Source of the DNA: an uncultured Dehalococcoidia bacterium
GTDB lineage: Bacteria > Chloroflexota > Dehalococcoidia > Lucifugimonadales > G958296245
Direction of reading: 5' to 3'
DNA length: 64,000 nucleotides
NCBI GenBank assembly: GCA_958296245.1
Contig: OY282458.1
Span: 2,546,197 to 2,610,196 of the forward strand
In this document: in pieces, positions 1-64,000 of the stretch
How positions within the stretch are numbered: position 1 is the stretch's first letter
Layout of the letters: every line of letters begins with the position of its first letter
Position numbers and translations under genes: made by a program
Notes under the pieces: model-generated
The model's database searches: none
Told to the model about the DNA's origin: nothing
The model's input: only the letters and a program-made list of their open reading frames with translations

Positions 1-3000
1 GTGGTCGCGCCGAGGTCTACGCCAGTAGGCAACGCCGGGCTCAGCGTGTACTTCACCGGGGCATCCCCGCCGATAACCTCCGGCAGCGTGAACGCGGTTA
101 TCGCGTCATACTGCCGCCACGACTTGTCGCCGATGGTCGTCGAGCCGAATGTCGGGATGCCGTCAACCGCGATGTTGAACGTCAGGCTTGCCGTGTCCCC
201 ATCGGCGTCCGTCGCCGTCCACGTGTACTCCGTGCTCGCCAACTTCACGCTCGGCGTGCCGCTAACCCGGTAGGGGGTCGTGGTCGCGCGCGTTACGCCC
301 GATGGCAGCGCGGGGCTGAGGGTGTACGTCAACGTGCCGTCGCCACCGGTGGCCGTCGGCAGCGTGAACCCGGCTATGGCCTGACGCTGCGTCCATGACT
401 TGTCGCCGATGGTCGCCGAGCCGAACGACGGCACGCCGTCAACCGCAATATCGAATGTCAGGCTTGCCGTGTCTCCGTCCCCGTCCGTCGCCGTCCACGT
501 GTACTCCGTGCTCGCCAACTTCACGCTCGGCGTACCGCTGACCTGGCGCGTCGTGAGATCCCGCGTTACCCCTGCCGGCAGCGACGGGCTCAGCGTGTAC
601 GTCACCGGGGCATCCCCGCCGGTGGCCGTCGGTAGCGTGAACCCGGTTATCGCGTCATACTGCCGCCACGACTTGTCGCCGATGGTCATCGAGCCGAAGG
701 TCGGCACGCCGTCAACCGCAATGTCGAACGTCAGGCTTGCCGTGTCTCCGTCGGCGTCCTCCGCCGTCCACGTGTACTCCGTGCTCGCCAACTTCACGCT
801 CGGCGTGCCGCTGACCTGGTGCGTCGTGAGATCCCGCGTTACCCCTGCAGGCAGCGAAGGGCTCAGCGTGTACGTCACCGGGGCATCCCCGCCGGTTGCC
901 GTCGGCAGCGTGAACGCGGTTATCGCGTCATACTGCCGCCACGACTTGTCGCCGATGGTCGTCGAGCCGAACGTCGGCACGCCGTCAACCGCAATGTTGA
1001 ACGTCAGGCTTGCCGTGTCCCCGTCCGCGTCCTCCGCCGTCCACGTGTACTCCGTGCTCGCCAACTTCACGCTCGGCGTGCCGCTAACCCGGTAGGGGGT
1101 CGTGGTCGCGCGCGTTACACCCGCTGGCAGCGCGGGGCTGAGGCTGTACGTCAACGTGCCGTCGCCGCCGGTGGCCTCAGGCAGATCGAACGCGCTTATC
1201 GCCTGCCGCTGCGTCCATGCCTGGTCGGATATGGTCGCCGAGCCGAAGGTCGGCACGCCGTCAACCGCGATGTCGAACGTCAGGCTTGCCGTGTCTCCGT
1301 CGGCGTCCTCCGCCGTCCACGTGTACTCCGTGCTCGCCAACTTCACGCTCGGCGTACCGCTGACTTGGCGCGTCGTGAGATCCCGCGTTACCCCCGCAGG
1401 CAGCGCAGGGCTCAGCGTGTACGTCACCGGGGCATCCCCGCCGGTTGCCGTCGGCAGGGTGAACCCGGTTATCGCCTGGTTCTGCGTCCACGTCTGGTCC
1501 GCGATGGTCGTCGAGAACGACGGCGCCAGGTCCTCCGCTATGGTTATCGTGAAGGTCAGCTGCACCGCGTCTCCGTCGGCGTCCGTCGCCTTCCACGTGT
1601 AGGTCGTCTCGGTCTGGTGGCCCGTCGGCGTGCCGCTCACCTCGTGGCTGGCGTTCTTCGTTACGCCCGCGGGCAGGTCAGGGCTGATCGTGTACGTCAC
1701 CGGGGCGTCCCCGCCGGTCGCCGTCGGCAGCGTGAACCCGGTTATCGCCTGACGCTGCGTCCACGTCTTGTCGGATATGCTCGTCGAGCCAAAGGACGGC
1801 GCTAGGTCCTCCGCTATGGTTATGGTGAAGACGATCTCGGCCTTGTCGCCGTCGCCGTCGGTGGCCTTCCACGTGTAGGTCGTCTCGGACTGATACCCCG
1901 TCGGCGTGCCGCTCACCTCATGGCTGGCGTTCTTCGTTACCCCTGCGGGCAGCGACGGGCTGATCGTGTACGTCAGCGTGCCGTCCCCGCCGGTTGCGGT
2001 GGGCAGCGTGAACGCCGTTATCGCCTTATTCTGCGTCCACGTCTGGTCCGCGATGGTCGTCGGGAACGTCGGCGCCAGATCCGTCGCTATAGTTATCGTG
2101 AAGGTCAGCTCCGCCGCGTCTCCGTCAGCGTCCGTAGCCTTCCACGTGTAGGTCGTCGCGGACTGATACCCCGTCGGCGTGCCGCTCACCTCATGGCTGG
2201 CGTTCTTCGTTACCCCTGCGGGCAGCGCCGGGCTGAGCGTGTGGGTCAAGCCGCCGTCGCCGCCCGTCGCCGTCGGCAGCGTGAACGCCGTTATCGCCTG
2301 GTTCTGCGTCCACGTCTGGTTGGCTATGGTCGCCGAGAACGACGGCGCCAGGTCCTCCGTTATGGTTATCGTGAAGGTCAGCTCCGCCGCGTCTCCGTCG
2401 GCGTCCGTCGCCTTCCACGTGTAGGTCGTCGCGGACTGGTGACCCGTCGGCGTACCTGTCACCCTGTGGTTGTTATCCTTGCTCACGCCGGCGGGCAACG
2501 ACGGGCTGATCGCGTAGTTCAGCGTGCCGTCCCCGCCGGTTGCGGTGGGCAGCGTGAACGCCGTTATCGCCTGGTTCTGCGTCCATGTCTGGTTGGCTAT
2601 GGTCGTCGAGAACGACGGCGACAGGTCCTCCGCTATCGTTATAGTGAAGGTCAGCTGCGCCGCGTCTCCGTCAGCGTCCGTAGCCTTCCACGTGTAGGTC
2701 GTCGCGGTCTGGTGGCCCGTCGGCGTGCCGCTCACCTCGTGGCTGGCGTTCTTCGTTACGCCCGCGGGCAGGTCAGGGCTGATCGTGTACGTCACCGGGG
2801 CGTCCCCGCCGGTCGCCGTCGGCAGCGTGAATCCCGTGATCGCCTGGCGCTGCGTCCACGTCTTGTTCCCGATGGTCGTCGCCCCGAACGACGGCGCGAG
2901 GTCCTCGGCTATCGTTATCGTGAAGGTCAGTTCCGCCGCGTCTCCGTCGGCGTCCGTCGCCTTCCACGTGTAGGTCGTCTCGGTCTGGTGGCCCGTCGGC

Positions 3001-6000
3001 GTGCCGGTTACCCGGTGGCTGGCGTTCTTCGTTACCCCTGCGGGCAGCGACGGGCTGAGCGTGTGGGTCAAGCTGCCGTCGCCGCCGGTGGCCGTCGGCA
3101 GCGTGAACGCCGTTATCGCCTGGTTCTGCGTCCATGTCTGGTTGGCTATGGTCGCCGAGAACGACGGCGCTAGGTCCTCGGCTATCGTTATCGTGAAGGT
3201 CAGCTGCACCGCGTCTCCGTCGGCGTCCGTCGCCTTCCACGTGTAGGTCGTCTCGGTCTGGTGGCCCGTCGGCGTGCCGCTCACCTCGTGGCTGGCGTTC
3301 TTCGTTACGCCCGCGGGCAGGTCAGGGCTGATCGTGTACGTAACCGGGGCGTCCCCGCCGGTCGCCGTCGGCAGCGTGAATCCCGTGATCGCCTGGCGCT
3401 GCGTCCACGTCTTGTCGGATATGGTCGTCGAGCCAAAGGACGGCGCTAGGTCCTCCGCTATGGTTATCGTGAAGTCGATCTCGGCCTTGTCGCCGTCGCC
3501 GTCGGTGGCCTTCCACGTGTAGGTCGTCTCGGACTGATACCCGGTCGGCGTGCCGCTCACCTCATGGCTGGCGTTCTTGCTCACGCCGGCGGGCAGTGCA
3601 GGGCTGATTGTGTGGGTCACGCTGCCGTCGCCGCCGGTCGCCGTCGGCAGCGTGAACGCCGTTATCGCCTGGTTCTGCGTCCACGTCTTGTTCCCGATGG
3701 TCGTCGCCCCGAACGACGGCGCTAGATCCTCGGCTATCGTTATCGTGAAGGTCAGTTCCGCCTTGTCGCCGTCAGCGTCCGTAGCCTTCCACGTGTAGGT
3801 CGTCTCGGACTGATACCCCGTCGGCGTGCCGCTCACCTCATGGCTGACGTTCTTGCTCACGCCGGCGGGCAGCGCAGGGCTGATCGTGTACGTCAGCGTG
3901 CCGTCCCCGCCGGTTGCGGTGGGCAGCGTGAACGACGTTATCGCCTTGTTCTGCGTCCACGTCTGGTTATCTATGGTCGTCGGGAACGTCGGCGCCAGAT
4001 CCGTCGCTATGGTTATCGTGAAGGTCAGCTCCGCCGCGTCTCCGTCAGCGTCCGTAGCCTTCCACGTGTAGGTCGTCGCGGACTGATACCCCGTCGGCGT
4101 GCCGCTCACCCGGTGGCTGGCGCTCTTGCTCACGCCCGCCGGCAGCGCAGGGCTCAGCGTGTAGTTCAGCGTGCCGTCGCCGCCGGTCGCCGTCGGCAGC
4201 GTGAACGCCGTTATCGCCTGGTTCTGCGTCCACGTCTGGTTGGCTATGGTCGTCGAGAACGACGGCGCGAGGTCCTCCACTATCGTTATCGTGAAGGTCA
4301 GCTGCGCCGCGTCTCCGTCAGTGTCCGTAGCCTTCCACGTGTAGGTCGTCTCGGTCTGGTGGCCCGTCGGCGTGCCACTGACCTCGTGGCTGGCGTTCTT
4401 GCTCACGCCGGCGGGCAGCGTGGGGCTGATCGTGTAGTTCAGCGTGCCGTCGCCGCCCGTCGCCGTCGGCAGCGTGAACGCCGTTATCGCCTGGTTCTGC
4501 GTCCAAGTCTGGTTGGCTATGGTCGTCGAGAACGACGGCGCTAGGTCCTCCGTTATGGTTATCGTGAACGTCAGCTGCGCCGCGTCTCCGTCGGCGTCCG
4601 TCGCCTTCCACGTGTAGGTCGTCGCGGTCTGGTGGCCCGTCGGCGTCCCGGTCACCTGGTGGTTGTTATCCTTGCTCACGCCGGCGGGCAGCGACGGGCT
4701 GATCGCGTAGTTCAGCGTGCCGTCCCCGCCCGTCGCCGTCGGCAGCGTGAACGACGTTATCGCCTGGTTCTGTGTCCACGCCTGGTTGGCTATGGTCGCC
4801 GAGAACGACGGCGTTAGGTCCTCCGCTATCGTTATCGTGAAGGTCAGTTCCGCCGCGTCTCCGTCGGCGTCCGTAGCCTTCCACGTGTAGGTCGTCTCGG
4901 TCTGGTGGCCCGTCGGCGTGCCGCTGACCTCATGGCTGGCGTTCTTGCTCACGCCCGCGGGCAGCGTGGGGCTGATCGCGTAGTTCAGCGTGCCGTCCCC
5001 GCCGGTTGCGGTGGGCAGCGTGAACCCGGTTATCACCTGGTTCTGCGTCCAAGTCTTGTTCCCGATGGTCGTCGCCCCGAACGACGGCGATAGGTCCTCC
5101 GTTATGGTTATCGTGAAGACGATCTCGGCCTTGTCGCCGTCAGCGTCCGTAGCCTTCCACGTGTAGGTCGTCTCGGTCTGGTGGCCGGTCGGCGTGCCGC
5201 TGACCTCATGGCTGGCGTTCTTCGTTACGCCGGCGGGCAGCGCAGGGCTGATTGTGTGGGTCACGCTGCCGTCGCCGCCGCTCGCGGTGGGCAGGGTGAA
5301 CCCGGTTATCGCCTGGTTCTGCGTCCACGTCTTGTTCCCGATGGTCGTCGCCCCGAACGACGGCGCGAGGTCCTCGGCTATCGTTATCGTGAAGGTCAGC
5401 TGCGCCGCGTCTCCGTCGGCGTCCGTCGCCTTCCACGTGTAGGTCGTCGCGGTCTGATACCCCGTCGGCGTGCCGCTCACCCGGTGGCTGGCGTTCTTGC
5501 TTACGCCGGCGGGCAGCGCAGGGGTGAGCGTGTAGTTCAGCGTGCCGTCGCCGCCGGTCGCGGTGGGCAGGGTGAACCCGGTTATCGCCTGGTTCTGCGT
5601 CCATGTCTGGTTGGCTATGGTCGCCGAGAACGACGGCGCCAGATCCTCCATTATGGTTATCGTGAACGTCAGCTCCGCCGCGTCTCCGTCGGCGTCCGTC
5701 GCCTTCCACGTGTAGGTCGTCGCGGCCTGGTGACCCGTTGGCGTGCCGCTGATCTCATGGCTGGCGTTCTTGCTCACGCCTGCGGGCAGCGCAGGGCTGA
5801 TTGTGTGGGTCAAGCTGCCGTCGCCGCCGCTCGCCGTTGGCAGCGTGAACGAACTTATCGCCTGACGCTGCGTCCACGTCTTGTCCGCGATGGTCGCCGA
5901 CCCGAACGTCGGCACGCCGTCAACCGCAATGTCGAACGTCAGGCTTGCCGTGTCCCCGTCTGTGTCCTCCGCCGTCCACGTGTACTCCGTGCTCGCCTGC

Positions 6001-9000
6001 TTCGCGCTCGGCGTCCCGCTGATCTCATGGCTTGCGTTCTTGCTCACCCCCGCAGGCAGCGCAGGGCTCAGCGTGTACGTCAACGACCCGTCGCCGCCCG
6101 TCGCCGTCGGCAGCGTGAATGAACTTATCGCCTGACGCTGCGTCCAGGACTGGTCCGCGATGGTCGCCGACCCGAACGTCGGTACGCCGTCAACCGCAAT
6201 GTCGAAGGTCAGGCTTGCCGTGTCTCCGTCCGTGTCCTCCGCCGTCCACGTGTACTCCGTGCTTGCCTTCTTCGCGCTCGGCGTGCCGCTGATCTCATGG
6301 CTGGCGTTCTTGCTCACACCGGCGGGCAGCGCAGGGCTCAGCGTGTACGTCAACGACCCGTCCCCGCCCGTCGCCGTCGGCAGCGTGAACGAACTTATCG
6401 CCTGACGCTGCGTCCACGTCTTGTCCGAGATGGTCGCCGACCCGAACGTCGGTACGCCGTCAACCGCAATGTCGAACGTCAGGCTTGCCGTGTCCCCGTC
6501 CGCGTCCTCCGCCGTCCACGTGTACTCCGTGCTCGCCTGCTTCGCGCTCGGCGTCCCGCTGATCTCATGGCTCGCGTTCTTGCTCACCCCCGCAGGCAGC
6601 GCAGGGCTCAGCGTGTACGTCAACGACCCGTCGCCGCCCGTCGCCGTCGGCAGCGTGAACCCGGTTATCGCCTGACGCTGCGTCCACGTCTTGTCCGCGA
6701 TGGTCGCCGACCCGAACGTCGGTACGCCGTCAACCGCAATGTCGAACGTCAGGCTTGCCGTGTCCCCGTCCGTGTCCTCCGCCGTCCACGTGTACTCAGT
6801 GCTCGCCATCTTCGCGCTCGGCGTACCGCTGATCTCATGGCTGGCGTTCTTGCTCACCCCCGCGGGCAGCGCAGGGCTCAGCGTGTACGTCAACGACCCG
6901 TCGCCGCCGCTCGCCGTCGGCAGCGTGAATCCGGTTATCGCGTCATACTGCCGCCACGTCTTGTCCGCGATGGTCGCCGACCCGAACGTCGGTACGCCGT
7001 CAACCGCAATGTCGAACGTCAGGCTTGCCGTATCCCCGTCCGCGTCCTCCGCCGTCCACGTGTACTCCGTGCTCGCCTGCTTCGCGCTCGGCGTCCCGCT
7101 GATCTCATGGCTGGCGTTCTTGCTCACGCCCGCAGGCAGCGCAGGGCTCAGCGTGTACGTCAACGACCCGTCGCCGCCCGTCGCCGTCGGCAGCGTGAAC
7201 GCGGTTATCGCCTGACGCTGCGTCCACGTCTTGTCCGCGATGGTCTGCGACCCGAACGTCGGCGCCAGGTCCTCCGCTATCGTTATCTTGAAGGTCAGCT
7301 GCACCGCGTCGCCGTCGGTGTCTGTGGCCTTCCACGTGTAGGTGGTCGCGGCCTGGTGGCCCGTCGGCGTGCCGCTAACCTCGTGGTTGGCGTTCTTGCT
7401 CACCCCCGCCGGCAGCGCCGGGCTGATCGTGTACGTCACCGGGGTGTCGCCGCCGTTCACCGTCGGCAGCGTGAACCCGGTTATCGCTTGCCGCTGCGTC
7501 CAGGACTTGTCGCCGATGGTCGTCGAGCCGAACGTCGGGATGCCGTCAACCGTGATGTAGAAGGTGATGGTTGCGGTGTCTCCGTCGCTGTCCTCCACCT
7601 TCCAGGTGTACTGCGTCCGCGCCATGGAGACGGTTGGCGTACCTACGATGGTTTTCTCGGCCTCGGGCAGTATTCCCATCAAGGCGGGTCTCGGAGGTGT
7701 GCTGGTTGCGCCGCTGGGAAGAGCCGGAGAGAGCGTGTAGGTGAGCTCGCCGTCGCCGCCGTGAGCGCCGGGGAGAACGACCTCGCTTATCGGCTGGCGC
7801 TGCGTCCAAGACTGGTCGTGGACGCGGATGGTATGGAACGCCGGCACGCCGTCAATCACGATGTCGAACGTCAGGCTCGCGGTGTCGCCGTCCGCGTCCC
7901 GCGCAATCCACGTGTAGGTCGTCGTGGCCAGCTTCACGGTCGGCGTGCCGCTGACCTCGTGGCTGGCGTTCTTCGTCACGCCCGCAGGCAGCGCCGGCCT
8001 GATCCTGTACGTCAACGACCCGTCGCCGCCTGTCGCCGTCGGCAGGGTGAACCCGGTTATCGCGTCATACTGCCGCCACGCCTTGTCCGCGATGGTCTGC
8101 GCCCCGAACGACGGCGCGAGGTCCTCGGCTATCGTTATCGTGAAGGTCAACTCCGCCGCGTCGCCGTCCGTGTCCGTCGCCTTCCACGTGTAGGTCGCCG
8201 CGGCCTGGTACCCCGTCGGCGTGCCGCTGACCTGGCGCGTCGTGAGATTCCGCGTTACGCCCGCGGGCATCGACGGGCTCAGCGTGTACGTCAACGACCC
8301 GTCGCCGCCGCTCGCCGCCGGCAGCGTGAAGCCCGTGATCGCCTTGTTCTGCGTCCACGTCTTGTTCCCGATGGTCTGCGACCCGAACGTCGGCACGCCG
8401 TCAATCGCAATGTCGAACGTCAGGCTTGCCGTGTCCCCGTCCCCGTCCGTCGCCGTCCAGGTGTACTCCGTGCTCGCCTGCTTCACGCTCGGCGTTCCGC
8501 TAACCTGGCGCGTCGTGAGATTCCGCGTTACGCCGTTGGGCAGCGCCGGGCTGATGCTGTACGTCAGCGTACCGTCCCCGCCGGCGGCCTCGGGCAGCGT
8601 GAACGCCGTTATCCCGTCATACTGCCGCCACGACTGGTCCGCGATGGTCTGCGCCCCGAACGTCGGCACGCCGTCAATCGCAATGTCGAACGTCAGGCTT
8701 GCCGTGTCCCCGTCGCCGTCCGTCGCCGTCCAGGTGTACTCCGTGCTCGCCTGCTTCACGCTCGGCGTCCCGCTCACCCGGTAGGGCGTCGTGGTCGCGC
8801 GGGTTACGCCGTCCGGCAGCGCGGGGCTCAGCGTGTACGTCAGGTCGCCGTCGCCGCCCGTCGCCGTCGGCAGCGTGAACGCCGTTATCGCCTGCCGCTG
8901 CGTCCAGGACTGGTTGGCAATGGTCTGCGCCCCGAACGACGGCACGCCGTCAACCGCAATGTCGAACGTCAGGCTCGCCGTGTCGCCGTCCGCGTCCGTC

Positions 9001-11500
9001 GCCGTCCACGTGTACTCAGTGCTTGCCTGCTTCACGCTCGGCGTGCCGCTGACCTGGTGGCTGGCGTTCCTGCTAACGCCCGTGGGCAGCGCAGGGCTCA
9101 GCGTGTACCTCAGCGCGCCGTCGCCGCCCGTCGCCGTCGGCAGCGTGAACGCCGTTATGCCGTCATACTGCCGCCACGCTTGGTCGGCGATGGTCTGCGC
9201 CCCGAACGTCGGCGCCAGGTCCTCGGCTATCGTTATCGTGAACGTCAGCTCCGCCGCGTCCCCGTCCGTGTCCGTCGCCTTCCACGTGTACGTGGCCGCG
9301 CCCTGATACCCCGTCGGCGTGCCGCTCACCGCGAACGGCGTAGTGGTTGCCACGCCCGCGGGCAGCGCGGGGCTGAGGGTGTACGTCAACGGGGTGTCGC
9401 CGCCCGTTGCCGCCGGCAGGTCGAATCCGGTTACCGCCTTGTTCTGCGTCCACGTCTTGTTGGCAATGGCCGCCCCGAACGTCGGCGCCAGGTCCTCCGC
9501 TATCGTGATCGTGAACGTCAACTCCGCCGTGTCCCCGTCCATGTCCGTAGCCGTCCACGTGTAGGTCGCCGCGGTCTGGTGGCCCGTCGGAGTGCCGCTC
9601 ACTTGGCGCGTCGTGAGGTTCCGCGTTACGCCTGCGGGCAACGACGGGCTCAGCGTGTACGTCAACGAGCCGTTGCCGCTCGTCGCCTCCGGCAGCGTGA
9701 ACCCCGTGATAGCCTGCCGCTGCGTCCAAGACTTGTCGGCGATGGTCTGCGTCCCGAACGTCGGCTCCACGTCCTCGGCTATGGTCACGAAGAACCGGAT
9801 TCTCGCCATGTCGCCGTCCTCGTCCGTCACTGTCCAAGCGAATCGCGTTTTGGACTGGTAGAACGGGGACGCTCCGGTCACCCGGTGGCTGTCGCTAATG
9901 GCCATTGGGAGGGGCAGCCCCGGATCCATCATGTAAGTCAGCGTCCCGTTGCCGCCGGTCGCGCTGGGCAGCGTGAACGGGGTTATATCCCAGTTCTGCG
10001 TCCAGAACTGCTCGGGGATGGTCTGGTCGCCGAAGCTCGGCTCGCTGTCCACGCTGATGGAGAACTGCAGCGATGCCGTGTCCCCGTTCTCGTCCGTCAC
10101 CTTCCACGTGTACTGCGTGCTGGACATCGCGGGCGTCGGCGTCCCGCTCACCGTGAACGGCGTAGTGGTCGCGCGGGTTACGCCGTCCGGCAGCGCGGGC
10201 GACAGCGTGTACGTCAGCGTCCCATAGCCGCCGGTCGCGACGGGCAAGTCGAACGCCGCTATCGGCAGGTCCTGCGCCCAGTCCTTGTTCGCGATGGTCT
10301 GGCCGCCGAAGCTGGGCGGCACGCCTACCTCGACGTCGAACGTCAGGCTCCCCGTGTCCCCGTCCTCGTCCGTCGCCGTCCACGTGTACAGCGTGCTCGA
10401 CGCCGCAACCGTGGGCGTCCCGCTCACCGCGCGCGTGGCCGCGTCCATCGTTACGCCCGCCGGCAGCAGCGCCGGCGTCAGCGCGTAGGTCAGCGTCCCG
10501 TCGCCGCTGTTCGCCTCCGGCAGCGTGAACCCCGGTATCTGCTTGCCGCGAACCCAGCGCTTGTTCTCTATCAGCCCGCTGAAGTAGGGCATCAGGTCCG
10601 GCGCTACGGTGATGTAGAAGGACAGGACCGCGCTGTCCGCGTCGGGCGCGGCCGCCGTCCAGGTGTACAGGGTCCGCGACATGGCTTCGGTGGGCGTGCC
10701 GCTGATTTGACCGGCGCCAATCTCGGGTAGGTTCCTCAGGTGGCGGCGGGTAGTCGTTGCGAGGGTTAAGCCGGCGGGAAGGGCCGGGGAGAGCGTGTAC
10801 TGGACCTTGCTATCGTAGTACCTGTCCGGGTCTCCACTATCGAATCCTGGGCCTTCCACAGTGGGGAGGAAGATACGGGTGTTGTACCAGGTGTTCCCAC
10901 TAAATATCTCGGGATTGGGTACTTGCCAGTCCTCTGGCTGGGTAGGTAGTACCTGCTTGTTCTGCAACCAGCTCTGGTCGGCAATCGTCTTGGTGCCGAA
11001 GAAGGGCAAGTTGACGCCGGCGTGATCAGTGGTGACGTGGAAGGTCACCGATGCCGTCTCGCCGTCGGCGTCGGTGGCCGTCCAAGTGTACATGGTCCGC
11101 GCCCTGGCGCCGGCGGGAGCGCCGCTCACGGTGTACGGAGACGTGGTTGCGATGGTTACGCCGCCCTGGAACGGCGGGATGATGGTGTAGGTGAGCGCGC
11201 CGTCGCCGCCGGTGGCGGTGGGCAGGGTGAAGGTGGTTATCGGCCCGGCCCTGAGCCAGGTCTGGTCGGCGACCGTTTGGGAGCCGAAGGTTGGGACCGC
11301 GCTTTGGCTCAGCGTGATGCCGAAGCTGACGCTGCCCCTCACGCCGTGGGCGTCCCGCGCCGTCAGCGTGTAGACGGTCCGCGCCGCCACCGCCCTCGCC
11401 GTCCCCGATATGACCCGACTGACGTTGTTGAAGGACATCCCCGCGGGCAGGGCGGGCGTCAGGGAATAGGTGAGGCTGCCGCGCCCGCCCACCGCCTCCG
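1..11500 (-). repeat. Tandem ~276-bp (92-codon) Ig-like domain array
   Basis: About 40 in-frame copies of a 276-bp unit fill the C-terminal half of the giant gene, a few lengthened or shortened by whole codons. The period shows in the recurring string ggcgtgccgct followed by an ACC or ATC codon, for example near 2185, 2731, 3007, 3280, 3556 and 3832. Copies fall into subtypes. One carries a VDGVPTFG segment (about 1-1,400 and 5,900-7,100) and another an IAEDLAPTFG or IAEDLAPSFG segment (about 1,500-5,700). Neighbouring copies are often nearly identical, pointing to recent unequal exchange or gene conversion. The left boundary lies outside the window. Confidence 0.9.
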
Positions 11501-14500
11501 GCAGCGCGTCGGATACGGCCCGGTTCACGTACCAGCCCTTGTCCGCAATCGCGGGGAAGGTCGGCACGGTGATGACGTGACCGTCCACCCGGTGGCCCGC
11601 GGCGTCGGTTATCGCGTGGCTGCCCAGCCCCAGATTCGCGTTCACTCCGCCGCGGCTGGCTATCGTCCCGCCGTTGAGGTCCAGGGCGCCCGCGCCGACG
11701 GAGACGCCGTTCGGGTCGCTGTCGCCCGTCTGCACCTGGTAGCGGAAGGTGATCGAGCGGTCGTCCGTCCGGTGGTAGGCCGCGGTCGTCGTCGCGCCGT
11801 CCAAGGTGAGGGTCAGCCGGGGGGAGCCGGTTACGGCCATCCGCTTGTGGAACGACACCTCCACGTATATCGCCTCGCCCGCGCCGTAGGCCCCGGCCAA
11901 CGGGGTGGACGTGATGGCGGCCCCGGTAACGTTCGGCGCGCGGCTCTGCGAGCCGTCCACCTTGTGGCCGGCGAAGGCCGCCGTCGCGCCGCTCCCGACG
12001 TTCGCCGCAACACTGTTGCGCCGCGTCGTAATCCTCGCGCCGTTCAGAGACAGGGCGTTCGCCGGAAGGCTAATCCCGTCGGTGTCCACGTCGCCCGACT
12101 GCACCAGGTACCGGAAGCTCAGGATAGTGCCGTTGCTGCCGACGTAGCTCGCGGTGCGGACGTTGCCGCCGATTTGGAGCGACAGCCGCGGGCTGCCCGC
12201 AACGTTGACCTGCTCGTCGAAGACGAGCCCCACGCGGATATATTCGTCCGCGTCGTATGCGCCGCTGGCCGCGTTGGGCTGGCTCTGCACGGTGGCATAC
12301 CGGATGAGGGCCGGGGCCTGCCCCCTCTTGAGAATGGCGTGGCGGCGGTTTTCGGGCAGCGCGGCGTGGGTGAGAACGGCCGGGTTGCCAACCGCCCGGC
12401 TGCCGATCTCCCCCGACAGCGCGTTCCGCGAGACGCTGATCCCGTTCGGGTCCTGGTCGTCGGCCTGCACCGTGTAGCCAATCAGGACCTTGGCGTAGTT
12501 GTTGCTGGCGGGCTGATAGTAGGACCACGAGCTCGCCGTAACCGTCCCGTTCGCCAGCGTCAGCGGTACGCTCGCCGAGCTCACCCGCACCGGCCCGCTG
12601 AACGTAACCAGGACGTTTATGGTCTCCCCCGCGAAGTAGCTGGGCGGGTTCAGCGCCCCCGGCGTCAAACTGCAGACGTAGCGGACCGTCGGACTCGGCG
12701 GCTGGTCCGGGTCGTTGCACCGCGTCAGGTTGGCCGGCTGCCCATGGATCTCGATGCTCGTAACCCGCGGCTGACGCCCGTCCACCTTGTGCTGCGACTC
12801 GTTGACCAGGGAGTGGTTCATGGTGCGGTCGACCCACCGGGTCCCGTCCCAGACGCGCTCCATCACGCGGGAGCGCAGCTGAGCCGCCGCGCCGCCGTCC
12901 GCCGCGCCCACGATGGTTGCGTCGGAGGGCATCAGCACCAGTACCCATTCGTTCCTGACGGCGACGTTTATCTCATTGACGGTGATGCCGTCGGGGTCGT
13001 AGTCGTCCGCAATGTTGGCGTAGCTCTGGACGGTGTAGTCGAACTCCAGCCAGAAGTGGTGGGGTTGGGAGGGGCCGGGCGTCTCTTGGGCGCGGACGCT
13101 CCGGGCGTAGAGCGCGCCGCCGGAGCCCATGCCGCTGGTCATCAGAATGCCGAGTCTCGGCGCTCCGGTCACCGTTACCGGCTTGCTGAACCGCACCTGC
13201 ACGGTGAGGGTCTCGCCCAGCTTGTAGGTCGTCCCCTCCGCCGGAATCGAGCTTATCCGGACGTCCCGGATGAACGCGGCGCGGTTGGCGTAGCCGTTGA
13301 CGTTGCTGGAGGAAATGCTCTGCGCCGTGCTGAGAATCCCCTGCTGCGCGTTCGCGCCGGCCGCGTTGCGGATATGGGAGCCCGACGGAACGGTCAGCGC
13401 GTTCACGGTGGTTCGGAGGCCGTCGAGGGACGCGTCGGTCCCCTGCACCAAGTACCGGAAGTAGTGATAACGGGGGCTGACGCCGGCCTGCCCGTAGGAT
13501 GCTTGGCGGGTCGCGGTTCCGATGGTCAGGCCGAGCGTCGGAGATCCCGTGACCGCGACGGCGTGGCTGAACTCCACCTCGACCTCTATCTCCTCGCCCA
13601 GGTTGTAGGCGCTCCCCCGGGCCGGCTCGGAGACCACGCGGACGCCGGTAACGGTCGGCGTGACGCTGGTTGCCCCGTTGACCTTGTGCGCGGAGGCGTC
13701 GGCGACGGTGTGGACCCCCAGGCCCGTCACCGCGTCATGGCCGCCCACTCTGCGAATGATAGCCCCGCTCCCGACCGTCAGCGCCCCCGCCTCTATGCTG
13801 ACGCCGTCCGCGTCCACGTCCGACGCCTGGACGGTGTACCGGAAGTAGAGCGTCCGCGTGCCCTGCGCGGTGTAGTAATAGACGGCCTGGCGGGTATTGC
13901 CGCCTATCTTGAGGGCCAGCTCGGGAGCGCCGCCCACCAGGATGTCCCCCGCCGCGTCGGAGTCGAAGGAGACCCCGACGACGATCTCCTCGCCCGCGCC
14001 GTAGGTGTCGCCCACCAGCGGCGCGCCGACGAAGCTCACCCCGGTAACCGCCGGCCTGGGGCCGGTAACCCGCATCCGGAACGTGGTTGTGGCGACGTCG
14101 CCGTCCCCTACGGTGTAGTAGCCCTGTCCGCCGGGCGGGACGCCGAGATGGTCTTGGACGGTAACGGCATATTCCCTCAAGGGGGTCTCCAGCGTGGGGG
14201 TCCCCGATATGGCGCCGGTGACCGCGTTCATGGAGAGGCCGGCCGGCAATGCCGGGGAGACGCTCCAAGACAGCGGCTCGTCGCCGCCCGGCCTGGGCAG
14301 GCTGACGGCGGCCGGCGTATCCACCGCCGGGTTCGAGACCGTCAGGGTGGTGGTGGCGAATTCGGGCCAGAAGTTGCCTTTCGTCCCGTCAACCTTCGCG
14401 TCGGGCTTGTTGGTGAAGGTGAACCCCGTCAGGTCGGTCTGCGCGTCCTCACCCTCGGCGTCCCGCAGCGTCCCGCCCATCAGGTCCAGCGCGTCCGCGG

Positions 14501-17500
14501 CCAGGCTGATCCCGTCGGTGTCCACGTCGTTATGCATCACGTTGTGCGAGAACGCGATGCGGTTGTTCATAGTCTGAGCGTTCGACGGAAGGAAGACCTG
14601 GTCGCCCGAGGCTATCCCCACCGTCAACCGCATCGCCGCCGTGCTGATGGCCGTGGGCGGCCTGTACATTACCGGCTGGTCGTAATCTATGGCTATTATC
14701 ACGTGGAACGGCCAAGTGTAGGTCCCGCTCTGCTGCGTCGGAGATATGACGCTCACCGACGTAATTTTCGGCGGGGCCAACACCCGGAAGTCCGAGTCGT
14801 TGACGATGGCCCGCGCCCCCAGGTCCAGAACGGCGTTCCGGCCGCCGGAGTCCCGAATCGTCGCCCCGTTCAGCGTCACCGCGTGCGCCGTAACGTTCCC
14901 GTCCGAGTCCAGCGTGTCCGCGATGCTGATGCCGTCCGCGTCGGAGTCGGTGGTCAGGAAGGTATAGGTGAACTTCAGCTCACTGTACGGAGCGTTGGGG
15001 GCGGACCCGGCCGGCCTCACTACGGAATGGAAGGCCGCCTGCCTCGTCTGGCTGCCCACCTGCAGCGCGATGGACGGGCTGCCGGTCAGGGTGATGTGCT
15101 CATCGAAGGTGAGGTGGATGGATATGGTGTCGCCCGCTTTGTAGCCGTCGGCGGGAGGGGTAGCCTGGCCCTCCAGCTCGAGGTCCGCCACCACGGGCGG
15201 CACGTTCGACCCGCCGTCCACCTTGTGGCCGGGGTCGTTGCTGATGGCGTGGCTGCCCAAGTCCAAAGAAGCGTCTATGAGGTTGGTGGCCCGGTCGCGC
15301 AGCGTCACCTTATCCAGCGTCAACGCCCCCTCGGGGATGCTTATCCCGTCCTGGTCCTCGTCGGTCGCCTGCACGTAGTAGATGAACTGCAGAGTCGTAC
15401 GCTCCGGTGTGCAGACGGCGTCAATCATCCGGCTGTTGCCGACGCGGCGCTCGCCGCCGACCACGCAGACAACGGCATAGCCGCCCCCTAGCCCGAGGTC
15501 CATCTGGACCGTCTCGGCGCCTATCTCCAGCGCGAGTTGGGGCCCCCCGGTCCCGTCGCGCGGATAGTTCACTATCACTTCTTGGTCGAACTCCACGTGT
15601 ACGTATATCGGGCGGCGTGTGTCTGCGTCATAGGTGTTGCCCGAACCCGCGCGCGGACTGCTATAGAACCGCACGTCGGCCACCTTGGGCGCGTTGGACG
15701 CGGCTACCGTGATGGTGAACGCCGATTGGGCCGTGTCCCCGTCGGCGTCCTCAACACTCCACGTGTAGGCCGTTGCGGTGGTGGTAGCCGTCGGCGTCCC
15801 GCTTATGGTGGAGGTCGCCGTCGAGGAGACCGTCAGCGTCAGCCCGGCGGGGAGCGTAGCGGGCGACAGGCTGTAGGTCAGCGAGCCGTTGCCGCCGGCC
15901 GCCTGCGGCAGCGCGAAGTTGACCGCCGTCCCCATCACGTAGTTCTGCGACTGGATGCTGCCGAGCATCGGCGGGTAGTCCCGCACCGTGTGGGCCGAGT
16001 CGTTTTCGACGGCGCGGCTGCCCAAGGAAAGCTCCGCGTCCTCTCGGCCGAAGGTGGCGCGAATCCACGCCCCAGGCGGCAGGGTCAGCGCGTCCGCCCC
16101 AATGCTGATGCCGTCGGTGTCCTCGTCGTTCGCGGTCACCACGTACTGGTAGAGGTGCGTCCGCCCAAGGCCCGTGACGTCGCTGCTCCATACCGCCTGC
16201 CGCGTGTTCGCCCCGATGGTCAACGCAACCTGCGGTATGCCGTGCGAGAGGGTGGGCTCGCTGAAGGTGAGCTGCAGCTCGATGGTCTCGCCCGCGTCGT
16301 AGGTGCCGTTCACGCCGGGGCCGGACAGTATGGATACGCGGGTCACGCGCGGCGGCGTATACACCTTGTGCGCCGACGCGTTGGCGATGGCGCGGGTTCC
16401 CAGCGCGCGCGGGGCGGCCGTCCCTCCCGAATCGTTGATGGTCCCGCTGTTCAGCGTCAGAGCGTGCGCCGTAACGTTCCCCTCGGAGTCCAGCGTGTCC
16501 GCGATGCTGATGCCGTCGGCGTCCTTGTCCTGCGTCGTCACCGTGTGGCTGAAGACGAGGTGGTCCCCGCCGGACTTGGTTGACTGGTAAGACGCCTGCC
16601 GATTCGTGGCCCCGATCGCCAGCGCCAGCTGCGGAGCGCCCGTTACGGTGGCAGGCTTGGAGAATGTAACCCTGGCCTCGATGACCTCGCCGACGTCGTA
16701 GCCGTCGGCGCTGGCGGGCGTGCTGATTATGGACACCGCATCGACGGCCATGGGCGTCGCCACGGAGCCGTCCACCTTGTGCGGCGAAGCGTTGGACACC
16801 GCGAGCGTCCCCAGGTCCAGCCAGGCGTTGACCTGGGTTGCGGCGTCAGTGATGGCCGCGCCGTTCAGCTTCAGCGCATCCGCGCTGATGGTGATTCCGT
16901 CCGTGTCGCCGTCCGCCGGGTTGATGATGGTCTTGAAGAAGAGCCGGCCGCCTTCGTACACGTATCCCGAAAGGTCTTCCTCCGGCTGCACCGTGTACTT
17001 ATAGACCAGCCTGCCGTCGGCGTCCGTGCTGTGATATGCGGCGTTGCGGGTATTCGCCCCAACGTCGATGGTCAACGTCGACTGCGACAAGCTCGTCCCC
17101 GTAATGCCCCGGTCGAACCCCACCGCGACCTCTATCACCTCTCCCGCGCCGTAGGTGTCGTTGGCGTATGGACTGGACAGGATCTCGACCTCGTCCACCT
17201 CCGCCGCGACCCCCGTAGTCAGAAGGAAGAAGCTCAAGAGCCTTTCGTCCCCGTCCCGGTCCAAGGCGCGAAGCCAGAACTTCTTGTCCGTAACGATCTC
17301 GCTGGTCTGCCCCATCAGGCACGGCGTATTCGGGCTGAGGGTGCTCGCCGCGTCCGGTGTGCCTATGTACAAGCCCTCAGGCAGCGGCGGCGAGACGGTG
17401 AAGATGAACGGCGCATCCCCATACACCTGCCCCACCAGCGCCAGCTCGACCGGCTTGTTCACCGGTACCCTGACGTTGGTCACATACGTGTTGTCGATGA

Positions 17501-20500
17501 ACGGCGCGGTGTCTCTCACGCGCATCCGGTCACTCTCGCGGCTGCCGCTCACGATGGCGTGAGACCCCAGATTGAGCTTGACGTCGCTGCCGTCCTGCGG
17601 GCCGCCCCTAACGCGGATGGAGCCGCCGTTGAGCAGCAGGGCGTCCGGGGGAATCGCTATCCCGTCCCCGTCCCAGTCATCAGACGTAATTTGATGGCTG
17701 AACACCACGCCTCTGGACCAAGAGTGAAGGGCGTCGTAATTGGCCTTGACCCGCTTGTCTCCAATGATGAGCACAAGCTGGGGCGACCCGGTAACGGTCA
17801 CGGAGGTGGGACGATAATTAAGGGCCACGCGGAGGGTCTCGCCGACCGTGTAGTTGTTCGTATCCGCGTCGTCCTGATGCTCAGATTGCACTAGGTACCT
17901 CACGACGCCGGAGACGGCCGGGCCGGTCGGATTCCGCACCTCGATGCTGAAGGTCAGCTCCGCCTTGTCGCCGTCGCCGTCCGTCGCCTTCCACGTGTAG
18001 GTCGTCGCGGGCGTGGTCGTCGAGGGCTTGCCCGCTATGGTGCGCGTCAAGGGCGTCCACGTCATGCCCGCGGGCATCGTCGTCGGCGTAAGCGTGTACG
18101 TCAACATGCCGCCGCCGCCCCCGGCCTCGGGCAGCGTGAAGGGGGTGGTGGTGGCGTTGACGTCATAGACCCTGTTGGCTATGGTCGCGCTCCCGAAGGT
18201 GGGCGGGACGTCGTTGACCTTCATCTTCACGCTCTTGCTGTCGCCGCTGACGACGGCGTGAGTCTTCAGGTGCAGCTTGGCGTCCTCGGGAGCGACCGCC
18301 GTGCGTATCCTTCCCCCGTTCAGGCGCAGCGCGTCCCCGGGAATCGCTACCCCGTCGTCGTCGAAGTCGTCCGCCTGGACGACGTACTGGAAGATAAGGT
18401 AGCCATAGGGGTTGAGATTTCCGGCGTTCTCGTTCTTGCTGTCGGATGCGTCGGTGCTGTACGCGGCCCTGCGAGTCTTGTCCCCGATGACCAGGTTCAG
18501 ATAGGGCGTCCCCGCGTTCGTATTGACGGACATCTTCCGGGGATATCTGACGGTTACGGCCAGGGTTTGCCCGGTCACGTAATTGGTCGTTTCGCCAAGG
18601 GTCAAGTCGTCCGGCGCCGGGCCCGTGGGGGCCGCCACGCGGATTCTGAAGCTCAGGCTCGCCGAGTCGCCGTCCCCGTCCGTCGCCTTCCACGTATAGG
18701 GCGCCGTCGTCGTAGCCGCCGCGGGCGTGCCGGCTATGGTGCGAGTGGATGCCGTCCACGTCATGCCCGTCGGCAGCGTCGAGGGCGTCAGGGTGTATGT
18801 GAGCGAGCCGTCGCCGCCGGTCGCCGTGGGCAGAACGACGGGGGTGATGACGCCGCTCTTCTCAGCCCACACGTCTTCGATTGTCTCGGAGCCGAAGGAC
18901 GGCGCCAAGTCGTTCACCGAGTGGCTCGCGCTGTTCGACACCGCGTGCGTACCCAGCCCCAGCAGCGCCGCCCTGTCCCCGGCCGCCTCGGTTATCGCTC
19001 CGCCGTTCAGGGTAAGCGCGTCCGCCGCGATGCTGATGCCGTCCACGTCAACGTCATCGGCAACGACCTGGTATCGGAAGCTGAGGGTCGAGCCGGACGC
19101 GGAGCGGTACGCGGCCTGCCGCGTGTTCGCCCCTATGCCGAGCGCAAGCCGGGGCGACCCCGTAACCGTAACCGGGCCGCTGAAGGTGACCTCCACGTCT
19201 ATGTTCTCGTCCGCGGCGTAGCTGGACCCGCTGGCCGGGCTGGACGTTATGCTCAGGCCGCTAACCGACGGCGGCGGAGGGATGACCCGGATGGTAAACG
19301 TGAGGGTGTCGCTGCCCGACTCGCTATTGGCGTTGAGGGTGTAGGTCGTAACCGCCATGACGGCGGACGGCGTCCCCTCTATCGTGCGGAAGATTGGGTA
19401 GAAGGTCAGGCCGCTCGGCAGGCTCGGCGTGAGGGCGAGCGTGTAGGCGGGCGTACAGCGCATGGTAGGGGGGTTCGTGGACTGGTCAAGTCCGCAAACC
19501 TCCAACGCGTCGGCGGCTGCCGGCAGCGTAACTATTTTGGACTTCCCCATCTCGAAGGTGTACGAGGGCGAGGCCACGCCGTCGAAGGACGCGCCGCCGC
19601 CGAAAACCTGGTGGGCCGACTGCGCCCCAAGAGCATGGCTGCCGAGACCCAGGGCAACGTCAACGCCGCCCGACTGGATGGTCCCGCCGTTCAGCGTCAG
19701 CGCGTCCGCCGCGATGCTGATGCCGTCGCTGTCCCGGTCCGCGCCGATGACCACGTAGCGGAAGCTGACGGTCGAGGATGCGGCGGCGGTGCGGTAAGCC
19801 GCCTGCCGGGTGCGCGAGCCGATGGAAAGGGCAAGCTGCGGCGACCCCGTAACCGTAACAAGTCCGCTGAAGGTCACGTCCACGTCGATGTTCGCGTTCG
19901 CGGCGTATGGAGCGGGCGAGCCCTGCCAGAGGCGCGCCGTGGACGTGATGGCCACGCCGGTGACCGTGGCGGCGGCCTGCTGGACCGCAACCGCATTCAC
20001 CTCCACGATGAATTGCAGGGACGTTGAACCGCCGTCGGCGTCCTTCACGGTCAGCTCGTAGAGCGCCGGGGGGGTGAACTCGGTCGGAACGCCGGATATG
20101 ACCAGAGCGGCGGGGTCGAACGACAAGCCGGCGGGCAGATCGGGTTCCAGCCGGTAGCTCAAGGGCGCCGCGCCGCCGGACGCGGACGGCAGCGTCACGC
20201 TGACCGGTTGGCCTGCGGCGTAGCTCTGCGTAGCTACAACCTCGCCAAACAAGAGCAACTGCGTACTGGTTGCCGTCTCGTCAGGGCCGAGCGGCGGCGT
20301 GCTGGTCGCCGTCTCGTCAGGGCCGAGCGGCGGCGTGCTGGTTGCCGTCTCGTCAGGATCGGGGTCGGCTGGCGGCTCCACGGGCGGCGTGCTGGTTGCC
20401 GTCTTGTCAGGATCGGGGTCGGCTGGCGGCTCCACGGGCGGCGTGCTGGTCGCCGTCTTGTCAGGATCGGGGTCTACGGGCGGCTGCACGGGCGGCGTGC

Positions 20501-21086
20501 TGGTTGCCGTCTCGTCAGGATCGGGGTCTACGGGCGGCTCCACGGGCGGCGTGCTGGTCGCCGTCTTGTCAGGATCGGGGTCTACGGGCGGCTCCACGGG
20601 CGGCGTGCTGGTCGCCGTCTTGTCAGGGTCGGGGTCTACGGGCGGCTCCACGGGCGGCGTGCTGGTCGCCGTCTTGTCAGGGTCGGGGTCTATGGGCGGA
20701 TCGGGGTCGGCTGGCGGCTCCACGGGCGGCGTGCTGGTCGCCGTCTTGTCAGGGTCAGGGTCTACGGGCGGGTCGGGGTCGGCTGGCGGCTGCACAGGCG
20801 GCGTGCTGGTCGCCGTCTTGTCAGGGTCGGGGTCTACGGGCGGGTCGGGGTCGGCTGGCGGCTCCACGGGCGGCGTGCTGGTCGCCGTCTTGTCAGGGTC
20901 AGGGTCTACGGGCGGGTCAGGGTCGGCTGGCGGCTCCACGGGCGGCGTGCTGGTCGCCGTCTCGCCGGCCTGGGGCTGAATCGACGCGCTCGCGGGCAGC
21001 GTAAGCAAGCCGGCCAACAGCGCGACCGTAAAGACGGCCACGCCGAGAACGCCGAGTTTAATCAACCTGCCAGCGCCGCTATTCAT
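1..21086 (-). CDS. Giant secreted Ig-like repeat protein (>=7,028 aa), C-terminus beyond window
   Basis: One minus-strand frame opens at the ATG at 21086-21084 and is still open, in the same frame, at position 3. I translated long stretches and saw no stop, but did not check every codon. In order: signal peptide (about residues 1-36, hydrophobic GVLGVAVFTVALLAGLL, then LPASA); Pro/Asp/Thr linker (about 42-275); a mosaic (about 275-3,200) of Ig-like domains and SwmB-like beta domains with signatures such as VTFSxPVTVTGSPxLAL, IGxxTRQAxY and DGISIxADALTLNGG; then about 40 tandem 92-residue Ig-like repeats to the left edge. A typical repeat carries SGTPSVKLASTEYTWT, ADGDTASLTFDI, PTFG, FTLPTATGGD and YTLSPALPAGVT, which resembles the putative-Ig (He_PIG) family. 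No LPxTG, SLH or type 9 signal is visible because the C-terminus is missing. A surface adhesin or S-layer-like fibre is likely, but that role is inferred. The start has only a weak ribosome site. Confidence 0.9.
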   Translation of the reverse strand, partial: MNSGAGRLIKLGVLGVAVFTVALLAGLLTLPASASIQPQAGETATSTPPVEPPADPDPPVDPDPDKTATSTPPVEPPADPDPPVDPDPDKTATSTPPVQPPADPDPPVDPDPDKTATSTPPVEPPADPDPPIDPDPDKTATSTPPVEPPVDPDPDKTATSTPPVEPPVDPDPDKTATSTPPVEPPVDPDPDETATSTPPVQPPVDPDPDKTATSTPPVEPPADPDPDKTATSTPPVEPPADPDPDETATSTPPLGPDETATSTPPLGPDETATSTQLLLFGEVVATQSYAAGQPVSVTLPSASGGAAPLSYRLEPDLPAGLSFDPAALVISGVPTEFTPPALYELTVKDADGGSTSLQFIVEVNAVAVQQAAATVTGVAITSTARLWQGSPAPYAANANIDVDVTFSGLVTVTGSPQLALSIGSRTRQAAYRTAAASSTVSFRYVVIGADRDSDGISIAADALTLNGGTIQSGGVDVALGLGSHALGAQSAHQVFGGGASFDGVASPSYTFEMGKSKIVTLPAAADALEVCGLDQSTNPPTMRCTPAYTLALTPSLPSGLTFYPIFRTIEGTPSAVMAVTTYTLNANSESGSDTLTFTIRVIPPPPSVSGLSITSSPASGSSYAADENIDVEVTFSGPVTVTGSPRLALGIGANTRQAAYRSASGSTLSFRYQVVADDVDVDGISIAADALTLNGGAITEAAGDRAALLGLGTHAVSNSASHSVNDLAPSFGSETIEDVWAEKSGVITPVVLPTATGGDGSLTYTLTPSTLPTGMTWTASTRTIAGTPAAATTTAPYTWKATDGDGDSASLSFRIRVAAPTGPAPDDLTLGETTNYVTGQTLAVTVRYPRKMSVNTNAGTPYLNLVIGDKTRRAAYSTDASDSKNENAGNLNPYGYLIFQYVVQADDFDDDGVAIPGDALRLNGGRIRTAVAPEDAKLHLKTHAVVSGDSKSVKMKVNDVPPTFGSATIANRVYDVNATTTPFTLPEAGGGGGMLTYTLTPTTMPAGMTWTPLTRTIAGKPSTTTPATTYTWKATDGDGDKAELTFSIEVRNPTGPAVSGVVRYLVQSEHQDDADTNNYTVGETLRVALNYRPTSVTVTGSPQLVLIIGDKRVKANYDALHSWSRGVVFSHQITSDDWDGDGIAIPPDALLLNGGSIRVRGGPQDGSDVKLNLGSHAIVSGSRESDRMRVRDTAPFIDNTYVTNVRVPVNKPVELALVGQVYGDAPFIFTVSPPLPEGLYIGTPDAASTLSPNTPCLMGQTSEIVTDKKFWLRALDRDGDERLLSFFLLTTGVAAEVDEVEILSSPYANDTYGAGEVIEVAVGFDRGITGTSLSQSTLTIDVGANTRNAAYHSTDADGRLVYKYTVQPEEDLSGYVYEGGRLFFKTIINPADGDTDGITISADALKLNGAAITDAATQVNAWLDLGTLAVSNASPHKVDGSVATPMAVDAVSIISTPASADGYDVGEVIEARVTFSKPATVTGAPQLALAIGATNRQASYQSTKSGGDHLVFSHTVTTQDKDADGISIADTLDSEGNVTAHALTLNSGTINDSGGTAAPRALGTRAIANASAHKVYTPPRVTRVSILSGPGVNGTYDAGETIELQLTFSEPTLSHGIPQVALTIGANTRQAVWSSDVTGLGRTHLYQYVVTANDEDTDGISIGADALTLPPGAWIRATFGREDAELSLGSRAVENDSAHTVRDYPPMLGSIQSQNYVMGTAVNFALPQAAGGNGSLTYSLSPATLPAGLTLTVSSTATSTISGTPTATTTATAYTWSVEDADGDTAQSAFTITVAASNAPKVADVRFYSSPRAGSGNTYDADTRRPIYVHVEFDQEVIVNYPRDGTGGPQLALEIGAETVQMDLGLGGGYAVVCVVGGERRVGNSRMIDAVCTPERTTLQFIYYVQATDEDQDGISIPEGALTLDKVTLRDRATNLIDASLDLGSHAISNDPGHKVDGGSNVPPVVADLELEGQATPPADGYKAGDTISIHLTFDEHITLTGSPSIALQVGSQTRQAAFHSVVRPAGSAPNAPYSELKFTYTFLTTDSDADGISIADTLDSDGNVTAHAVTLNGATIRDSGGRNAVLDLGARAIVNDSDFRVLAPPKITSVSVISPTQQSGTYTWPFHVIIAIDYDQPVMYRPPTAISTAAMRLTVGIASGDQVFLPSNAQTMNNRIAFSHNVMHNDVDTDGISLAADALDLMGGTLRDAEGEDAQTDLTGFTFTNKPDAKVDGTKGNFWPEFATTTLTVSNPAVDTPAAVSLPRPGGDEPLSWSVSPALPAGLSMNAVTGAISGTPTLETPLREYAVTVQDHLGVPPGGQGYYTVGDGDVATTTFRMRVTGPRPAVTGVSFVGAPLVGDTYGAGEEIVVGVSFDSDAAGDILVGGAPELALKIGGNTRQAVYYYTAQGTRTLYFRYTVQASDVDADGVSIEAGALTVGSGAIIRRVGGHDAVTGLGVHTVADASAHKVNGATSVTPTVTGVRVVSEPARGSAYNLGEEIEVEVEFSHAVAVTGSPTLGLTIGTATRQASYGQAGVSPRYHYFRYLVQGTDASLDGLRTTVNALTVPSGSHIRNAAGANAQQGILSTAQSISSSNVNGYANRAAFIRDVRISSIPAEGTTYKLGETLTVQVRFSKPVTVTGAPRLGILMTSGMGSGGALYARSVRAQETPGPSQPHHFWLEFDYTVQSYANIADDYDPDGITVNEINVAVRNEWVLVLMPSDATIVGAADGGAAAQLRSRVMERVWDGTRWVDRTMNHSLVNESQHKVDGRQPRVTSIEIHGQPANLTRCNDPDQPPSPTVRYVCSLTPGALNPPSYFAGETINVLVTFSGPVRVSSASVPLTLANGTVTASSWSYYQPASNNYAKVLIGYTVQADDQDPNGISVSRNALSGEIGSRAVGNPAVLTHAALPENRRHAILKRGQAPALIRYATVQSQPNAASGAYDADEYIRVGLVFDEQVNVAGSPRLSLQIGGNVRTASYVGSNGTILSFRYLVQSGDVDTDGISLPANALSLNGARITTRRNSVAANVGSGATAAFAGHKVDGSQSRAPNVTGAAITSTPLAGAYGAGEAIYVEVSFHKRMAVTGSPRLTLTLDGATTTAAYHRTDDRSITFRYQVQTGDSDPNGVSVGAGALDLNGGTIASRGGVNANLGLGSHAITDAAGHRVDGHVITVPTFPAIADKGWYVNRAVSDALPEAVGGRGSLTYSLTPALPAGMSFNNVSRVISGTARAVAARTVYTLTARDAHGVRGSVSFGITLSQSAVPTFGSQTVADQTWLRAGPITTFTLPTATGGDGALTYTIIPPFQGGVTIATTSPYTVSGAPAGARARTMYTWTATDADGETASVTFHVTTDHAGVNLPFFGTKTIADQSWLQNKQVLPTQPEDWQVPNPEIFSGNTWYNTRIFLPTVEGPGFDSGDPDRYYDSKVQYTLSPALPAGLTLATTTRRHLRNLPEIGAGQISGTPTEAMSRTLYTWTAAAPDADSAVLSFYITVAPDLMPYFSGLIENKRWVRGKQIPGFTLPEANSGDGTLTYALTPALLPAGVTMDAATRAVSGTPTVAASSTLYTWTATDEDGDTGSLTFDVEVGVPPSFGGQTIANKDWAQDLPIAAFDLPVATGGYGTLTYTLSPALPDGVTRATTTPFTVSGTPTPAMSSTQYTWKVTDENGDTASLQFSISVDSEPSFGDQTIPEQFWTQNWDITPFTLPSATGGNGTLTYMMDPGLPLPMAISDSHRVTGASPFYQSKTRFAWTVTDEDGDMARIRFFVTIAEDVEPTFGTQTIADKSWTQRQAITGFTLPEATSGNGSLTYTLSPSLPAGVTRNLTTRQVSGTPTGHQTAATYTWTATDMDGDTAELTFTITIAEDLAPTFGAAIANKTWTQNKAVTGFDLPAATGGDTPLTYTLSPALPAGVATTTPFAVSGTPTGYQGAATYTWKATDTDGDAAELTFTITIAEDLAPTFGAQTIADQAWRQYDGITAFTLPTATGGDGALRYTLSPALPTGVSRNASHQVSGTPSVKQASTEYTWTATDADGDTASLTFDIAVDGVPSFGAQTIANQSWTQRQAITAFTLPTATGGDGDLTYTLSPALPDGVTRATTTPYRVSGTPSVKQASTEYTWTATDGDGDTASLTFDIAIDGVPTFGAQTIADQSWRQYDGITAFTLPEAAGGDGTLTYSISPALPNGVTRNLTTRQVSGTPSVKQASTEYTWTATDGDGDTASLTFDIAIDGVPTFGSQTIGNKTWTQNKAITGFTLPAASGGDGSLTYTLSPSMPAGVTRNLTTRQVSGTPTGYQAAATYTWKATDTDGDAAELTFTITIAEDLAPSFGAQTIADKAWRQYDAITGFTLPTATGGDGSLTYRIRPALPAGVTKNASHEVSGTPTVKLATTTYTWIARDADGDTASLTFDIVIDGVPAFHTIRVHDQSWTQRQPISEVVLPGAHGGDGELTYTLSPALPSGATSTPPRPALMGILPEAEKTIVGTPTVSMARTQYTWKVEDSDGDTATITFYITVDGIPTFGSTTIGDKSWTQRQAITGFTLPTVNGGDTPVTYTISPALPAGVSKNANHEVSGTPTGHQAATTYTWKATDTDGDAVQLTFKITIAEDLAPTFGSQTIADKTWTQRQAITAFTLPTATGGDGSLTYTLSPALPAGVSKNASHEISGTPSAKQASTEYTWTAEDADGDTASLTFDIAVDGVPTFGSATIADKTWRQYDAITGFTLPTASGGDGSLTYTLSPALPAGVSKNASHEISGTPSAKMASTEYTWTAEDTDGDTASLTFDIAVDGVPTFGSATIADKTWTQRQAITGFTLPTATGGDGSLTYTLSPALPAGVSKNASHEISGTPSAKQASTEYTWTAEDADGDTASLTFDIAVDGVPTFGSATISDKTWTQRQAISSFTLPTATGGDGSLTYTLSPALPAGVSKNASHEISGTPSAKKASTEYTWTAEDTDGDTASLTFDIAVDGVPTFGSATIADQSWTQRQAISSFTLPTATGGDGSLTYTLSPALPAGVSKNASHEISGTPSAKQASTEYTWTAEDTDGDTASLTFDIAVDGVPTFGSATIADKTWTQRQAISSFTLPTASGGDGSLTHTISPALPAGVSKNASHEISGTPTGHQAATTYTWKATDADGDAAELTFTITIMEDLAPSFSATIANQTWTQNQAITGFTLPTATGGDGTLNYTLTPALPAGVSKNASHRVSGTPTGYQTATTYTWKATDADGDAAQLTFTITIAEDLAPSFGATTIGNKTWTQNQAITGFTLPTASGGDGSVTHTISPALPAGVTKNASHEVSGTPTGHQTETTYTWKATDADGDKAEIVFTITITEDLSPSFGATTIGNKTWTQNQVITGFTLPTATGGDGTLNYAISPTLPAGVSKNASHEVSGTPTGHQTETTYTWKATDADGDAAELTFTITIAEDLTPSFSATIANQAWTQNQAITSFTLPTATGGDGTLNYAISPSLPAGVSKDNNHQVTGTPTGHQTATTYTWKATDADGDAAQLTFTITITEDLAPSFSTTIANQTWTQNQAITAFTLPTATGGDGTLNYTISPTLPAGVSKNASHEVSGTPTGHQTETTYTWKATDTDGDAAQLTFTITIVEDLAPSFSTTIANQTWTQNQAITAFTLPTATGGDGTLNYTLSPALPAGVSKSASHRVSGTPTGYQSATTYTWKATDADGDAAELTFTITIATDLAPTFPTTIDNQTWTQNKAITSFTLPTATGGDGTLTYTISPALPAGVSKNVSHEVSGTPTGYQSETTYTWKATDADGDKAELTFTITIAEDLAPSFGATTIGNKTWTQNQAITAFTLPTATGGDGSVTHTISPALPAGVSKNASHEVSGTPTGYQSETTYTWKATDGDGDKAEIDFTITIAEDLAPSFGSTTISDKTWTQRQAITGFTLPTATGGDAPVTYTISPDLPAGVTKNASHEVSGTPTGHQTETTYTWKATDADGDAVQLTFTITIAEDLAPSFSATIANQTWTQNQAITAFTLPTATGGDGSLTHTLSPSLPAGVTKNASHRVTGTPTGHQTETTYTWKATDADGDAAELTFTITIAEDLAPSFGATTIGNKTWTQRQAITGFTLPTATGGDAPVTYTISPDLPAGVTKNASHEVSGTPTGHQTATTYTWKATDADGDAAQLTFTITIAEDLSPSFSTTIANQTWTQNQAITAFTLPTATGGDGTLNYAISPSLPAGVSKDNNHRVTGTPTGHQSATTYTWKATDADGDAAELTFTITITEDLAPSFSATIANQTWTQNQAITAFTLPTATGGDGGLTHTLSPALPAGVTKNASHEVSGTPTGYQSATTYTWKATDADGDAAELTFTITIATDLAPTFPTTIADQTWTQNKAITAFTLPTATGGDGTLTYTISPSLPAGVTKNASHEVSGTPTGYQSETTYTWKATDGDGDKAEIVFTITIAEDLAPSFGSTSISDKTWTQRQAITGFTLPTATGGDAPVTYTISPDLPAGVTKNASHEVSGTPTGHQTETTYTWKATDADGDAVQLTFTITIAEDLAPSFSTTIADQTWTQNQAITGFTLPTATGGDAPVTYTLSPALPAGVTRDLTTRQVSGTPSVKLASTEYTWTAEDADGDTASLTFDIAVDGVPTFGSATISDQAWTQRQAISAFDLPEATGGDGTLTYSLSPALPAGVTRATTTPYRVSGTPSVKLASTEYTWTAEDADGDTASLTFNIAVDGVPTFGSTTIGDKSWRQYDAITAFTLPTATGGDAPVTYTLSPSLPAGVTRDLTTHQVSGTPSVKLASTEYTWTAEDADGDTASLTFDIAVDGVPTFGSMTIGDKSWRQYDAITGFTLPTATGGDAPVTYTLSPSLPAGVTRDLTTRQVSGTPSVKLASTEYTWTATDGDGDTASLTFDIAVDGVPSFGSATIGDKSWTQRQAIAGFTLPTATGGDGTLTYTLSPALPSGVTRATTTPYRVSGTPSVKLASTEYTWTATDADGDTASLTFNIAVDGIPTFGSTTIGDKSWRQYDAITAFTLPEVIGGDAPVKYTLSPALPTGVDLGAT
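20255..20965 (-). repeat. 54/72-bp tandem repeats encoding a Pro/Asp/Thr linker
   Basis: Directly after the signal peptide of the giant gene, 12 to 13 copies of a short unit encode TATSTPPVEPPVDPDPDK (18 residues) or a 24-residue form with an extra PADPDP block. The copies alternate by whole units, so the frame is kept and the linker length can vary by slippage. The product would be an extended, acidic, Pro-rich and possibly Ca-binding or glycosylated spacer between the membrane-proximal end and the first Ig-like domain. These roles are inferred from composition. Confidence 0.85.
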
Positions 21087-21900
21087 CTCACGTCTTTAAA
21101 GTAGCTACGCGACCAGTGTGCATCCATACGAGGACGCCACGAGGCCGCACAAGAATCTCCCGTATATATTATATACGGGAGGGGCAATTCCCGCCATGTT
21201 TTTATTTGACGCAACGGGCACTCGGCGAAGACGCCCCCATACCCGAATAACCCGCTCAGACCCGTGTCTGCTGGGGGGGGGGGGGGAAGAAACAGCAGAA
21301 TAGGCGAAGCGCGAAGTAAGACCTGGGAACGTCGGGTGGGTGCGGAGGGGAGAACGACACGGCAGGCCGGTTACGCTGGTCTGCCCTGCACGGTAGAGGC
21401 GGGACGGCGTGGCGGGAGCCACGCTCATACACCTGCAAACTCGACCGTCTCCCCGCTCGGAGACGGGTCGCGCGGCTTCCGTGGTTGGAGTCGCGCTCAT
21501 ACACCTGCACCCACGAATCAATTCACGCCCCTAAATAACTCTAGGCTCGCCAAGCGCATAGCTAGGCGAGCCGGACAATTTACTCAGCCAGAACCCCGAT
21601 TATAGAGGCCAACCCTCCCCGGCGCAACCCCCCATTTCCGACGATGGGCAGGTGTAGAAAACACCCGTCCGGGGACAGGGCCGAAACCGCAGTCCAGCGG
21701 ACGGGGAGTAGATTGTCTTTACCCTACCACCCAAGCGGCCCTCCGTCAAGAGCGCGTGAATCAGAGTAGTGTCTTAGTTTGAAGGAGGCACAGCACGTGC
21801 CAATCCCTGCTAGCTCGCCATTGGAGAAGGCAAGGTGACCCGGAAAGTCCGCCAGCTACCCTATACGGACACGCGAGGTATTGACGCGCTGCTATGGGGA
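21087..21900. other. Non-coding stretch with hairpins and short direct repeats
   Basis: No credible gene lies here; the short frames have no recognisable family and overlap structured sequence. Visible elements are a 13-base G run near 21270-21282; two 16-bp direct repeats CGCTCATACACCTGCA (21422-21437 and 21494-21509); between them a hairpin with arms CCGTCTCC/GGAGACGG; a hairpin GGCTCGCC/GGCGAGCC (21544-21572); and an outer stem CCCGTCC/GGACGGG around 21667-21707. The density of stems could mean a structured 5' leader of the giant gene or an unannotated RNA. I could not match it to a known RNA class. Confidence 0.4.
21157..21181. promoter_or_regulatory. Perfect 12-bp-arm palindrome upstream of the giant gene
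   Basis: The arms CTCCCGTATATA and TATATACGGGAG are exact inverted complements around a single T. The site ends 71 bp before the giant gene's start codon, in the expected promoter/leader zone of the minus strand. With a one-base centre it fits a dimeric-repressor operator better than a terminator hairpin, and no T-run follows on either strand. No convincing -35/-10 pair was found beside it. Confidence 0.4.
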
Positions 21901-21910
21901 GGGACAGAAT
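21881..21910 (+). promoter_or_regulatory. Candidate sigma-70 promoter for the tRNA-like gene
   Basis: TTGACG (21881-21886) and CAGAAT (21905-21910) are separated by 18 bp. They match the -35 and -10 consensus at 5/6 and 4/6 positions. Transcription would start around 21917, just inside a 13-bp hairpin that immediately precedes the tRNA-like sequence. Confidence 0.35.
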
Positions 21911-21913
21911 AGG

Positions 21914-21943
21914 AATGGCCTCCGAGTTACCTCGGAGGCCATT
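21914..21943. other. Strong 13-bp hairpin just before the tRNA-like gene
   Basis: AATGGCCTCCGAG (21914-21926), loop TTAC, and CTCGGAGGCCATT (21931-21943) form a perfect 13-bp stem ending 3 nt before the 5' acceptor strand of the tRNA-like gene. No U-run follows on either strand, so it is not a classic intrinsic terminator. It may be a 5' leader structure or processing signal. Confidence 0.5.
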
Positions 21944-21946
21944 TGT

Positions 21947-22039
21947 GGAGGGTGTTGCCCGTCGGACGGGACTGGGACTGCGAATCCCAAGAGCAGCTAG
22001 TAACAGGCTAGCGTTGCGGTTCGACTCCGCCACCCTCCT
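21947..22039 (+). tRNA. Atypical class II tRNA-like gene, 8/4 acceptor/T fold, anticodon GCG
   Basis: GGAGGGTG (21947-21954) pairs with CACCCTCC (22031-22038) as an 8-bp acceptor stem. GCGG-TTCGACT-CCGC (22016-22030) is a 4-bp T arm with a canonical T loop. TGGGA-CTGCGAA-TCCCA (21973-21989) is a 5-bp anticodon arm with anticodon GCG. GCTAG/CTAGC (21996-22012) forms a long variable arm. The D arm is short (CCCG, 5-nt loop, CGGG). A 7/5 fold would leave a T-C mismatch at the base of the T stem, so 8/4 is favoured, as in allo-tRNAs and tRNA-Sec-like species. The anticodon loop differs by one base from the usual Ser(GCU) loop CTGCTAA. CCA is not encoded. It may be an allo-tRNA with Ser identity, or a decaying tRNA-Ser. 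Confidence 0.5.
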
Positions 22040-22249
22040 TTACCGCTACCGCAACCTCAATTCAAGTATACACCTTCTAGCCAAAGTGTAACACCCTTTC
22101 GGCTAGATAGCCGCGTGGAAGGCCCGAAGATTCGGATTTTCAAATTTAAGACACTACCTGAATGCGCACGAATGCTTCCGTCGTCACTGACTTGCCCATT
22201 ACCAGGCGGGAACAGTGATGCCCGGAGGCTGCTCGCAGCCCGCGAGGGG

Positions 22250-22573
22250 TTAGGGCTTCCGGGTTACCTTGACCGCGGTGCCGTAGGCGAGTATCTCGGA
22301 CGCGCCCTGGGCGATGCCCGCCGTGACGAACCGAACGCCCACGATGGCGTTGGCGCCCATCGCCTCCGCCCTCTCGGACATGCGTTGCATCGAGAGCTCG
22401 CGCGATTCGGCCATCAGCTTCGTATATTCCGTGATCTCCCCGCCGGCTATGTTCCGAAAGGCCGCCATGATGTCTCGGCCCAAGTGCTTGGCGCGCACCG
22501 AGTTGGCCATCACCATGCCCAGCACCTCTTCGACCTGCTGGCCCGGGATCTCGTCTGTCGTCGCTATGATCAA
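22250..22573 (-). CDS. YbjQ/UPF0145 family protein
   Basis: This 107-residue protein matches the YbjQ (UPF0145, putative heavy-metal-binding) family over its whole length. It has the N-terminal TTDEIPG, the central RxIxAxFRNIxGGEITEYTKLM-type segment, and the C-terminal region ANAIVGVRF with a terminal YGTAV strand. The family forms small pentameric alpha/beta proteins of uncertain function. The start is a TTG overlapping the TGA of the upstream membrane-protein gene, so the two are translationally coupled. A truncated second copy lies 220 bp upstream. Confidence 0.9.
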   Translation of the reverse strand: MIIATTDEIPGQQVEEVLGMVMANSVRAKHLGRDIMAAFRNIAGGEITEYTKLMAESRELSMQRMSERAEAMGANAIVGVRFVTAGIAQGASEILAYGTAVKVTRKP

Positions 22574-22800
22574 TACTCTACCTCCTCGAGGTTTTCGTCC
22601 TTCCGGTCACGGAGCCGCTGGACCACCACGACCGCCAGCAGGGCCGCAGCGCCCGCGAGGACGGCCAACACCGCGATCTTGACGAGGACCGGTACTGAGT
22701 CGTCGCCGAGCGCGGCGAGCACGAACACGACCCAGTAGACGGCAAGCACCGCCAGCCCGCAGGCAATCGCGATGCCCGCCGCCCACGTTGCGGCCTTCAT
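22570..22800 (-). CDS. Small two-helix membrane protein coupled to YbjQ
   Basis: This 76-residue protein has two hydrophobic segments (about residues 5-30 and 40-62) and a short charged tail RLRDRKDENLEEVEY, giving a helical-hairpin topology. No family is recognised. Its ATG overlaps the stop of the truncated ybjQ copy upstream (ATGA), and its own stop overlaps the ybjQ start downstream, so it sits in a coupled chain. Pairing with YbjQ suggests a membrane anchor or partner; this is inferred from context only. Confidence 0.75.
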   Translation of the reverse strand: MKAATWAAGIAIACGLAVLAVYWVVFVLAALGDDSVPVLVKIAVLAVLAGAAALLAVVVVQRLRDRKDENLEEVEY

Positions 22801-22943
22801 TGCGGCGCCTGCTCCGGGCGGCGGACGCCGCAGAGGCCGCCCTGAACGGAGGTGTCATTAGTACGGTACAGGTTGGCGATCACCATGCTCAGGGCCTCTT
22901 CGACCTGCCGGCCCGGGATCTCGTCGGTCGTCACTATGATCAA
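22797..22943 (-). pseudogene. Truncated second copy of ybjQ
   Basis: The first 27 codons match the N-terminus of the neighbouring YbjQ, with TTDEIPG then QVEE and a short ...MVIAN segment. After that the sequence diverges into an unrelated Arg/Gly/Pro-rich tail and stops after 48 codons. The C-terminal three quarters are lost. It is flanked by copies of the same membrane-protein gene, so it is one half of a tandem duplication. Confidence 0.75.
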
Positions 22944-23250
22944 TACTCTACCTCCTCGAGGTTTTCGTCCTTCCGGTTACGGAGCCGCTGGACCACCACG
23001 ACCGCCAGCAGGGCCGCAGTGCCCGCGAGGACGACCAACGCCGCGATCTTGAATAGGACCGGGAGTGAGTCGTCGAAGGGCGCGGACACTACCCAGAAGG
23101 GCGCGGACACTACCCAGAAGGCCAACGCCGCGATCTTGAATAGGACCGGGAGTGAGTCGTCGCCGAGGAGCGCGAGCGCGGACACTACCCAGTAGCCGGC
23201 AAGCACCGCCAGCCCGCAGGCCGCGATGCCCGCCGCCCACGCCGCGGCCT
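22940..23250 (-). pseudogene. Duplicated membrane-protein gene, start lost and internally repeated
   Basis: It matches the 76-residue membrane protein from its second codon (KAA-WAAGI) to its last residues (DENLEEVEY). The position of the start ATG is ACC, and no start codon lies between the copy and the adjacent tRNA gene. The open frame only extends upstream through the tRNA itself. A segment is also duplicated internally (FKIAAL occurs twice, separated by two WVVSAPF units), from tandem repeats at 23035-23163. It is probably not translated. Confidence 0.65.
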
Positions 23251-23335
23251 TGGTGGGGAAGCCGGGACTCGAACCCGGACGCCTTGCGGCACATGATCCT
23301 AAATCATGCTCGTCTACCAATTCCGACACTTCCCC
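23251..23335 (-). tRNA. tRNA-Leu (anticodon UAG)
   Basis: The complement folds as a class II tRNA. Acceptor strands are GGGGAAG (23335-23329) and CTTCCCC (23261-23255), the T loop is TTCGAGT, and there is a long variable arm. The anticodon stem CATGA/TCATG encloses TTTAGGA, giving anticodon TAG and hence leucine CUA. The 3' ACCA is encoded. The duplicated membrane-protein copy starts directly at its 3' end. Confidence 0.93.
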
Positions 23336-23449
23336 GCGCGGGTCACCCCCGGAGCAGGCGTGGGCAGCGCGCTGCGCCGATACCGACAGGAGGAGCCCGG
23401 CAGGCCGTGGATACGGGGAGATTCTTCCTGCGCTTCCGTCCCGATGCTC

Positions 23450-23965
23450 CTATTCGACGTCCGCACTCTCGCCCCCGCCTGCCTCCGCCGACGTCTCCGA
23501 GGCGCCCGCCGGCTCCGGCGACACCGCCGCCGGCTCCTCGACGGTCTCATCTTGCCCAGTGTCCTGCAACGGCGAAATCGGGTAGCCCCCGCTGGTCTCC
23601 AGCAGACGCGACAATACCGGCGGCGAGACATCCCGCGGGTACGGCGACACCGCCCACCGCTCTGAAAGGTCCTCGCTGATCTGCCGCGCAGTCATGGGCA
23701 GGTTCCCGTGAGCCAGGATGACCCTGAAGACAGCCTCTTTCAGAGGGGTGTCCGGCAGAAGGTAGTCCCCCGTACCGGAGCACTCCTCCTCGATCTTAGC
23801 GATATGCTCTTCAGGGGAGGATTCCGAAACGGGCAGGCCTTCGTCTGCCTGTCTGCACATATAGCATTTTCTTGCCGCTACCAGGCTCGCCATGGAACGG
23901 CCTTCCTTCTCAGCCAAGTCAATGTCGATGAGGTATCTGGGCACTGTCGAACCTTCGTCAGTCAT
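23450..23965 (-). CDS. Hypothetical protein with CxxC motif and winged-helix-like segment
   Basis: The product is 171 residues. It has an RKCYMCRQ motif near residue 34 that could form half of a zinc or iron site, an acidic linker, and a central helical segment (LKEAVFRVILAHGNLPMTARQISEDLSERW, residues about 75-105) resembling HARE- or RPB-type winged helices. The tail is Ala/Glu/Pro-rich and low in complexity. No enzyme family is recognised. It lies 94 bp beyond the moeA stop on the same strand, so it may be co-transcribed with moeA/pheT. The ATG at 23965 is preceded in frame by a TTG. Confidence 0.7.
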   Translation of the reverse strand: MTDEGSTVPRYLIDIDLAEKEGRSMASLVAARKCYMCRQADEGLPVSESSPEEHIAKIEEECSGTGDYLLPDTPLKEAVFRVILAHGNLPMTARQISEDLSERWAVSPYPRDVSPPVLSRLLETSGGYPISPLQDTGQDETVEEPAAVSPEPAGASETSAEAGGGESADVE

Positions 23966-24058
23966 CAAACCGGGGCTCCCTTCGTCGTTGGCGCTGCTTT
24001 GCTCTTCACGCAGCGTACCCGTGACCGCTGCGTCGGCGCGTATTGCCGCCGCCGTTCA

Positions 24059-25372
24059 TCAGAACACCTCCTCCGGCCAGTCGAGCATCTGGACCGAGAC
24101 CGTCTCCCCCGCGTCCTTGAGCGGCAGGTCCTCCGGACAGATAGCCAGGCCGTTGGCCCTAACCATCGAGGTTAGCAGGTTCGAGCTCTGATGTCCCGTC
24201 AGCCTGGCGCGATAGGCGCCGTCGGCCTCCGTCACCACCGCCCTGGCGTACACCCGGCGGCTGTCGGTGTTGTATATGGGTTCGTCCAAGACCGCCTGCA
24301 CCGACGGCCTGAGCGAGACCGGCCTTCCCATCATCTTGCGTATCGCCGGACGGCCGAACTGTTCGAACCCCACCAGCGCGCTCACCGGATTGCCGGGGAG
24401 GCCGAGATGGGGGACCGACCGACCGCCGCCCGCGTCCAGACGGCCGAACGCCAAGGGTTTCGCGGGCCTCATGCGCACCGACCACAACTCCAGCGCGCCC
24501 CGCTTCATCAGGATGTCCTTGACTATGTCGTAGTCACCCTTGGACACGCCGGCCGACGTGATGAGCGCGTCCGCGTTCAAGCCCTCCTCGATCTTGGCGT
24601 TCAGCGAGTGGAGGTCGTCGCGGGCTATCCCCAGCATCAGAGGCAGCCCTCCGGCCTGTGTCACCGCGGCGGCTAGGCCGTAGCTGTTGCTGTCGTATAT
24701 CTTGCCCGGGGCCAAGCCGTCCCCGGGCTCGGTCAGTTCGTCGCCCGTGGCCAATACGGCCACCCTGGGGCGCCTCACCACCACTGCATCCGAGCGGCCA
24801 ACGGAAGCCAGGACTCCCACTTCGGCAGGCCTCAGTACCGCCCCCTTGCGGAGCACCACCTCACCCTTGGCGGCGTCCTGACCGGCAGGGCGGACGTTGG
24901 CGCCCGGCGGGACCGCCGCGAGGACGCCTATCTCGCCGATGGAGCCTGACGCCGGCCGCCTGGCCTCGTCGGTATCCTCGAAGGGGACGACGGCATCGGC
25001 GCCCTGCGGAACGGGGGCCCCGGTCATGATGCGGACCGCAACGCCCTCGGACACGGCCCGGTCGGGTATCTGCCCGGCAGCCACGGCCCCGACCACTCTC
25101 AGCGCGCGGGGCGAACCGGGAGCAGCCCCGCTGACGCTCGCCGCCTGCACGGCGTATCCGTCCATGGCGGAGTTGTCCATGGGCGGAATATCGAACCCGC
25201 TGACAACGTCCTCCGCGAGCACCTGCCCCAACGCCGCCATGATAGGCTTTCGCTCGGCCGGCAGCACGCGGAAGAAGCTCAAGACCCGCTCCCGGGCCTC
25301 CTCGACGCTGAGCATCTGCTCGTGATGATGGCTCTCTATGTGCTCTCTGTCTACCAGCGGACCGCCCCTCAC
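24059..25372 (-). CDS. moeA: Molybdopterin molybdenumtransferase MoeA
   Basis: This is a full-length, 437-residue MoeA/gephyrin-E-like protein that inserts molybdate into adenylated molybdopterin in Moco synthesis. It shows the N-terminal domain motif DIPPMDNSAMDGYA, then ATGDEL, PGKIYDSNSY, the TSAGVSKGDYD loop of the MoCF domain (usually GGVS, here AGVS), GLPGNPVSA and a C-terminal beta domain. The GTG at 25372 overlaps the pheT stop; an internal ATG about 20 codons in (before LSVEEARERV) is an equally likely start. It implies molybdenum enzymes elsewhere in the genome. Confidence 0.93.
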   Translation of the reverse strand: MRGGPLVDREHIESHHHEQMLSVEEARERVLSFFRVLPAERKPIMAALGQVLAEDVVSGFDIPPMDNSAMDGYAVQAASVSGAAPGSPRALRVVGAVAAGQIPDRAVSEGVAVRIMTGAPVPQGADAVVPFEDTDEARRPASGSIGEIGVLAAVPPGANVRPAGQDAAKGEVVLRKGAVLRPAEVGVLASVGRSDAVVVRRPRVAVLATGDELTEPGDGLAPGKIYDSNSYGLAAAVTQAGGLPLMLGIARDDLHSLNAKIEEGLNADALITSAGVSKGDYDIVKDILMKRGALELWSVRMRPAKPLAFGRLDAGGGRSVPHLGLPGNPVSALVGFEQFGRPAIRKMMGRPVSLRPSVQAVLDEPIYNTDSRRVYARAVVTEADGAYRARLTGHQSSNLLTSMVRANGLAICPEDLPLKDAGETVSVQMLDWPEEVF

Positions 25373-27816
25373 ATCCGAATCGCCGCGCCCAGTTTGGAAC
25401 TCAGCTGCCGGAGGATGCCGGCCTGTGCGCGGTCGATCTGTTCAGCGGTCAGGGTCCCACGGTCGGACTGGTAAGTGACCCTGAAAGCCAACGACTTCTT
25501 CCCTGCCGGAACGCCCTCTCCGGCGTAGATGTCGAATGGAATGCTCGACTTGACCAGCTTGTGGCGGTCTATGATCGCCTGCACGTGCGCCGACGCCACC
25601 CCGCTATCGACGATGAGCGCAACGTCGCGCTCGGACTCAGGGAAGCGGCCTATTGCCCTGTATCCATACGACTGATCGGGGGCCGCTCGATGGAGCGACT
25701 CCAGGTCGAGCTCGAACATCGCTACCCGGCGCCCGCCCAGGTCGAACCGCTCCAACACCTCAAGGCCGACTTCGCCAACCAGCCCTACGGCCTTGCCGTT
25801 ACAGGATACCGCCGCCGCCTTCCCAGGCTGCATGAAGGGCTGAGCCGCCTCCGGCTCATAGGCCGCGCTGAGCCTCAGTCGTCTCAAGGCCGCCTCCACC
25901 ATCCCCTTGGCGTCGAAGAAGTCCATGTCGCCGGAATCGGCCAACCAGGTGAGATCGTATCTGGGGCCCGTCACCGCCCCCACCACGACCTCCCTCTCTT
26001 CCGGCAAGCCCCTCTCCTCGGACTCCTCCTTTGGCGGAAGATAGACGCGCCCGATCTCGAAGAGCCTCAACCCCTTTCCGGTAGATACGCGAAGGTTCGA
26101 GGCCAGGGTCTCCAACATGCTGCCCCTAAGGCTGGTCCTCAGGAGCTGCATGTTGGCGCTCATGGGGTTCGCCACGCGCAGAGGGTCCGGTGCGCCGGCA
26201 AGCGCCTCGGAATCCGTCAGCGTCTTCAGACTGGTCAGCGGATATGAGATAGTTTCGTACATACCCGCCGCCGCCAGCGCGTCTCGAAGCTCCTCCCTCA
26301 TATCCTCGCGTGGGCGCGGCTGCGGGTGGGGTATCGGCGTGCTGAGGGTCGTGGTCGGCACCGCATCGTAACCGACGATTCGGGCTACTTCTTCGATGAG
26401 GTCCTCTTCGATTGCAATGTCCGAGCGCCAGTAGGGGGGGTGCATCCGCAGATCCCACCCCTGCGCGCCATCGCCCTTGGAGTCTCCGGCGGGCTCGAAT
26501 CCCAGAGAAGCGAGGGTGCTCTCAACCTTCTCGGAGCCGAAATCTACGCCGAGGACCTGCTTCATGCGGCGCTGAGTAACCCGGGCCGTGGGCGCGGCCC
26601 TCCGCCCGGGGTAAGAGTCGACGATGCCTTTGGAAGCCCGTCCGCCCGCTACCTCCAGCATCAACCGGGTGGCGCGTCTCAGGGCTCTGGGCGCCAACTC
26701 TGCCCTGATCCCTCTCTCGAACCGGTATGACGCCTCCGTACCCAGGCGAAGCGCCCTGGCTGTCCGGCGTGTGTTGACAGGGTCGAAGTTGGCCGACTCG
26801 ATCAGGATGTTGGCCGTTCCGTCCGATACGGCCGTCTCGGACCCGCCCATGACGCCCGCCAATGCTACGGCGTCGTGCGCGTCTGCAATGGTCAGCATGG
26901 GAGGGGATAGTTCCCTCGTTTCGCCGTCCAGCATCGCCAGCGCCTCGCCTTGCCTCGCCGGGCGGACGACGACGCGGGCGCCTTTCAGCTTCTCCACGTC
27001 GAAGGCGTGGAGGGGCTGACCATACTCGAGCATCACGTAGTTGGTGACGTCGACGATGTTGCTTATAGGACGCTGCCCGACCTTCTCCAAGGCCTCCTGC
27101 AGCCAGCGCGGGGACGGCTCTACCCTGACCCCTGCGATCACGCTGGCGGCGTACCTGGGGCATAGATGAGGGTCCGCGATCTCTACGCTGACCTGGTCCT
27201 CGATCGGGTCTCCCTCCTCGGGGTAGTCCAGCTCCGGCTCCGCAGCGCGTAGGCCGGTCAGCGCAGCCACCTCGTGGGCCACTCCCAGAACGGAAAGGCA
27301 ATCAGGCCGATTGGGGGTAACGTCGACGTCCAGGACGGCATCCCCCAAATGGTGGACCAGCGGCATCCCGGGCGCGGCGTCCTCATCCAGGACCAAAATT
27401 CCGTGATGGTCGTCGCCGATCCCCAACTCCAGCGCGGAGCAGACCATCCCGGCGGACTTCACACCCCTGATGTTGGCCGCCCTGAGCGGCTCTATTCGCC
27501 CCGAGCGGGCGCTGAACAGCCTGGCCCCCTCACGCGCAAAGGCTATCTTCTGCCCGGCTGCCACGTTGGGCGCGCCGCATACGACGGTCACCGCCTCGCC
27601 GCCCAGGTCCACGGTGGGCAGCGTGAGCCGGTCTGCGTTGGGGTGCGGCTCCACCTTCACGACCTCGCCGACCACCACCTTGCCGGGATCCCACTCGGCC
27701 CCGGTCTCTTTGATGCCGCCCACCTCCACACCCGCCATGGTGAGGCGGTGGGCAAGCTCCGCCGTAGGAATGTCCACGGGAACGTATTCCTTCAACCAGG
27801 ACAACGGGACTAGCAC
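25369..27816 (-). CDS. pheT: Phenylalanyl-tRNA synthetase beta subunit
   Basis: The 815-residue length and domain order match bacterial PheT: an EMAP-type tRNA-binding domain (about 40-155, VVGEVVKVEPHPNADRL), a B3/4 editing domain (about 215-385), B5 (about 410-480, QVLGVDFGSEKVE), a catalytic-like core, and a C-terminal FDX-ACB anticodon-binding domain (about 715-813, YRAIGRFPESERDVALIVD). With PheS it forms the alpha2beta2 synthetase that charges tRNA-Phe. It starts at GTG with GGAGGG upstream, 98 bp after pheS, and its stop overlaps moeA. Confidence 0.97.
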   Translation of the reverse strand: MLVPLSWLKEYVPVDIPTAELAHRLTMAGVEVGGIKETGAEWDPGKVVVGEVVKVEPHPNADRLTLPTVDLGGEAVTVVCGAPNVAAGQKIAFAREGARLFSARSGRIEPLRAANIRGVKSAGMVCSALELGIGDDHHGILVLDEDAAPGMPLVHHLGDAVLDVDVTPNRPDCLSVLGVAHEVAALTGLRAAEPELDYPEEGDPIEDQVSVEIADPHLCPRYAASVIAGVRVEPSPRWLQEALEKVGQRPISNIVDVTNYVMLEYGQPLHAFDVEKLKGARVVVRPARQGEALAMLDGETRELSPPMLTIADAHDAVALAGVMGGSETAVSDGTANILIESANFDPVNTRRTARALRLGTEASYRFERGIRAELAPRALRRATRLMLEVAGGRASKGIVDSYPGRRAAPTARVTQRRMKQVLGVDFGSEKVESTLASLGFEPAGDSKGDGAQGWDLRMHPPYWRSDIAIEEDLIEEVARIVGYDAVPTTTLSTPIPHPQPRPREDMREELRDALAAAGMYETISYPLTSLKTLTDSEALAGAPDPLRVANPMSANMQLLRTSLRGSMLETLASNLRVSTGKGLRLFEIGRVYLPPKEESEERGLPEEREVVVGAVTGPRYDLTWLADSGDMDFFDAKGMVEAALRRLRLSAAYEPEAAQPFMQPGKAAAVSCNGKAVGLVGEVGLEVLERFDLGGRRVAMFELDLESLHRAAPDQSYGYRAIGRFPESERDVALIVDSGVASAHVQAIIDRHKLVKSSIPFDIYAGEGVPAGKKSLAFRVTYQSDRGTLTAEQIDRAQAGILRQLSSKLGAAIRM

Positions 27817-27914
27817 AGCCTAACCCTCCGGGCCCGACGTGGACCCCCTCCCTCACCGCAGCCCGGCTGCCGGCGGCAGCCGTTGGCGTCAATAGTGGCG
27901 CTGTTCGGCATCAC

Positions 27915-28964
27915 CTACGTCTGCTGCAGGAAGCGAACGTCGTTGGAGTAGAACGACCGGATGTCTTCAATGCCGTGCTTCAGCATGGCAATGCGCTCGA
28001 CGCCCAAGCCGAAGGCGAATCCGGTATAGATGGACGGATCGTAGCCCACACCCTCCAAGACCCGGGGATGGACCATGCCCGCGCCGAGTATTTCAATCCA
28101 GCCGGTATTGCTGCACACCCTGCAGCCGCCGCCGTCGCAGGCGAAGCAGTCCACGGACATGTCTACTCCCGGCTCCACGAACGGGAAGTAGTCGCATCGG
28201 AAGCGCACCCGGCGCTCCTCGCCGAATGTCCGTCTGGCGAACTCGTAAAGTGTGCCCTTCAGATCGGAGAACGTGATGCCGCGGTCCACGGCCAGCCCCT
28301 CGATCTGAACGAAGTGCCATTCGTGGGTGGCGTCAGTCGCCTCATACCGGTAGCATTTCCCCGGCACCACCACCCTTATCGGCGGGCTTGTCTTCTCCAT
28401 GATCCGCGCCTGCATCGGCGACGTGTGAGTACGCAGCAGCATGGGCCGCCCTTCCCGCTCGTCGGCGTAGTTCACCCATAGCGTGTTCCACATGTCCCGC
28501 GCGGGATGGTCTCGCGGTATGTTCAGCGCCTCGAAGTTATACCGGTCCCACTCGACCTCCGGCCCCTCCATGATCTGAAAGCCCATGGAGACGAAGGCGC
28601 CGCATAAATCGCGGACCATCCGCGTGGTCGGATGAAGCCTCCCTCCGGGGATGGGCCATCCGGGCAACGTGACGTCGATGGAGTCGTCAACCGAAGCGTA
28701 CAGAAGGGCCCGCTTCAGCACCTCCTCCTTCACCGAGAGGCGCTCCTCGAACAGGGCCTTGACCCTGTTGCCCGCGGCGCCCATCTCGCGCCGGCTCTCC
28801 GGGTCGAGGCTCCCAAGCCCCCGAAGGAGCTTCGTCAAGTCCCCATTGCGGCCCACGTGGGATACGCGCCACCGTTCGAGCCCCTCCAGAGTCTCGATCG
28901 ACTCCAACTCCGCAAGCGCAGCGACCCGTACCGCTTCTATGTTGTCCAGGCTAGTGACTACCAC
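27915..28964 (-). CDS. pheS: Phenylalanyl-tRNA synthetase alpha subunit
   Basis: The 349-residue class II synthetase catalytic subunit has an N-terminal coiled coil (about 1-90), LRTHTSPMQARIM, the motif 2 region GKCYRYEATDATHEWHF, the Cys-rich insert CFACDGGGCRVC common in bacterial PheS, and motif 3 GFAFGLGVERIAMLKHGI. It starts at GTG and is divergent from the DUF3179 gene, with about 135 bp between them that must hold both promoters. Confidence 0.97.
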   Translation of the reverse strand: MVVTSLDNIEAVRVAALAELESIETLEGLERWRVSHVGRNGDLTKLLRGLGSLDPESRREMGAAGNRVKALFEERLSVKEEVLKRALLYASVDDSIDVTLPGWPIPGGRLHPTTRMVRDLCGAFVSMGFQIMEGPEVEWDRYNFEALNIPRDHPARDMWNTLWVNYADEREGRPMLLRTHTSPMQARIMEKTSPPIRVVVPGKCYRYEATDATHEWHFVQIEGLAVDRGITFSDLKGTLYEFARRTFGEERRVRFRCDYFPFVEPGVDMSVDCFACDGGGCRVCSNTGWIEILGAGMVHPRVLEGVGYDPSIYTGFAFGLGVERIAMLKHGIEDIRSFYSNDVRFLQQT

Positions 28965-29101
28965 CCTTGCCCCCTCAGTCCATACCAGATTATAAGTACC
29001 GCTTCGTTAGGGGGTCAAGAATAGTAGCTAACGACGCACCGATTTCCTGCCTGGCGTCCTCCAATGAGGTAAGATGTTACCGACACCTTTGGGAGGCTGG
29101 A

Positions 29102-30364
29102 ATAAATACGCTCAAGAGCTTGGGGATAGTCGTCGCCCTCTTCGTCGTCGTGGCGGCCGTATCGGTCGCCCTCAGCCTGTTCCTACGCCGGTCTCCTGAG
29201 TATCCCGACACGCAGGCCCCGACTGCAACCATCGAGGTCACCCCCGACCCTCAGGACACGGCCGCCGCCGTAGAGCCAACGCCTCCTGAGACCGCCGTTC
29301 CCCGCGAGGGCGGGACGACGCCGCCCGGCGCGGCCCCCAGCCGGCCCGGACGTGAGTACACCATCGTAGAAGTACTCCCCAAGAACTTCATTCCCGCAGT
29401 CAACTTCCCCTACTTCTACGACGCCGAAGAGGCCGGAGATGTCTACGACGACGACGAGTTGATCATCGGGCTGGACCTCGGCGGCGAGCGCCGGGCGTAC
29501 TCGGTGCCCTATCTGAGCGGCAGGGAGATAGTCAACGATACAGTGGGCGAGGTCAAAGTCGCGGTCACGTGGTGACCGCTCTGCTTCACGGGCATAGTCT
29601 ATGCCCGAGAGATCGAAGGGCAGGAGTACAAGTTCGGGGTTTCAGGGAAGCTGATCATGAACGCCCTGGTCATGTACGACGACCGCACCGACTCGTTGTG
29701 GAGCCAGTTCACCGGGGAGGCCGTGGAGGGGCCCCTGAAGGGGGCCGCCCTGGGCTTCATCCCCTCGCAGCTAATGACGTGGGGCGCTTGGAAGGAACTG
29801 TACCCGGACACCCTGGCGCTGGAAAAGGTCCCCTACGGCGACTTCGGCTTTGAGTCGTCCGATGACTGGGACGAGGACGCACGACGGGCCAGCCTCAGCG
29901 GCGACCCGTATCTCCCCTACTACCACACGGACGCGCGCGGCGTCCTCGGCGAGACGAACCCGGACAGCAGGCTATACGCCAAGGAGATGGTCGTAGGCAT
30001 CGCCGGCGCGGAGACCCACCGCGCCTACTCGTACCGGGACTTGAGGGAGCTCCCGGTGGTCAACGACAACCTGGAAGGCCAGGCCATAGTGGTCACCGTG
30101 AACGTCGACGTGCTCGCGACGGGCGTCTACTACAGGAGCCCGGGCGGACGCAGCCTGACCTTCGAGCAGTCCCCTGAAGACCCGCTGCTGATGGTAGACG
30201 GCGAGACGGGCACGGTGTGGCAAAAGGCGAGTGGGCTCGCCATATCCGGCTCCCTGCGGGGAACGCAACTGGAGAGAGTCCCCTTCATGACGGCGTTCTG
30301 GTTCGCCTGGACCGACTTCAACCCCGACACCGAACTCTACACGCCGCCGGACGCAGGGCCGTAG
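29102..30364 (+). CDS. DUF3179 protein, candidate selenoprotein (in-frame TGA at 29573-29575)
   Basis: Read through the TGA, the frame gives a 420-residue DUF3179 protein: an N-terminal membrane anchor (GIVVALFVVVAAVSVALSLFL), a Thr/Pro linker, then the DUF3179 domain in two related halves (LIIGLDLGGERRAYSVPYLS / GREIVNDTVGEVKVAVTW and KEMVVGIAGAETHRAYSYRDL). The TGA falls where the family has the first Cys of CPLC, giving U158-P-L-C161. A perfect hairpin (29589-29607, CGGGCATA-GTC-TATGCCCG) begins 13 nt after the TGA with its G-first loop at 21 nt, within bacterial SECIS limits. Codons stay family-like on both sides, arguing against a pseudogene. No ATG is suitably placed: GGGAGG (29091-29096) points to ATA at 29102, which would give an MNTLKSLG start; TTG at 29120 is the alternative. 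The redox role is inferred. Confidence 0.8.
29589..29607 (+). promoter_or_regulatory. Bacterial SECIS-like hairpin downstream of in-frame TGA
   Basis: CGGGCATA (29589-29596), loop GTC (29597-29599) and TATGCCCG (29600-29607) form a perfect 8-bp stem. The loop begins 21 nt after the TGA and its first base is G. These are the rules used for bacterial SECIS elements (loop 16-37 nt from UGA, G in the first two loop bases, upper stem of at least 4 bp). The element lies inside the coding sequence, as bacterial SECIS elements do. Confidence 0.7.
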
Positions 30365-30394
30365 CGGCCGCCCCGCCGACTCTCCGGCCTGGGC

Positions 30395-31309
30395 TCAGGC
30401 GGCCCCTCCCCACTTGGCGCCCACGCTGGACTCGAACGCGGACATCCGCGACAGAGGCTCACGAGGCCAGGTGCGCTTCCATGAGTCCTCGACGCTGACC
30501 TCCAGCCTGCCCAACCCCTCTATCTCCATCTCGATGCGGTCCCCGTCCTGGATCGGCCCCAGCCCGACGTGATTGGTGCCCGTGGCGATGATGTCGCCCG
30601 GCTTCATGGTGGTGATCCAGGTGACGTACTCGACCACCTCGTACACGGAGCGGGCCATGTCGTCGGTGCGCAGATCCTGCCGCAGGTCTCCGCTGACCCA
30701 CAGCTTGACCCCCAAGGCCTGGGGGTCCGCTATCTCGTCGGCGGTGACGATTGCCGGGCCTATGGGCGCGAAGGTGTCCCATGACTTTTGCCACCAGAAG
30801 CTGTTGTTGCCGTTGGGGTTCAGCCCTCGGGCCGATACGTCGATGAAGTTCAGGAAGCCGAACACGTAGCTCTTGGCGTCAGCCGCTCTGACGTTGCGGG
30901 CCTTCCTGCCTATGACGACGCCCAACTCAGCCTCGTGGTGGAAGTGAGGGGCCGGGGCGTCAGGAAGTACTACCGTGTCCCCGGGCCCTATGATTGCGCT
31001 CGGGGACTTCAGGAACGAATCGCGGTCGCCCTTGCTGGAGCCGCCTTCCATGTAGTTGCCCGCCATGCAGACGATCCTGCCGGGCTCCGGCAGCGGCGGG
31101 CGCAGGCGCACTTGGCCCACGGGCACGCCGCCATTGGCGTCGACCGCTGACTCGATGGCGCTGCGGTACTGATCGAACCGCTCGATCATCCCGGCCATCC
31201 ACGTCTGCCCGTCGATATGAGGCACGTCCGATACCACCTCGGAAATGTCCACCACGTTGCCGCCCTTCAACACCCCTGGAACAAAGTCGTCGAACAAAAC
31301 GAGTTTCAT
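30395..31309 (-). CDS. Fumarylacetoacetate hydrolase (FAH) family protein
   Basis: This 304-residue protein has the FAH fold signatures: IVCMAGNYMEGG, the metal site HHEAELGVVIGRKARNV (the E-x-E pair), the YVFGFLNFIDVSARG segment, and GDIIATGTNHVGLG at the C-terminus. The family hydrolyses C-C bonds of beta-diketo acids or acts as isomerase, decarboxylase or hydratase in aromatic-acid catabolism, usually with Mg or Mn. The exact substrate cannot be read from sequence. It starts at ATG with GGGGAG upstream and converges with the DUF3179 gene. Confidence 0.92.
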   Translation of the reverse strand: MKLVLFDDFVPGVLKGGNVVDISEVVSDVPHIDGQTWMAGMIERFDQYRSAIESAVDANGGVPVGQVRLRPPLPEPGRIVCMAGNYMEGGSSKGDRDSFLKSPSAIIGPGDTVVLPDAPAPHFHHEAELGVVIGRKARNVRAADAKSYVFGFLNFIDVSARGLNPNGNNSFWWQKSWDTFAPIGPAIVTADEIADPQALGVKLWVSGDLRQDLRTDDMARSVYEVVEYVTWITTMKPGDIIATGTNHVGLGPIQDGDRIEMEIEGLGRLEVSVEDSWKRTWPREPLSRMSAFESSVGAKWGGAA

Positions 31310-31424
31310 GCGCCGGATCTCCCCTCAAGTCTTTCCTGATGCCGTCCGCCGCGATTCTAGCACACAATCCGGCGGCGTCCGACTGATACAATGCCCCGAC
31401 GAATCTCGCGACTGGAGGGAGCAA

Positions 31425-32540
31425 GTGCTTCAACAGGCAACGTACAAGAGGGATGAGCGCACGTTAACGGCTACGGTGGAGCGCACAGACGTGCTGCTCA
31501 AGTCGGAGGACATCCTGAATTTCCCGAGACTGATCGAACTGGAAGGCGACCGGCTCGTCCTCCCGTATGGACGGGGCCGGCACGGCGGCAGCGAGACACG
31601 GCCCGCCGCCGTATCGGACGACCTCGGCAAGACCTGGGCCGACGCCCCCGCGGGGTTCCCCATGGCGGACAACGTCCAGACCTCGGGCATCCTGGGCTAC
31701 CTGCGCGACGGCGTCATCGCATACATCGACGTCTTCCCCGCCAACGTCAGGTGGTCCAAGGCCGAGCACGGGGCCTACCACCGGAGCGAGGCGGGAAAGG
31801 TGAGCGACCCGGCCTTCCGGTTCCGGCGGTTCTCCAAGCGGGGAGATCTCATTGACGACGGAATCCTGAAGATCGAAGGCGTGCCTTGGGACCTCGCGTC
31901 CTACGAAAACTACGGCACCCTGCTGGAATTGGAGAATGGCGACCTTGTGACCGCCTTCGAAGCACAGGTGGGATTCCCGTCGGAGGAGCGGTTCACGTTC
32001 ACGACCTTCATCGGACGCTCCACCGACGGCGGCAAGACCTTCCAACACGTGCAGACCTTCGATCCCGCGACGCCGGACGGCTACGTCGGCGACGAGGGGT
32101 TCTGCGAGCCCGACATGGAAATCCTAGCCAACGGCGACATGCTGTGCATCATGCGAACCGGCCAGAGGTCGCCGATGTATCAGTCCCGCTCGACGGACGG
32201 CGGGCGCACGTGGAGCGAGCCGGAATCCGCTGGCTGGCAGGGCGTCAAGCCGCACCTCCGCCTGCTGAGCAACGGCGTCCTAGCGTGCAGTGCGGGCCGC
32301 GGCGCCTACGGGTTCCCGCAGGTCACACACGCCATGTTCAGCATGGACGGCACAGGCAGGCACTGGGAATACCCCCTCGCCTTCCACACCGGCCCAGGGT
32401 GCTCCTACACCTCGAACATGGAGCGCGGCGGCAAGCTCTACGTCGCCTATTCGCACTCCTCGTTCACGCGAGAGTCGGGCGCCTACACCCTGCCCTACCA
32501 CGCCATCAAGTGGGCCGTCATCGACGTCGAAGTATCCTGA
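31425..32540 (+). CDS. Sialidase/BNR-repeat family exo-hydrolase-like protein
   Basis: The 371-residue protein is a predicted six-bladed beta-propeller with Asp-box sequences (STDGGKTF, STDGGRTW) and conserved propeller strands such as GVLACSAGRGAYGFP. The GTG at 31425 is chosen because GGAGGGAG lies 5 nt upstream; the longer open frame overlaps the FAH gene start. No signal peptide is seen, so it may be cytoplasmic. The family includes exo-sialidases and plant-pathogen-type hydrolases; the substrate is unknown. Confidence 0.85.
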   Translation: MLQQATYKRDERTLTATVERTDVLLKSEDILNFPRLIELEGDRLVLPYGRGRHGGSETRPAAVSDDLGKTWADAPAGFPMADNVQTSGILGYLRDGVIAYIDVFPANVRWSKAEHGAYHRSEAGKVSDPAFRFRRFSKRGDLIDDGILKIEGVPWDLASYENYGTLLELENGDLVTAFEAQVGFPSEERFTFTTFIGRSTDGGKTFQHVQTFDPATPDGYVGDEGFCEPDMEILANGDMLCIMRTGQRSPMYQSRSTDGGRTWSEPESAGWQGVKPHLRLLSNGVLACSAGRGAYGFPQVTHAMFSMDGTGRHWEYPLAFHTGPGCSYTSNMERGGKLYVAYSHSSFTRESGAYTLPYHAIKWAVIDVEVS

Positions 32541-32600
32541 ACATAAAACGGGCCGTCCAGTCACGGCCAAGCCTAGGAATCGCACAGCGGGGGTAACCGA

Positions 32601-33923
32601 TTGGGCCGACCGGGATGGTACGACGAACATCCCTCCGCCTGCACCTGCAAAGCCTGCAACGAAGGCGGGCGCAGGCAAAGCTCTGGATATGGCGGCGGGC
32701 GTAGGCAAGGGTCTGGCACGGGAAGGGGTGGATTCCCTAAATGGCTGATAGCCGTGGTTGTGGTTGCCCTTGGTGTAGGCGTGTGGTTGTGGATGGATGG
32801 GAACCGCCCCTCAACGGAGCTGACCAGCATACTCACGTCTACGCTGAGCAGCACACCCACGCCCACGCCCACACCCACACCCATACCCGTCCCTAACCTC
32901 CGGCACGTCGAGGAAAAGCGCTACATGCTGGAGCTCATCAATGCCGAGCGCACCCGGGCCGGGCTCAACCCCGTTGCCCTAGGCGACAACGCCGCGGCTC
33001 AGTTGCACGCCGAAGCGGCGTTGGAGCATTGCTTCTCCTCTCATTGGGGCGTAGACGGCCTGAAGCCCTACATGCGTTACAGCCTCGCAGGAGGACACCA
33101 GTCCAACGGGGAAAACATGAGCGGGCTCAACTATTGCATTAGAGCGTCCGACAGGTACAGAGCCATCGCCTATATCCCCCTAGAGATCCGCGAGACTATG
33201 GACGGCTTGATGAGCAGCCCGGGCCACCGGGACAACATCCTGAGGCCGTGGCACAAGGCGGTCAACATAGGACTCGCCTGGGACCTTTACAACTTCAAGG
33301 TCGTCCAGCACTTCGAGGGCGGCTACGTCGAGTACGAGCAGCTGCCGGTCATCGAAAACGGCATCCTCACGATGGCGGGGACGGCGAAGAACGGCGTTGT
33401 CCTGAGCGGAGACCAGGACCTGGGCGTTCAACTCTATTACGACCCGCCGCCTCACCCTCTCACGCAAGGACAGGTCTCACGAACCTACTGTTACAGCCAG
33501 GGACTTGAAATAGCCTCTCTGAGGCCGCCGCTGAGTGGAGGTTGGTTCTACGACGAGGACGAATACACGACGACCTACAAGCGTTGCCCCAACCCGTATG
33601 CCGTCCCCGCGAATTCGCCCGCGCCGCGCTCGCCTGACGAGGCAAACGTCTTCCATCAGGCGGCCTACGACTCCAGCCAAGCCGGTGTGGAGATGACCGT
33701 CACCGTGCCGTGGATTACCGCGTCCGCGTGGAGCGCAACAGGTGTGACCTTCTCTGTGGCGGCGCACGTGGGGAGCCTGCTGGACGTGCATGGCAACGGC
33801 GTCTATACGGTCGTGGTATGGGGCTGGCTACCTGAGGCTGGGACGAGCATCGTCATCTCCGAATACTCCATCTTCCACGGTGTAACCTCGCCGGACACCT
33901 ACGGCCACGATCCTGGCCCCTAG
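32601..33923 (+). CDS. Membrane-anchored CAP (SCP/PR1) domain protein
   Basis: This 440-residue protein starts at TTG with GGGGG upstream. Its N-terminus has C14, C16 and C19 (CTCKAC) in a Gly/Arg-rich segment, then one membrane helix (about 47-66), a Thr/Pro stalk (TPTPTP) and an extracytoplasmic CAP domain (about 105-240) with HAEAALEHCFSSHWG, DGLKPYMRYSLAGG, NGENMSG and SSPGHRDNIL. The C-terminal 200 residues form a further beta-rich region without a recognised family. CAP proteins act in the envelope or outside the cell, but the biochemical role of the bacterial ones is mostly unknown. Confidence 0.88.
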   Translation: MGRPGWYDEHPSACTCKACNEGGRRQSSGYGGGRRQGSGTGRGGFPKWLIAVVVVALGVGVWLWMDGNRPSTELTSILTSTLSSTPTPTPTPTPIPVPNLRHVEEKRYMLELINAERTRAGLNPVALGDNAAAQLHAEAALEHCFSSHWGVDGLKPYMRYSLAGGHQSNGENMSGLNYCIRASDRYRAIAYIPLEIRETMDGLMSSPGHRDNILRPWHKAVNIGLAWDLYNFKVVQHFEGGYVEYEQLPVIENGILTMAGTAKNGVVLSGDQDLGVQLYYDPPPHPLTQGQVSRTYCYSQGLEIASLRPPLSGGWFYDEDEYTTTYKRCPNPYAVPANSPAPRSPDEANVFHQAAYDSSQAGVEMTVTVPWITASAWSATGVTFSVAAHVGSLLDVHGNGVYTVVVWGWLPEAGTSIVISEYSIFHGVTSPDTYGHDPGP

Positions 33924-34052
33924 TGAGGTTCCAGCCCACCCGCACCTATGGGGAGGTGGGGGCTCTTCCATGACCCGAGGGGCTGCGCCCCTCTGCACTC
34001 CCGGGGGAGCAGACACGCTGTGCGACTGTGAGCAAAGCAGGCAGATGGACGG

Positions 34053-34230
34053 GCGTCTGCACACATACTTGCAGTTTCCACCATGACACTTGCAGTTTCC
34101 CGGTAGGGCGCTGCGCCGCTACAGGTAAATCAGACCGAACAGCAAGCGTCTGCACACATACTTGCAGTTTCCGCCATGATACTTGCAGTTTCCCGGTGGG
34201 GTGATACGCCGTTACAGGCAAATTAAGACC
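34053..34230. repeat. Tandem 93-bp repeat (two copies)
   Basis: Two direct copies begin at 34053 and 34146, both with GCGTCTGCACACATACTTGC. Within each copy the string CTTGCAGTTTCC occurs twice, about 19 bp apart. They fill the 620-bp gap between the CAP gene and the BNR gene. The rest of that gap shows no gene. Confidence 0.7.
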
Positions 34231-34545
34231 GAGATACGGACGTATGCAGAGGCTCGGAAGGCCTCACCAGCACAGGTTCAGATTCTCTAACCCCTTGATG
34301 CAGCCATACGTGCTCATGCGCGGGCTGGAGAGCGGCCTTCTCGATATGAAAGACGTCGCCGTCTTCACTACGGGTTTACGCCAAGAGGCCGAGGGGAGTT
34401 GAGGGGTAGGCCGAACAGTGGGCGCCGGCTCGCTCCAGCCGCGTTAGCATAACCTACAGGAACCACGCCGCCCACTGTTCGGCGTCACGCACTGGGATAT
34501 AATGCCGTGTGCGCTCCCGTACACCACACAGAGACGAGGTCCTAC

Positions 34546-37500
34546 ATGGCAGAGACCCAGGCCCCTCACGACATGCTCGCTACGCTGCGCTGGCGCTGCA
34601 TCGGCCCCCCCAGGGGCGGCAGGGTCGTCGCCGTCGCAGGACACCCTGAGGAGCCGATGGTCTTCTACTTCGGGGCCTGCGCCGGGGGCGTCTGGAAGAC
34701 CACCGACGGCGGCACGTACTGGGACAACGTGTCGGACGGCTACTTCAACACCGCCTCGGTCGGCGCGATCGCCGTCTCGGAGTCCGACCCCAACGTAGTC
34801 TACGCCGGTACGGGCGAGTCCTGCATTCGGGGCAACGTGTCGCCCGGCGACGGCGTCTACAGGTCCACTGACGGCGGCGCGACCTGGTCCCACGTGGGAC
34901 TCTCCGACACCCGCCACGTAGCCCGGGTGCGCGTACACCCCAAAGACCCGGACCTCGTGTACGTCGCCGCCCTAGGTCACGCATACGGACCCAACGAGCA
35001 GCGCGGGATATTCCGCTCTGCCGACGGCGGCGCGACCTGGGAGAGGGTTCTGTTCAGAAGCTCCAGGGCAGGCGCAATCGACCTGTCGATGGACCCCAAC
35101 AACCCGCGCGTCCTCTACGCAAGCACGTGGCAGGCGCTCAGGCAGCCGTGGCTCTTCAGCAGCGGAGGCCCTGACAGCGGGTTCTTCAAGTCCACCGACG
35201 GTGGGGACACGTGGACGGAAATCACGGACAGGCCGGGGCTCCCGCACGGTGTCAAGGGCCGGATCGGCGTCGCGGCGTCACCCGCGAGATCCGGGAGGGT
35301 CTGGGCAATCGTCGAGGCCGAGGAACGCGGCGTGTACCGCAGCGACGACGGCGGGGACACATGGGAAAAGACCAGCGACGAGGCGGCGCTGCTTCAACGC
35401 CCCTGGTACTACAACCACGTATTCGCCGACCCCGCGGACGCCGAGACCGTCTACGTGCTCAACCTGAAGGCGTGGAAATCCACCGACGGCGGGCGCACCT
35501 TCACCGAGATAACGATGCCGCACGGAGATAATCATGACCTCTGGATAGACCCCCGCGACAGCAGGCGCATGATCGAAGGCAACGACGGAGGAGCATGCGT
35601 CTCCTTCAACGGCGGCGACACCTGGTCCACCATCCACAATCAGCCGACCTCGCAGTTCTACCACGTCACCACCGATAACCAGTACCCCTACCGCGTCTAC
35701 GGCACCCAGCAGGACAACAGCGCCATCAGCGTCCCCAGCAGGTCATACAAGGGCGGCATCACGTGGCAGGACGCCTATACCGTGGGCCACTCGGAGAGCG
35801 GACACGTCGCCGTCCACCCTGACGACCCGAACATCGTCTACTCAGGAGCAATAGGCAGCGCTCCCGGCGGCGGCGACACCATGCTCAAGTACGACCACCG
35901 CTCCGGCCAGAGCCAGATCGTATCGATCTGGCCCGAGCCCATGCTCGGAGTGGGGCCAAAGGAGTACAGATACCGCTTCCAATGGACGTACCCTCTCTTC
36001 TTCTCCCCCCACGACTCGAACGTCCTGTACGCGGCCGGCAACAGGGTATTCCGCAGCCGGGACGGAGGAATGAGCTGGGAGACGGTAAGCCCGGACCTGA
36101 CCAGAGCCGACGAGAGCAAGATGGAGGCATCGGGCGGGCCCATAACCCTCGACACCTCCGGCGTGGAGGTCTACGGCACCATCTTCTCCCTGGCGGAGTC
36201 CCCCCACGTGCGCGGGGAGCTCTGGGCCGGCTCCGACGATGGCCTCGTGCACGTCTCCCGCGACGACGGGCAGACTTGGACGGAGGCCACGCCGAAGGGG
36301 CTTCCTGAGTGGAGCCTGATCACCGCAATACGGCCTTCGGCGCACGCGCGCGGGACGGCATACCTCTCCGCGACCCGCTACAGGCTGAACGACAACAGCC
36401 CGTACCTATTCAAGACCACCAACGGCGGCGCTGCGTGGGAGTGCATCTCCGACGGCATGCCCACGGACCAACTGAGCCGCATCGTGCTCGAAGACCCGAC
36501 CCGGCCCGGCCTGCTGTACGTAGGCACCGAGTCCGGGGTGTACTTCTCGTTCGACGACGGCGAGTCGTGGCGGCCTCTTAGCGGCAACCTGCCGGTGGTC
36601 CCGGTGCACGACCTGGTCGTGAAGGACGACGAGTTGGTCGCCGGCACCCATGGCCGCTCTGTCTGGGTGCTGAATGGCCTCTCCCTTCTCAGGCAGATGG
36701 CCGACGCCGACGAGGAGGCCAATTTCCACGTCTTCAAACCGGCCGACACTTACCGGGCTTCGTCATGGGAGGAGTCGGGCAGGGAGCCGCCCAAAGGCAA
36801 GAGCTATACCCTGCCATCCTCCGACCCCGCAACCTTCTACGAAGACTTGGGCCCCTCCGGGGAGGTCCGCAGGCGCTTCCTGAACGCAGGGGCCAACCCG
36901 CCCAACGGGGTCGTCGTCAGCTATTACCTGAAGGACAAGCCGGAGGGCCGGACGTCCTTGTCGTTCTTGGACTCGTCCGGCGAGGTGATTGCCCGCTACT
37001 CGTCCATCGAAGGCGAGGAGGGCGAGCCTTCGTTGCCCGCCGAGGCGGGCATGAACTCCTTCGTGTGGAACATGCTCTACCCGGCGTCCCACCCCCTGGA
37101 GGCCGAAGACTCAGCAAGCAGCCGCATACGCCCGCTTGCGCCGCCCGGCGTCTACAGGGTCCGCCTCACCCTGAACTGCGGCGAGGCCGAGCAGGAGTTC
37201 AAGCTGCTGAAGGATCCGCGCGTCCCGGCGAGCCAAGACGATCTCCAAGAGCAGTTCGCGCTCCTCCTGAGGGTGCGCGACAAGCTCTCCGAGGCGCATG
37301 ACGCGGTCAGGCGCGTCAGGCGGATACGCGCTCAGGTGGACGAGTGGCTTGCTCGCGCCGCCGCCGAGGGCAAACGCGGCGATCTGGCAGGCCCAGCCGA
37401 CTCACTCCTCGAAAAGCTCGCCGCCGTCGAGGAGCAGCTCATCCAGACTAAATCGAGAACGAGGATGGACTGGCTCAATCTACCCACCAGGCTGGACACG

Positions 37501-37704
37501 AAGCTGATAGCGCTCGCCACGGTGATCGGGGGGGCCGACTCGGCCCCTACCAGGCAGTCCTACGAGGTCTTCGACTACCTGTCTGGGCTTGTCGGCGCCC
37601 AGTTGACCGCCCTGCAGGACGTCATCGACGCCGACCTCGCAGACTTCTGTAGGCTCGTCGGCGACCTGGGCATACCGCCCGTTACGACCAAGCCCGCCCC
37701 GTGA
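34546..37704 (+). CDS. BNR/VPS10-type beta-propeller glycosyl-hydrolase-like protein
   Basis: This 1,052-residue protein contains many Asp-box propeller repeats (STDGGATWSHV, SADGGATWERV, STDGGDTWTEI, SDDGGDTWEK, SRDGGMSWETV, TTNGGAAWECI) over residues 20-720, forming sortilin/VPS10-like propellers. A beta-sandwich plus helical C-terminal region (about 750-1050) follows. This architecture is usually annotated as BNR-repeat glycosyl hydrolase. No clear signal peptide follows the chosen ATG; the frame extends upstream to 34507 without a better start. Its stop overlaps the MFS start, so the two genes are coupled and the transporter may move its product. Confidence 0.88.
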   Translation: MAETQAPHDMLATLRWRCIGPPRGGRVVAVAGHPEEPMVFYFGACAGGVWKTTDGGTYWDNVSDGYFNTASVGAIAVSESDPNVVYAGTGESCIRGNVSPGDGVYRSTDGGATWSHVGLSDTRHVARVRVHPKDPDLVYVAALGHAYGPNEQRGIFRSADGGATWERVLFRSSRAGAIDLSMDPNNPRVLYASTWQALRQPWLFSSGGPDSGFFKSTDGGDTWTEITDRPGLPHGVKGRIGVAASPARSGRVWAIVEAEERGVYRSDDGGDTWEKTSDEAALLQRPWYYNHVFADPADAETVYVLNLKAWKSTDGGRTFTEITMPHGDNHDLWIDPRDSRRMIEGNDGGACVSFNGGDTWSTIHNQPTSQFYHVTTDNQYPYRVYGTQQDNSAISVPSRSYKGGITWQDAYTVGHSESGHVAVHPDDPNIVYSGAIGSAPGGGDTMLKYDHRSGQSQIVSIWPEPMLGVGPKEYRYRFQWTYPLFFSPHDSNVLYAAGNRVFRSRDGGMSWETVSPDLTRADESKMEASGGPITLDTSGVEVYGTIFSLAESPHVRGELWAGSDDGLVHVSRDDGQTWTEATPKGLPEWSLITAIRPSAHARGTAYLSATRYRLNDNSPYLFKTTNGGAAWECISDGMPTDQLSRIVLEDPTRPGLLYVGTESGVYFSFDDGESWRPLSGNLPVVPVHDLVVKDDELVAGTHGRSVWVLNGLSLLRQMADADEEANFHVFKPADTYRASSWEESGREPPKGKSYTLPSSDPATFYEDLGPSGEVRRRFLNAGANPPNGVVVSYYLKDKPEGRTSLSFLDSSGEVIARYSSIEGEEGEPSLPAEAGMNSFVWNMLYPASHPLEAEDSASSRIRPLAPPGVYRVRLTLNCGEAEQEFKLLKDPRVPASQDDLQEQFALLLRVRDKLSEAHDAVRRVRRIRAQVDEWLARAAAEGKRGDLAGPADSLLEKLAAVEEQLIQTKSRTRMDWLNLPTRLDTKLIALATVIGGADSAPTRQSYEVFDYLSGLVGAQLTALQDVIDADLADFCRLVGDLGIPPVTTKPAP

Positions 37705-38933
37705 TCAGGTCGCGGGCCTTCGGCTGCATTACTGCCGCCGACTTCATAGTCCGGTCGGCCTACCAGATGGGCAAGACGCCGCTGCTGCCCCTCCTTGCCG
37801 CCTCGCTGGGCGCCGGCGAGATCATGCTCGGGACCATCGTCTCCGTGTCCACGTTGACGGGAATGGTCCTCAAGCCCTTCTTCGGCATCCTGTCCGACAG
37901 GTGGGGAAGAAGAGGATGGCTGATCGCCGGAACGGCGTTCTTCACGTTCATGCCCTTCGTATACGGCTTCATCGAGACTCCAGGTCAGCTATTCGCAGTC
38001 CGCATCATTCACGGTACCGCCACGGCGATATACGGGCCGGTAACGCTCGCCTACGTTGCGGGGCTGTCGCGCTCCGGCAGGGCCGAGCGCATAGGTTGGT
38101 TCTCACTCGCGCGGAGGTCAAGCTACGTAGTAGGCCCCGCCGCGGCGGGCTGGATGCTGTTGACGATGGACCCCGTGTCGGTGTTCACGCTCATCGGCCT
38201 GCTGAGCGCCGCGGCCTTCGTACCCGTTCTGCTACTGCCGGAGGTAGAGCGGCGGCCGCAGTGGGGCGATGCCTCCGTGCTGCGCCATGTCCTATGGGCT
38301 TTCAAGAACAGTAGCAACGTGCCCGCGGTGTGGCTCGCGGGCGGGCTCGAGGCAGGCATGTACGTCGCCGTCTACGCCACGAAGACGTTCCTGCCCCTCT
38401 ACGCCCTGTCCGCAGGCGTCAGCGTAGCGGCGGTGGGCGTCGTATTCGCGCTTCAGGAGGCGGCCCACGTGGTGCTGAACCCGCTCGCCGGACGCATCGG
38501 CGACCGGTTCGGCCACCTATACACCGCGGCGGCGGGAGTCACCTTGCTAGGTCTTGCATTGCCGTTGCTGACGGTGGCTGGCACCGGCGTGACCCTGTGC
38601 GCGCCCGCCCTCCTCATCGGCGCAGCCCAAGCGCTGGTCCTGCCGTCGGCGGTGGCCCTGGCGTCATCGCGTGTCCGGGAGGAGCACCTCGCCTTCGGCA
38701 TGGGCTTGGTCGGCGCCCTCAGGAACGCGGGCAAGGTCTCCGGCCCGGCGATGGCCGGCGCAATCATCGCCATGCTCGACTTCACCATGACGTTCAGGCT
38801 CTTGGGGCTGGTCGTGCTGGCCGTATCCACCGCACTATGGGCCGGGGCCGTATACTCACGCTCATCGGCCACTGAGCAGCGCAACGGGGGCAGCCCGCCG
38901 CTGCGGCCCAGCCGCGCGGCCGAAAGCCGGTAG
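37701..38933 (+). CDS. MFS family transporter
   Basis: This 410-residue protein has about 12 hydrophobic segments in two six-helix halves. The MFS A-like motif between helices 2 and 3 reads GILSDRWGRRGWLI, and a second copy reads AGRIGDRFGHL at about 260. The GTG start overlaps the preceding stop (GTGA). The substrate is unknown. Coupling to the propeller protein suggests uptake or export linked to glycan or small-molecule turnover. Confidence 0.9.
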   Translation: MIRSRAFGCITAADFIVRSAYQMGKTPLLPLLAASLGAGEIMLGTIVSVSTLTGMVLKPFFGILSDRWGRRGWLIAGTAFFTFMPFVYGFIETPGQLFAVRIIHGTATAIYGPVTLAYVAGLSRSGRAERIGWFSLARRSSYVVGPAAAGWMLLTMDPVSVFTLIGLLSAAAFVPVLLLPEVERRPQWGDASVLRHVLWAFKNSSNVPAVWLAGGLEAGMYVAVYATKTFLPLYALSAGVSVAAVGVVFALQEAAHVVLNPLAGRIGDRFGHLYTAAAGVTLLGLALPLLTVAGTGVTLCAPALLIGAAQALVLPSAVALASSRVREEHLAFGMGLVGALRNAGKVSGPAMAGAIIAMLDFTMTFRLLGLVVLAVSTALWAGAVYSRSSATEQRNGGSPPLRPSRAAESR

Positions 38934-39065
38934 CCGGTTGGGATACCCTCAAAGCATCCCTTTGCGGCGGTCTATGATGAACACGCGAGTTTCCCCCAAG
39001 GCAGAGGGCGGAGATATGCTTATCACAACCCCGAGGTCTTCTGAGCCGGAGGGCCGCGGCGCATT

Positions 39066-39557
39066 CTACTTGGAGAGGCCGTCGACCACTTCCGCGTTCG
39101 GGAGCCGGGCGAGCGCCTCCGGCGATACCCATATCTTGGACGAACGGCTGCCGGAGCCTAGGATCACCCTCTCCAGATCCATCACCCTGCGGTCCACGTA
39201 GACCGGTACCTCCTTCGGGAGCGCGAACGGCGTCACTCCGCCGATCATCATTCCCGTCAGGTCGATTACCTCCTCCGCCGAGGCGAAAGAGGCGCGGGAG
39301 ACGCCCATCAGCTTGCGCACCGTCCTGTTCACGTCCAGACGGTCAGACCCTCTGACCACGCACGCGCAGTACTTCTTCGCGCCGCGTTTCGATGCAACGG
39401 CGATCGTGTTGCCGCACTCTTCCAGCCGGTAGCCGTACCTCTCGCAGAAGTCGGCCGTGTCGGCGGAGATCGGCTCGCAAGCGATAACGTCGTACGGTAC
39501 GCCGGTCTCTTCGAGGGCAGCCCCTACCCTCGCTTCGATTTCGTCGGTCTCAATCAT
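39066..39557 (-). CDS. YbaK/prolyl-tRNA editing domain protein
   Basis: This 163-residue protein matches the YbaK/ProX fold, which deacylates mischarged tRNA (Ala- or Cys-tRNA-Pro). Core motifs are the CACVVRGSDRLDVNRTVRKLMG segment, the GMMIGGVTPFALP loop and VYVDRRVMDLERVILGSGSRSSKIWVSP. The ATG at 39557 is preferred; the open frame extending to 39761 overlaps the neighbouring dehydrogenase and has no family similarity there. The specific mischarged tRNA is not known. Confidence 0.88.
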   Translation of the reverse strand: MIETDEIEARVGAALEETGVPYDVIACEPISADTADFCERYGYRLEECGNTIAVASKRGAKKYCACVVRGSDRLDVNRTVRKLMGVSRASFASAEEVIDLTGMMIGGVTPFALPKEVPVYVDRRVMDLERVILGSGSRSSKIWVSPEALARLPNAEVVDGLSK

Positions 39558-39597
39558 GGCTCCAATACCAATCCCGTGAGGGTCCCGCGCAGGTCCG

Positions 39598-40668
39598 CTA
39601 CGAGGCCCGCCCCGCCGCTTCTTCGACCGGCTGGGGCCTGCCGGTCGCGTCGCCGCCCAACCACCGGTACGGGGCAGGATAGAGCGCAAGCGACCGGTCT
39701 TCCAACGGAAGCTTGACGGGCACGCTGCCAAGACGCGCGGAGTGTACCGCCGCGACCGCAACCTCCAGGGCCTGACGCAGGTCGTGCCCCGATACCCACG
39801 GCTCGCTCCCCGTTTCCATCGATCTCAGGAACGACCGTATGGACGTGCCGAGATAGTAATGTTCCCTCCAAGGGTAGTCCGAATACCGCGGGTCCACGCG
39901 GAGCCTTGCCCCCGCATCATCGTACCCCTCGAGTATCTCCGGTGGCCCCCAATCCCATCGCACGAGGGCCTCCTTCGACCATACGTCCACGCCTCCGTAG
40001 GGCGTCTCCTTGCCGTAGATCGGACAGTCCAAGCCATTCGTGAGGTGGAGCCGCCCGTTTACGGTCAACCCCTGGTCGCAGCCGCTTCCCAGGACTTCCT
40101 GCGGCGCCGCCCAGGCGATTACCTCGTCCACCTCCGCGCCCGTGAATAGCCGGAGCACCGAGATATGCTGGCAGCCGCCGCCCGATATCTGGTTTCCCCA
40201 ACAGTGCAGGGCCGCGCCTTCGACGGCGCCGAGAGCGCCGGACTCGATGCGCTGCGCCGCCTCTCGCACCTCGCTCATGGCCCGCTGCAGGTTGCCGCCG
40301 GCGAAGACGACGCCGCGCTCCGCGCACACCCGGACCATTTCGTCGGCGTCGGCCAGGCTCGCCGCAATGGGCTTGTCGCAGGAAACACCCTTGACGCCGG
40401 CTTGGGCGCACGCGATCACGGCGTCCTTGTAATACTTGGTGGGTGTGACCACCGCCGCCGCGTCGGGAACGACGTCACGCAGCAGTGAATCGGCGTCCGG
40501 GTACAGCGCCTTCACCCCAAACCGCTCCCCGACAGCCTTGCGCCGCTCCGCGTTCCGCTCGGCGAGCGCGACGATCTCGGTATCGGGGAAATCGGCGTAG
40601 GCCTCGGCATATTGTTGCCCCAACCTGCCGCACCCTATGATTGCGACACGGTGCTTTGTGTCTGTCAT
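39598..40668 (-). CDS. Gfo/Idh/MocA family oxidoreductase
   Basis: The 356-residue protein has an N-terminal Rossmann fold (VAIIGCGRLGQQYAEAY) and the family EKP-type motif present as CDKPIA. A C-terminal alpha/beta domain (about 125-330) carries the substrate site. The family oxidises sugars or inositols with NAD(P). Its ATG overlaps the stop of the upstream flippase-like gene (ATGA, with AAGGGAG as ribosome site), so the two are coupled. Confidence 0.9.
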   Translation of the reverse strand: MTDTKHRVAIIGCGRLGQQYAEAYADFPDTEIVALAERNAERRKAVGERFGVKALYPDADSLLRDVVPDAAAVVTPTKYYKDAVIACAQAGVKGVSCDKPIAASLADADEMVRVCAERGVVFAGGNLQRAMSEVREAAQRIESGALGAVEGAALHCWGNQISGGGCQHISVLRLFTGAEVDEVIAWAAPQEVLGSGCDQGLTVNGRLHLTNGLDCPIYGKETPYGGVDVWSKEALVRWDWGPPEILEGYDDAGARLRVDPRYSDYPWREHYYLGTSIRSFLRSMETGSEPWVSGHDLRQALEVAVAAVHSARLGSVPVKLPLEDRSLALYPAPYRWLGGDATGRPQPVEEAAGRAS

Positions 40669-41747
40669 TCGGAATCTCTCCCTTGCACACCCCTCAATTC
40701 AGGCTGCGGCGTCTGGGGTGACTCAGCCACCGGTTTCTTCCCGCCGCCCCAGGAGAACACACCCTCGCGAGGCAGGAACAGAGCCGCAATTATGGTCGGC
40801 GGCAAGAAGAAGACCGCATGTATGACAACCGCATAACCGAACGCTGCCGACCTATCTACGTCGAAGAACCCCAGCAGGGAGACCACCGCCCATTCGAAAG
40901 TCCCGATCGCGCTGGGCGCCGCGGGTACTACGGTGGAGAAGAAGATGGTCCCGATGATCACCAGCATGGCCGTCACCGGGGATATCGGCAGGCCGATCCC
41001 ATCGGCGGTCACCCAAGCCGCCGCGCCAACCATCAGCCAGTAAACCAAGGTGGCCGCGAAAGAAGCCGCCAGCCGCGCCCTCTCCCTCTCCAGGTCTCTC
41101 ACCGCGGCGGCAAAGGCGGCCAAGAAGGGTACGTGCCTTGTCAACGCCAGCACCTGACCGCACCAGATGATGAGTCTGATGAAAGCCCCTATGAGGAGAG
41201 TGAGAGCTATCACCCCGCAGAGGTACAACAAGAACGCCCGCATCTCCGGAGCAAGGTTTAACGAGAACACCCAGACGTCCGGCACAAGATCCAACAAGAA
41301 CGCCCGGATATCCGGCACCAGGACGGGGGCGATCCCGAACATTAGCATGGTGGCTATGACGTCCACCGCCCGCTCCATGCCCAACGTGGCGAGAGCGGTC
41401 GCCGGCTTGACTTTGTCACGAATAGTCAGGATGGCAAACTGCACCGCTTCGCTTGCTATGCGCAAGGGCAGGAAGTTGTTGAGCCCGATGCCCACGTTCT
41501 GGATGATGAACAACCGCGGGATGCTGGGCCGAGGCTCGCGAACGAATAGGACGTGCCATCGGGCAGCCCTGACCAAGCTGGCAAGCATGAACAGGGCTAG
41601 GGATAGCGTGGTCATAACCGGAGACACGCCGGACAGGTGACTGACCACCTCACCCCAGTCCAGGCCGCGCACCGCCAACCACCCCAGCACTATGCTTGCG
41701 ACTACCCCCAGCGCCACCCTGCCCCACGTCAACGTTCGCCTTCTCAT
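40665..41747 (-). CDS. Flippase-like (UPF0104/LPG-synthase TM region) membrane protein
   Basis: The 360-residue protein has 7-9 membrane helices and family motifs of the AglD/UPF0104 flippase-like group: a charged segment RAARWHVLF after helix 2, then GIGLNNFLPLRIASEAVQF, and VVPAAPSAIGTFEWAVVSLL near the C-terminus. Relatives are linked to lipid or glycolipid translocation. Here it precedes, and is coupled to, a sugar-type dehydrogenase, which fits envelope glycan work. This is an inference. Confidence 0.85.
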   Translation of the reverse strand: MRRRTLTWGRVALGVVASIVLGWLAVRGLDWGEVVSHLSGVSPVMTTLSLALFMLASLVRAARWHVLFVREPRPSIPRLFIIQNVGIGLNNFLPLRIASEAVQFAILTIRDKVKPATALATLGMERAVDVIATMLMFGIAPVLVPDIRAFLLDLVPDVWVFSLNLAPEMRAFLLYLCGVIALTLLIGAFIRLIIWCGQVLALTRHVPFLAAFAAAVRDLERERARLAASFAATLVYWLMVGAAAWVTADGIGLPISPVTAMLVIIGTIFFSTVVPAAPSAIGTFEWAVVSLLGFFDVDRSAAFGYAVVIHAVFFLPPTIIAALFLPREGVFSWGGGKKPVAESPQTPQPELRGVQGRDSE

Positions 41748-42106
41748 GTATAGAGCATATCCTGACTCAGACCGTAGAGAGACCCTTCGGCCATCCTCCC
41801 GTGCGTCCTTCCTGTCCTGAATAGCAGGGCTGCGGGAGACCTCTTTCGGTCTCCTTGTTTCAGTCTCCCTGCAGCCCTCATTTCCCGGCTAAGAAGGGAG
41901 ATAGATTATATCTGATGGACACCATACCGGCGCAGGACGCTATTAGCGCCGCCCGCCCGCTTGCTCGAATACCCTTGCCCAGCCAACGCAGTAGTATAAT
42001 TGGGTTCCCTGCCCTATTCCACCCGGGCAGGAGGGCTGGGGCTACGCCAGCCGAAAAGGGCCTTACGAAGTCTGAACAGCCACACCGGACGTGGGAGGCG
42101 CTTCAC
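41748..42106. other. Divergent intergenic region with degenerate MITE copy
   Basis: Between the flippase-like gene and tatD-like gene are nested inverted repeats (GGAGACC/GGTCTCC at 41836-41854, inside AGGGCTGC and GCAGCCCT) and a degenerate copy of the GTAACTGTTCAG element. Its right end GCCGAAAAGGGCCTTACGAA-GTCTGAACAG is at 42050-42080 and its left end TTTCAGTCTCCCT near 41859. No gene is visible. Confidence 0.4.
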
Positions 42107-42931
42107 GTGCTGGCCGACTGCCATACGCACCTCGATTCCTACTCAGACCGTGAGGTCGCCGAGGTCCTCGCCCGGGCGCTATGCGCGGGGGTGGGGTTTG
42201 TCATCGCCGCAGGCACCACCGTCGCCTCATCGGAGCGCGCGGCTGCATTGTCGAAGAGATTCCCTGAGGTCTTCTCGGGGATTGGGATTCACCCCATGGA
42301 GCTGGACGGGTTCGTCGACGACGCGTCCGTGGCTCGCCTCATGCGGCTGGCGGCTTCGACCGGCAAGGTCCTGGTCGTGAGCGAGATCGGACTCGACTTC
42401 ATGGGGGGCATGCCCGACCGGGCGATGCAATACCAAGCGTTCCGTGAACAGGTGCGTATTGCCCTCGATCTGCGGCTCCCCATCGTATTCCACAGCCGCG
42501 AGTCCCACGCTGAGGCTCTCCGCGTGCTGAGGGAGGAGCGGGCCTACGAGGTCGGCGGCGCCATGCACTACTTCCAAGCGGACCTGAACACGGCCAGGCA
42601 GGCCATAGACCTGGGTTTCCACATCTCCTTGGCGAGACCGCTGTTGAGGCTGCCGCGGCTCCAGGACGTGGCGTCGCAATTGCCCCTGAGCAGCATCGTA
42701 CTCGAGACGGACGCTGCCCCTCAGCCGTTCAAGGCCAAACGGGAGAACTGGACAGAGCCCCGCCACCTGAAGGACGTCGCGCGGAAGCTCGCCGAGCTCA
42801 AAGGCGTTTCGCTGGAGGAGGTCGAGGCCGTAACCACCGCAAACCTCCTGGGCATGGTGAGCCGCGTCACCGTCGAGAAGTACGTCCATATAGACCATTC
42901 CGACTATGGCAACGCGGCGGGGCCGACGTGA
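42107..42931 (+). CDS. TatD-family metal-dependent hydrolase (DNase-like)
   Basis: This 274-residue TIM-barrel protein begins LADCHTHLDSY, giving the HxH metal motif. It continues with GIGIHPMEL, SEIGLDF (metal-ligand Glu), IVFHSRESHAEAL, the hydrophobic barrel strands and ETDAAPQPF (Asp ligand), the full set for TatD enzymes. The GTG at 42107 has GGGAGG upstream. The family removes 3' ends of DNA or acts as D-aminoacyl-tRNA deacylase. Its stop overlaps the next gene. Confidence 0.9.
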   Translation: MLADCHTHLDSYSDREVAEVLARALCAGVGFVIAAGTTVASSERAAALSKRFPEVFSGIGIHPMELDGFVDDASVARLMRLAASTGKVLVVSEIGLDFMGGMPDRAMQYQAFREQVRIALDLRLPIVFHSRESHAEALRVLREERAYEVGGAMHYFQADLNTARQAIDLGFHISLARPLLRLPRLQDVASQLPLSSIVLETDAAPQPFKAKRENWTEPRHLKDVARKLAELKGVSLEEVEAVTTANLLGMVSRVTVEKYVHIDHSDYGNAAGPT

Positions 42932-44040
42932 GCGCCCTCGATTCGCTGAATCTCGGAGTCGCCGGGGCCGCGCGGCGCGGCGGCAGTCTGGCCCGCGCCA
43001 TGGAAGTCTTGGACTTCGCGCGTGTCCACGCGGTGTGCGACACGAACCCGGACGGGCGAGATGCCGCCAAGACGGAGTTGGGCGCCAGTGAGGCATACCG
43101 CGACTACGAGGAGATGCTCGATAAGTCAGACGTCGACGCCGTGATCATCGGCACGCCGATGCCGCTGCACGTCCCCCAGGCTATCGCCGCCCTGGAGCGC
43201 CGTATCCACGTACTGAGCGAGGTGCCTGCCGGGGTATCTATCGACGAGTGCCGGGAGCTGGTGCAGGCCTGGCGCCGGAGCCGCGCAACCTACTCTATGG
43301 GCGAAAACTACGTGTACACGCGCTCGAACCAGACCGTCAAGCAGCTCGTGCTCGCCGGTCTGTTCGGCGCCCCATACTACGCGGAGGGCGAATACCTCCA
43401 TGAGCTCAAGGATCTGAACGAGACCACGCGATGGCGCCGTACCTGGCAGACCGGAATAGACGGGATAACCTACGGTACCCATAGCCTGGGGCCGATTCTG
43501 AGTTGGATGCCCGGGGACCGGGTCGCCAGCGTTGCCTGTGCGGGAAGCGGACACCACTATGCCGACCCGCGAGGAGACCTATACGAGAACGAGGACTCCT
43601 GCGTGATGTTATGCAAGATGCGGTCCGGCGGACTCGTCAAGGTCAGGGTCGACATGCTTTCCGACCGGCCGCACGCTACGGGCAATTTCCAGCTTCAGGG
43701 CACAGACGGTTGCTACGAGTCGGCCCGAGCCCACGGCGAGAAGGACCGCGTTTGGCTGCGGTCCCGCTCGAAGGGCGCCGCATGGATGGACCTCGACGAC
43801 CTCGTAGAGGAGTTCATGCCAGAGACGTGGCGCAAGTACGGCGAGAAGGCCGCCGCTGCCGGCCACGGCGGCAGCGACCTGATCGAGATCGTTGACTTCG
43901 CGAATGCAATCAGGGACGGCAGCGAGCCGGAGGTGGGCATGCACGAGGCCATGGACATGACCCTGCCCGGGCTGGTCAGCCAGCAGTCGATCTCCGAGGA
44001 GTCTCGGTGGATGGACGTACCGGACTCCAGGGACTGGTAG
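42928..44040 (+). CDS. Gfo/Idh/MocA family oxidoreductase
   Basis: The 370-residue protein has an N-terminal Rossmann domain. The motif is partly altered (GVAGAARRGGSLARAM), with IIGTPMPLHVPQAI and an E-x-P motif SEVPAG following. The substrate domain has the catalytic-type segment GITYGTHSLGPIL. The GTG overlaps the tatD-like stop (GTGA). It is not a close copy of the dehydrogenase at 39598, so the two probably act on different sugars or inositols. Confidence 0.88.
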   Translation: MSALDSLNLGVAGAARRGGSLARAMEVLDFARVHAVCDTNPDGRDAAKTELGASEAYRDYEEMLDKSDVDAVIIGTPMPLHVPQAIAALERRIHVLSEVPAGVSIDECRELVQAWRRSRATYSMGENYVYTRSNQTVKQLVLAGLFGAPYYAEGEYLHELKDLNETTRWRRTWQTGIDGITYGTHSLGPILSWMPGDRVASVACAGSGHHYADPRGDLYENEDSCVMLCKMRSGGLVKVRVDMLSDRPHATGNFQLQGTDGCYESARAHGEKDRVWLRSRSKGAAWMDLDDLVEEFMPETWRKYGEKAAAAGHGGSDLIEIVDFANAIRDGSEPEVGMHEAMDMTLPGLVSQQSISEESRWMDVPDSRDW

Positions 44041-44084
44041 TAGCCTAGTGGCCTAACACTTTTTGAAATGACGGAACTAACTCG

Positions 44085-44190
44085 GGAGGAATCTCCCTCG
44101 GGGTGTGCAGAGCGGCGCAGCTCCTCGCCGGGGGCGTGGGGGTGCCCCCACCTCCACATAGGGCGGGTGGGCGGGAATCTCAACGTCAGG
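44085..44190. repeat. Single copy of the dispersed 'cggggtgtgcaga' element
   Basis: This stretch contains cggggtgtgcagagcggcgc, a gtgggggtgcccccac hairpin, and ctccacatagggcgg, then gggaatctcaa. It matches one unit of the five-copy tandem array at 62,085-62,850. It lies between a Gfo/Idh gene and a convergent TPP enzyme. Confidence 0.7.
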
Positions 44191-44225
44191 TGGGGAATCT
44201 CAAGACGGTAGCCCCCCGCCCGGCG

Positions 44226-45863
44226 TCATGGGAACTGGGAGAAGTCGTACCCTTCCTTGACGATGCAGTCCAACAATGCGGGCCGACCGGTGCGGGTAAC
44301 CGCGACCGCGCGCCGTAGGGCGGGAACGAAGTCGCCAGGTTTCTCAACCTTCATCGCCCACGCCCCGAGGGCGCCGGCCAACTTCTCGTAGTCGCCGTAC
44401 TGCGTCAGTGCGTCGTACGTCTCGGCCGAATAGGGCATGTGGCCCCGCTCGATCGCCATGACTTGGTTGTTGAACACGATGGTCAGTATGCCTATCTTGT
44501 TCCGCACTGCGGTCTCGATGTCAATGCCAACCATACCGATGGCAGCGTCGCCCATCATGTTTACGCACAGCTTGTCCGGCTCGGCCAGTTTGGCGCCCAT
44601 CGTGATGCCCAAACCGTAGCCCAACTGCGTTGACTTGCCCCAGCCCATGTAGGTGTGTGGGGCGACCGTCTCCCAGAACGGCACGATCTGCTCTCGAGGG
44701 CTACCCGCGTCGTGGGTGACGATGGTGTTGGCGCGGTCCACGTTGTGGAGAAGGTCCCAGATGATCCGATACTGGTTGATCGGGACCTCGTCCGAGGTGA
44801 GCTGGGGCATCCATTCATCCAGCCACTCCCTCTTCAGCGCCGCGACCTCAGGCGCGGCGTCCCTGTCGTTCTTGCGGCCTACCCCGCCGGTCTGCGCCTC
44901 GATCTCCGCGATGAGCGCTTGCAGAACCAGCCTCGCGTCGCCCAAGACGGCGTGGTCGGTCTTGTAGTTCTTGTTGATCGCCGTGGGGTCGTTGGTCGAG
45001 TGAATGATCACCTTGCCCGGCGGTATCGCCCTGCCGTACCCCGTTGGAGTGAAGCTACAGCCTATGCCAAAGACGACGTCCGCCTTGTCGAGGAAGTGGG
45101 CCGCCTGCTTGGTCGTCGACGTGGAGGCCGCGCCCAATGCGAGCGGGTGGTTCTCGGGGAAGGCGCTCTTGCCTGGCAACGTCGTCATCACCGGCGCCTG
45201 CAGCAGTTCTGCGATCCTCTGCAACTCGTCCCAGGCATTGGCGTAGAGGCACCCCTGCCCCGCGTGTATGAGGGGGCTCTCAGCCTTGAGCAGCACCGAT
45301 GCAACCTCCCTTACGTCCGCCGGGTCAGGCGCGAACCGGTTGCCGTTGACAGGGGAGTACGCCAAGTCCCCGGGGTACTCCTGCTGCCATATCTCCCTGG
45401 GCACCTCCAGCAGCACCGGGCCGCCCCTGCCTGTGCGAAGTTGGTAGAAGGCGCGGCGCATGAATTCGGGTATGCGGTCGATCTGGTTGATCACCGCCGA
45501 CCACTTCGTGACTCCGGCGTAGTTCTTCGCGACCTCGAACACGCCCGTCTTGTAGGTCATGTTGCTGTAGTCGGAGCCCGCTATTAGCAGTACGGGTACG
45601 TTGTCAGCATATGCCTGAGCGGCGCCGGGGAACGCGTTCTCCGCGCCGGGGCCCTGCTGCATGGCAAAGACGCCCAGTCTCTGCCCACTGGTAGTGCGGC
45701 TGAAACCGTCTGCGATCGCCATGCCGACGCGCTCCTGCCGGCACAGCACGGGGCGGACCTCGATCTTCGCCGCGGCGTCGATCATCTCCTGGGCCGGGAA
45801 GACGGACAGGAACTCGATGCCCTCTCGCTTCAGTATCTCCGCTATAGCATCGGCGCCGTTCAT
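44226..45863 (-). CDS. Thiamine-pyrophosphate-dependent enzyme (acetolactate synthase-like)
   Basis: This 545-residue enzyme has the three-domain TPP fold: a PYR domain with the catalytic Glu (LCRQERVGMAIADGFSR, E44), a central domain, and a PP domain with the cofactor motif (MMGDAAIGMVGIDIETAV ... VFNN, GDA in place of GDG). The family includes acetolactate synthase, benzoylformate decarboxylase and oxalyl-CoA decarboxylase relatives; the substrate cannot be assigned. A ribosome site AGGAG precedes the ATG. Confidence 0.88.
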   Translation of the reverse strand: MNGADAIAEILKREGIEFLSVFPAQEMIDAAAKIEVRPVLCRQERVGMAIADGFSRTTSGQRLGVFAMQQGPGAENAFPGAAQAYADNVPVLLIAGSDYSNMTYKTGVFEVAKNYAGVTKWSAVINQIDRIPEFMRRAFYQLRTGRGGPVLLEVPREIWQQEYPGDLAYSPVNGNRFAPDPADVREVASVLLKAESPLIHAGQGCLYANAWDELQRIAELLQAPVMTTLPGKSAFPENHPLALGAASTSTTKQAAHFLDKADVVFGIGCSFTPTGYGRAIPPGKVIIHSTNDPTAINKNYKTDHAVLGDARLVLQALIAEIEAQTGGVGRKNDRDAAPEVAALKREWLDEWMPQLTSDEVPINQYRIIWDLLHNVDRANTIVTHDAGSPREQIVPFWETVAPHTYMGWGKSTQLGYGLGITMGAKLAEPDKLCVNMMGDAAIGMVGIDIETAVRNKIGILTIVFNNQVMAIERGHMPYSAETYDALTQYGDYEKLAGALGAWAMKVEKPGDFVPALRRAVAVTRTGRPALLDCIVKEGYDFSQFP

Positions 45864-46155
45864 ATCTTGAATCTCCTGGGGTGTTGAGTACTAAGGGACC
45901 TCTGTACAGTCCGTGGGTCGTGGCATCGTAACATAGGGAATCTGGCCGGGTCGACCGGTTATTCAAAGCGCCGCGCCTGCGCGTATCCCCCCGCCGCCCC
46001 GTTCGCCAACGCCCTGCTTGGACGAGCCCTGAGACAGACTCCGAGCACCGTGTGGTTCGATAAATCCCCCCATACCCTTCATAATATCTTCAAACATGGC
46101 CGGTACAGTGGGCATCATCTCGCAGGAGCGGGAAATACATATCGGAGGTGTCGGA

Positions 46156-46818
46156 ATGAAGAAGGTAGTGTTTGGCTTGCTGGTGGCCGCATTGGCGGCT
46201 GTCGGCGTGATGGGCGGCATAGTACTGGCGCAGAGCGCCGACGCGGGCGCGGGCAAGAGCTTCGCGGAGCGGGTGGCGGAGATACTCGGACTCGACAGCG
46301 CGACGGTTGAGGACGCCATGACGCAGGCAAAATCGGACATGGCGGACGAGCGCGTCCAGACCGTGCTCGATAAGATGGTCACGGCGGGCAAGGTGACGCA
46401 GGCACAAGCGGACGCATACCTGACGTGGCATCGGGCGAGGCCGGAAGGCGCCGGAGACGGTTTCTTCTTCGACTTCAACCCAACCGCACGCGCGGATCTC
46501 GAAGCCAAGCTCGCGGAGGCAGTCACAGCCGGCGAGATCACGCAAGCGAAGGCCGACGCATACCTCGCGCGCTATCAATCCGCGCTGGACACGGCGGAAA
46601 CGCGTTTCCAGACACGGATCGACAAGATGGTCGCAGCGGACAAGATCACGCAAGCGCAGGCCGACGCATACATGGCCTGGTATCAGACGCGGCCGGCAGG
46701 CGTCGGGACCGGTTGGGACCACGGATGGTTCGGTCCCAAGAAGGGTCGAGGCTCCGACCACGGATGGCACGGTTCCAAGAGCCGATGGGGCCATGACTGG
46801 GGCCGGAAGGACTCCTAA
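46156..46818 (+). CDS. Secreted helical-hairpin protein with His/Trp-rich tail
   Basis: This 220-residue protein starts at the ATG 46156 with GGAGGTG upstream. A signal peptide (about 1-30, KKVVFGLLVAALAAVGVMGGIVLAQS) precedes three helical repeats of the type VLDKMVTAGKVTQAQADAYL, DLEAKLAEAVTAGEITQAKAD and RIDKMVAADKITQAQADAYM, resembling DUF2680. The tail (from about 185) is rich in His, Trp, Asp and Gly (WDHGWFGPKK, DHGWHGSK) and could bind metal. It is 122 bp before a two-component system on the same strand and may be its sensor partner or target, like periplasmic CpxP or Spy proteins; this is inferred. Confidence 0.8.
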   Translation: MKKVVFGLLVAALAAVGVMGGIVLAQSADAGAGKSFAERVAEILGLDSATVEDAMTQAKSDMADERVQTVLDKMVTAGKVTQAQADAYLTWHRARPEGAGDGFFFDFNPTARADLEAKLAEAVTAGEITQAKADAYLARYQSALDTAETRFQTRIDKMVAADKITQAQADAYMAWYQTRPAGVGTGWDHGWFGPKKGRGSDHGWHGSKSRWGHDWGRKDS

Positions 46819-46939
46819 AAGAAGGCAAGTCGTCGTAAGGTAGAGTCGAGCCGAATCTCTGATAGCGTGAGGGCGGCGAGCGGCGATGCCCCGCTTGTGG
46901 TCTTCACGCTATTCGCTTGTGAGACAACGGGAGGATCCG

Positions 46940-47635
46940 TTGGGAAGCAAAGTCCTGCTCATCGAAGACGACCCCGGAGTCGTAGACATCGCACGCACGT
47001 ACTTGGCCCACGATGGGCACGACGTGCTGGTCGCAAACGACGGGATGGAAGGGCTTCGGCTCGCGCGTGAAAGCAACCCGGACCTCCTCGTCCTGGACCT
47101 CATGCTTCCAAAGATCGACGGGGTGGAGGTGTGCCGAGTCATTCGAGAGGAGTCCGACGTTCCCATCGTGATGTTGACAGCCCGGTACGGGGAGGAAGAC
47201 CGGCTGGCGGGGTTGGATCTCGGCGCGGACGACTACATCACCAAGCCGTACAGTCCCAAGGAGCTATGCGCCAGAGTGCGGGCGGTGCTACGGCGCGCGG
47301 CGAGGCAGAATGGCAGCCGGCAAGAGGATGTCATCCAGTACGGCATCATCCGCGTCGACCAGGTCCAGCGAACGGCGGCCGTCGGAGGGCGGCAGGTCAC
47401 TCTCACGCCTACGGAGTTCCGTCTCCTGTTCATGTTCCTCAACGACCCGGGGCGGACGTTCACCCGCGATCAGATCATCGACAAGGCGTTCGGCTACGAC
47501 TTCGACGGATTCGACCGCACCGTGGACGCGCACGTCTCGCATCTCAGACGCAAGCTCGAGGCAGATGGAGAACCTCGGTACATTCATACGGTCTATGAAG
47601 TAGGGTACAGGTTTGGCGATGCAAAGACTCGGTAA
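46940..47635 (+). CDS. OmpR/PhoB-type response regulator
   Basis: The 231-residue protein has a receiver domain with the phosphoacceptor D53 (VLDLMLPK), acidic pair ED, Thr (MLTAR) and Lys (ITKPY), and a winged-helix DNA-binding domain (about 130-225, LTPTEFRLLFMFLNDPGRTFTRDQI). The TTG at 46940 has GGGAGG 5 nt upstream and is favoured over the upstream ATG at 46886. It overlaps the following histidine kinase gene. Confidence 0.95.
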   Translation: MGSKVLLIEDDPGVVDIARTYLAHDGHDVLVANDGMEGLRLARESNPDLLVLDLMLPKIDGVEVCRVIREESDVPIVMLTARYGEEDRLAGLDLGADDYITKPYSPKELCARVRAVLRRAARQNGSRQEDVIQYGIIRVDQVQRTAAVGGRQVTLTPTEFRLLFMFLNDPGRTFTRDQIIDKAFGYDFDGFDRTVDAHVSHLRRKLEADGEPRYIHTVYEVGYRFGDAKTR

Positions 47636-49073
47636 CTGGCTGACGAGCCTGCATTTTCGATTGATCGTGGGGTTCACGCTCGTGCTGGCGGTCTCGCTCG
47701 TTGGCGTAAGCCTATACGTCCGGTACTCCACCGCACGGGAAATCCAGCGGCTCCAGGAAGAAGTCGAGCGTGCAAGAGCGCAGCGCATCGAACGAGTCGT
47801 AGCGCAGTACTACGACGACAACAAAGACCTGGCAGGAATCGAACCGATGCTCGACCAAGCAAAGTGGTTGTACAACTGGACCATCGACGTTACCGACCCG
47901 AAGGGCAAGGAGCTCTCTCTCGTCAACGCCAAGGCTGCTGCTGCGAAGGCGTCGGACAAGCGCGTCGGATGGGAAGCATACAAGAATCTGAACGAACGAT
48001 CTGAACTCGACCAGCGCAGCTGGCCGCATGAGCAGGAAAGGCTCTCCAGGTACACCTACAAGATCAAGGACCATGACAAGGAAGTCGCTTCTATCGAGAT
48101 GGGCCCGGCGGCTCTACCGGGCAGCATCCAAGAGCCTGCGATGTCGCAGCTGTTGGACAGGGTGGATGCCTCGCTGCTGTGGACAGGGATGGTTGCGGGG
48201 ATATTCGGCATAGCGCTGGTTTCGCTGCTCTCGCGGCGGGCGTTGCTCTCCGTCGGCGTGCTGCGCGCGGCGGCGCGCACGTTTGGCGGCGGCCGGTACT
48301 CTCACCGAGTACCGAGGCTGCGTCCGCACGAAATCGGGGAGCTGGGCGAAACCTTCAACTCCATGGCCAGCGACATCCAGCGGTCGGAACGACAACGCCT
48401 GAACCTCATGGCGGACGTGGCGCACGAGCTCCAAACGCCGCTTTCTAACATACAGGGCTACGTCGAGGCGATGAAGGACGGCGTCATGGAGCCGAACGAC
48501 GAGACCCTCGACAGCGTGCATCGACAGGTGCTCCATCTCAACCATCTGGTGGATGACGTGAAGCTGTTATCGCTAATGGACGCCGGCGCCCTGCGGCTGA
48601 ACTACGAGATGGGGTCCATCGGCGACGTGATCCAACGGTCCGTGAGCGGCTTCAAGGCAAAGGCCCAGTCTCAAAGGGTTACGCTCTGCGCCGACACCGA
48701 ACCGGATCTTCCTCTAGTTCGCATAGACACCGCGCGCGTCCTGCAAGTCGTGAACAATCTCATCGGAAACGCCATCCGCCACACGCCGCCCGGCGGGAAG
48801 GTCACCGCAAGCGCAGCGCCGCTCGCCTCGGGCGGGGTCACCGTCGCCATCGTAGATACCGGGGAGGGTATCCCGGAAGACGTGATCGAGACGATATTCG
48901 ACAGGTTCAGGCGTGTAGACCCTTCCCGCGCCCGCGCTACCGGAGGCGCGGGGCTTGGACTGTCCATCGCCAAGAACCTCGTTGAAGCGCACGGCGGGAC
49001 GATTAGCGCCGAGAGCCGCCCCGGCATCGAGACGACCTTCACGTTCACCATCCCCGCGAGGATACGCGGGTAG
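47619..49073 (+). CDS. Membrane-bound sensor histidine kinase
   Basis: The 484-residue protein has a first membrane helix (about 14-32), a periplasmic sensor region (about 35-185) rich in charged helices, a second helix (about 188-206), a HAMP-like linker, a HisKA domain with H269 (ADVAHELQTPLSN), and an HATPase domain with NLIGNAIRHTPPGG, DTGEGIPED and GGAGLGLSIAKNLVEAHGG. It overlaps the response-regulator gene by 17 nt, so the pair is co-expressed. The sensed signal may be envelope stress given the gene upstream. Confidence 0.95.
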   Translation: MQRLGNWLTSLHFRLIVGFTLVLAVSLVGVSLYVRYSTAREIQRLQEEVERARAQRIERVVAQYYDDNKDLAGIEPMLDQAKWLYNWTIDVTDPKGKELSLVNAKAAAAKASDKRVGWEAYKNLNERSELDQRSWPHEQERLSRYTYKIKDHDKEVASIEMGPAALPGSIQEPAMSQLLDRVDASLLWTGMVAGIFGIALVSLLSRRALLSVGVLRAAARTFGGGRYSHRVPRLRPHEIGELGETFNSMASDIQRSERQRLNLMADVAHELQTPLSNIQGYVEAMKDGVMEPNDETLDSVHRQVLHLNHLVDDVKLLSLMDAGALRLNYEMGSIGDVIQRSVSGFKAKAQSQRVTLCADTEPDLPLVRIDTARVLQVVNNLIGNAIRHTPPGGKVTASAAPLASGGVTVAIVDTGEGIPEDVIETIFDRFRRVDPSRARATGGAGLGLSIAKNLVEAHGGTISAESRPGIETTFTFTIPARIRG

Positions 49074-49262
49074 GTGTAGCCGTCAAGACTTCGTGAGGTC
49101 CTTTTCGACTGGCGCAGCCCCGATGAAGCAGACGTCCAGCCCCCCTGCCGGAGGGTAAGACCTCTGTGGAACTTCCCCTTCAGGTCTCACAGTCTGAAAC
49201 AGTTACCGGTAGACGTACCGCGATACGCGCGCATTTCAATCGCGGCGGAGTGAGCGGGCCCG

Positions 49263-52022
49263 TTATGGCCGCATGGAGTACGAGACGGATACCTGGGTGA
49301 CTCTGGGGCTGCTCATGCCCTTGTCGGCTCCCAAGGTGAGCCTGTACTGGACCCACTTGCCCGGGTGGGAGGCCGCTTCGTGAGGAGCCACCCACCGCGC
49401 GGCGGCGAGTCGGCCCTCGGACTCGGCGAATCTCAGGCGCGCTTCTACCCACGTCCCGGCGGGAACGGACGCCTCCCAGGACACGTCTTGCACCACCGCG
49501 CCATACGGCAGCTTGAAAGGCGGCGACACATAGTATTCCTCAGGGCCGCGGCTGTCTATGCTGCCGGGTTCAACGTTGCTGATGCCGTGGGGGCCTTCGG
49601 TGGGCAGAGCGGTAACGCGACGGTCCGAGAAACCCTCCGGGCCGTTCCACCAGACGGCCGAGTGGGCCATGTGCTCGGCCTCCACACGGTGGTATCCGAC
49701 GGCTAGGTCGATCCACCCGTCGCCGTCGAAGTCAGCGGCTATCGACCCGGATGCCGAGTGGGTGGGTATCCGGGTACGGTCGGCGGCGGAGAAGCCGCTT
49801 TCCCTCTGCCAGTAAACGTAGGAGTCGATGTCGCGCTCCTTGCCGTCGTGGTAGGAAGCGACGAACAGGTCCAAGCGGCCGTCGTTGTTGAAATCGGCCG
49901 CCGCGATGGAGTTTATGCCGTTGCCTGGCAGGAGCGTCTTATTGTCGTCGCGCAGTCCGTCGGGGCCGTTCCAGTAGACGTGGGCGAAGGAGTCGTGGGG
50001 ACCTTCGCGGGAGGGTTCGTGGCCGCCCACGATCAGGTCAAGGTATCCATTGCCGTTCAGGTCAGCGGCGCGGGCGCACGCGGCGTGCCAGACGGATAGC
50101 ATCTGCAGCCGGTCCATGCCGTAGCCCTGCGGGCCGCCCCAGAGGACGAAGCTGCGGTCCGAGTCGATCTGCGGCACGAAGAGGTCAAGCCAGCCGTCGT
50201 TGTTCAGGTCGGCCAAATATATCCAGCGCGGCTCGTCATACAGCACGCCGTCCAACTCCATGCGTATGCGGACCGGGTTATCGACGTCGAAGCCGCCAGG
50301 GATTCCGTAGAAGATCACGAGGTCGGGGCTGCCTATGGAAGCGAATATGAGGTCCAAGTAGCCGTCGCGGTTGATGTCCGCGCAGACCATCCCCTGCGCT
50401 TGGTCAGTGGGTATGCTCATGCTCGGCTCATCGGGGAACCCGTCCGAACCGTTCAGCAATACATAGGAGCCTGGGGCCCTGGCGGGGGTGTTGGCGTAGC
50501 TGTTGCATATGACGAGGTCCGGCAGTCCGTCGTCGTTCACGTCGGCGTATATGGCGTCGACGGCTCGGAAACCGGGGATGTTCTGCCGTCTATCCCTGGA
50601 GAAGCCATCCGGCCCGCCCCAGTAGATCGTCGAATCGACGTCACCGAGGGCGTTGCGGCTGCGGTGGTTGATGAAGACGACTTGGGCCGGCTCGTTGGCC
50701 GGGCAGCGAGGGATGAAGACGCGCCTCGGGTCCTCGGTGTGCAGGCGCGGAGGTTCACGGAATACGCCGCCGGGGCTGCACCGGTAGATCGGAGACTCTG
50801 TGTCAAAGGAGGCCTCGGTGCGCATCTGGCACAGCACGACCTCGTCGGCGCCGTCGCCGTCGAGGTCGCCTACAACGACGTCGCAGGCCATCAGGCTCTC
50901 CAGCGCGGTACGGCGAGTCTCATCGTATTCGCCTTCTTCATCCCAGTACACCCACGAGCGTTGAGCCTCGCAATGTTGCTCCTGACAGGCGAACACGATG
51001 TCCTGAGAGCCGCAGCCGCGGAGGTCCCCGACCGCTACGGCCATGGGGTTGGCGATGTCGAAGGTCAGCGGCTGACCGAACTCCCGTCCGGGAGAAACCG
51101 GGATCAGGGCGGCGCCGTTGCGGGAGGGGGCGAAGAGGTGCGGCGCGCCTCTCAAGAGGACGACGCGGACCAGCGGCGGCGCGTCCATGAAGTCCTCGCC
51201 GGGTTGGCCGGGGACATCCTTCTCCGCTCCGGGATCCTCCATCCCTGCGCCTGTTCCAGGAACGGCGGAGCCGTGCGCAAGGTCCAACCCGCCGGGGCCG
51301 CCCCAGTAGACGGTGAGCGCTCCGGATTCGGCGCGGGCGACCAAGTCGGCGTAGCCGTCGCCGTCCAGGTCCGCAGCCTCGATCTGCTCGGCGTCAAAGT
51401 CGACGTCGATGAACCGCTTCATCTCGAAGCCGAGGTCCGACTGGTAGAAGATACGCAAGCGCTTCTGGGAAGAGGACGCATCCTTCTGGCACAGGAAGGC
51501 CAGCACGGGCCTGCCGCCGTCGAAGTCGCCGGCGGCGACGGATACGGCCATCGGGGCCGGCAGTATCTGCTGCCTCCTCTCGCTGAAGCCGTCCGGACCG
51601 CCGTAGTAGACGAAGGCGTTCAGGTCGGGCCGTAGCCCGTTGTGGAAGTTGCCGATAATCAGGTCGTCGTAGCCGTCGCCGTTCAAGTCCGCCGCGACCC
51701 CCGCCTTGGCGCCGTCGGCGGGTATCTGCGCGGCCTCGCAGCCGCCCAGCGGGTCGCGGTAGCAGAGCGCCGCGGGCTTCTCGCCGTGGTTGTGGTCGTT
51801 GCAGAAGACCAGGTCGAGATAGCCGTCGCGGTTCAGGTCGAATTGGTGGATGCGCTGGAGCACGCCCGCGCGGGACACGTAGAGGTTGTGCCCGCCGTTG
51901 CCCATAACGCCGCGGCTGAACTCGTCGAACCCGCGTGTGACCCAGGTATTCAATTCGACCTTAGCGCCTCCATCCGACACCCGCGCGCCACGGATTGTAC
52001 GGGCGGCCCGCCGGGCGGTCAA
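49263..52022 (-). CDS. FG-GAP/VCBS repeat beta-propeller protein
   Basis: The 919-residue protein holds about 14 FG-GAP-like blades with the Ca-binding motif DxNxDGxxDL (DLNRDGYLDL, DLNGDGYDDL, DLDGDGYADL, DVNDDGLPDL, DFNNDGRLDL, DFDGDGWIDL), each followed by YWGGPDGF-type turns. The C-terminal 100 residues form a beta-sandwich-like region. There is no signal peptide at the TTG 52022 (GAGG 9 nt upstream) or at an alternative TTG 51953. Such propellers usually bind ligands or partners outside the cell, so the missing signal peptide is odd. Confidence 0.88.
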   Translation of the reverse strand: MTARRAARTIRGARVSDGGAKVELNTWVTRGFDEFSRGVMGNGGHNLYVSRAGVLQRIHQFDLNRDGYLDLVFCNDHNHGEKPAALCYRDPLGGCEAAQIPADGAKAGVAADLNGDGYDDLIIGNFHNGLRPDLNAFVYYGGPDGFSERRQQILPAPMAVSVAAGDFDGGRPVLAFLCQKDASSSQKRLRIFYQSDLGFEMKRFIDVDFDAEQIEAADLDGDGYADLVARAESGALTVYWGGPGGLDLAHGSAVPGTGAGMEDPGAEKDVPGQPGEDFMDAPPLVRVVLLRGAPHLFAPSRNGAALIPVSPGREFGQPLTFDIANPMAVAVGDLRGCGSQDIVFACQEQHCEAQRSWVYWDEEGEYDETRRTALESLMACDVVVGDLDGDGADEVVLCQMRTEASFDTESPIYRCSPGGVFREPPRLHTEDPRRVFIPRCPANEPAQVVFINHRSRNALGDVDSTIYWGGPDGFSRDRRQNIPGFRAVDAIYADVNDDGLPDLVICNSYANTPARAPGSYVLLNGSDGFPDEPSMSIPTDQAQGMVCADINRDGYLDLIFASIGSPDLVIFYGIPGGFDVDNPVRIRMELDGVLYDEPRWIYLADLNNDGWLDLFVPQIDSDRSFVLWGGPQGYGMDRLQMLSVWHAACARAADLNGNGYLDLIVGGHEPSREGPHDSFAHVYWNGPDGLRDDNKTLLPGNGINSIAAADFNNDGRLDLFVASYHDGKERDIDSYVYWQRESGFSAADRTRIPTHSASGSIAADFDGDGWIDLAVGYHRVEAEHMAHSAVWWNGPEGFSDRRVTALPTEGPHGISNVEPGSIDSRGPEEYYVSPPFKLPYGAVVQDVSWEASVPAGTWVEARLRFAESEGRLAAARWVAPHEAASHPGKWVQYRLTLGADKGMSSPRVTQVSVSYSMRP

Positions 52023-52038
52023 CGGTGTGTGCCTCGTT

Positions 52039-52214
52039 GTAACTGTTCAGTCTCTTGAGACCCGAGGGGGGAAGTCCAGAGAGGTTCTTCTTCTGGCAGG
52101 GGGTCTGGGGGCTGTGCCCCCAGTTACCAAGAGGCGGGCGGGTCGGGATCAAAGACATCTGCTTTATCGGGGCTACGCCAGTCGAAAAGGACCTAACGAA
52201 GCCTGAACAGTAAC
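52039..52214. mobile_element. MITE-like element with GTAACTGTTCAG ends (176 bp)
   Basis: Ends are GTAACTGTTCAG (52039-52050) and CTGAACAGTAAC (52203-52214), inverted with one mismatch. The interior matches the element at 57,648-58,019 over its last ~130 bp (gctttatcggggctacgcca then cgaaaagg). The flanks GCCTCGTT and ACCTCATT resemble an imperfect 8-bp target duplication. Terminal GTAA plus 8-bp duplication is the IS66 family pattern. No transposase is encoded. Confidence 0.6.
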
Positions 52215-52286
52215 ACCTCATTCGGTACACGCTAACCCCTCCCGCTGGGTGTATTTCGTATTCCGCCGCCGGACGGCTTGGCTGGC

Positions 52287-53831
52287 CTAGCCCCAGCCGG
52301 ATGGGCGGTACTGTAGTGCCTCAGCAAGGTGGGCCGCGCCGATGGTCGGCGCCCCGGCGAGGTCTGCGATGGTGCGTGCGACCTTGAGTATCCGGTGGAA
52401 CCCTCGGGCAGACAGGTGCATCCGCTTCATGGCTGTTTGCAACAGCCCCTTGGCCGAGTCCTCCACTGAGCAGTGGTCCCATACTTCGACCGGCCCCATC
52501 TCGGAGTTAGATACGAGGTCCACCCCGTCATACCGGGCGCTCTGCAAAGCCCGGGCCTCTTCTATACGGCCACGGATGCGCTCCGACGTTTCGGCCTCAT
52601 TCGGCCCGACCAGCTTCTCATATTCTATCCTGGGAACCTCTACGAACAGGTCGATCCGGTCCAGCAGCGGCCCGCTGATGCGCTTCTTATACCTAGAAAC
52701 GGCGCTCGGCGTGCAGACGCACTCGCGAACGGGGTCTCCGAAGTAGCCGCAAGGACAGGGGTTCATCGCCGAGACCATCATGAAATTCGCCGGGAAGGTA
52801 ATGGTGCCCTGAGCCCGGCTGATCGTCACGATCTTATCTTCGATAGGCTGGCGCAGCACCTCCAAGACGGAATGGCCGAACTCGGGCAGTTCGTCCAAGA
52901 ACAATACGCCCCGATGGCTCAGGGTGATCTCTCCCGGCCTCGGAAGCCTGCCGCCGCCCACCAGCCCTGCGTTCGAGATCGTGTAATGGGGCGCCCTAAA
53001 GGGCCTCTCGGTAATCAACGGCGCCGACTGTGGCAGCAGTCCGCTCACGCTGTAGATCTTGGTCACGTCGAGAGCCTCTTCGTTGGTAAGCGCAGGCAGT
53101 ACGGAGGGCAGGGTCCTGGCAAGCAGAGTCTTGCCGCTCCCGGGAGGGCCGAGCATCAGCAGGTTGTGACCGCCGGCGGCAGCCACCTCCAGAGCCCTCT
53201 TTGCATGCTCCTGACCCCGTATGTCGGCCATGTCCACCCGGCCGGACGCGCCGGGGGCAGACGCGCGCGCTCCCGAGGCGTCTCCGGAAGCAGCAACTGC
53301 CGGGTCCGCAGAGTCGATGTGGTACTCGCCCCTGAGATGGGAGAGCAAGACGGCAAGCGTTGCCACCGGCACGACGTCTATTCCGGAGACCAGCACCGCC
53401 TCCTGAGCGTCGATAGACGGCACGAAGACCTGCCTGTATCCCTGCTCTCTGGCCACTGCGACCATGGGAAGTATGCCGTTCGTATGCCTCAGGCTGCCGT
53501 CCAAGGAGAGCTCCCCGAGGAAGATCGTCGACTCGGGTAGCTGCGGGACCTGGCCGGAGGAGAGCAGCACGGCCAGTGCAATGGGCAAGTCATAGGCCGG
53601 GCCCGCTTTCCTCAGGTCGGCCGGCGCCAGGTTGGCCGCGATGCGGCGCATCGGAAACTCGCAGCCGGAGTTGCGTATCGCGGCCCGGACGCGCTCCCGG
53701 GCCTCTTGCACAGCCGCATCCGGCAAGCCGACGATATGGAAGGCCGGCAGGCCGGGGGAGATGTCTACCTCGACCTCTACGATATAGCCGTCTAGGCCCA
53801 CGACCGCGCACGTTGTAGATTTGGCAAGCAA
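52287..53831 (-). CDS. comM: YifB/ComM-family Mg-chelatase-like ATPase
   Basis: The 514-residue protein has the ComM domain order: an N-terminal lon-protease-like fold (residues about 1-180, FHIVGLPDAAVQEARERVRAA), an AAA+ Mg-chelatase domain with Walker A GPPGSGKT, Walker B LFLDELPEF, and a C-terminal helical lid (GFHRILKVARTIADLAG). In naturally competent bacteria ComM is a branch-migration helicase in transformation. The start is TTG at 53831. It is likely transcribed alone. Confidence 0.93.
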   Translation of the reverse strand: MLAKSTTCAVVGLDGYIVEVEVDISPGLPAFHIVGLPDAAVQEARERVRAAIRNSGCEFPMRRIAANLAPADLRKAGPAYDLPIALAVLLSSGQVPQLPESTIFLGELSLDGSLRHTNGILPMVAVAREQGYRQVFVPSIDAQEAVLVSGIDVVPVATLAVLLSHLRGEYHIDSADPAVAASGDASGARASAPGASGRVDMADIRGQEHAKRALEVAAAGGHNLLMLGPPGSGKTLLARTLPSVLPALTNEEALDVTKIYSVSGLLPQSAPLITERPFRAPHYTISNAGLVGGGRLPRPGEITLSHRGVLFLDELPEFGHSVLEVLRQPIEDKIVTISRAQGTITFPANFMMVSAMNPCPCGYFGDPVRECVCTPSAVSRYKKRISGPLLDRIDLFVEVPRIEYEKLVGPNEAETSERIRGRIEEARALQSARYDGVDLVSNSEMGPVEVWDHCSVEDSAKGLLQTAMKRMHLSARGFHRILKVARTIADLAGAPTIGAAHLAEALQYRPSGWG

Positions 53832-54071
53832 CCGCGTAGGACTCCAAGGGAACCAGTCAATACTATGTGCATCCGCGCCGACAGGTCAACGGCGCTGCCC
53901 GCCCTGCACGTAGCTGTTCAGTCTCCTCAAGTCCCTTTCCCGGGCAAGGAAAGGGCAGAGATTCTGAGGGACAGCCTCTATTGCCGCCGCCTGCTAAGGC
54001 CTGCGCACCGGGATATTCCGGTTCGCCTCATCTGTGGGCCGTCAGTGTCCCGGCCAGTCGATTTAACCGAG

Positions 54072-54773
54072 TTACCCAGAGGCGCTTCGCCGCAGCGATG
54101 CGCGCTGGGCCAGTCCTTGGAACAGCCTTTCGAAGTGGTGAGGGATGTCCCCGCGCCGCTCCGGGTGGAACTGGACTCCGATAGCCCAGTCGTGGGCCGG
54201 ACTCTCGATCGCCTCTATCACCGCATCGTCCACCGAATACGCCGAGGCCAGCATCCAAGGCGATTTTTGAGGCTCCCTGATTGCCTCGTGGTGGATGCTA
54301 TTCACCCTCACGAAGCCGCCAGCCCCGACGATGGCAGCCAGCTTGCTGCCAGGCGCGATGAATATCCGGTGATAGGCCGCCGTCTCTTGCCCATCATCTC
54401 CCCGTGGGCAGTGGTCCAGCGCGGCCCGGCCCGGCAGCCCGCCCGTGACCACGTTCAGCGCCTGCATGCCGCGTCCGATTCCCAACACAGGCGCGTCTGC
54501 CTCTAGGGCGGCGAGCAGAAGCGCGGCCTCGGCGGCGTCTCCTTCCGGGCCGCTTCCGCCGCCGGGAGCGCGTGCGGCCCCGTACCATCCCGGCTCGATG
54601 GTTGCGCCCGAGATGAGCAGGCCGGGCGCGCGGGCCAATACTTCAGCCGGACTCAGGCCGTAGCCGGGAAGCAGCAGCCATGCCCTGCCTTCAGCGCGCT
54701 CGACGGCTGCGGCGCACCTCTCACCGTCTGCCTCGGACGCGGCGGAAACGGCGATCAGAGGCCTTTCCGACAT
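54072..54773 (-). CDS. C26-type glutamine amidotransferase-like protein lacking the nucleophile Cys
   Basis: The 233-residue protein is a class I GATase-like fold (gamma-Glu-GABA hydrolase/PuuD type). The nucleophile elbow, normally GICRGMQ, reads GIGRGMQ here, so residue 100 is Gly (GGA) instead of Cys. The rest is intact: GRAALDH, HHEAIR and the C-terminal GVQFHPE (H203, E205). Catalysis by the usual thiol is therefore not expected. It may be a non-hydrolytic binding protein or a decayed enzyme. Confidence 0.8.
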   Translation of the reverse strand: MSERPLIAVSAASEADGERCAAAVERAEGRAWLLLPGYGLSPAEVLARAPGLLISGATIEPGWYGAARAPGGGSGPEGDAAEAALLLAALEADAPVLGIGRGMQALNVVTGGLPGRAALDHCPRGDDGQETAAYHRIFIAPGSKLAAIVGAGGFVRVNSIHHEAIREPQKSPWMLASAYSVDDAVIEAIESPAHDWAIGVQFHPERRGDIPHHFERLFQGLAQRASLRRSASG

Positions 54774-54817
54774 TCCTCAACCCCCGACTGCTCACGAGAC
54801 TGTCCCTCTTTTACTAA

Positions 54818-54867
54818 GAACATAGGTGCGTTTATGGCTTGTGAGGCTATGTTCCTCATGCTATCAT
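54818..54867 (+). promoter_or_regulatory. Candidate recA promoter with inverted-repeat operator
   Basis: TTGTGA (54839-54844) and TATCAT (54862-54867) are 17 bp apart, a good -35/-10 pair. An inverted repeat GAACATAG (54818-54825) and CTATGTTC (54847-54854) overlaps it, the right arm lying in the spacer. GAAC/GTTC half-sites recall LexA-type boxes, although the 21-bp spacing is unlike the usual 4-bp one. The leader to recA would be about 210 nt. Confidence 0.4.
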
Positions 54868-55085
54868 GAGCGGGCCGCGAGCGTGTCAACCCGTTGCCGA
54901 CGTAGTGGAAAAGACGAAGGGGTGTATAGGGACGCAGCCCCTTTGCCGGGTGTCTGAGGGCACTCAACACGAACCCCTCCTTCTTTGAATAGGAAGGGGA
55001 TTCGAAGGCTGATCCAAGGCTGATCCAAGAAGGGACCTCCGCAGCCTGACAGGGCTATTGAGACGGTTCCCAAGGAGTGCATAAT

Positions 55086-56084
55086 TTGACTACAGAGAGA
55101 ACGAAGGCTTTAGAGGCCGCACTGGGTCAGATCAACCGCCAGTTTGGACGGGGCGCCGTCATGCGGTTGGGCGACATGAACACCGTCGAGCAGGCCCAGG
55201 CCATTTCGACCGGCTCGCTTGCCTTGGACATTGCGCTCGGGGTCGGCGGCCTGCCCAGAGGCCGCGTTACGGAAGTATTCGGTACCGAGTCGTCAGGCAA
55301 GTCCACGTTGGCCTACCACGTCATGGCCGAGGCCCAGAAGGCGGATGGAATGGCAGCCTACATAGACGCCGAACATGCCTTGGACCCGGGCTATGCCGCC
55401 AAGTGCGGCGTGAACACCGAGGACCTCTTGGTCTCTCAGCCGGACTCCGCGGAGCAGGCCCTGGAGATTTGCGAGTACCTGGTTCGCAGCGGCGCCGTGG
55501 ACATCGTGGTCGTAGACAGCGTGGCCGCGCTCGTGCCGCGAGCCGAGATCGAAGGCGACATGGGCGACACGCACGTAGGCCTTCAGGCGCGGCTGATGTC
55601 GCAGGCGCTCAGAAAGCTTACAGCCGCGATAAACCGCTCCAAGACCGGGGTCATGTTCATAAACCAGATCCGCGAGAAGGTCGGCGTGCTCTGGGGCAGC
55701 CCTGAGACGACGCCCGGCGGCCGCGCGCTGAAGTTCTACAGCTCTGTCAGGGTCGATCTCCGCCGGACGGAGTCAATCAAGGTGGGGCAAGAGGTCGTGG
55801 GCTCGCGCGTGCGCGCTAGGATAGTCAAGAACAAGGTCGCCCCGCCGTTCCGGGTCGCAGAGTTCGACATCATGTTCAACGAAGGCATCAGCAAGTCCGG
55901 CGACCTGGTACAGCTCGGCTCGGAGATGGACTTGATCAAGAAGAGCGGCTCATTCTACTCCTACGAAGATGTCAGGCTGGGGCAGGGACGCGAGAACGTC
56001 AAAGCCTTCCTCAAGGACCACCCGGACGTCGCCGCACAGATCGAAGCCTTGATCAGGAGCCAAGCCGAGGCGGCGGTCCACTAG
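55086..56084 (+). CDS. recA: Recombinase RecA
   Basis: The 332-residue RecA has Walker [10 protein letters not shown], Walker [10 protein letters not shown], the [19 protein letters not shown] segment, and the L2/ATP-cap region ([13 protein letters not shown]). It binds single-stranded DNA in homologous recombination and SOS derepression. TTG at 55086 is preferred because AAGGAG (55072-55077) sits 8 nt upstream; the GTG at 55077 would overlap it. A promoter candidate is at 54839-54867. Confidence 0.97.
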
Positions 56085-56202
56085 CGCTGAGTCAAGGGGC
56101 CGCGGTTCCGCGACGGTAGCCGGAGGAAGCACCCCTCCACTGAGCATGGCCCAAGGCGCCAGCGGGACCAGCCTCCCGGCCTAGAAGGGGGACGTACGGC
56201 GC

Positions 56203-57639
56203 GTGGGTAAGCAGGCCTGCGTCTTGGACCGTGTCGATGCGCTCGTCCGGGGCGCCTTGCGCCAGAGCGGCCTGGGCCCGGGAGCGCGTATCGTCGCCGC
56301 CGTCTCCGGGGGGCCGGACTCCATCGCACTGCTGCACTCCCTAAAGCGCCTCCGGGGTGAGACGGCCTTCGAACTGCACGGCGCCCACCTCGACCACGGT
56401 CTCAGGGGCGAATCGTCCGCCGCCGACGCCCGCTTCGTGGCGGAGACGTTCCGAGGCGTAGGACTCCCCCTCACCTCCGGCAGGGCCGACGTCGAGTCGT
56501 TCCGCGCCCAGCGGCGGATGTCCGTTGAGGAGGCCGCGCGGGAGGTGCGCTACGACTTCCTCGCCGGCGTCGCCGTGGAGCGCAAAGCGGACGCCGTGGC
56601 GCTTGGACACACGGCCGACGACCAGGCCGAGACGGTGCTGATGCACGTCGTGCGGGGGAGCGGCATAGCCGGCCTCGTAGGGATGCAGCCCTCGGGGCGA
56701 AGGGAAATTGGGGGCGCAGAAGTCCTCCTCGTGCGTCCGCTCCTAGCGGCTACTCGTCAGGATACCCTGGAGTACTGCCGCGCTCTCGGGGTGTCCCCGA
56801 GGCTGGACGAGTCGAACCAGTCTCCCCTGATGACCCGGAACAGGGTCCGCATGGAGGTCATGCCTCTCCTCAAAGAGCTGAACCCACAGGTGCGGAGCGC
56901 GCTGCTCCGTCTGTCCGGCGCAGCGCAGGAGCAGGTCTCCCACCTAGATCAGCAGGTCGACGCGCTGCGGCCCGACGTCATGCGTGTAGAGGGTGGTGAG
57001 GTGGCGCTCGCCCGTCGCCTGGCAGGCAAGTTGCCCGACCCGGTGAAGTCCCACCTCCTGAGGAAGGCCATCGCAACGGTGAAGGGCGACCTCAAGGGGA
57101 TACACAAGACCCATCTCAACCGGATGGCGCGTATGCTCACGGGCCCCGCATCCAAGACAGCGCTCCTACCGGGCGGCCTGATCTTCACCATAGGCTACGA
57201 CGAGGCCACATTGAGCGCGGGCGCGCCGTCTTCGATCGACCTGCCGCCGCCGTTGACAAGACCTCACCGCCTGCGGGTCCCGGGCGCTACCGCAGCCGAG
57301 GGCTGGCTGGTCACCGCACGGATCGAGCCGGCGCATAGCGAGACGTCCCATGCAGGCGAGCTAACCGCGCGCCTGAGCCGCGCACTCGCCGGCGAGCCGC
57401 TCTCGCTGCGCGCCCGGGCGCCCGGAGACCGTTTTCAGCCCCTCGGAATGCGGGGCCACAAGAAGCTGAAGGACTTCTTCATAGACGAGAAGATACCCAG
57501 AACCCACAGAGACCACCTACCGCTGCTCGTGAGCCCCAAAGGCGTCGCGTGGGTAGCCGGGCGCCGCGTTGCCGAGTGGGCCAAGACGCCGCCAGGCGAC
57601 GAAGACGCCCTGCACGTCCGCTTGAAACGCGACCGGTAG
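56203..57639 (+). CDS. tilS: tRNA(Ile)-lysidine synthase TilS
   Basis: The 478-residue enzyme ligates lysine to C34 of the CAU anticodon of tRNA-Ile so that it reads AUA. It shows the PP-loop SGGPDSIALL, HLDHGLRG, GHTADDQAETVLM and RGSG in the N-terminal domain. The C-terminal TilS_C domain has LRARAPGDRFQPLGMRGHKKLKDFFIDEKIPRT. It starts at GTG, 118 bp after recA on the same strand. Confidence 0.95.
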   Translation: MGKQACVLDRVDALVRGALRQSGLGPGARIVAAVSGGPDSIALLHSLKRLRGETAFELHGAHLDHGLRGESSAADARFVAETFRGVGLPLTSGRADVESFRAQRRMSVEEAAREVRYDFLAGVAVERKADAVALGHTADDQAETVLMHVVRGSGIAGLVGMQPSGRREIGGAEVLLVRPLLAATRQDTLEYCRALGVSPRLDESNQSPLMTRNRVRMEVMPLLKELNPQVRSALLRLSGAAQEQVSHLDQQVDALRPDVMRVEGGEVALARRLAGKLPDPVKSHLLRKAIATVKGDLKGIHKTHLNRMARMLTGPASKTALLPGGLIFTIGYDEATLSAGAPSSIDLPPPLTRPHRLRVPGATAAEGWLVTARIEPAHSETSHAGELTARLSRALAGEPLSLRARAPGDRFQPLGMRGHKKLKDFFIDEKIPRTHRDHLPLLVSPKGVAWVAGRRVAEWAKTPPGDEDALHVRLKRDR

Positions 57640-57647
57640 GATCTCCC

Positions 57648-58019
57648 GTAACTGTTCAGGCTTGGTGAGGAGCACAGGGGGGTGTCCCTCCTCTATTTGT
57701 CATTCTGGGGGGTGTCCCTCCTCTATTTGTCATTCTGAGGAGCGCAGCGACGAAGAATCTAAAGCCCTTGCCCACGCGCCGGGCCTTCTAGGGATGGCCC
57801 TCCTTAATAGCCGGCCTCAGATTCCTCACTCCGCCGACGCTGCGTTCGGAATGACATGGAAAATGGCTGACGCTGCGGGGGATTTGGGGAGGCTTCCACG
57901 GCAGGGGGTCTGGGGGCTGTGCCCACAGTTACCAAGGGGCGGGCGGGTGGGAATCAAAGACGTCTGCTTTATCGGGGCTACGCCAGCCGAAAAGGACTTC
58001 ACGAAGGCTGAACAGTAAC
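57648..58019. mobile_element. MITE-like element with GTAACTGTTCAG ends (372 bp, 8-bp target duplication)
   Basis: The ends are GTAACTGTTCAG (57648-57659) and CTGAACAGTAAC (58008-58019), with flanking GATCTCCC at 57640-57647 and 58020-58027. This is an exact 8-bp duplication, typical of IS66-type insertion. Inside are two copies of the string ggtgtccctcctctattt, and a nested inverted pair (tgtcattctgagg...agaatct at about 57728 and agattcc...ggaatgaca at about 57820-57857). The last ~130 bp match the element at 52,039. No transposase gene is present. Confidence 0.7.
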
Positions 58020-58141
58020 GATCTCCCCTAAATGCGGCGCCGGCCCGGAGCATTTGGCCTTATAATGCTATACTCCTCAACGGTGCAGAGAGCGCCATAG
58101 CAGCGAGTATCCGCAGCGCCCCTACTGGAGCAGTCATAACG

Positions 58142-59056
58142 ATGCCGTGGTTCAAGGGCAATATACACACCCACACCACCGAGTCGGACGGAGACGCCGA
58201 CCCGGAGGCCGTGGTCCGCTGGTACAGGCGCCACGGCTACGACTTTCTGGTCCTTACCGACCACAACCACAGGACCATCATTGACTACAAGCCGGGCAAA
58301 CGGCGCTTCAGGCGGCCGCTGATGATCCCCGGCGAGGAGGTGACTGCCAATACCTTGGGCGGTACGGTGCCCATACACGTCAACGGGCTGGGAATCTCCA
58401 GAGTGGTCGAGCCCATTGACGCCGGCGGGGTAGTGCAGACGATCCAAGCCAACGTCGACGCCATCATCCAAGCGGGCGGGATAGCCTCCATCAACCACCC
58501 CAACTACAAGTGGGCCATCGACTTGAAAGCGCTGAAGCAGGTGGTGGGGGCCAGTCTGGTCGAGGTCTACAGTGGGGTCCCGGCAGCAAACGACGGGGGC
58601 GCGCCCGGCTACCTGAGCGCCGAGGAGCTATGGGACGGGGTGCTCAGTTCGGGCCGGGTTATATTTGGGGTCGCCGTCGACGACTCCCACCACTACCACG
58701 ACTTCATACCGAAGAACGCCAACCCAGGCAGGGGATGGGTTGTCGTCAGAGCGCCGAAGCCGGACAGCGCGGCGATCATAGAAGCGTTGGCGTCCGGCGA
58801 CTTCTACGCTTCCACCGGCGTAACCCTTCTCGAGGTGGAAGCGGCGCCTGAGGCCATCCGCGTTAGGATAGAGGAGGACGAGGTATATTCCTACGTCTAC
58901 ACTACAACCTTCATTGGCAGCGGCGGGGTCGTACTCGCAACGGAGACCGGCGCGGAAGCGGCGTACCGCGTGCGCGGGGACGAAGGATACGTACGCGCGA
59001 CGGTCGCGTCGTCCTCAGGAGAAAAGGCTTGGGTGCAACCGGTGTTCCTCCGGTAG
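58142..59056 (+). CDS. PHP-domain metal-dependent phosphoesterase-like protein
   Basis: This 304-residue protein begins with the PHP signature GNIHTHTTESDGD (H9, H11) and continues LVLTDHNH, EEVTAN, SINHPNYKW and the final motif VDDSHHYHDF. All are metal ligands of the PHP fold. A small beta-sandwich C-terminal region follows (about 220-300). PHP proteins hydrolyse phosphoesters such as histidinol phosphate or nucleotides; the substrate is not known. Confidence 0.88.
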   Translation: MPWFKGNIHTHTTESDGDADPEAVVRWYRRHGYDFLVLTDHNHRTIIDYKPGKRRFRRPLMIPGEEVTANTLGGTVPIHVNGLGISRVVEPIDAGGVVQTIQANVDAIIQAGGIASINHPNYKWAIDLKALKQVVGASLVEVYSGVPAANDGGAPGYLSAEELWDGVLSSGRVIFGVAVDDSHHYHDFIPKNANPGRGWVVVRAPKPDSAAIIEALASGDFYASTGVTLLEVEAAPEAIRVRIEEDEVYSYVYTTTFIGSGGVVLATETGAEAAYRVRGDEGYVRATVASSSGEKAWVQPVFLR

Positions 59057-59141
59057 CCCCTCCAATACGTAGCCCCCGCTGTGCACACGACCTATCATAA
59101 CGCCAGTAAACAGCGCTCCACACCGATCTTCCGGTGGTGAC

Positions 59142-60491
59142 ATGACACAGCCCCACGATCTGACAGTCGCCGAGGCCGCCGAGGCTATCCGCCTTGAACG
59201 CCTATCTCCGGTCGAACTCATGAGTTCGTTGCTCTCGCGCTCCAAGGACATGGAGCCGAGGCTGCGCGTTTGGGTAACGCTGGACGAAGCCGCTGCCCTG
59301 GAAGCCGCGAGGGCCAGTGCGGACGATCTGGCCCGAAGCGGGCCCAAGGGCCCGCTGCACGGGGTGCCCGTCGGCGTGAAGGACATCTACTATACCGCCA
59401 GCGTCAGGACCACGGGGTGCTCGCCCATATATGCAGACTTCATTCCGCCATACGACGCAACCTCGGTCGCCATGCTGAAACGCGGCGGCGGCATCGTGAT
59501 GGGCAAGACGGTCACCACCGAATTCGCCTGCGCAGACCCGCCGCCAACCAAGAACCCGTACGACCCCGCTCACACGCCGGGGGGGTCCTCCAGCGGCTCA
59601 GCGGTGGGAGTGGCCGCCGGGATATTCCCGGCCGCCCTGGGCAGCCAGACCGCGGGCTCCGTCCTGAGGCCCGCAGCGTACAACGGCGTGGTGGGCATGA
59701 AACCCACGTTCGGACGCATCAGCAGATACGGGGTCATGCCGGTGGCGGAGTCGCTCGACACGATGGGCTTCTTCACGCGCTCCGTCACGGACGCGGCCAT
59801 CATGCTCGGCGCCCTGTCGGGGTACGACTCCAACGACGACACCTCGTCGACGGAACCGGCGCCTGACTACGTGGCCTCGCTGGCAGAGCCTCGCCCCCCG
59901 TCGTTGGGCGTGGTAAGCGCCTTCTTGGATAGAGCAGGCACGGAGGTACGCCAGCACACGGAGTCGGTCATCGACTCCTTTCGGCGCGAGGGGGCGCTTG
60001 TAGGCGAGGTGTCCGTAGAGACCGCCTTCAACGAGCTTATATCGGCGCACATGGCGGTGATGGCAGTAGAGGCCGCCGTAACTCACCGGGCCGACTTCGA
60101 GGCGCGGGCGGACGACTACGGCCCAAGGGTCCGCGGCCTCATCGAGACGGGCATAGCCGCGTCAGCGGTGGAATACGTCCAAGCTCAGCAGACCCGGAAA
60201 CGGTTCCGGGCAGAGGCCGTCGAGTCGGCGCGGCGCTATGACGTGCTGCTGACTCCTTCGACGAGTACGCCCGCCCCGCGCGACCTCACCACCACGGGCG
60301 ACCCCGCCTTCCAATCGCCGTGGACTACAGCGGGCCTCCCGGCCATCACCATACCGTCGGGGCTGAGTGAGTCGGGATTGCCTCTCGGAATACAGCTCGC
60401 CGCCGCGCCATTCACCGAGGAGCGGCTACTCAGGGCGGCCCTCTGGTGCGAAGCCGTGTTGGACGTGGACCTGAAACCGCCGCAGGTTTAG
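59142..60491 (+). CDS. Amidase-signature family amidohydrolase
   Basis: This 449-residue enzyme has the Ser-cisSer-Lys triad: K80 in GVPVGVKD, S149 in the GGSSSGSA loop, and the nucleophile S173 in GSQTAGSVLRPAAYNG. The C-terminal AGLPAITIPSG motif is present. It hydrolyses an amide, possibly an aryl or acyl amide; the substrate is not defined. It starts at ATG 59142. Confidence 0.92.
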   Translation: MTQPHDLTVAEAAEAIRLERLSPVELMSSLLSRSKDMEPRLRVWVTLDEAAALEAARASADDLARSGPKGPLHGVPVGVKDIYYTASVRTTGCSPIYADFIPPYDATSVAMLKRGGGIVMGKTVTTEFACADPPPTKNPYDPAHTPGGSSSGSAVGVAAGIFPAALGSQTAGSVLRPAAYNGVVGMKPTFGRISRYGVMPVAESLDTMGFFTRSVTDAAIMLGALSGYDSNDDTSSTEPAPDYVASLAEPRPPSLGVVSAFLDRAGTEVRQHTESVIDSFRREGALVGEVSVETAFNELISAHMAVMAVEAAVTHRADFEARADDYGPRVRGLIETGIAASAVEYVQAQQTRKRFRAEAVESARRYDVLLTPSTSTPAPRDLTTTGDPAFQSPWTTAGLPAITIPSGLSESGLPLGIQLAAAPFTEERLLRAALWCEAVLDVDLKPPQV

Positions 60492-60745
60492 CAGGTCTCA
60501 CCCTGCCGCCGGCGGGCTTCGGAGGAGTTCCGGCAGGTCCCGGACCTCCCGTCGAAACTGTTCAGACTTCGCACGGTCCTTTTCGACCGAAATAGCCGGC
60601 CTCAGATTCCTCACCCCGCTGGCGCTGCGTTCGGAATGACAATTGGGGGGCGTCGGCGGGCGCTGCGGGGGACTTGGGGAGGCTCTCACGGTTCGACCGA
60701 CAAGAAATTTGGGAGGTTCTCACGACTCATAGAGACTGACCAGCC

Positions 60746-60876
60746 ACTTCTAGCAGGGCCTTTCCAAAGTCAGGGTGTTAGGACTCAGATAATAGGTCTG
60801 AGCACACGGCGCGACAGATGCTTCGGCTTCGCTCAGCATGACAGTGGCCGACCTTGGAAAGGCCCTGCACTTCTAG
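60746..60876. mobile_element. 116-bp MITE with 15-bp TIRs flanked by ACTTCTAG
   Basis: Terminal inverted repeats GCAGGGCCTTTCCAA (60753-60767) and TTGGAAAGGCCCTGC (60854-60868) are perfect. ACTTCTAG occurs at both borders (60746-60753 and 60869-60876), giving a 7- to 8-bp target duplication. The interior contains the frequently dispersed string gcttcggcttcgctcagcat. No coding region. Confidence 0.7.
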
Positions 60877-60965
60877 TCACAGCCCTTGATTGTACATACC
60901 CATCCTGCTAGATTCGTACGGAGCTTCTCCGAGATGCGGGACGCCATTAGCAGCAGGAGGCTAAG

Positions 60966-61805
60966 ATGAAGACCGAGCAACCGCTATCCTCGGACCAGAT
61001 GGAGCAGTTCAGGACGTTCGGATTCCTGGCGTTTCCCGGGCTGCTGGCTGACTGCGTAGACCGGATCATCGAAGAGTTCGAGGCGATCTGGACCGCCCAC
61101 GGCGGCGGCCATCACGGCCACGAGCACGACGGCAAGGCCCGGTCGGCGATAGTGCCGTTCCCAGACAGGAGCGAGTACCTGAGCTCCCTTCTCGACGACC
61201 CGAGGATACACGACGTCGCTTCCAGCATATGCGGGGAGGACTTCAACTACACCAGCGGCGACGGCAATCTCTACGTGGGGGATACCCGCTGGCACTCGGA
61301 CGGCTACGGGACCAGACCGGTGCTGAGCATCAAAATGGCTTTCTACCTCGACCCCACCACCAGAAATACCGGCGCCCTTCGCGTCATTCCGGGCAGCCAT
61401 CGTGTGGGAGAGCCGTTCGCGGACGCGCTGGAGCGCCATCTACGCAACGGCGGGTTCGGTATCGACCCCTCTCTGGTCCCCGCCGTAGCGCTCGAAACGA
61501 CGCCGGGCGACCTCGTCGTGTTCGACCACAGCATCAAGCACTCCTCCTTTGGCGGGTCAGGGAGAAGGCGCATGTATACGATGAACTTCTCCGAGCGCTA
61601 TCCCGATGACAAGCTCCCCGAGCTGCGGGAGGCCCTGGGCAAGGAGGCGCGATTCTGGATCGACCGGATTCACGGCGAGGCGATGATCCGGACGGCGGGG
61701 CCGGAGCGCATGATCCATCTGCAACAGATTAGAGAGAACGACACCCATCTCGGCGAATTGACACGCGAACTGAAGAAGACCATGAAGGAACCGTCACGCG
61801 GTTAG
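60966..61805 (+). CDS. Phytanoyl-CoA dioxygenase (PhyH) family protein
   Basis: The 279-residue Fe(II)/2-oxoglutarate oxygenase has the proximal HxD pair (WHSDGYG, H110, D112), the GALRVIPGSH strand, and the distal His in VVFDHSIKHSS with Arg just after it (GRRRMYTMNF). It starts at ATG with GGAGG 6 nt upstream. PhyH-like enzymes are numerous in SAR202-type genomes; the substrate is unknown. Confidence 0.9.
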   Translation: MKTEQPLSSDQMEQFRTFGFLAFPGLLADCVDRIIEEFEAIWTAHGGGHHGHEHDGKARSAIVPFPDRSEYLSSLLDDPRIHDVASSICGEDFNYTSGDGNLYVGDTRWHSDGYGTRPVLSIKMAFYLDPTTRNTGALRVIPGSHRVGEPFADALERHLRNGGFGIDPSLVPAVALETTPGDLVVFDHSIKHSSFGGSGRRRMYTMNFSERYPDDKLPELREALGKEARFWIDRIHGEAMIRTAGPERMIHLQQIRENDTHLGELTRELKKTMKEPSRG

Positions 61806-61823
61806 GACGGAGATAAGCCACGG

Positions 61824-62066
61824 ATGTACCTTCAAGAGAACGTCGCGCTGGTCAGGGACGTCCTGTTCCTACTCCTCGCACTGGTGTTCATGCTGACCGC
61901 ATTCGGGCTCTACCGCAAGGTATCGAAGACAGCCAAGGCCGCCGGGCAGTTTACGGAGTCCCTGAAGCGGACTGCGAAGCTTGTCTCAGACACGGCGGCC
62001 TCCACGTCGTCTGACACAGCGCCATCCCGGGGGCGGATTCACAGGCTCTTCAAGTCTCAATCTTAA
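61824..62066 (+). CDS. Small single-helix membrane protein
   Basis: The 80-residue product has one strong membrane helix (about residues 12-32, VLFLLLALVFMLTAFGLY) and a basic, Ser/Thr-rich cytoplasmic tail. It lies 18 bp downstream of the PhyH gene in the same direction and may share its transcript. No family is recognised. Confidence 0.65.
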   Translation: MYLQENVALVRDVLFLLLALVFMLTAFGLYRKVSKTAKAAGQFTESLKRTAKLVSDTAASTSSDTAPSRGRIHRLFKSQS

Positions 62067-62084
62067 AACCCGAGTTGATTGAGC

Positions 62085-62850
62085 AGGCTGGCGGGAAGAT
62101 GGGCTTGAGATGGTCAGGAAGGGTTCTCCCTCGGGGTGTGCAGAGCGGCGCAGCCCCTCGCCGGGGGGCGTGGGGGTGTCCCCCACCTCCACTAGGGCGG
62201 GCGGGAATCTCATCAATCCAATAGCAGGATCGAGCAGGCTGGCGGGAAAGATGGGCCTGGGATGATCAGGAATGGTCCCCCATCGGGGTGTGCAGAGGGG
62301 CGCAGCCCCTCGCCGGCGGCGTGGGGGTGTCCCCCACCTCCACTAGGGCGGGCGGGTGGGAATCTCATCAATCCAATAGCAGGATCGAGCAGGCTGGCGG
62401 GAAAGATGGGCCTGGGATGATCAGGAAGGGTTCCCCCCTCGGGGTGTGCAGAGGGGCGCACCACCTCGCCGGGGGCGTGGGGGTGTCCCCCACCTCCACA
62501 TAGGGCAGGCGGGAATCTCATCAATACAATAGCAGGATCGAGCAGGCTGGCGGGAAAGATGGGCTTGGGATAGTCAGGAAGGGTCCCCCCTCAGGGTGTG
62601 CAGAGGGGCACAGCCCCTCGCCGGGGGCGTGGGGGTGTCCCCCACCTCCACATAGGGCGGGCGGGTGGGAATCTCATCAATCCAATAGCAGGATCGAGCA
62701 GGCTGGCGGGAAAGATGGGCCTGGGATGGTCAGGAAGGGTTTCCCCCTCGGGGTGTGCAGAGGGGCGCAGTCCCTCGCCGGGGGCGTGGGGGTGTCCCCC
62801 ACCTCCACTAGGGCGGGCGGGTGGGAATTCTCATCAATCCAATGATGTTG
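62085..62850. repeat. Five tandem 152-157-bp repeats
   Basis: Units carrying cggggtgtgcag begin near 62131, 62283, 62439, 62591 and 62748. Each has a gtgggggtgtcccccac hairpin, cacctccact or cacctccaca followed by agggc, and a gggaatctcatcaatccaat-agcaggatcgagcaggctgg linker. Spacing varies by 1-5 bp. A single copy lies at 44,085-44,190. The array is between the small membrane-protein gene and an amidohydrolase; no gene fits it. Confidence 0.85.
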
Positions 62851-62907
62851 GGCCACTAGGAGATGTGGAAGACGCATCGAGGACAGCCTTGAGGTGAACA
62901 CGACACT

Positions 62908-63771
62908 ATGTTGATTGATGCCCATAACCATCCGAACTACCACGGCTTCACCGCGGCGAAGATCGTCCAAGACATGGACGAGAACGGTATCGACAAGACT
63001 TGGCTGCTGTCATGGGACATCCCCCAGGCAGAGTATGACGTGCCGTTGAACCAGCCCGCCATGCCGCCCGGTGCGGAGAGCGGCATCCCCTTGGAGAGCG
63101 TCCTTCAAGTGGGCAGCCACGCTCCGGAGCGGTTCATATTAGGCTACGCGCCTCACCCCAAACGGCCCGACGCGAACGAGCGGATCAAGGCCGCCGTCGA
63201 CCTCTACGACATCCGTCTGGCCGGAGAATACAAGAGCCGGGTCGTGTTCGACGACCCGGACTCGCTGAGGGTGCTGCGCACCTTCGGCGAACTGGGCCTC
63301 CCCGTGACCATTCACTTGGAGTACGGGACCGACCACGGAGGTAGCACCTACCCTTGGCGGGACTGGTGGTACGGCGGCACTATAGGGGCGTTGGACAGGG
63401 CGCTCACAGCGTGCCCCGACACCATCCTGGTCGCGCACGGACCGGGTTGGTGGTCTCACGTATCTGGCGACGGCCTCTACGACAAAGAGATGTATCCCGA
63501 AGGCCCGGTGCTGCCCGGAGGCGCAAACCCCGCCATGCTGGAGAAGCACCCGAACCTCTATGCGGACCTGTCGGCCACGTCAGGCTTCAACGCCATTACC
63601 AGAGACGAAGAGTTTGGGCGCCAGTACCTGATCGACTACGCCGACAAGCTGCTATACGCGCGGGACCAGTACGACGCGAAGCTGATGGACCACCTGAAGA
63701 AGCTGGCTCTCCCCCCGGAAGTCTTCGAGAAGCTCGCCCACGCGAACGCCGAGAGGCTGGTTGGAGACTGA
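62908..63771 (+). CDS. TIM-barrel amidohydrolase family protein
   Basis: This 287-residue protein begins LIDAHNHPNYHG (HxH metal motif) and follows an amidohydrolase-2-like pattern: TIHLEYG, VAHGPGWW and ADLSATSGFNAI, ending in KLLYARDQYD and a helical lid. It is related to metal-dependent hydrolases/decarboxylases of the COG2159 type. The substrate is unknown. The ATG at 62908 has GAGGTG upstream. Confidence 0.85.
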   Translation: MLIDAHNHPNYHGFTAAKIVQDMDENGIDKTWLLSWDIPQAEYDVPLNQPAMPPGAESGIPLESVLQVGSHAPERFILGYAPHPKRPDANERIKAAVDLYDIRLAGEYKSRVVFDDPDSLRVLRTFGELGLPVTIHLEYGTDHGGSTYPWRDWWYGGTIGALDRALTACPDTILVAHGPGWWSHVSGDGLYDKEMYPEGPVLPGGANPAMLEKHPNLYADLSATSGFNAITRDEEFGRQYLIDYADKLLYARDQYDAKLMDHLKKLALPPEVFEKLAHANAERLVGD

Positions 63772-63810
63772 GTTATCGCTCCTCCGCCAATCCCCGGCTC
63801 GGCGTCCGGG

Positions 63811-64000
63811 CTACCACACCAGACGCTGGACGTCGGGTACGAAGCGCTCCTTGGCTATGCTCGCGCCGGACGGCTGGCAACGGGTATATAGAGGATAGAT
63901 ATTGCCCTTCGGGTCGATGGAGACCACGTTGGAGCCGCGTAGGGTCAGCTTGTACGCGGATTCCCCAATCACTCGGTGCTCTACGCGCTCGGGCACGGGG
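63811..64000 (-). CDS. C-terminal fragment of a gene cut by the window edge
   Basis: The last 62 or so codons of a minus-strand gene enter from the right edge and end at the TAG at 63811. The visible part (HRVIGESAYKLTLRGSNV, SIDPKGNIYPLYTR, PDVQRLVW) is compositionally normal and lacks a recognisable domain. It converges with the amidohydrolase. Confidence 0.6.
   Translation of the reverse strand, partial: PVPERVEHRVIGESAYKLTLRGSNVVSIDPKGNIYPLYTRCQPSGASIAKERFVPDVQRLVW

Follow-up and report, generated by a model that had tools for sequence, protein, structure and literature searches.

A DUF3179 gene with a probable selenocysteine codon, a covarying SECIS-like hairpin and three paralogues in a Dehalococcoidia genome

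Introduction

Reviews of 2022 (PMC9312934) and 2026 (PMC13188914) list DUF3179 in their tables of selenoprotein families, with the motif UxxC/T, and credit it to Zhang and Gladyshev (2007, Nucleic Acids Res 35:4952), whose work concerned the symbiont of Olavius algarvensis. As a selenoprotein family DUF3179 is already known, and the gene described here, from a 64,000-nucleotide stretch of DNA of an uncultured Dehalococcoidia bacterium (the window), adds a member to it. Beyond that, this analysis adds a four-fold paralogy within one genome, a spread across the host order, a covarying hairpin downstream of the UGA codon, an internal duplication and a lead on the fold. Our literature search returned no paper that joins DUF3179 with Rieske proteins, and none that joins selenoproteins with SAR202.

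Results

The DUF3179 gene and its surroundings

The gene lies on the forward strand at 29102–30364. Its frame comprises 420 codons (29102–30361) followed by a TAG terminator (30362–30364), and the only internal stop is a TGA at 29573–29575. The initial annotation had given the same span; its first codon turns out to be ATA rather than ATG, GTG or TTG. There is no ATG or GTG in frame near the beginning of the gene, and the nearest ordinary start codon is a TTG at 29120. A GGGAGG sequence resembling a ribosome-binding site (29091–29096, forward strand) precedes the ATA at 29102, which is the likely translation start, with TTG 29120 as the alternative. Because the start codon may be either of the two, the exact N-terminus of the protein is uncertain. 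When the TGA is read through, the Pfam family DUF3179 (PF11376) spans the protein from profile position 2 to 292 of 292 with 269.6 bits (E 4.7e-80), well above the gathering cut-off of 27 bits that defines membership.

The genes pheS, pheT and moeA lie at one end of the DUF3179 gene and an FAA-hydrolase gene at its other end, all of them encoded on the reverse strand. Past the FAA-hydrolase gene, two BNR/sortilin-type repeat proteins (431 and 1065 amino acids) and a CAP-domain protein are encoded consecutively at 31245–37704.

Near its N-terminus the protein has a hydrophobic segment (GIVVALFVVVAAVSVAL; 29123–29173, forward strand) with a Kyte-Doolittle mean of 2.96 over 17 residues, a likely membrane anchor. 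A segment of this kind is present in 59 of 61 Sec-containing homologues, 19 of which have a lipobox-like motif nearby. From this segment we infer that the DUF3179 protein is likely anchored by its N-terminus and extracytoplasmic.

The UGA codon replaces a cysteine codon

To place the internal stop within the family, 103 DUF3179 sequences from the window, its own genome, the host order and other phyla were aligned. The motif column holds Sec (TGA) in 64 rows, Cys in 39 and no other residue. Most TGA genes were selected for carrying that codon, which means that 64:39 should not be read as a frequency; the informative result is the position of the TGA within the gene, at this column. The UGA at 29573–29575 (forward strand) corresponds to Sec158 of a UPLC motif and lines up with the first Cys of CPLC in the homologues. 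The partner, Cys161 (TGC, 29582–29584, forward strand), is Cys in 100 of the 103 rows and Thr in the other three. Elsewhere in the alignment, residue 141 is Arg in the window protein versus His in 93 of 103 rows, a point that counts against the proposed reading of the gene.

The initial annotation had located a single in-frame TGA at the first Cys of the DUF3179 CxxC motif, had described the frame beyond it as open and family-like, and had considered a chance nonsense mutation or sequencing error unlikely to fall on that codon. Inspection of the frame, the PF11376 match across the whole domain and the recurrence of TGA at the same codon in 64 aligned genes bear out each of these points. One DUF3179 gene that was chosen for its TGA (L109, G157:C36) has Cys at the motif and its TGA elsewhere (TGSKUNYAGV), for which a frameshift, an error and a second recoding site are candidates.

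A covarying SECIS-like hairpin follows the UGA

A SECIS-like hairpin with an 8-bp stem and a GTC loop (CGGGCATA-GTC-TATGCCCG) occupies 29589–29607 on the forward strand and starts exactly 13 nt past the TGA (14–32 nt downstream). A perfect 8-bp hairpin with a G-first loop at this distance, matching the rules for bacterial SECIS elements, had been noted at the outset; the hairpin is present as described and recurs, covarying, at the equivalent position of Sec homologues. Perfect Watson-Crick stems of at least 8 bp at a SECIS-like distance follow 0.4% of the TGA trinucleotides in the window. Seven pairs of the stem were scored. In the 64 Sec genes 87.7% of them are formed, compared with 58.5% (sd 1.7) when synonymous codons are resampled; in the 39 Cys genes the corresponding values are 42.1% and 38.5% (sd 2.1), indicating that these genes lack the hairpin. 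Among 30 diverse Sec sequences, two-sided (compensatory) changes occur at five of the seven pairs, and the covariation score is 0.421, versus 0.046–0.104 when the partner strand is slid. An Rfam search found no family at this site.

The hairpin seems to have shaped the protein as well. The codon for residue 168 (29603–29605) belongs to the stem. Asp stands at this residue in 31 of the 39 Cys forms, but 62 of the 64 Sec forms have Ala, Ser, Gly or Arg there, a shift that is likely caused by selection on the RNA.

Selenocysteine machinery, paralogues and spread

A search of the genome for the decoding machinery found tRNA-Sec, SelA, SelB and SelD, all four components that the initial annotation had named as a check. 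The SelD gene carries a UGA of its own within ASCAGUASK (L070 679–1791, reverse strand; genome C1:4795–5715), a position at which SelD proteins are known to carry either Sec or Cys. Judged by its sequence, the SelD encoded here is a selenoprotein too.

The search for homologues with a TGA at the same position, proposed along with the first reading of the gene, recovered three further DUF3179 genes in the same genome. Each of the four has one TGA, at the motif, which reads UPLC in the window gene and UPLC, UTLC and UPIC in the others. A SelA-related PLP-enzyme gene (L068 3157–4683, reverse strand) with a score of 53.7 bits, below the cut-off, adjoins the third DUF3179 paralogue.

DUF3179 is present in 131 of 197 genomes of the host order. 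Among the genomes listed, at least 68 have a TGA copy (leaving out that of L109), and at least 63 of these list SelA; the five with a TGA copy and no SelA among those listed are 60–88% complete. In other classes of the phylum, DUF3179 genes with a single TGA, identified by their number of TGA codons, are patchily distributed, and the UPLC motif also occurs in a Zixibacteriota genome (L035).

In a phylogenetic tree of 102 rows, the window gene falls within a supported grouping that comprises 45 Sec rows and no Cys row. The Sec/Cys label changes four times on this tree, with at least three changes forced by supported branches, compared with about 31 changes when labels are shuffled; the tree is rooted at its midpoint, so the direction of these changes cannot be read from it. 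This repeated exchange between Sec and Cys pinpoints a functional residue in a domain of unknown function.

An internal duplication and a predicted Rieske-like fold

DUF3179 consists of two homologous repeats. The N-terminal repeat (29384–29836, forward strand) bears the UPLC motif, and the C-terminal repeat (29969–30346, forward strand) is homologous to it and lacks a UxxC. Profile comparison of the two DUF3179 repeats with hhalign (99.9%, E 9e-34), together with a blastp match between the halves of the window protein (E 2e-15, 30% identity), shows that the domain is an internal duplication at the level of sequence.

AlphaFold2 models built from nine sequences had a mean pLDDT of 85.8 over the whole domain and 88.5 over the N-terminal repeat. 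Among the matches listed in VIA-align comparisons, the best for the N-terminal repeat was the NirD-type structure 3c0d (Z 8.0, rmsd 3.7, 98 residues), and the C-terminal repeat reached Z 8.9 (2qpz: rmsd 3.1, 92 residues). All 50 matches listed for both models are Rieske-type, with Z scores of about 6–9, a size that is possible for common arrangements, and Foldseek E-values for the DUF3179 models were above 0.01. The CxH...CxxH ligands of a [2Fe-2S] cluster are absent from the window protein. When the repeats and their homologues were scanned against Pfam with hmmscan, no Rieske family matched, even at E-values as high as 10. Compared by profile with 30 Rieske domains taken from the host order, the N-terminal repeat gave no match and the C-terminal repeat a weak one (32% probability). 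A sequence search for a solved DUF3179 structure found none (best E 0.05), and an NCBIfam search assigned the DUF3179 protein to no family. In the models, Sec ends a strand and the rest of the UxxC forms a turn into the next strand.

These models offer a lead, not proof, that both repeats adopt a Rieske-like β fold without iron-sulphur ligands. We also raise a more tentative idea, which is less probable than not: that DUF3179 forms a cluster-less, tandem-duplicated branch of the Rieske fold, with the UxxC selenenylsulphide or CxxC disulphide as the redox site that replaces the [2Fe-2S] cluster, and that it is a secreted protein expanded into several Sec paralogues in the host order. Rieske-domain genes themselves number 35 to 59 in each of four genomes of the host order (G003, G006, G007 and G018), compared with one in the genome studied here.

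Discussion

Taken as a whole, the locus is very probably a DUF3179 selenoprotein gene decoded by SelB and tRNA-Sec via the downstream hairpin, whose product would be a thiol/selenol oxidoreductase anchored outside the cytoplasm and built of two predicted Rieske-like repeats. The internal UGA is almost certainly read as selenocysteine, and this decoding is backed as strongly as sequence comparison allows. The UGA at 29573 would be translated by SelB and tRNA-Sec, guided by the hairpin as the predicted SelB target, such that the product would carry Sec-Pro-Leu-Cys where its relatives have Cys-Pro-Leu-Cys. Held by its N-terminus and facing outside the cytoplasm, with its redox pair confined to the first of the two homologous repeats, the protein would then cycle between Sec-H/Cys-SH and a selenenylsulphide. 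The most likely role is that of an extracytoplasmic thiol/selenol redox protein with a selenenylsulphide couple, because Sec and Cys exchange at an otherwise invariant site, a partner Cys accompanies them and UxxC selenoproteins are generally known for such chemistry.

The strongest competing explanation accepts the selenoprotein and changes its chemistry, with the UxxC binding or trapping a metal ion instead of undergoing thiol redox reactions. A mercuric transport protein and a cation ATPase, with xxU or UxxC motifs, share published selenoprotein tables with DUF3179, and a hairpin turn that carries both Cys and Sec could hold a soft metal. However, the CxxT of three homologues is more in keeping with one reactive Cys than with a metal site of two thiolates, and no metal gene adjoins the DUF3179 gene; we regard metal binding as unlikely.

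A second explanation, in which the DUF3179 gene is decaying or mis-assembled and its TGA arose by nonsense mutation or by an error of sequencing, is very improbable. A fresh nonsense mutation would indeed appear as a lone internal stop in an intact frame, as is seen here, but TGA occupies this codon in 64 independent aligned genes, the four of this genome among them, the frame downstream is conserved and a covarying hairpin follows. The TGA codon shared across homologues and paralogues leads us to reject a pseudogene. Least credible of all is a genome-wide reassignment of UGA to an amino acid such as Trp without Sec decoding, which has nothing beyond the open frame in its favour and which we reject since TGA is the ordinary terminator of five of the eight neighbouring genes, homologues without the TGA have Cys and never Trp at the motif column, and the genome contains Sec machinery.

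With UGA read as selenocysteine, ordinary gene calling would truncate four genes here and dozens across the order at this codon, and a conserved extracytoplasmic protein would go unseen. For tests of DUF3179 function, the duplication and the predicted fold provide a starting point.

The window gene shares its Pfam family, PF11376, and its UxxC motif with the DUF3179 selenoproteins of Zhang and Gladyshev (2007), as that work is represented in the citing reviews; compared with the family so described, it comes from a different lineage and is accompanied by four-fold paralogy and an order-wide spread. Its decoding resembles the bacterial SECIS/SelB system of Escherichia coli fdhF in combining a UGA, an in-gene hairpin just downstream with a G in the apical loop, and tRNA-Sec together with SelA, SelB and SelD. 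Unlike fdhF-type elements, the stem in this family varies freely in sequence through compensatory change, and its recognition by SelB is predicted. Finally, modelling suggests that each DUF3179 repeat may share the fold of Rieske ferredoxins and NirD, but each differs from these proteins in lacking the CxH...CxxH ligands and in carrying a UxxC in the first repeat.
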